Source: a bacterium (GTDB lineage: Bacteria; UBP15; UBA6099; DSWB01). From it: a stretch of DNA of 15,705 nt. The notes beneath the pieces are model-generated. The model was given only the letters and a program-made list of their open reading frames with translations, did not search any database and was not told the origin of the DNA. The DNA lies in contig JAGUYV010000204.1 in assembly GCA_020061125.1 (NCBI GenBank), forward strand, positions 1 through 15,705. The letters run 5' to 3'. The translations under genes and the position numbers were made by a program. Positions within the stretch are counted from its first letter, which is position 1. Each line of letters opens with the position of its first letter. Positions 1 through 15,705 of this stretch are shown piece after piece.

Positions 1-279
1 CCGCACTGCGCGCCGGTCCCGGACCGCGCCACGGCCGCGCCGGGATACATGCTCATACTGCGGGATCTGCTCGGCCGGGGGGCGCGCGCAGTCATCACAA
101 CCATGCAACGGCCCGGGCAGGCCGCCGCGGAACAGGTTCTGATCCGGTTCTACGCGGAAATGCGCGCGGGCGCGCCCCCGGCCCAGGCTCTGCGCGCCTC
201 ACAGATGCGAATGCTCAACGACCCGCAGTTCGCGGATCCCGCCCACTGGGCGCCGTTCTTTTATTCGGGAATTCCCTGA
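1..279 (+). CDS. CHAT-domain protein, C-terminal end (5'-truncated by window)
   Basis: Frame 1 is open from the first base to the TGA at 277-279, giving the last 92 residues of a longer protein. The pattern fits the end of a CHAT (caspase HetF associated with TPRs) domain: a GARAV-like strand (residues 27-31 of the fragment), an amphipathic segment with FYAEM, a G-x-P-x-x-AL-R helix, and a closing HWAPFFYSG resembling the family's yWaaFvl.G ending. CHAT domains are cysteine proteases of the caspase/separase clan, often fused to TPR repeats and used in signalling or defence. The catalytic His lies outside the window. A Cys at fragment residue 3 is at about the right distance to be the catalytic Cys, but its context is atypical. 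The ATG at 49 is internal to the domain and is not taken as the start. It converges on the next gene with 3 nt between stop codons and no terminator hairpin visible. Confidence 0.72.
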   Translation, partial: PHCAPVPDRATAAPGYMLILRDLLGRGARAVITTMQRPGQAAAEQVLIRFYAEMRAGAPPAQALRASQMRMLNDPQFADPAHWAPFFYSGIP

Positions 280-282
280 ATA

Positions 283-972
283 TCAGTCCCCGGAATCGTC
301 ACCTGAATCCGGGTTGGCCGGGGGTTCCGGGACCGCGCCAGCGTCCTTGGAAGAAAATTTGACGGACGATTTGGCGGTGTTGCCGGATGAAGAGGATTTT
401 TCGCCTGATTGGGATTTCTGTTCCGGCGAGGCCGGGGGCTTGACTCCGGCGAGCAGGTCTTCGAGCGCTTTGACCCGGCTGTTGGAATACCCCGCCACGA
501 ATCCGATGGCTTCCTTGAGCACCTGTTCCGAGACCATGGTCTGGGGCATTTTCACGGCGTACTGGATGAAGTACTGGTTGTCCTGCAGGAAAATGGAATA
601 GCTGCCGGGGTTGGTGTCGTAGCTGTTCTCGTCCAGAAGCTGCATCAGGAACACGCTGTTGACTTTCTCCGTGGACATGAGCGTGGTGCCGACCACGAGA
701 AGGGACGCCTCGGGGTTTTCGTTGGTGGCGGTGATGACCACCTCCCAGCCGAAGTCCCAGCCCGGCCGCGCATACAGAACTTTCCACATGCCGGTGTCCA
801 GTTTTTCTAGGAACTTGTAGCCCGGCTCGTTGTAGTCGGAAAGGATTTTCTGGATGGAATCGTTGTTGAGGGATTCCGCGGCGCGCGCAACGCCGGTGAA
901 GCCAATGATCCCCGCAAGAATCAGCGCAAACAACCCGTGCAAAACCGCCCTGTGAGCATGTCTATTCATCAT
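283..972 (-). CDS. Secreted protein of unknown function, possibly YbjN/CesT-like
   Basis: 229 residues. The N-terminus is a convincing Sec signal peptide: a basic MMNRHAHR region, a hydrophobic stretch at about 11-28, and an ARA-AES cleavage site near residue 31. The mature core (about 35-175) alternates beta-strand-like and helical segments. One stretch (LMQLLDEN, then SIFLQDNQYFIQYAV, then MVSEQVLKEAIGFV) resembles the YbjN/type III chaperone-like fold; this rests on pattern only and is not firm. The last 50 or so residues are a Ser/Lys/Pro/Asp-rich, probably disordered tail with no cysteine. No catalytic motif is seen. The first of two adjacent ATGs is chosen because a strong promoter ends 6 nt before it; there is no Shine-Dalgarno sequence. 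It diverges from the radical SAM gene and converges on the CHAT gene. Confidence 0.78.
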   Translation of the reverse strand: MMNRHAHRAVLHGLFALILAGIIGFTGVARAAESLNNDSIQKILSDYNEPGYKFLEKLDTGMWKVLYARPGWDFGWEVVITATNENPEASLLVVGTTLMSTEKVNSVFLMQLLDENSYDTNPGSYSIFLQDNQYFIQYAVKMPQTMVSEQVLKEAIGFVAGYSNSRVKALEDLLAGVKPPASPEQKSQSGEKSSSSGNTAKSSVKFSSKDAGAVPEPPANPDSGDDSGD

Positions 973-978
973 GCCCGC

Positions 979-1007
979 ATACTATCCCGAAAAATTCCCG
1001 GTGTCAA
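979..1007 (-). promoter_or_regulatory. Sigma70-like promoter giving a predicted leaderless mRNA
   Basis: On the minus strand TTGACA (1002-1007, a perfect -35) is followed after 17 nt by TAGTAT (979-984, 5/6 to the -10 consensus). Six bases then separate the -10 from the ATG at 972, so the expected +1 is the A of the start codon. Only GCGGGC lies between, with no Shine-Dalgarno motif. Confidence 0.7.
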
Positions 1008-1041
1008 TCTCGGTTGCGAATTCAAACACGGCGCACGCGCA

Positions 1042-1071
1042 TTGAAGTTTCCGCGCCCGCATTCCTATACT
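1042..1071 (+). promoter_or_regulatory. Probable sigma70-like promoter of the radical SAM gene
   Basis: TTGAAG (1042-1047), an 18-nt spacer and TATACT (1066-1071, 5/6 to the -10 consensus). The expected transcription start is near 1078-1080, only about 7-9 nt before the ATG at 1087. This makes the upstream in-frame ATGs, including 1075, unlikely starts. The divergent promoter at 979-1007 lies back to back with it. Confidence 0.5.
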
Positions 1072-1086
1072 TATATGGGACCGCGC

Positions 1087-2361
1087 ATGGAAAAATTTGT
1101 GGTAGACGACATGGAAGTGCTGTTCGACCACGGGGGCCGCAGCGACTGGGGCAAGTACACCTTTCCCGTGTTCTACGGCCTTCCGGTGATCGTGCGGTGG
1201 CGGCGGCACGAGTTCCACTTCAATCTCCTGGGCCAGGTGCGGCGCATCATGAGCCGGGCGCGCTACTGGCCCAACGCCCAGGAAACCCTCAAGCGCACCA
1301 TCGCCAACGACTGGATTTTCATGTCCACCTTCGGGTACGAGAGCAGCTTTTCGCTCATGAAAAGCCACTATGTGCCCATGACCTCGTATCACGACCCGGC
1401 CCTGTTCCTCAAGGAGGAGCGGCCCCTGGACAGCCCGTATGTGGCCCAGGCCCTCGAGACCTTCGACGAACTCGTGGCGCATGCCGGGGAACTGGCGCGC
1501 AATGGAGCGCCCCCGCGCGCCGCGGCCTTCCTCGAAAAAGTGTCCGGCTTCGGCCGCTCCGCTCTGGACGCCCAGCGCCGCCGCCTGCACGCCATCAACG
1601 GCGGCCACCTCACCGTGCTGCCGCCAGACACTATTGATGTGGAATACGAAATCATTCCGTTGCAAATCAGCGATGGCTGCACCGGCGGATGCGCGTTCTG
1701 CAAATTCAACGACGGCATCGGATTCCGCGTGCGCAGCCCCGAAAACATCAAAACCCAGGTCTCGGAACTCAAGTCGTTCTTCGGCGAGGATCTGATCAAC
1801 TACAACGCCGTGGTTCTGGGGCAGAACGACGCGCTGGCCGCGGGCGCGCACGCCATTGATTTCGCCGCGCGCCTGGCCTACGAGGAATTGCGCGTCGCTG
1901 ATTCGTATCACGACGGCAGTTTTCTCTACATGTTCGGCGGCGCGCACACGCTCCTGGACGCGGACGACGAGCTGTTCGAGGCCATGGACAATCTGCCGTT
2001 CGGCAATATTTTCATCAATGTGGGGCTGGAGTCGCCGCACGAGGACACGCTCCAGTTGCTGGGCAAGCCGCAGAGCGCGGCGGATGTGCGCCGAGCGTTC
2101 GAGAAAATCCGCCACGCGAACAGGGATTTCAACAAACTGAACATTTCATGCAACTTCGTGGTGGGAGACGACCTGCCCCGCGCGCATGTGGACGCGGTGC
2201 GGGATCTGCTGTCGAGCGCGGACACGCGCATGACCAAAGGCTGCGCCTATATTTCCCCGCTGGAAAACGCGGCTTCGCCGCGCCTCACGCGCAACGATTT
2301 CACGAGCATCAAGCTCGCCGCCAAAATGCCGGTCTTCCTCTATCTTGTGCAGCGGCTTTAA
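1087..2361 (+). CDS. Radical SAM protein of unrecognised subfamily
   Basis: 424 residues from the ATG at 1087. That start is chosen because the best promoter would initiate at about 1078-1080; a GGGA lies 6 nt upstream. Starts at 1075 or 937 are possible but would precede the transcript or overlap the divergent gene. The defining feature is C198-x3-C202-x2-C205 (CTGGCAFC), which binds the [4Fe-4S] cluster used to cleave S-adenosylmethionine. Further along come features of a radical SAM TIM barrel: a VVLGQNDAL segment, a FINVGLESPHEDTLQLLGK segment like the HemN/Elp3-type G-x-E strand, and ISCNFVVGDDLP. The first 190 or so residues form a separate N-terminal region rich in Trp, Tyr and His (FYGLPVIVRWRRHEFHF) that I cannot assign. 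There is no cysteine-rich SPASM tail and no B12 domain that I can see. No operon partner suggests the substrate. Confidence 0.85.
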   Translation: MEKFVVDDMEVLFDHGGRSDWGKYTFPVFYGLPVIVRWRRHEFHFNLLGQVRRIMSRARYWPNAQETLKRTIANDWIFMSTFGYESSFSLMKSHYVPMTSYHDPALFLKEERPLDSPYVAQALETFDELVAHAGELARNGAPPRAAAFLEKVSGFGRSALDAQRRRLHAINGGHLTVLPPDTIDVEYEIIPLQISDGCTGGCAFCKFNDGIGFRVRSPENIKTQVSELKSFFGEDLINYNAVVLGQNDALAAGAHAIDFAARLAYEELRVADSYHDGSFLYMFGGAHTLLDADDELFEAMDNLPFGNIFINVGLESPHEDTLQLLGKPQSAADVRRAFEKIRHANRDFNKLNISCNFVVGDDLPRAHVDAVRDLLSSADTRMTKGCAYISPLENAASPRLTRNDFTSIKLAAKMPVFLYLVQRL

Positions 2362-2376
2362 CAATGGATTGCGAAT

Positions 2377-2390
2377 AGCGGTCCGGGGCT
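2377..2390 (+). repeat. 14-bp direct repeat, left copy
   Basis: AGCGGTCCGGGGCT is identical to the copy at 3033-3046. It lies 15 bp after the radical SAM stop codon. The two copies bracket the gene-less block with the hairpin repeats. Confidence 0.6.
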
Positions 2391-2401
2391 GTTGAAATTC
2401 C

Positions 2402-2430
2402 TTTAACCTGGCAACAACGCAAGATATATA
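2402..2430 (+). promoter_or_regulatory. Weak promoter-like AT-rich signal
   Basis: TTTAAC (2402-2407), a 17-nt spacer and TATATA (2425-2430), in a tract that continues as ATATATAAAATT. The -35 match is poor. No gene start follows; a transcript from here would run into the hairpin at 2481-2502. It could be a remnant promoter or serve a small RNA; neither can be decided from sequence. Confidence 0.2.
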
Positions 2431-2475
2431 AAATTCGTTGCGCCCGGACAGGCGCGTATTGCCTTGCGTCAATTG

Positions 2476-2507
2476 GGAGCGGCGGGGTGCGGTGACCCCG
2501 CCCTACA
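2476..2507 (+). repeat. GC hairpin repeat, copy 1 (inverted relative to copies 2 and 3)
   Basis: This 32-nt unit is the perfect reverse complement of 2793-2824. Inside it GGCGGGGT (2481-2488) pairs with ACCCCGCC (2495-2502) across a 6-nt loop, so each copy is a strong 8-bp hairpin followed by CTACA. The form resembles REP-type intergenic repeats. Confidence 0.75.
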
Positions 2508-2706
2508 GACTTACCGTTGCTTTTCAGCCTCATTCGAGAGGGGCCTGCATTCTGCGTTAATGGCAAATAATCTGCTGCCTCAATTGTGCGCAACCCTGTT
2601 GGTGTACAGGATGCGCTCCCCAAAAAACAAAATCTTGTCTATTGTGCGATTCCCCACACAAGGCGCAGACGACGCAATAAAACGGTCCCTCCAATAGACT
2701 CCGTCT

Positions 2707-2733
2707 TGTAGGGCGGGGGCGCCGAACTCCGCC
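2707..2733 (-). repeat. GC hairpin repeat, copy 2 (diverged)
   Basis: It begins with the same TGTAGGGCGGGG as copy 3 and matches it at 23 of 27 positions. The stem can still form (GGCGG with CCGCC, plus one G-T wobble), so the changes partly preserve the hairpin. Confidence 0.65.
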
Positions 2734-2792
2734 ATGATTTTTAGCGCACAGCAATGCCGATCCGCAAATATTACGATCCGCTTCACGGGTTT

Positions 2793-2824
2793 TGTAGGGC
2801 GGGGTCACCGCACCCCGCCGCTCC
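2793..2824 (-). repeat. GC hairpin repeat, copy 3
   Basis: A perfect 32-nt inverted match to 2476-2507, with the same 8-bp GGCGGGGT/ACCCCGCC stem and 6-nt loop. It lies in the same orientation as the diverged copy at 2707-2733. Confidence 0.75.
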
Positions 2825-3032
2825 AAAGCAATGCGAGGCGGAATGCCGCTGCCCGGACAAGACGCATCTGACATTCCTTTGGTTGCAGGGTTGATCCCTC
2901 TCGCATAATGCAAGCACGGCTTTTTTGGGGCAACAGCCTTTCAGTCCCCATGTTTCGCTACCCTGCGACGGAACGAGCCAACTTGTGGAAAAGTGGAAAC
3001 CGTTGCACGCAGAGCATGCCCGTTGTTACGGC

Positions 3033-3046
3033 AGCGGTCCGGGGCT
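3033..3046 (+). repeat. 14-bp direct repeat, right copy
   Basis: Identical to 2377-2390. It overlaps the last two bases of the hydrolase gene's stop codon region (stop at 3045-3047 on the minus strand). Confidence 0.6.
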
Positions 3047-4286
3047 ATGATTCCCGGTCCAGGGTTTCGATCAGGTCAATGACCAGGGAACTCCAGCCGA
3101 AGTGCCCGGCGCCGTGGCCCTGGCTCGTGAACGGGTCGTAATACTCGCGGAACCCGCTGCGGTCCACCATGGCGATGGTGCGCAGGGCCAGCTCGCGCGC
3201 CATGTCCTGCCGCCCGTACCGGCGCAAACCCTCCACCATGAGCCAGTTGGTGTTCACCCACACGGTGCCGCGCCAGTATTGCACCTGGTCGAACGCCGGA
3301 TGCTTGATGTCAACGGTGGGAACCGGATATTCGGTCCAGAATGTGCCGGGATCGGACAGATGCGCGATGAGGCGTTCGGCCCGGTCCGGGGCCGCGATGC
3401 CCGCATACAGAGGCAGGAGCGAAAACGGGGTCAGAGCCTTGAGCATGCGCTCACCGCGGCCTTCGAGGCAGTAATACGCGCCCGTGGCCGGGTCGTACAT
3501 CTTGGTGTTGATGGCCTGCGCGGTGTCTTCCGAGCGCAACTCGTATTTTTCCCGCAGGCCGCCGTCGCCCAGTTCCCCGGCGATCCGCGCCAGGGTGGCG
3601 GTGTTGCGGCAGTAGTAGCAGTTCATGTCAATGGCTTCCACATCGAATAGGGACACGCGGCGCATGCGCTCGCTCCGGTACCCGGACACGAAGTTGAAGA
3701 GCATGATGAGCTTTGTTTTGGGGATGTTGAATTTCCAGCGTTTGAATTTCGCGGGGTCCACGCCGAAGATGGTGTCCCAACGCGGCGAGTTGTCTATGCC
3801 GGTTTCCCAGGGGTGATACACGCTGATGAGGGCGTCGCCGTCCGGGTCGCGGTCCACGCTCAACCAGTCGTGATACCGGCACAGGGGCTGGAACATTTCT
3901 TCGAGGAACGCCCTGTCGCCGGTGATTTCATAGATGCCCCAGACCGCGTCGGCCAGGATGGGGGGCTGGGTGATGCCGCTGGTGTCGCGGCCGGTGAAGT
4001 GCTCGAAGCGGCGGTAGAAAGGCCGCAGGTGCACCATGTTGGGGATGCGCCCGTCGGGCCACTGGCCGCTGACAAGGGAGCGCAGCTCGTTTTTGGCGAA
4101 ATCCGGGTCGAACCAGCGCAGGGCCATGACATGGAAACACGAGTCCCACAGCCACTGGCCCTGATACATGATGTCGTCGGGGCAAGTGAAATGGTAGTCT
4201 TTGCCGTTCTTGCGCAGTGTGCGCCGGTTGCGGTGGAGCAATCGTTCGGCGCCCTGGCGCACGCGATTCATGGCGGATTTGTCCAT
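3045..4286 (-). CDS. GH63-type mannosylglycerate/glucosylglycerate hydrolase-like protein
   Basis: 413 residues, the usual size for bacterial GH63 single-domain enzymes with an (alpha/alpha)6 barrel. Motifs of the mannosylglycerate/glucosylglycerate hydrolase group are present: WLWDSCFH with Asp48, SGQWPDGRIPNMV, TSGITQPP with Gln107, HPWETGIDNSPRWD (159-171), VQYWRGTVWVNTNWL (335-349), and REYYDP with Glu381. In the Thermus enzyme the corresponding Asp and Glu are, from memory, the catalytic acid and base. Such enzymes release glycerate from the osmolytes mannosylglycerate or glucosylglycerate; the exact substrate cannot be read from sequence, and other GH63/GH15-like alpha-glycosidases are possible. 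There is no signal peptide, so it is probably cytoplasmic. The ATG lies 3 nt after the thymidylate kinase stop with only a distant AGGA, which suggests translational coupling; an alternative ATG is at 4271. Confidence 0.85.
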   Translation of the reverse strand: MDKSAMNRVRQGAERLLHRNRRTLRKNGKDYHFTCPDDIMYQGQWLWDSCFHVMALRWFDPDFAKNELRSLVSGQWPDGRIPNMVHLRPFYRRFEHFTGRDTSGITQPPILADAVWGIYEITGDRAFLEEMFQPLCRYHDWLSVDRDPDGDALISVYHPWETGIDNSPRWDTIFGVDPAKFKRWKFNIPKTKLIMLFNFVSGYRSERMRRVSLFDVEAIDMNCYYCRNTATLARIAGELGDGGLREKYELRSEDTAQAINTKMYDPATGAYYCLEGRGERMLKALTPFSLLPLYAGIAAPDRAERLIAHLSDPGTFWTEYPVPTVDIKHPAFDQVQYWRGTVWVNTNWLMVEGLRRYGRQDMARELALRTIAMVDRSGFREYYDPFTSQGHGAGHFGWSSLVIDLIETLDRES

Positions 4287-4289
4287 GGG

Positions 4290-4943
4290 TCAGTCGCAGG
4301 TCCTTTCACTGATGAGAGCGCTCACGCGCCGGCTCACCTCGCGCGCCACGGCCGCGGGACGCTGCGCGCCTTTGATGCGTACGAAAAACGGATCGTCCAT
4401 GGCGTCGAAAATGGCCGCGACCCGTTCGAGAAACTCGAGTTTTTCATACCCGGCGTTCGCGCCGCCGCGTTTTTTGTTGATGCGCGCGATGCCCGCGCGG
4501 GGCGTTATGCGGATATAGAACACGGCGTCGGGACGCGGGAACCGGTGGGTTTTCTCATTGAGCCGCCGCAGGGCCGCAGGGTCCGCGCCCAGCGCGCCCT
4601 GATAAGCGATGGTGGAAAAATAGTAGCGATCGCAGATCACGATGGCGCCGCGCCGCAGGGCCGGGCGGATGACCTGGCGCACATGCTCGCGCCGATCCTG
4701 CACGAAAATCCCGATTTCCTGGTCCAGGGAGGTTCCGGAGCGGCCTTTGGCGGCGATGTCCCGGATTTTACGGCCCCATGGCCCGTCCGTTGGTTCGCGG
4801 GTCAGCACGGCATCCCAGCCCCGGGCCTCGAGATCATGGAACAGACGCGCGGCCTGGGTACTCTTGCCGGACCCGTCTATGCCTTCAAAAACGATAAAAA
4901 GACCTTTATCAATGCGTTTTTTCTGATTATCCGTCGTTTTCAT
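4290..4943 (-). CDS. tmk: Thymidylate kinase (dTMP kinase)
   Basis: 217 residues, typical for the family. It phosphorylates dTMP to dTDP with ATP in the cytoplasm, an essential step toward dTTP. The P-loop is GIDGSGKST (residues 21-29), preceded by FIVFE. TREP (48-51) matches the substrate-binding strand, CDRYYFSTIAYQG (104-116) is the DR(Y/H) signature, and a basic LID segment RINKKRGG lies near residues 154-161. The P-loop lacks Arg and the LID is basic, as in the E. coli-like (type II) enzymes. The ATG is set by GGAGG at 4948-4952, 4 nt upstream, and a good promoter just beyond it. It is first in a two-gene unit with the GH63 hydrolase, a pairing with no obvious metabolic logic. Confidence 0.95.
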   Translation of the reverse strand: MKTTDNQKKRIDKGLFIVFEGIDGSGKSTQAARLFHDLEARGWDAVLTREPTDGPWGRKIRDIAAKGRSGTSLDQEIGIFVQDRREHVRQVIRPALRRGAIVICDRYYFSTIAYQGALGADPAALRRLNEKTHRFPRPDAVFYIRITPRAGIARINKKRGGANAGYEKLEFLERVAAIFDAMDDPFFVRIKGAQRPAAVAREVSRRVSALISERTCD

Positions 4944-4947
4944 AATG

Positions 4948-4952
4948 CCTCC
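4948..4952 (-). promoter_or_regulatory. Ribosome binding site of tmk
   Basis: GGAGG on the minus strand, 4 nt before the ATG at 4943. It fixes the start of tmk. Confidence 0.75.
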
Positions 4953-4963
4953 GGCGCGTTGAT

Positions 4964-4992
4964 ATTTTACGGCATAATGCGCGCCCCGGCAA
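4964..4992 (-). promoter_or_regulatory. Sigma70-like promoter of tmk
   Basis: On the minus strand TTGCCG (4987-4992), 17-nt spacer, TAAAAT (4964-4969). The expected start is near 4957, leaving a leader of about 14 nt that just accommodates the GGAGG. Confidence 0.6.
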
Positions 4993-5076
4993 GAATCCCG
5001 CAGAGGTCCCGCGAGGCCCCTTGCGCGAACCCGCGGGAACTTGTATATTTTCCGCCTGTCTAAATGAAGTAGCGCA

Positions 5077-5105
5077 TGTCAATTTGTTTCTATATTCTGG
5101 ATAAT
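5077..5105 (+). promoter_or_regulatory. Possible promoter region of the PBP/SecA operon
   Basis: The 5' region of the PBP gene is AT-rich (about 5081-5128), unlike its surroundings. The best-spaced boxes are TGTCAA (5077-5082), 17 nt, GATAAT (5100-5105). Alternatives such as TATATT at 5091 or TTGTTT at 5084 exist, so the exact boxes are uncertain. Confidence 0.3.
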
Positions 5106-5147
5106 AGAAAATAGATACAAAACATTACTTTGAAGCGGAAACGAGTC

Positions 5148-7757
5148 ATGGCAACACAACAACCCAATGGAAAATCGGCGAAGCCGAACGGGGCAGGCAA
5201 GCCCGCTGCAAAGGCCAAGTCCGCAACCGGCAAAATTACGCGCAATAAAAAGCGCGGCAGCATGGGCTGCATGACCTGCCTGGCGGTTATGAGCGTGATC
5301 GTGGTCGCGGGCATCGTGGCGGCTCTGTGGGGCACAGCCTGGGGCGTTATGAAAGTCTCGAAAATGACCCAGGACCTGCCCAATGAAATCTCCCTGTTCC
5401 CCCTGGAGCACACCAGCTACATGTACGCGTCGGACGGCATGTTTCTCAAGGAACTGCACGGCGACGAGAACCGCGAGTACGCGAACATCAACGAACTGCC
5501 CGCGTCGCTGCAGCAGGCGGTCATAGCCATCGAGGACGAGCGCTACTACAAGCACAACGGCGTGGACATCGAGGGCGTGGGCCGCGCGTTCCGTGACTTC
5601 TTCGCTTCGCGCACCTTCTCCGGCGGCGGCGCCAGCACCATCACCATGCAGACCGCCAAGAACATCTTCCTGTCCCGCGAACAGACCTGGGACCGCAAAA
5701 TCAAGCAGGCCCTGCTCGCCATGGACCTGGAGAAGAAATATTCCAAGCAGGAAATCCTGGAGTATTACCTGAACCTGAACTACTTCGGCGAGGGCGCGTA
5801 CGGAGCGTCCAAAGCCGCCGAAGTGTATTATGGAAAAGACATCCGGAAACAGCGGCTGACCGTGGCGGAGTCGGCCATGCTCGCGGCCGTGCTCAAGGGG
5901 CCGGGCCTGTATTCCCCGTTCCGCAACCCGGACGCGGCCCTGCGCCGCCGCAACGCCGTGGTCCAGAAAATGCACGAACTGGGCTACATTTCCACGGGCG
6001 AATATCAGGAGGCCATCAACGAACCCCTGCCCCGCCGCCGCCATCACCGCGGCAGCCGGTTCATGTACTATGTAACCTTCGCCCAGGCGCAGCTCACGGA
6101 CAAAAAAGGGCCGTTCAAGTATTCCAACAAGGAAATCAACACCGAGGGCATGCGCATCTATGTGGCCATGGATCCCAAGCTGCAGTTTTTCGCCGAGCGC
6201 ACGGTGCGCGGCGGCGTGGTGGCCGCCAACCTGTTCCTGGCCCCGGGCCGCTCGGGCGCGGACGCCGCTCTGCTGGCCTATGCGCGCTCCACGGATGTGA
6301 ATCTGCTCACCGTGGACAGCATGGAAGCCTACCGCCAGTTCATCGAGGACCACATCGCGGAATATTGCTCGGTGTGCGTCAAGAAGGGCAAAGCCGGCGA
6401 CGGCGCATGCAACAAGATCGAGGCCTCGTTCGCGCCCCTGCCCGGAGTCAAAAAAGAAGGCAAGTGCTACGCCCTGGACATGTACAATCCCGGCACCTCG
6501 GAAGTGCGCTCGGACATCGTGAACAAAGTCAACGACATCAAACACGCGCGCGAAACCGCGCTGTCCACCAAGCGCGTGCAGCAGGGCGCCATTGCGGCCG
6601 TGGAAGTGCAGACCGGCCGCGTGCTGGCCCTTGCCGGCGGCGTGGGATTCGACGAATCCAAGTACAACCGCGCCTGGCAGGCCGAGCGCCAGCCCGGCTC
6701 TTCGTTTAAGCCCTTTGTATACATGACCGCCATCAAGCAGGGCTATCCCATGGAAAGCTCGGTGTCGGATTCCCGCTTCTGCATCCGGGACTGGTGTCCG
6801 CGCAACTATGGCGGCAGCTACGGCAGCGGCGCCATGGTCAGCTTCCACCAGGCGCTGGTTGTCTCGAAAAATGTGCCTGCGGTGCGCGTGGGGCAGATGG
6901 TGGGAACCGACGAAGTCATCGCACTCTGTCGCGATCTGGGCATCACCGGACACATGGATTCCACCCCGTCACTTCCCCTGGGCACGGCCTCGATATCGCC
7001 CCTGCAGATGGCCCTGGCCTACGGCGCCATCGCCAACGGCGGCTTCCGCATCAATCCAGTAGCCGTTGACAGAATCCTCACCCGACAGGGCACGCCCCTC
7101 TACAAATACGAGTTCAAGCGCGGCAAGCAGGTACTGTCCGACAATGTGGTGGCCCGCATCGTGCCGGTCATGCAGGATGTCATGACCCGCGGCACGGGCA
7201 CCGGAGCGCAAATCGGGTATCCCGCGGCGGGCAAAACCGGAACCACCAACAACTTCAACGACGCCTGGTTCGTGGGCTATACGCCCAAAATCGCAACGGC
7301 CGCCTGGCTGGGCAACGACGACAACTCCCTGCTCTGCACCACGGTCACAACGCGCGGCGGCACCCGCTACTGCGGCGGAGCGCACATCGCCGGCGGCACC
7401 ATCCCCGCGCCCTTCTGGCGCGACTTCATGAAACACGCGGCCGCGGAACTCGGGTCCGCGGAATTCGAACTGCCCCCCAAAGACACGGAAATGCACCGCG
7501 TGAGCGTCGGATCCGGCGCGCGCCGCGAAACTGAACCAAGCGCCGTGGAATTTGAAACCGATTACGAAAGCCTGGAGTTCAACCCGCCCGGCGCGGAAAT
7601 CGAGATTCAGGATGTGCCCGCGCCCACCAACAGGCCTCTGCCCAGGGACTTCTTCGAGGAGCCGCAGAGAAAACCGCCCAGAAGCGATCAGGATCTGTTC
7701 CCAAGAAACGACAATAACAACCGGCCGCCCGTGGCGGACGAAGAAAATCTGTTCTGA
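5148..7757 (+). CDS. mrcA: Penicillin-binding protein 1A family (bifunctional transglycosylase/transpeptidase)
   Basis: 869 residues from the ATG at 5148 (a TTG six codons earlier is less likely). It polymerises lipid II glycan strands and cross-links stem peptides on the outer face of the inner membrane. A Lys-rich cytoplasmic tail (1-37) is followed by one membrane segment (about 43-65). The GT51 domain shows AIEDERYYKH with catalytic Glu129, GGASTITMQ and KYSKQEILEYYLN with YFGEGAYGASKAAEVYYGK. The transpeptidase domain carries all three active-site motifs: SSFK (Ser518), SKN (573-575) and KTG (696-698). Between the two domains lies an insertion with four cysteines (407, 410, 421, 440). 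The last 100 or so residues are acidic, Pro/Asn-rich and probably disordered. It diverges from tmk and precedes secA by 93 nt. Confidence 0.93.
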   Translation: MATQQPNGKSAKPNGAGKPAAKAKSATGKITRNKKRGSMGCMTCLAVMSVIVVAGIVAALWGTAWGVMKVSKMTQDLPNEISLFPLEHTSYMYASDGMFLKELHGDENREYANINELPASLQQAVIAIEDERYYKHNGVDIEGVGRAFRDFFASRTFSGGGASTITMQTAKNIFLSREQTWDRKIKQALLAMDLEKKYSKQEILEYYLNLNYFGEGAYGASKAAEVYYGKDIRKQRLTVAESAMLAAVLKGPGLYSPFRNPDAALRRRNAVVQKMHELGYISTGEYQEAINEPLPRRRHHRGSRFMYYVTFAQAQLTDKKGPFKYSNKEINTEGMRIYVAMDPKLQFFAERTVRGGVVAANLFLAPGRSGADAALLAYARSTDVNLLTVDSMEAYRQFIEDHIAEYCSVCVKKGKAGDGACNKIEASFAPLPGVKKEGKCYALDMYNPGTSEVRSDIVNKVNDIKHARETALSTKRVQQGAIAAVEVQTGRVLALAGGVGFDESKYNRAWQAERQPGSSFKPFVYMTAIKQGYPMESSVSDSRFCIRDWCPRNYGGSYGSGAMVSFHQALVVSKNVPAVRVGQMVGTDEVIALCRDLGITGHMDSTPSLPLGTASISPLQMALAYGAIANGGFRINPVAVDRILTRQGTPLYKYEFKRGKQVLSDNVVARIVPVMQDVMTRGTGTGAQIGYPAAGKTGTTNNFNDAWFVGYTPKIATAAWLGNDDNSLLCTTVTTRGGTRYCGGAHIAGGTIPAPFWRDFMKHAAAELGSAEFELPPKDTEMHRVSVGSGARRETEPSAVEFETDYESLEFNPPGAEIEIQDVPAPTNRPLPRDFFEEPQRKPPRSDQDLFPRNDNNNRPPVADEENLF

Positions 7758-7834
7758 CACAGCGGCATGCGGCTATCCGCCGGGCCGGAGGGCGCGACGC
7801 GCCGCGCCGGTTCCGATTGGCCGCAACCATCAAC

Positions 7835-7841
7835 AGGAGTG
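7835..7841 (+). promoter_or_regulatory. Ribosome binding site of secA
   Basis: AGGAGTG ends 9 nt before the ATG at 7851. It decides for this start over the in-frame codon at 7767, whose extra 28 residues look unlike any SecA N-terminus. Confidence 0.65.
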
Positions 7842-7850
7842 ACAACTGGC

Positions 7851-10703
<2,853 letters not shown>

Positions 10704-10778
10704 CGCTCGAACGCCACTCCCGCCTCCCGCGCGGGATCAGTCGAATATCATTCACGCCGCGCCTCAATCCGCGGCCAC

Positions 10779-10784
10779 GGAGGA
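10779..10784 (+). promoter_or_regulatory. Ribosome binding site of prfB
   Basis: GGAGGA ends 9 nt before the ATG at 10794. It supports translation starting upstream of the in-frame TGA, as expected for frameshift-controlled prfB. Confidence 0.65.
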
Positions 10785-10793
10785 ATCATCATC

Positions 10794-11913
10794 ATGCTCG
10801 ACAGCTCATGGGTCAGCGAACTCAAGGAACTCCAGCAAAAGGTGGAAAACATGCGGGGGTATCTTTGACATAGACAGCCTCAAATCCGATATCCAAAAAC
10901 TTGACGCGCAGATGTCCGAGCCGGGTTTCTGGGACGACCCCGAGAAGACCCGGCCCGTGATTCAGGAAAGCAAGGTCAAGAAAAACCGCGTGTCCAGCTT
11001 CGACAAGGTGAACACGCGCGTGAACGACGCCCTGCTCATGGCCGAGATGGCCGCCGAGGAGGACGACGAGGACACCCTCGAGGAGGTGCATCGAGAACTG
11101 CCCGCCATCGAGAAGGAAGTCAAACTCTTCGAGTTGTCCACGCTCCTCACCGGCGAGTACGACACAGGGAACGCGCTGTTGAGCATCCACGCGGGCGCGG
11201 GCGGCACAGAGGCCCAGGACTGGGCCGAAATGCTCCTGCGCATGTATCTGCGCTGGACCGAGATCAAGGGCTACAAGACAGACATCCTCGACATCGGCGA
11301 GGGCGAGGAAGCGGGCATCAAGAGCGCCGTGGTGAGCGTGGAGGGGCCGAACTCATTCGGGTTTCTGCGCGCGGAAAAGGGCATCCACCGCCTGGTGCGC
11401 ATCAGCCCCTTCGACTCCAACAGCCGCCGCCACACCTCGTTCGCGTCCGTGGATGTCATCCCCGAGATCGAGGACGATGTGGATGTGGACATCAATCCCG
11501 ACGACCTCAAGATTGACACCTACCGCTCGGGCGGAGCGGGCGGCCAGCATGTGAACAAGACCGACTCGGCCGTGCGCATCACGCACCTGCCCACGGGCCT
11601 GGTGGTGCAGTGCCAGAACGAGCGCTCGCAGTTCAAGAACAAGGCCGGCGCCATGAAAATCCTCCGCGCGCGCCTGTTCGAGCTGTACCGCAAGCAACAG
11701 GAGGAAAAAGTCACCGAACTGCACGGGGAACTCAAGGACATCGCCTGGGGCAGCCAGATCCGCAGCTATGTGTTCCACCCCTACAACATGGTCAAGGATC
11801 TGCGCACGCGTGAGGAAACGGGCAATGTGCAGGCGGTCATGGACGGAGACATTGACGATTTCATCTGGGCATACCTGCAGATGGAGGCGCGTGACAAGTC
11901 CAAAACCCAGTGA
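10794..11913 (+). CDS. prfB: Peptide chain release factor 2, with programmed +1 frameshift
   Basis: RF2 recognises UAA and UGA stops and releases the finished peptide. The gene begins at the ATG at 10794 and reads 24 codons to CTT (10863-10865), where an in-frame TGA (10866-10868) follows. Shifting +1 there continues as GAC (10867-10869) to the TGA at 11911-11913, giving 372 residues (E. coli RF2 has 365). The shifted frame carries the stop-codon-reading SPF tripeptide (204-206), the [12 protein letters not shown]-like region ([12 protein letters not shown]) and the catalytic GGQ (249-251), almost the same positions as in E. coli. Reading only the second frame from 10912 would omit the N-terminal helix. 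This is autoregulation, not a broken gene: low RF2 stalls at the TGA and favours the shift. It lies between secA and the secreted 5'-nucleotidase-like gene. Confidence 0.96.
10855..10869 (+). promoter_or_regulatory. prfB programmed +1 frameshift site
   Basis: An internal Shine-Dalgarno-like GGGGG (10855-10859), a 3-nt TAT, the slippery CTT, then TGA followed by C. From GGGGG on it matches the classical E. coli site base for base. TGA-C is a poor terminator context, which promotes shifting when RF2 is scarce. Confidence 0.95.
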
Positions 11914-11976
11914 CGCGCCAGGTGAAAGGTCCGGACCCGGATTTTCATTATTTAAGGAATGATGCCAAGGCGCCTG

Positions 11977-11984
11977 TAAGGAGG
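11977..11984 (+). promoter_or_regulatory. Strong ribosome binding site of the 5'-nucleotidase-like gene
   Basis: TAAGGAGG, the best Shine-Dalgarno match in the window, ends 9 nt before the ATG at 11994. It selects this start, which also begins a clean signal peptide. Confidence 0.8.
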
Positions 11985-11993
11985 CCTGGAACC

Positions 11994-12629
11994 ATGAAAA
12001 CGAAAATTCTGCTGGTGAGTCTGCTGCTCATATTCACCGCGCCCGCCATGGCGCAGAACGCGCGCGAGGAAAACCCGTCTGAAATCCGCGAAACCCTTTC
12101 CGGTAATGTGGTGGCGGACGCCATGCGCAAGGCCATGGGCGCGGATGTAGCGTTCGTGAACGCCGGATCCCTGGGCGCCGCGGATCCGGGGAGCCGGATC
12201 AATCAGGAAAATCTGTCCACAGTCGTACTGTTTCCGGATGATGTGGTCGTGGCCGTGCGTCTGAAGGGCGCCGACATTCTGGCGGCTCTGGAAAAAAGCG
12301 CGGCCTCCCTGCCCCGCCGCTCCAGCGGCTTCCTGCAGGTTTCAGGCATCTCTTTCACCGCCGATCCGAACAAGAAAACCGGCGAGCGCATCAGCAATGT
12401 CAAGGTCAACGGAAAACCCCTTGACCCCCTGGCGTTTTACCGCACCGCGCTCACCGATTTCTTGAGCAGCGGCGGCAGCGGGTTCACTTCGTTCAAAAAC
12501 GGCAAGCAGATTGAAAACTCCCCCGAGCTTGCCATCGGAGACATCGTGATTAAACATGCTGTGATTGACGACGCGGCGCGCGACGCCGTGGGCGGGCGCA
12601 TCACCATCCTGCCCGTCAAATCCCAGTAG
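11994..12629 (+). CDS. Secreted stand-alone 5'-nucleotidase C-terminal domain protein
   Basis: 211 residues. A Sec signal peptide (MKTK, hydrophobic 5-17, cleavage after AMA at about residue 20) precedes a single domain matching the 5'-nucleotidase C-terminal family (5_nucleotid_C, as in UshA): SGNVVADAMRKAMGADVAFVN, VVAVRLKGADILAALEKS, SGFLQVSGISFTAD, ERISNVKVNGKPLDPLAFYRTALTDFLSSGGSGF. The catalytic metallophosphatase domain that normally precedes it is absent, and nothing like it lies upstream: the preceding gene is prfB. Compared with UshA from memory, the binding residues Arg410, Asn431 and Asp504 appear replaced (Gly61, Asp83, Ser162), while Phe498 is kept (Phe156). A nucleotidase activity by itself is therefore unlikely; it may bind a ligand or partner with a separate phosphatase. 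It ends at a strong terminator. Confidence 0.82.
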   Translation: MKTKILLVSLLLIFTAPAMAQNAREENPSEIRETLSGNVVADAMRKAMGADVAFVNAGSLGAADPGSRINQENLSTVVLFPDDVVVAVRLKGADILAALEKSAASLPRRSSGFLQVSGISFTADPNKKTGERISNVKVNGKPLDPLAFYRTALTDFLSSGGSGFTSFKNGKQIENSPELAIGDIVIKHAVIDDAARDAVGGRITILPVKSQ

Positions 12630-12657
12630 CGCCCCAAACGCTTTCAGCCAAAACATC

Positions 12658-12701
12658 AAAGCCGCCCGCGCCGTGATGCGCGGGCGGCTTTTGTTTTGTT
12701 T
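12658..12701 (+). terminator. Rho-independent terminator
   Basis: A perfect 14-bp stem (12658-12671 with 12678-12691), GC-rich, with a 6-nt loop CGTGAT, followed by T-rich sequence (TTTTGTTTTGTTTTT). It closes the PBP-secA-prfB-nucleotidase-like direction. The opposite gene ends at 12727; A-runs on the left side are weaker, so bidirectional use is only possible. Confidence 0.93.
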
Positions 12702-12726
12702 TTCTGCAAGCGCGCATGGCGCTTCT

Positions 12727-13359
12727 TCATTCAGGCTGTTTCTGCTCTTCTGCCGGAGCTTTGCTGTCTTCCTTGTTTGTCTGCATGTCAAGTTGCATCT
12801 GCGACACATTGAATATGTATTCCCATTTCCCGCCGATTTTGCCGACATAATATAGCGTTTTGTGCCGCGCTCCCCAGGCGTCCATTTCCTGGGTCAGCAA
12901 TCCGCATTCCGCGACCTTCAATTCCTGCAAATTCTTCTTCATGACTTTGTCGTCGTACGCGCCGCCGTTGGCCTTGTTCAGCGTCGCCAGCGCGTCGTCG
13001 CACGCCACGGTTTCTTCCTTGACCGTGCAGTTCTCGGGTTCCGGCACCATGTCCAGAAATCCCTCGGCCATGGATTTGGCCATCTCCACCAGGCCTTCCA
13101 GGGTCTGGCCGGCCCACAGGTTTTCCCGGTCCGTTACGATGAACACCTGGTTGTCAATCACATCCATGGTGATCTTCTTGATGGCCTCGCGGTCGCACAG
13201 ATCCTTTGGCATGGCGCCGAAATCCGGCTTGGGCGGTTCCTGTTTCACAGCGGCTTTGCCGTCCTTGCCGCCGTCTTTTTTGCCGCTGCACCCGGCCGCG
13301 GCCAGCATTGCGCATGCGGCGGCGAAAAGCATCACCGCAAACACGATTCTGTTGCGCAT
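12727..13359 (-). CDS. Putative lipoprotein of unknown function
   Basis: 210 residues. The N-terminus has MRNR, a hydrophobic stretch (5-22) and a lipobox-like LAAAGC with Cys24, predicting a lipidated, membrane-anchored protein. A Gly/Lys/Glu-rich linker (25-45) follows. The rest (about 50-195) is mixed alpha/beta with four cysteines (in LCDRE, NCTVKE, VACDD, AECGL) that could form two disulfides outside the cytoplasm. The tail is Lys/Glu/Gln-rich. A Trp-Gly-x-Arg and KIGGKWEYIFN near the C-terminus look like a beta-hairpin; no family is recognised. The ATG at 13359 is chosen over the much longer open frame to 15045, which is the shadow of comM, because of the ribosome site at 13368-13374 and the signal sequence. 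It diverges from comM. Confidence 0.85.
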   Translation of the reverse strand: MRNRIVFAVMLFAAACAMLAAAGCSGKKDGGKDGKAAVKQEPPKPDFGAMPKDLCDREAIKKITMDVIDNQVFIVTDRENLWAGQTLEGLVEMAKSMAEGFLDMVPEPENCTVKEETVACDDALATLNKANGGAYDDKVMKKNLQELKVAECGLLTQEMDAWGARHKTLYYVGKIGGKWEYIFNVSQMQLDMQTNKEDSKAPAEEQKQPE

Positions 13360-13367
13360 TCTCTTGT

Positions 13368-13374
13368 CCTCCCC
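13368..13374 (-). promoter_or_regulatory. Ribosome binding site of the lipoprotein gene
   Basis: GGGGAGG on the minus strand, 8 nt before the ATG at 13359. It supports the short lipoprotein start. Confidence 0.75.
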
Positions 13375-13389
13375 GTCGTGGTTTTCCAC

Positions 13390-13419
13390 AGGGTAACACC
13401 GGGGGCCGGACGGCGTCAA
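13390..13419 (-). promoter_or_regulatory. Possible promoter of the lipoprotein gene
   Basis: On the minus strand TTGACG (13414-13419, 5/6 to consensus), 18-nt spacer, TACCCT (13390-13395, weak -10). The position fits a leader of about 20-25 nt containing the ribosome site. Confidence 0.4.
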
Positions 13420-13453
13420 TGCAGTGCGCGTGTTGCGTTCCGGCTTCGCGGGG

Positions 13454-13482
13454 TTGTGCCAAACTTCTGTACAGTGTACAAT
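13454..13482 (+). promoter_or_regulatory. Promoter of comM giving a predicted leaderless mRNA
   Basis: TTGTGC (13454-13459), 17-nt spacer, TACAAT (13477-13482, 5/6). Exactly six bases (ACGGCC) follow before the ATG at 13489, so +1 falls on the start codon and there is no Shine-Dalgarno sequence. The -10 overlaps the second of two palindromic TGTACA hexamers (13468-13473 and 13475-13480), a possible regulator site. Confidence 0.6.
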
Positions 13483-13488
13483 ACGGCC

Positions 13489-15024
13489 ATGTTTGCTCGC
13501 ACCCGAAGCGCAGCCACCATGGGCATTGACGCCTATGTGGTGGATGTGGAAGTCCATATCGCATCCAAGGGATACAAGGATCCCGTGATCGTGGGTCTGC
13601 CCGACGCTGCGGTCAAGGAAAGCTGGCAGCGGGTCAAGCTGGCGCTGCGCAACAGCGAACTGCCGCACTCGGAGCACGCCACGACCGTGAATCTTGCGCC
13701 CGCGCACACGCGCAAGGAAGGGCCGTCGTTCGACCTGCCCATGGCCGTGGGCGTAATGGCGGCCAGCGAGGTGTTTTCCGGAGATCTGTGGGAGCAGCTC
13801 CTGTTCGTGGGCGAGTTGTCCCTGGACGGCAAGCTGCGGCATGTGAACGGCGTGCTCCCCATCGCGCTCATGGCCGAGCGCAAGGGATTCGCGGGCATTG
13901 TGCTGCCGTCCGCAAATGCCGCCGAAGCCGCGCTCGTTCAGAATCTCAAAGTGTACCCCGCAGACACTCTGGAGCAGGTGTACCGGTTCCTCACCGGCGA
14001 GTTCGTGATCGAATCGCACCCCCCGGCCGGGCCGGAGGTGTGGAACGCGAGGCCATCTTACGGCGTGGACTTTTTCGACGTCAAGGGACAGGAAGCAGCC
14101 AAGAGGGCCATGGAGATCGCGGCCGCGGGCAACCACAACATCATCATGGTCGGCCCGCCGGGCAGCGGAAAAACCATGCTGGCCCGCCGCCTGTCCACCA
14201 TCCTGCCCAATCTCACGCGCGAGGAGTGCCTCGAAGTCACCAAGCTGTACAGCATCAAGGGCCTTCTGCGCGGAGGCGACGATGTGGTGCGCACGCGCCC
14301 GTTCCGCAGCCCGCATCATACCATCTCGAACATCGCCCTGGTCGGCGGCGGCACGATTCCCAAGCCCGGCGAGGTGTCCCTGGCCCATTTCGGCGTGCTG
14401 TTCCTGGACGAACTGCCCGAGTACAAACGCGATGTGCTCGAAGTGCTGCGCCAGCCCCTCGAAGACGGCACCGTGAGCATCGCCCGCGCCGCGCAGTCCC
14501 TGTCCTTCCCAGCGTCTTTCATCCTCGTGGGCGCTATGAACCCCTGCCCCTGCGGCTGGATGGGCGACTATGTGCGCGAGTGCACCTGCGCACCGCACCA
14601 GATCCAAAACTACCTCAAGAAAATCTCCGGCCCGCTTCTGGACCGCATTGACATCCATGTGGATGTCCCCCGGCTCGAACCCGAAAAACTCTCCTCCACC
14701 CCCACCGGCGAAACCTCCGAGGTCATCCGCGCGCGCACCCAGGAGGCGCGCGAGCGCCAGCTCCGCCGATACCGCGACGAACACATCTTCTCCAACGGAG
14801 AACTCGGCGGCCGCTTGCTGCGCAAATACTGCGCCCTGCCCCAGGACGCTGAAGACACCCTTATGCTCGCCATCAAGTCCTTCGGCTTCACCGCACGCGC
14901 CTACGACCGCATCCGCAAGCTCGCGCGCACCATCGCAGACCTCGCGGGCCGCGACCAGATCTCGCAGGCCGACATCGCCGAAGCCATCCAGTTGCGCAAC
15001 CTCGACAGAAAGTACTGGGGCTGA
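13489..15024 (+). CDS. comM: YifB/ComM family Mg-chelatase-like AAA+ ATPase
   Basis: 511 residues, the normal length. ComM is a hexameric branch-migration helicase that helps integrate incoming DNA during natural transformation; the family is also widespread in bacteria not known to be competent. The N-terminal domain has IVGLPDAAVKES, VNLAPAHTRKEGPSFDLPMAVGV and FVGELSLDGKLRHVNGVLP. The ATPase core has Walker A GPPGSGKT (222-229, Lys228), RSPHHTIS, and Walker B LFLDELPE (Asp307, Glu308). A cysteine cluster NPCPCG...C-T-C (Cys353, 355, 365, 367) looks zinc-binding and is typical of the family. The Mg_chelatase C-terminal helical domain ends the protein. The start at 13489 matches the usual M-x-A-R-T-x-S-A opening. 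The gene contains the window's only ACGT (14078). Confidence 0.95.
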   Translation: MFARTRSAATMGIDAYVVDVEVHIASKGYKDPVIVGLPDAAVKESWQRVKLALRNSELPHSEHATTVNLAPAHTRKEGPSFDLPMAVGVMAASEVFSGDLWEQLLFVGELSLDGKLRHVNGVLPIALMAERKGFAGIVLPSANAAEAALVQNLKVYPADTLEQVYRFLTGEFVIESHPPAGPEVWNARPSYGVDFFDVKGQEAAKRAMEIAAAGNHNIIMVGPPGSGKTMLARRLSTILPNLTREECLEVTKLYSIKGLLRGGDDVVRTRPFRSPHHTISNIALVGGGTIPKPGEVSLAHFGVLFLDELPEYKRDVLEVLRQPLEDGTVSIARAAQSLSFPASFILVGAMNPCPCGWMGDYVRECTCAPHQIQNYLKKISGPLLDRIDIHVDVPRLEPEKLSSTPTGETSEVIRARTQEARERQLRRYRDEHIFSNGELGGRLLRKYCALPQDAEDTLMLAIKSFGFTARAYDRIRKLARTIADLAGRDQISQADIAEAIQLRNLDRKYWG

Positions 15025-15031
15025 TATTTCG

Positions 15032-15059
15032 TCCACGAAGAGCACGAAAAGGCACGAAG
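15032..15059 (+). repeat. CACGAAG inverted repeat, left arm
   Basis: 28 nt built from three near-tandem CACGAA(G/A) units at 9-10 nt spacing. It matches the reverse complement of 15453-15480 at 25 of 28 positions. It starts 8 nt after the comM stop and ends 1 nt before the next gene's ATG. Confidence 0.85.
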
Positions 15060-15060
15060 A

Positions 15061-15450
15061 ATGAACACCAAGAGAGACGACATTCTATTCAAAGATGAAG
15101 TGTATGAAATCATAGGCGCGGCTATCGAAGTTCACATGCAACTTGGATCTGGATTTCTGGAAGCTGTATATCAGGAGGCCATGGAAAAAGAGCTTGCGGA
15201 ACGGCAAATCCCTTTCCATGCGCAAACGCCGATAAGAATTTATTACAAAAGCAAACCTCTGGATAAAGAGTACATAGCCGATTTTCTCTGCTATTCCAAG
15301 ATCATCGTTGAAATCAAAGCCATGGACAAAACAGGAACGCGCGAACAAGCCCAGCTCATCAATTACCTCAAAGCCTCACGCCACAGGCTTGGTCTCTTAA
15401 TCAACTTCGGCAGTCGTCACAAACTGCAATGGGAAAGACTCATTTTGTGA
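15061..15450 (+). CDS. GxxExxY family protein, PD-(D/E)XK nuclease-like
   Basis: 129 residues. The naming motif is GSGFLEAVY with Gly31, Glu34 and Tyr37. A nuclease-like core follows: Asp74 in YIADF, then Glu84-x-Lys86 in VEIKA, and Gln98-x3-Tyr102 in AQLINYLKAS, as expected of the PD-(D/E)XK fold. The family is known in many environmental bacteria, often as many copies per genome; its biological role is not established to my knowledge. The whole gene lies precisely between two inverted CACGAAG repeat arms, the left ending 1 nt before ATG and the right starting 2 nt after the TGA. Codon use is visibly more AT-rich than the flanking comM and rdgB genes. Only a weak GAAGA serves as a ribosome site. 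Together this suggests an acquired cassette inserted between comM and rdgB. Confidence 0.88.
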   Translation: MNTKRDDILFKDEVYEIIGAAIEVHMQLGSGFLEAVYQEAMEKELAERQIPFHAQTPIRIYYKSKPLDKEYIADFLCYSKIIVEIKAMDKTGTREQAQLINYLKASRHRLGLLINFGSRHKLQWERLIL

Positions 15451-15452
15451 CA

Positions 15453-15480
15453 CTTCGTGCGTCTTCGTGCCCTTCGTGGA
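15453..15480 (-). repeat. CACGAAG inverted repeat, right arm
   Basis: The reverse complement of the left arm with three mismatches, again three CACGAAG units. It begins 2 nt after the GxxExxY stop codon. The two arms could pair in the transcript or as cruciform DNA. Confidence 0.85.
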
Positions 15481-15508
15481 TCAATTTCTCTTCAATTCCG
15501 GGCGCCGC

Positions 15509-15514
15509 TATAAT
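15509..15514 (+). promoter_or_regulatory. -10 element upstream of rdgB
   Basis: A perfect TATAAT in a GC-rich setting, 35 nt before the ATG at 15550. No good -35 is seen (TTTCTC at 15485-15490 would be at 18 nt). It would give a leader of about 29 nt. Confidence 0.5.
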
Positions 15515-15536
15515 ATCGCCTGTGGCATAACGCTCC

Positions 15537-15542
15537 GGGAGG
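15537..15542 (+). promoter_or_regulatory. Ribosome binding site of rdgB
   Basis: GGGAGG, 7 nt before the ATG at 15550. It fixes the start. Confidence 0.7.
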
Positions 15543-15549
15543 CGCACGC

Positions 15550-15705
15550 ATGGAAATCATTCTGGCGTCATTCAACAAAAACAAAGCCCGGGAGATCGAG
15601 CAGATCCTGTCGCCGGTTGCGGTCAAGTGCCTGGCGGATCTCGGCGTGAACATGGATTTCGACGCAATCGAGGACGCGGACACCTATCGCGAGAACGCGC
15701 TGATA
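15550..15705 (+). CDS. rdgB: RdgB/HAM1 non-canonical purine NTP pyrophosphatase, N-terminal part
   Basis: The first 52 residues; the gene runs off the right edge. The opening MEIILASFNKNKAREIEQIL matches the family's signature of a short strand, then S/T-x-N-x-x-K (SFNKNK, residues 7-12), which contacts the nucleotide triphosphate. IEDADTYRENA (40-50) matches the next conserved segment, E-(D/T)-G-x-T-(F/Y)-x-x-N-A, although Gly is replaced by Ala43-Asp44 here. RdgB hydrolyses ITP, dITP and XTP to monophosphates, keeping deaminated purines out of DNA and RNA. Composition returns to GC-rich after the GxxExxY cassette. Confidence 0.92.
   Translation, partial: MEIILASFNKNKAREIEQILSPVAVKCLADLGVNMDFDAIEDADTYRENALI

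What the first reader, a model, noticed from the sequence alone, without database searches (positions are those of the whole stretch)
1..15705. Near-complete absence of the palindrome ACGT
A full read of the window finds ACGT once only (14078-14081, inside comM). At roughly 60% GC and independent bases about 50 would be expected, and ACGA, ACGC and ACGG are abundant throughout. The avoidance shows in synonymous choice: Asp, Asn, Tyr and His codons usually end in C here, yet before Val GTN codons they end in T (for example the Asp-Val-Asp-Val run near 11476 and Tyr-Val-Val-Asp-Val near 13533). This is what restriction pressure on ACGT would produce. Cytosine methylation of ACGT followed by deamination would also turn it into ATGT or ACAT, which fits the same pattern. 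Other four-base palindromes (GATC, CATG, GTAC, TGCA, TCGA) are present.
Basis: partly seen in the sequence, partly recalled or inferred. Interest (0 to 1): 0.72.

Follow-up and report, generated by a model that had tools for sequence, protein, structure and literature searches.

The report
Genome purged of ACGT restriction site
This uncultured bacterium has lost the DNA word ACGT, and about seven other words of the kind cut by restriction enzymes, from nearly its whole genome, which is the expected scar of long self-cutting pressure and is already known from bacteria such as Helicobacter pylori.

Summary
ACGT occurs once in the window (37 expected by Markov, 56 with independent bases). In 338 kb of the 4.1 Mb genome bin it occurs 41 times against 790; 26 of these lie in prophage contigs, 16S rRNA or a tRNA. 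In non-prophage coding DNA it is 10 against 627 when synonymous codons are shuffled. Six same-order genomes stand at 0.60-0.80 by that test, so the purge is private to this lineage. It also hits the reading frame where deamination would change the protein, and ACAT/ATGT is not enriched, so restriction-type selection is favoured over deamination alone. ACGT is not alone: CTSAG (0/254), RTCGAY, GRGCYC, CAGCTG, AAGCTT, CATATG and CTAG are purged too, all Type II-like sites. No ACGT enzyme could be assigned. The only C5 methyltransferase (with a DUF4928 nuclease and Vsr) is a recent import whose relatives mostly live in hosts with normal ACGT. The bin is 79% complete, so the enzyme may be unbinned or lost. 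Site avoidance is known (H. pylori ACGT O/E 0.05); this is an extreme new case, notable mainly for the number of purged sites against the few methyltransferases found.

The parts
1..15705 (.). Whole window: ACGT-free except for one site
   Evidence: 1 observed against 37.1 Markov; genome-wide purge
14078..14081 (.). The only ACGT, frame NAC|GT (Asp-Val) in comM
7767..10703 (+). secA: NAT|GT 8, NAC|GT 0 (elsewhere NAT 17, NAC 132)
5130..7757 (+). Penicillin-binding protein 1A-like gene: NAT|GT 7, NAC|GT 0 (elsewhere NAT 29, NAC 94)
   Evidence: gene name from sequence reading
10912..11913 (+). prfB-like gene, holds the Asp-Val-Asp-Val example: NAT|GT 6, NAC|GT 0 (elsewhere NAT 5, NAC 45)
   Evidence: gene name from sequence reading
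12862..15024 (+). Open frame containing comM (gene start probably near 13500): NAT|GT 9, NAC|GT 1
807..810 (.). Only CTAG in the window
10347..10352 (.). Only RTCGAY in the window

Best explanation
ACGT was removed over a long time by selection from one or more orthodox Type II restriction-modification systems that cut ACGT. Copies left briefly unmethylated were cut, so lineages that lost sites by any, mostly synonymous, change did better. Shown here: the purge, its genome-wide extent, its presence in all frames and in intergenic DNA, its lineage specificity, and its company of about seven other purged Type II-like words. Inferred: the cutting itself and its enzyme. The ACGT enzyme is probably outside the 79%-complete bin or has been lost.
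For: 10 against 627 ACGT by synonymous-codon shuffle, in all frames: ACG|T 3/191, NAC|GT 24/464, NNA|CGT 2/26 with islands included. Noncoding 4/74 outside islands. Order-mates 0.60-0.80, ACGTNNACGT 1 against 21-38. All 5-/6-mers below O/E 0.3 are palindromic words, members of degenerate palindromes, or CTCAG/CTGAG, equivalent to CTSAG. Survivors are in 16S rRNA, a tRNA and prophages. The imported C128 operon has 1 avoided site in 2.05 kb against 6-24 in 13 relatives. Positive control for the logic: genomes with MjaI-family nucleases show matching CTAG loss. Literature: avoidance follows long-lived Type II systems and persists after their loss (PMC4687349).
Against: No ACGT-specific methyltransferase or nuclease was identified in the bin. 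Several other strongly ACGT-purged genomes, some 99% complete, lack any C5 methyltransferase, and G019 has no PF01555 match either, so an unknown non-restriction cause cannot be excluded. Methylation was not measured.
Confidence: 0.8

Rival explanations
1. Cytosine methylation of ACGT followed by deamination to ATGT/ACAT removed the sites by mutation, without cutting.
For: Known ACGT systems use m5C (MaeII, PMC10113651; Hpy99XI, PMC10423294), and deamination is proposed for H. pylori. ACA before T is raised (24.7% against 7.5-14.7%).
Against: NNA|CGT is purged 2/26 although both deamination products change the residue; noncoding ACAT/ATGT is 0.89; ACT and ACC also rise before T, and ACA before T is raised in the unpurged mates too. 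Other purged words such as AAGCTT, CAGCTG and RTCGAY need a common cause.
Confidence: 0.07
2. The C128 operon (C5 methyltransferase, DUF4928 nuclease, Vsr) is the ACGT system and made the purge.
For: It is the only C5 methyltransferase in the bin; known ACGT systems are C5; a close relative (62-64% identity) sits in ACGT-purged G323.
Against: GC3 0.50 against a genome mean of 0.80 (sd 0.05) marks a recent import. Twelve hosts with 46-59% identical target-recognition regions have ACGT O/E 0.56-1.09. G191, congener of G323, is as purged with no C5 gene. G323 is the same contig as surveyed locus L050, so only 1 of 13 closest hosts is purged. However, no word at all is depleted in hosts of this family, so this survey cannot exclude ACGT.
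Confidence: 0.1
3. Codon-pair or compositional bias, not aimed at ACGT.
For: Order-mates also avoid ACGT mildly (0.60-0.80) and use NAT before GT more than elsewhere.
Against: 0.016 against 0.60-0.80; TCGA, GCGC, CCGG and CGCG are normal or high; noncoding DNA is purged as well; 16S rRNA keeps 6 sites.
Confidence: 0.03

Closest known systems
ACGT avoidance in Helicobacter pylori (Hpy99XI / HpyCH4IV site; PMC10423294, PMC3849833)
   Same: Extreme ACGT depletion (O/E 0.05 in whole genomes), alongside several other depleted restriction sites.
   Different: There an m5C ACGT methyltransferase is known and deamination is proposed as a main driver; here no ACGT enzyme is found and frame tests favour selection.
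Avoidance of orthodox Type II sites and traces of lost systems (Rusinov et al. 2015, PMC4687349)
   Same: Palindromic words avoided genome-wide, lineage-specific, often without a resident cognate system.
   Different: About eight words nearly eliminated in one genome, stronger than the usual partial depletion as far as I know (their Kr values were not compared number by number).
MaeII restriction-modification system (Methanococcus aeolicus, PMC10113651)
   Same: A Type II system for ACGT with an m5C methyltransferase.

Membership tests
Type II restriction-site avoidance | Site strongly under-represented against Markov and codon-preserving expectation | tested here: met
   41/790 Markov; 10/627 codon shuffle
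Type II restriction-site avoidance | Word is palindromic, of Type II form, and neighbours are not depleted | tested here: met
   Other NCGN palindromes normal; purged set made up of Type II-like words
Type II restriction-site avoidance | Lineage-specific rather than clade-wide | tested here: met
   Six order-mates at 0.60-0.80; ACGTNNACGT 21-38 against 1
Type II restriction-site avoidance | Cognate restriction-modification system present now or in near relatives | tested here: inconclusive
   No assignable ACGT enzyme; bin 79% complete
m5C deamination footprint | Excess of ATGT/ACAT and retention where loss is non-synonymous | tested here: not met
   ACAT/ATGT 0.89 in noncoding DNA; NNA|CGT 2/26
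MaeII / Hpy99XI-type ACGT system | C5 methyltransferase with ACGT target-recognition domain | not testable with these tools
   One C5 gene (C128), specificity unknown; reference sequences not available
MaeII / Hpy99XI-type ACGT system | ACGT methylated in the genome | not testable with these tools
   Needs nanopore or bisulfite reads

The most novel reading that the evidence does not exclude
The genome carries the scar of about eight restriction specificities (ACGT, CTSAG, RTCGAY, GRGCYC, CAGCTG, AAGCTT, CATATG, CTAG) while its bin encodes few methyltransferases. Either a large unbinned restriction island exists, with specificities such as RTCGAY and CTSAG that I do not recall as described palindromic prototypes (unchecked against REBASE), or most systems are lost and the purge is a fossil record. 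The imported C128 operon, already free of these words but unadapted in GC3, argues that restriction has been active recently.
Probability: 0.4. Interest if true: 0.55.

Novelty: new member of a known kind. Interest (0 to 1): 0.45.

Why it matters
Site avoidance records which restriction systems a lineage has met. Here the record is readable from a metagenome bin alone: it predicts specificities (ACGT, CTSAG, RTCGAY and others) to look for in an uncultured group, and it offers a reading-frame test that separates restriction selection from m5C deamination, a question raised by ACGT in H. pylori. It also shows which words a vector for such organisms should lack.

Tried and rejected
C172 N6/N4 methyltransferase as agent: homologues at 57-59% identity in five order-mates with near-normal ACGT; its nearest solved relative is 8urk, named only 'Methyltransferase'. 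C411: orthologues in all six mates. C38 D12 gene: DpnM/Dam-like, GATC only mildly low. A ~420-aa methyltransferase shared by several ACGT-purged genomes: paired in three of four with an MjaI-type nuclease, so it explains CTAG, not ACGT. Reading the C128 specificity from depleted words in hosts of its relatives: no word stood out. The trio in G323 looked like an independent link but its contig is identical to L050, already in the survey. Fold of DUF4928: confident model (pLDDT 83) but weak matches only, best MspJI at E 0.05. An early sample of G002 suggested partial depletion (18/51); more sequence gave 156/211. Literature searches for ACGT tetranucleotide surveys and for DUF4928 found nothing useful.

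Full report
Check. ACGT occurs once in the 15,705-base window, at 14078, against 55.7 expected with independent bases and 37.1 by second-order Markov; 300 Markov simulations never gave fewer than 22. It is the most depleted of all tetramers. ACGA, ACGC and ACGG are common, and other palindromes are near expectation except CTAG. The synonymous pattern is real: before GTN the window uses NAT 43 times and NAC once, elsewhere NAT 158 and NAC 526.

Extent. The window is contig C285 of a 4.1 Mb genome bin (79% complete, 513 contigs). In 338 kb read from it ACGT occurs 41 times against 790 by Markov. ACGTNNACGT occurs once in the whole bin while its reversal TGCANNTGCA occurs 82 times; the six same-order genomes have 21-38. 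With synonymous codons shuffled within genes, coding DNA has 29 ACGT against 681, or 10 against 627 without three prophage contigs. Order-mates stand at 0.60-0.80. Most survivors are where they are constrained or have recently arrived: six in 16S rRNA, one in a tRNA, nineteen in prophage-like contigs.

Selection or deamination. If m5C deamination alone were at work, NNA|CGT (Arg) should be kept, since both products change the amino acid. It is purged, 2 against 26; ACG|T is 3 against 191 and NAC|GT 24 against 464. In noncoding DNA outside islands ACGT is 4 against 74 and ACAT/ATGT is 0.89, not enriched. Before T, threonine ACG is replaced by ACA, ACC and ACT rather than by ACA alone. These results favour selection against the site. 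The counts in the Arg frame are small, so a share of deamination is not excluded.

Not only ACGT. Of all 5- and 6-mers with Markov expectation of at least 25, the only ones below O/E 0.3 are CTCAG (equivalent to CTSAG), the RTCGAY words, the GRGCYC words, CAGCTG, AAGCTT, CATATG and CGATCG; the next is at 0.41. By codon shuffle in 265 kb: CTSAG 0/254, RTCGAY 6/272, CAGCTG 2/109, GRGCYC 15/370, AAGCTT 2/26, CATATG 2/22, CTAG 12/58, CGATCG 15/125; controls GAATTC 1.04, GGATCC 1.05, YTCGAR 1.31. The near-elimination of ACGT, CTSAG, RTCGAY and AAGCTT is private to this genome; CAGCTG and CATATG are low across the order; GRGCYC is low in G002-G004 and G006; CTAG in G001 and G005; GATC in G002-G004 and G006. 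A set made up of Type II-like words is what restriction would leave. Three genomes carrying an MjaI-type (CTAG) pair show matching CTAG loss.

Which enzyme. Methyltransferases found in the bin: one C5 (C128), a DpnM-like D12 gene (C38), an N6/N4 gene shared by five mates (C172), a gene conserved in all mates (C411), and two on prophage-like contigs (C259, C78); PF02384 and PF07669 gave none. The C5 gene lies with a DUF4928 gene, called a Type II restriction enzyme by PADLOC, and a Vsr. Its GC3 of 0.50 against a genome mean of 0.80 marks a recent import. Eighty loci with related nucleases show ACGT O/E 0.56-1.45, including twelve hosts whose target-recognition region is 46-59% identical. No word is depleted in hosts of this family, so its specificity stays open. 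One host of a close relative, G323, is ACGT-purged, but its congener G191 is equally purged with no C5 gene detected. Several other strongly ACGT-purged genomes lack any C5 gene, so the missing enzyme is not peculiar to this bin.

A useful detail: the imported methyltransferase and nuclease genes hold one avoided site in 2.05 kb where thirteen relatives hold 6-24. Either restriction filtered the operon at entry, or purging has outrun GC adaptation; both suggest recent activity.

Known context. Avoidance of Type II sites, strongest for long-lived systems and often left behind after loss, is established (PMC4687349). H. pylori has ACGT at O/E 0.05 (PMC3849833), with an m5C ACGT methyltransferase and proposed deamination (PMC10423294). 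MaeII is an m5C ACGT system (PMC10113651). This genome is a further extreme case from an uncultured lineage; what is unusual is how many sites are nearly eliminated and how few methyltransferases the bin holds. Bins often lack mobile islands (general knowledge), so enzymes may simply be unbinned.

Noticed in passing
whole bin; window lacks CTSAG, GRGCYC, CAGCTG, AAGCTT and CATATG: At least seven further Type II-like words are nearly eliminated besides ACGT.
   Followed up: yes
L001:417-2871 (contig C128 of the same bin): Imported operon of C5 methyltransferase, DUF4928 nuclease and Vsr, GC3 0.50 against 0.80, almost free of the avoided words.
   Followed up: partly
L213 (G019): A 99% complete genome with ACGT 0 against 90.8 in 20 kb and no PF00145 or PF01555 match at all.
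   Followed up: no
L228, L229, L243 (G050, G102, G266): MjaI-type CTAG systems in genomes with very low CTAG (1/11.9, 3/77.6, 3/60.0).
   Followed up: partly
L025-L027 (G001) and L037-L039 (G005): CTAG nearly absent (1/30 and 0/31) in two same-order genomes; GATC low in G002-G004 and G006.
   Followed up: no
L130, L133, L148: Prophage-like contigs share the avoidance of CTSAG, GRGCYC and RTCGAY but are only partly purged of ACGT (19/52).
   Followed up: partly
window 15061-15450: GxxExxY-like small protein directly after comM, preceded by a repeat-like reading (STKSTKRHEE).
   Followed up: no

Follow-up and report, generated by a model that had tools for sequence, protein, structure and literature searches.

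GxxExxY genes between matched inverted arms of triplet units: candidates for a class of minimal mobile cassettes

What is the role of a small gene with a predicted nuclease product that is enclosed between two inverted repeats, with almost no room left around it? The question is raised by one end of a bacterial contig of 15,705 nucleotides (called the window), where a gene of the GxxExxY family stands between a comM-like and an rdgB-like gene (Table 1). An earlier note, made from the letters of this DNA alone, took the arrangement for a minimal mobile or repeat-associated cassette, in which the repeats might be what the protein works on, or else its landing site.

Table 1. Features of the GxxExxY cassette and its neighbours in the window
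Feature	Positions	Strand	Description
Left (5') inverted arm	15032..15059	+	TCCACGAAGAGCACGAAAAGGCACGAAG; three inward CACGAAG-type units
Right (3') inverted arm	15453..15480	-	CTTCGTGCGTCTTCGTGCCCTTCGTGGA; three CACGAAG units on the minus strand
GxxExxY gene	15061..15450	+	129 aa; predicted PD-(D/E)XK nuclease fold
comM-like upstream neighbour, outside the cassette	13489..15024	+	name given by the earlier reader; homologues in all order relatives
rdgB-like downstream neighbour, start	15550..15705	+	cut by contig end; name given by the earlier reader

Both arms are 28 nt long, 89% complementary (25 of 28 positions) and 393 nt apart. The left one reads CACGAAG, CACGAAA and CACGAAG, the right one three times CACGAAG; the triplet of units claimed for each arm is thus present, with an imperfect middle unit on the left. 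Local alignment of the flanks scores 20.5, against a maximum of 19.0 and a mean of 9.4 in 2000 dinucleotide shuffles. The arms hug the reading frame as tightly as was first read: a single nucleotide (15060) precedes the ATG at 15061, and two (15451-15452) separate the stop codon (15448-15450) from the right arm. The distance to comM needs a small correction, since its stop ends at 15024 and the gap measures 7 nt, not 8. The GxxExxY gene, which is the sole plus-strand ORF between the arms, is indeed more AT-rich than its neighbour (44% GC vs 64% in comM). Rfam search of positions 14900-15705 gave no match.

The product matches two families only, TIGR04256 (GxxExxY; 141 bits, cut-off 35) and PF13366 (PDDEXK_3; 137.8 bits, cut-off 22). 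Its AlphaFold2 model (pLDDT 94.6) is closest to the structure of Cas4 SSO0001 (4ic1) with Z of 9.6, the next structure reaching 7.5, and Foldseek matches it to lambda exonuclease as well. Among 84 aligned proteins, E34, D74, E84, K86, Q98 and Y102 are invariant or nearly so (D74 and K86 invariant, E84 and Q98 nearly so), with the motif set D..ExK..QxxxY and E84-x-K86 as the catalytic ExK. Model and alignment display the core fold together with the D..ExK residues by which the PD-(D/E)XK superfamily is defined, and we predict a Cas4/lambda-exonuclease-like nuclease with all its catalytic residues. Cas4/RecB nucleases such as SSO0001 resemble it in this predicted fold and in the motif set. Cas4 proteins, however, have Fe-S cysteines, whereas GxxExxY is minimal (129 aa) and no cysteine is found among the invariant or nearly invariant columns of the 84-protein alignment. 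It is therefore not an Fe-S Cas4, the four cysteines of which would be the mark of membership, and its gene in the window is not adjacent to cas genes. One GxxExxY match is reported to stand for a cas4 gene (PMC8934634). The best hit of a profile search against PDB sequences was T7 endonuclease I (E 0.34, not significant), and a four-way junction as the substrate of GxxExxY is a guess. The one close pair of genes differs by 3 synonymous and 3 nonsynonymous codons, a count too small to be informative.

Whether such arms are peculiar to this locus bears on the cassette idea, which the earlier note held to fail if other GxxExxY genes lacked flanking repeats and related genomes always carried this gene here. 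We collected loci from relatives, 80 genome contigs of many phyla, 11 viral contigs and plasmid records, and searched up to 330 nt from the protein domain for inverted arms scoring at least 14; as a control we took windows displaced by 1.4-2.2 kb along the same DNA. Arms are present at 144 of 176 GxxExxY loci (82%) vs 6 of 483 shifted windows (1.2%). An earlier, stricter count at score 15 gave 65.5% of loci vs 0.7% of controls. This half of the refuting condition does not hold, and the window cassette exemplifies a rule that applies widely to GxxExxY loci. The usual arm consists of three units of about 7 nt, with the consensus CRCNRAK in most loci, spaced by 8, 9 or 10 nt (40, 68 and 53 cases); on the outer side of the first unit, the sequence is mostly TTWAC. 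Some loci use other words in the same design. The fixed word CACGAAG of the earlier note proved inessential, as the unit word differs from locus to locus. Two further GxxExxY genes in the genome of the window both have inverted arms, composed of CACGGAG (contig C500) and CACAGAG/CACGGAG (contig C72). In GxxExxY loci of viral contigs (L160-L167) the arms are built from quite unlike words, ACTTAAAATTT or TTCAAATT in repetition, with the inverted design kept.

Matching arms with locus-specific words would also be produced by template switching during replication, if it corrected one arm of a neutral quasi-palindrome from the other and the repeats had no function. Inverted identity does run into the flank at about 10% of loci, strongly in 3 of 97. 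But such correction leaves over the enrichment of arms at GxxExxY genes, and equally the recurring CRCNRAK form, the 8-10 nt spacing and the association of unit and protein described below; of all readings weighed here we find it the least credible. Inverted flank duplication as a general mechanism was rejected, being restricted to that tenth of loci. At one locus (L149, gene 3037-3381) the inverted identity continues about 22 nt past the arms into the flanks; L002 and L050 are alike, and such cases are rare.

The two arms of a locus match each other. In 17 multi-copy genomes, 87.5% of the pairs of arms from one locus reach score 14, compared with 7.1% of pairs taken from different loci within a genome; for 57 of 63 armed loci, no arm of the genome matches better than the own partner. 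The arms are therefore not merely copies of one dispersed repeat. The unit type is in turn tied to the protein. When 77 loci were classed as G or T (42 and 35; AG and AT types) according to the base that closes the unit, only 4 changes were needed on the protein tree, while shuffled labels required 25.8 on average (minimum 18), and still 23.3 (minimum 15) when shuffled within host phylum wherever the phylum is named. The IQ-TREE tree again gave 4 changes (null 25.7, minimum 20). A well supported split places 35 AG and no AT loci on one side and 35 AT with 7 AG loci on the other; the window locus falls among these 7. The remaining unit positions are clustered on the tree too, less strongly. Both types occur together in one genome (Botrimarina), hence it is not the host that sets the unit type; it tracks the protein tree. 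Own-arm matching and the association of unit type with protein clade argue for a cognate nuclease-arm pair. The earlier proposal of an action of the protein on the repeats thereby gains indirect support from co-inheritance across phyla, binding and cleavage themselves being what we infer from it.

Repeats without a gene, which the earlier note had asked about, are abundant. The genome of the window contains 94 CACRRAG unit pairs (3 when the pattern is read backwards) and three GxxExxY genes, so most of its arrays have no GxxExxY gene; many are short or nested palindromes. The median number of triple-unit arrays is 27 in 17 genomes with the gene vs 0 in 43 without (p 2e-7). Exceptions, with many arrays and no GxxExxY gene, are G014 (59), G018 (25) and G002 (30). 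Many arrays of G014, where no GxxExxY match was obtained, are short hairpins, 3+3 units around a loop of about 6 nt (L266-L294). An Oligosphaera genome (G081, L312-L331) harbors 414 triple-unit arrays and one AT-type GxxExxY gene, many of the arrays lying in direct-repeat clusters of CGCGAAG. In the sampled stretches, genomes with AT genes hold 21 AT and 31 AG arrays and those with AG genes 6 AT and 23 AG; we thus rejected the assumption that gene-less arrays always agree in word type with the gene present in the genome, as the correspondence is only loose.

This looseness, together with the arrays in the three gene-free genomes just named, would suit a different view, namely that another agent spreads the arrays, which serve only as landing sites, with GxxExxY genes settling in or between them as passengers or parasites. 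A gene-free site in G002/G003 which keeps a two-unit array (see below) points the same way. Randomly chosen arrays, however, would neither provide each gene with arms that match each other best nor make the unit type follow the protein tree, and we consider the passenger view quite unlikely.

The distribution of the gene is patchy. Four genomes out of seven in the order lack GxxExxY, which disposes of the second half of the refuting condition, that related genomes always carry the gene here. None of the comM genes found elsewhere in the order, in the DNA examined, is followed by GxxExxY. The empty comM-rdgB junction sought in relatives was not found in clean form, because gene order differs and rdgB does not lie beside comM there. 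Four genomes of one genus of the same order, near relatives at 95-97% DNA identity, differ: the element is present in two and absent in two, the flanks being 94-97% identical, and the element-free sites (G002/G003) keep a two-unit array. The difference between these near relatives is one of presence and absence and fits gain or loss alike. The retained array, seen in this one set of genomes, weakly supports the repeats as a landing site, onto which the cassette would have moved.

Many cassettes occupy tight operon junctions, among them fabD/fabG, gatA/gatB, trpE/trpG, pheS/pheT and cysD/cysN, with neighbours backed by Pfam (gatA recognized by eye only); neighbours of the radA and fabD/fabG cassettes are annotated. 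In Sphingomonas parapaucimobilis a cassette lies between fabD and fabG, with its right arm translated as the C terminus of the protein, whereas the fabD-fabG junction of S. paeninsulae is short; the same junction is occupied also in a planctomycete. Where both neighbours are near, 34 of 48 cassettes follow the direction of transcription, an approximate count because the naive ORF caller miscalls GC-rich loci (in the window it picks an antisense frame of comM). Up to 8 copies per genome occur, in unrelated operon junctions. GxxExxY is rare on plasmids (8 of 72,556 records) and was found in none of 50,697 phage records. The ends show no target-site duplication above chance, with a mean best direct repeat of 2.68 vs 2.65 for mismatched ends (99 loci), and the insertion boundaries are therefore putative.

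Arms that hug a start codon and are inherited with the protein could equally be an operator, through which bound GxxExxY would regulate either its own expression or that of the host operon, without any mobility. This reading leaves over the many gene-less arrays, the second arm behind the gene and the patchiness in near relatives, and the catalytic residues, invariant or nearly so in 84 proteins, speak against it as well; it appears to us very improbable.

A more serious competitor places the selection on RNA. If the arms paired in the operon mRNA, RNase III might free the cassette as an intervening sequence, and complementarity would be maintained as RNA. The position of cassettes inside operons and their mostly transcription-ward orientation agree with this, and so does a second gene family. 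Genes of TIGR02436 (S23p, four-helix bundle), two from the genome of the window and seven from plasmids, are armed in the same architecture in 9 of 9 cases at score at least 15, while 4 of 101 shifted windows have such arms; the arms are tandem units of 7-8 nt, of TTAGCGA, CAGAAGT, AAAAGGG and GACAGAG types (L048, L049, L305-L311). These few loci suggest that GxxExxY is not alone in having such ends. One armed four-helix-bundle gene, in Pseudanabaena (L305:2977-3336), lies between cas6 and cas4 within a CRISPR-Cas operon of type I-D.

The known element of this kind is the intervening sequence (IVS) in 23S rRNA of Coxiella, with an S23p ORF and 28-bp terminal inverted repeats of three tandem heptamers, the stem of which is cut by RNase III (PMC4990558). 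It resembles the GxxExxY cassette in size (about 430-450 nt), in its ORF of about 120 codons, in 28-nt inverted ends with triple tandem units and in being patchy and called selfish (PMC4990558). The window cassette, too, has inverted tandem-unit arms around an ORF of about 120 codons, but it is not itself a 23S rRNA IVS: it lies behind comM, has no Rfam match and encodes a PD-(D/E)XK protein, not S23p. The S23p protein differs in having no nuclease fold and its units in their period of 7-8 nt. Moreover, the IVS is processed as RNA, whereas GxxExxY arms are free of an RNA-pairing bias. Arm mismatches comprise 75 G-U and 72 A-C pairs; G-U is not enriched, which argues against RNA pairing as the selected feature. 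Neither three repeated units nor unit words following protein clades are needed for pairing in RNA. We judge the RNA reading unlikely, if the strongest of the rivals.

Among DNA elements, RAYTs with their REPINs (PMC3116915) offer the closest parallel. There as well, a small nuclease-type gene is flanked by inverted repeats that are also dispersed without the gene as many palindromes, and the repeat type goes with the protein; GxxExxY loci display all of this. RAYT, though, is an HUH tyrosine single-strand nuclease, while GxxExxY is predicted to be PD-(D/E)XK of Cas4/lambda-exonuclease type; an HUH (Y1) assignment was rejected, the only matches being PDDEXK_3 and TIGR04256. RAYTs are also mostly vertical and few per genome, against the multiple copies of GxxExxY, and their repeat is one palindrome where GxxExxY has three tandem units per arm. 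Insertion sequences and MITEs share the single gene between inverted ends and the gene-less relatives, but the ends of GxxExxY cassettes differ between the loci of one genome. A classical insertion sequence was rejected because of the missing known transposase, GxxExxY being the sole plus-strand ORF, and the missing target-site duplication. Some insertion sequence families make no target-site duplication.

Weighing these readings, we think it somewhat more probable than not that GxxExxY and its matched arms constitute a minimal mobile cassette, some 450 bp long, in which nuclease and triplet ends are a cognate pair. The cassette idea has survived the refutation test of the earlier note, the arms being general and the gene patchy; movement is what we add to these observations. 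In the model we propose, protein and arms are inherited together and spread between hosts, each lineage with its own unit word. The nuclease would recognize the array in DNA, either as duplex or as a cruciform extruded by the palindrome, and cut at it. Repair might then copy or join the cassette into a new place without target-site duplication. Survivors would mostly be cassettes that came to lie directly behind a stop codon inside a co-transcribed set of genes, a position in which the host operon allows their gene to be expressed. Arrays and hairpins lacking the gene would be derived forms or remnants, comparable to REPINs in their relation to RAYTs; the whole would work in the manner of RAYT/REPIN, with a different enzyme. 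A PD-(D/E)XK nuclease is not known to transpose without a helper.

In the open-licence literature two papers name GxxExxY, but we found no description that links the family with such repeats, and the repeat strings gave nothing there save a chance match in a fish eDNA paper. The element would thus apparently be a widespread, undescribed kind of minimal mobile DNA. That it forms a mobile class of its own, in which a stand-alone Cas4-like nuclease travels with its own triplet arms across bacterial phyla and viral contigs, the word diversifying while spreading and the design being common to S23p elements including the 23S rRNA IVS, we put forward more tentatively, as a possibility somewhat short of probable. 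If this is true, ends of a single kind would serve two unrelated proteins, which bears on the old question of how intervening sequences of 23S rRNA move. GxxExxY is a widespread family without assigned function, and the matched inverted triplets give it a testable substrate, with the AG/AT split as a built-in specificity-swap contrast. The same elements would account for many unexplained short repeats in numerous genomes.
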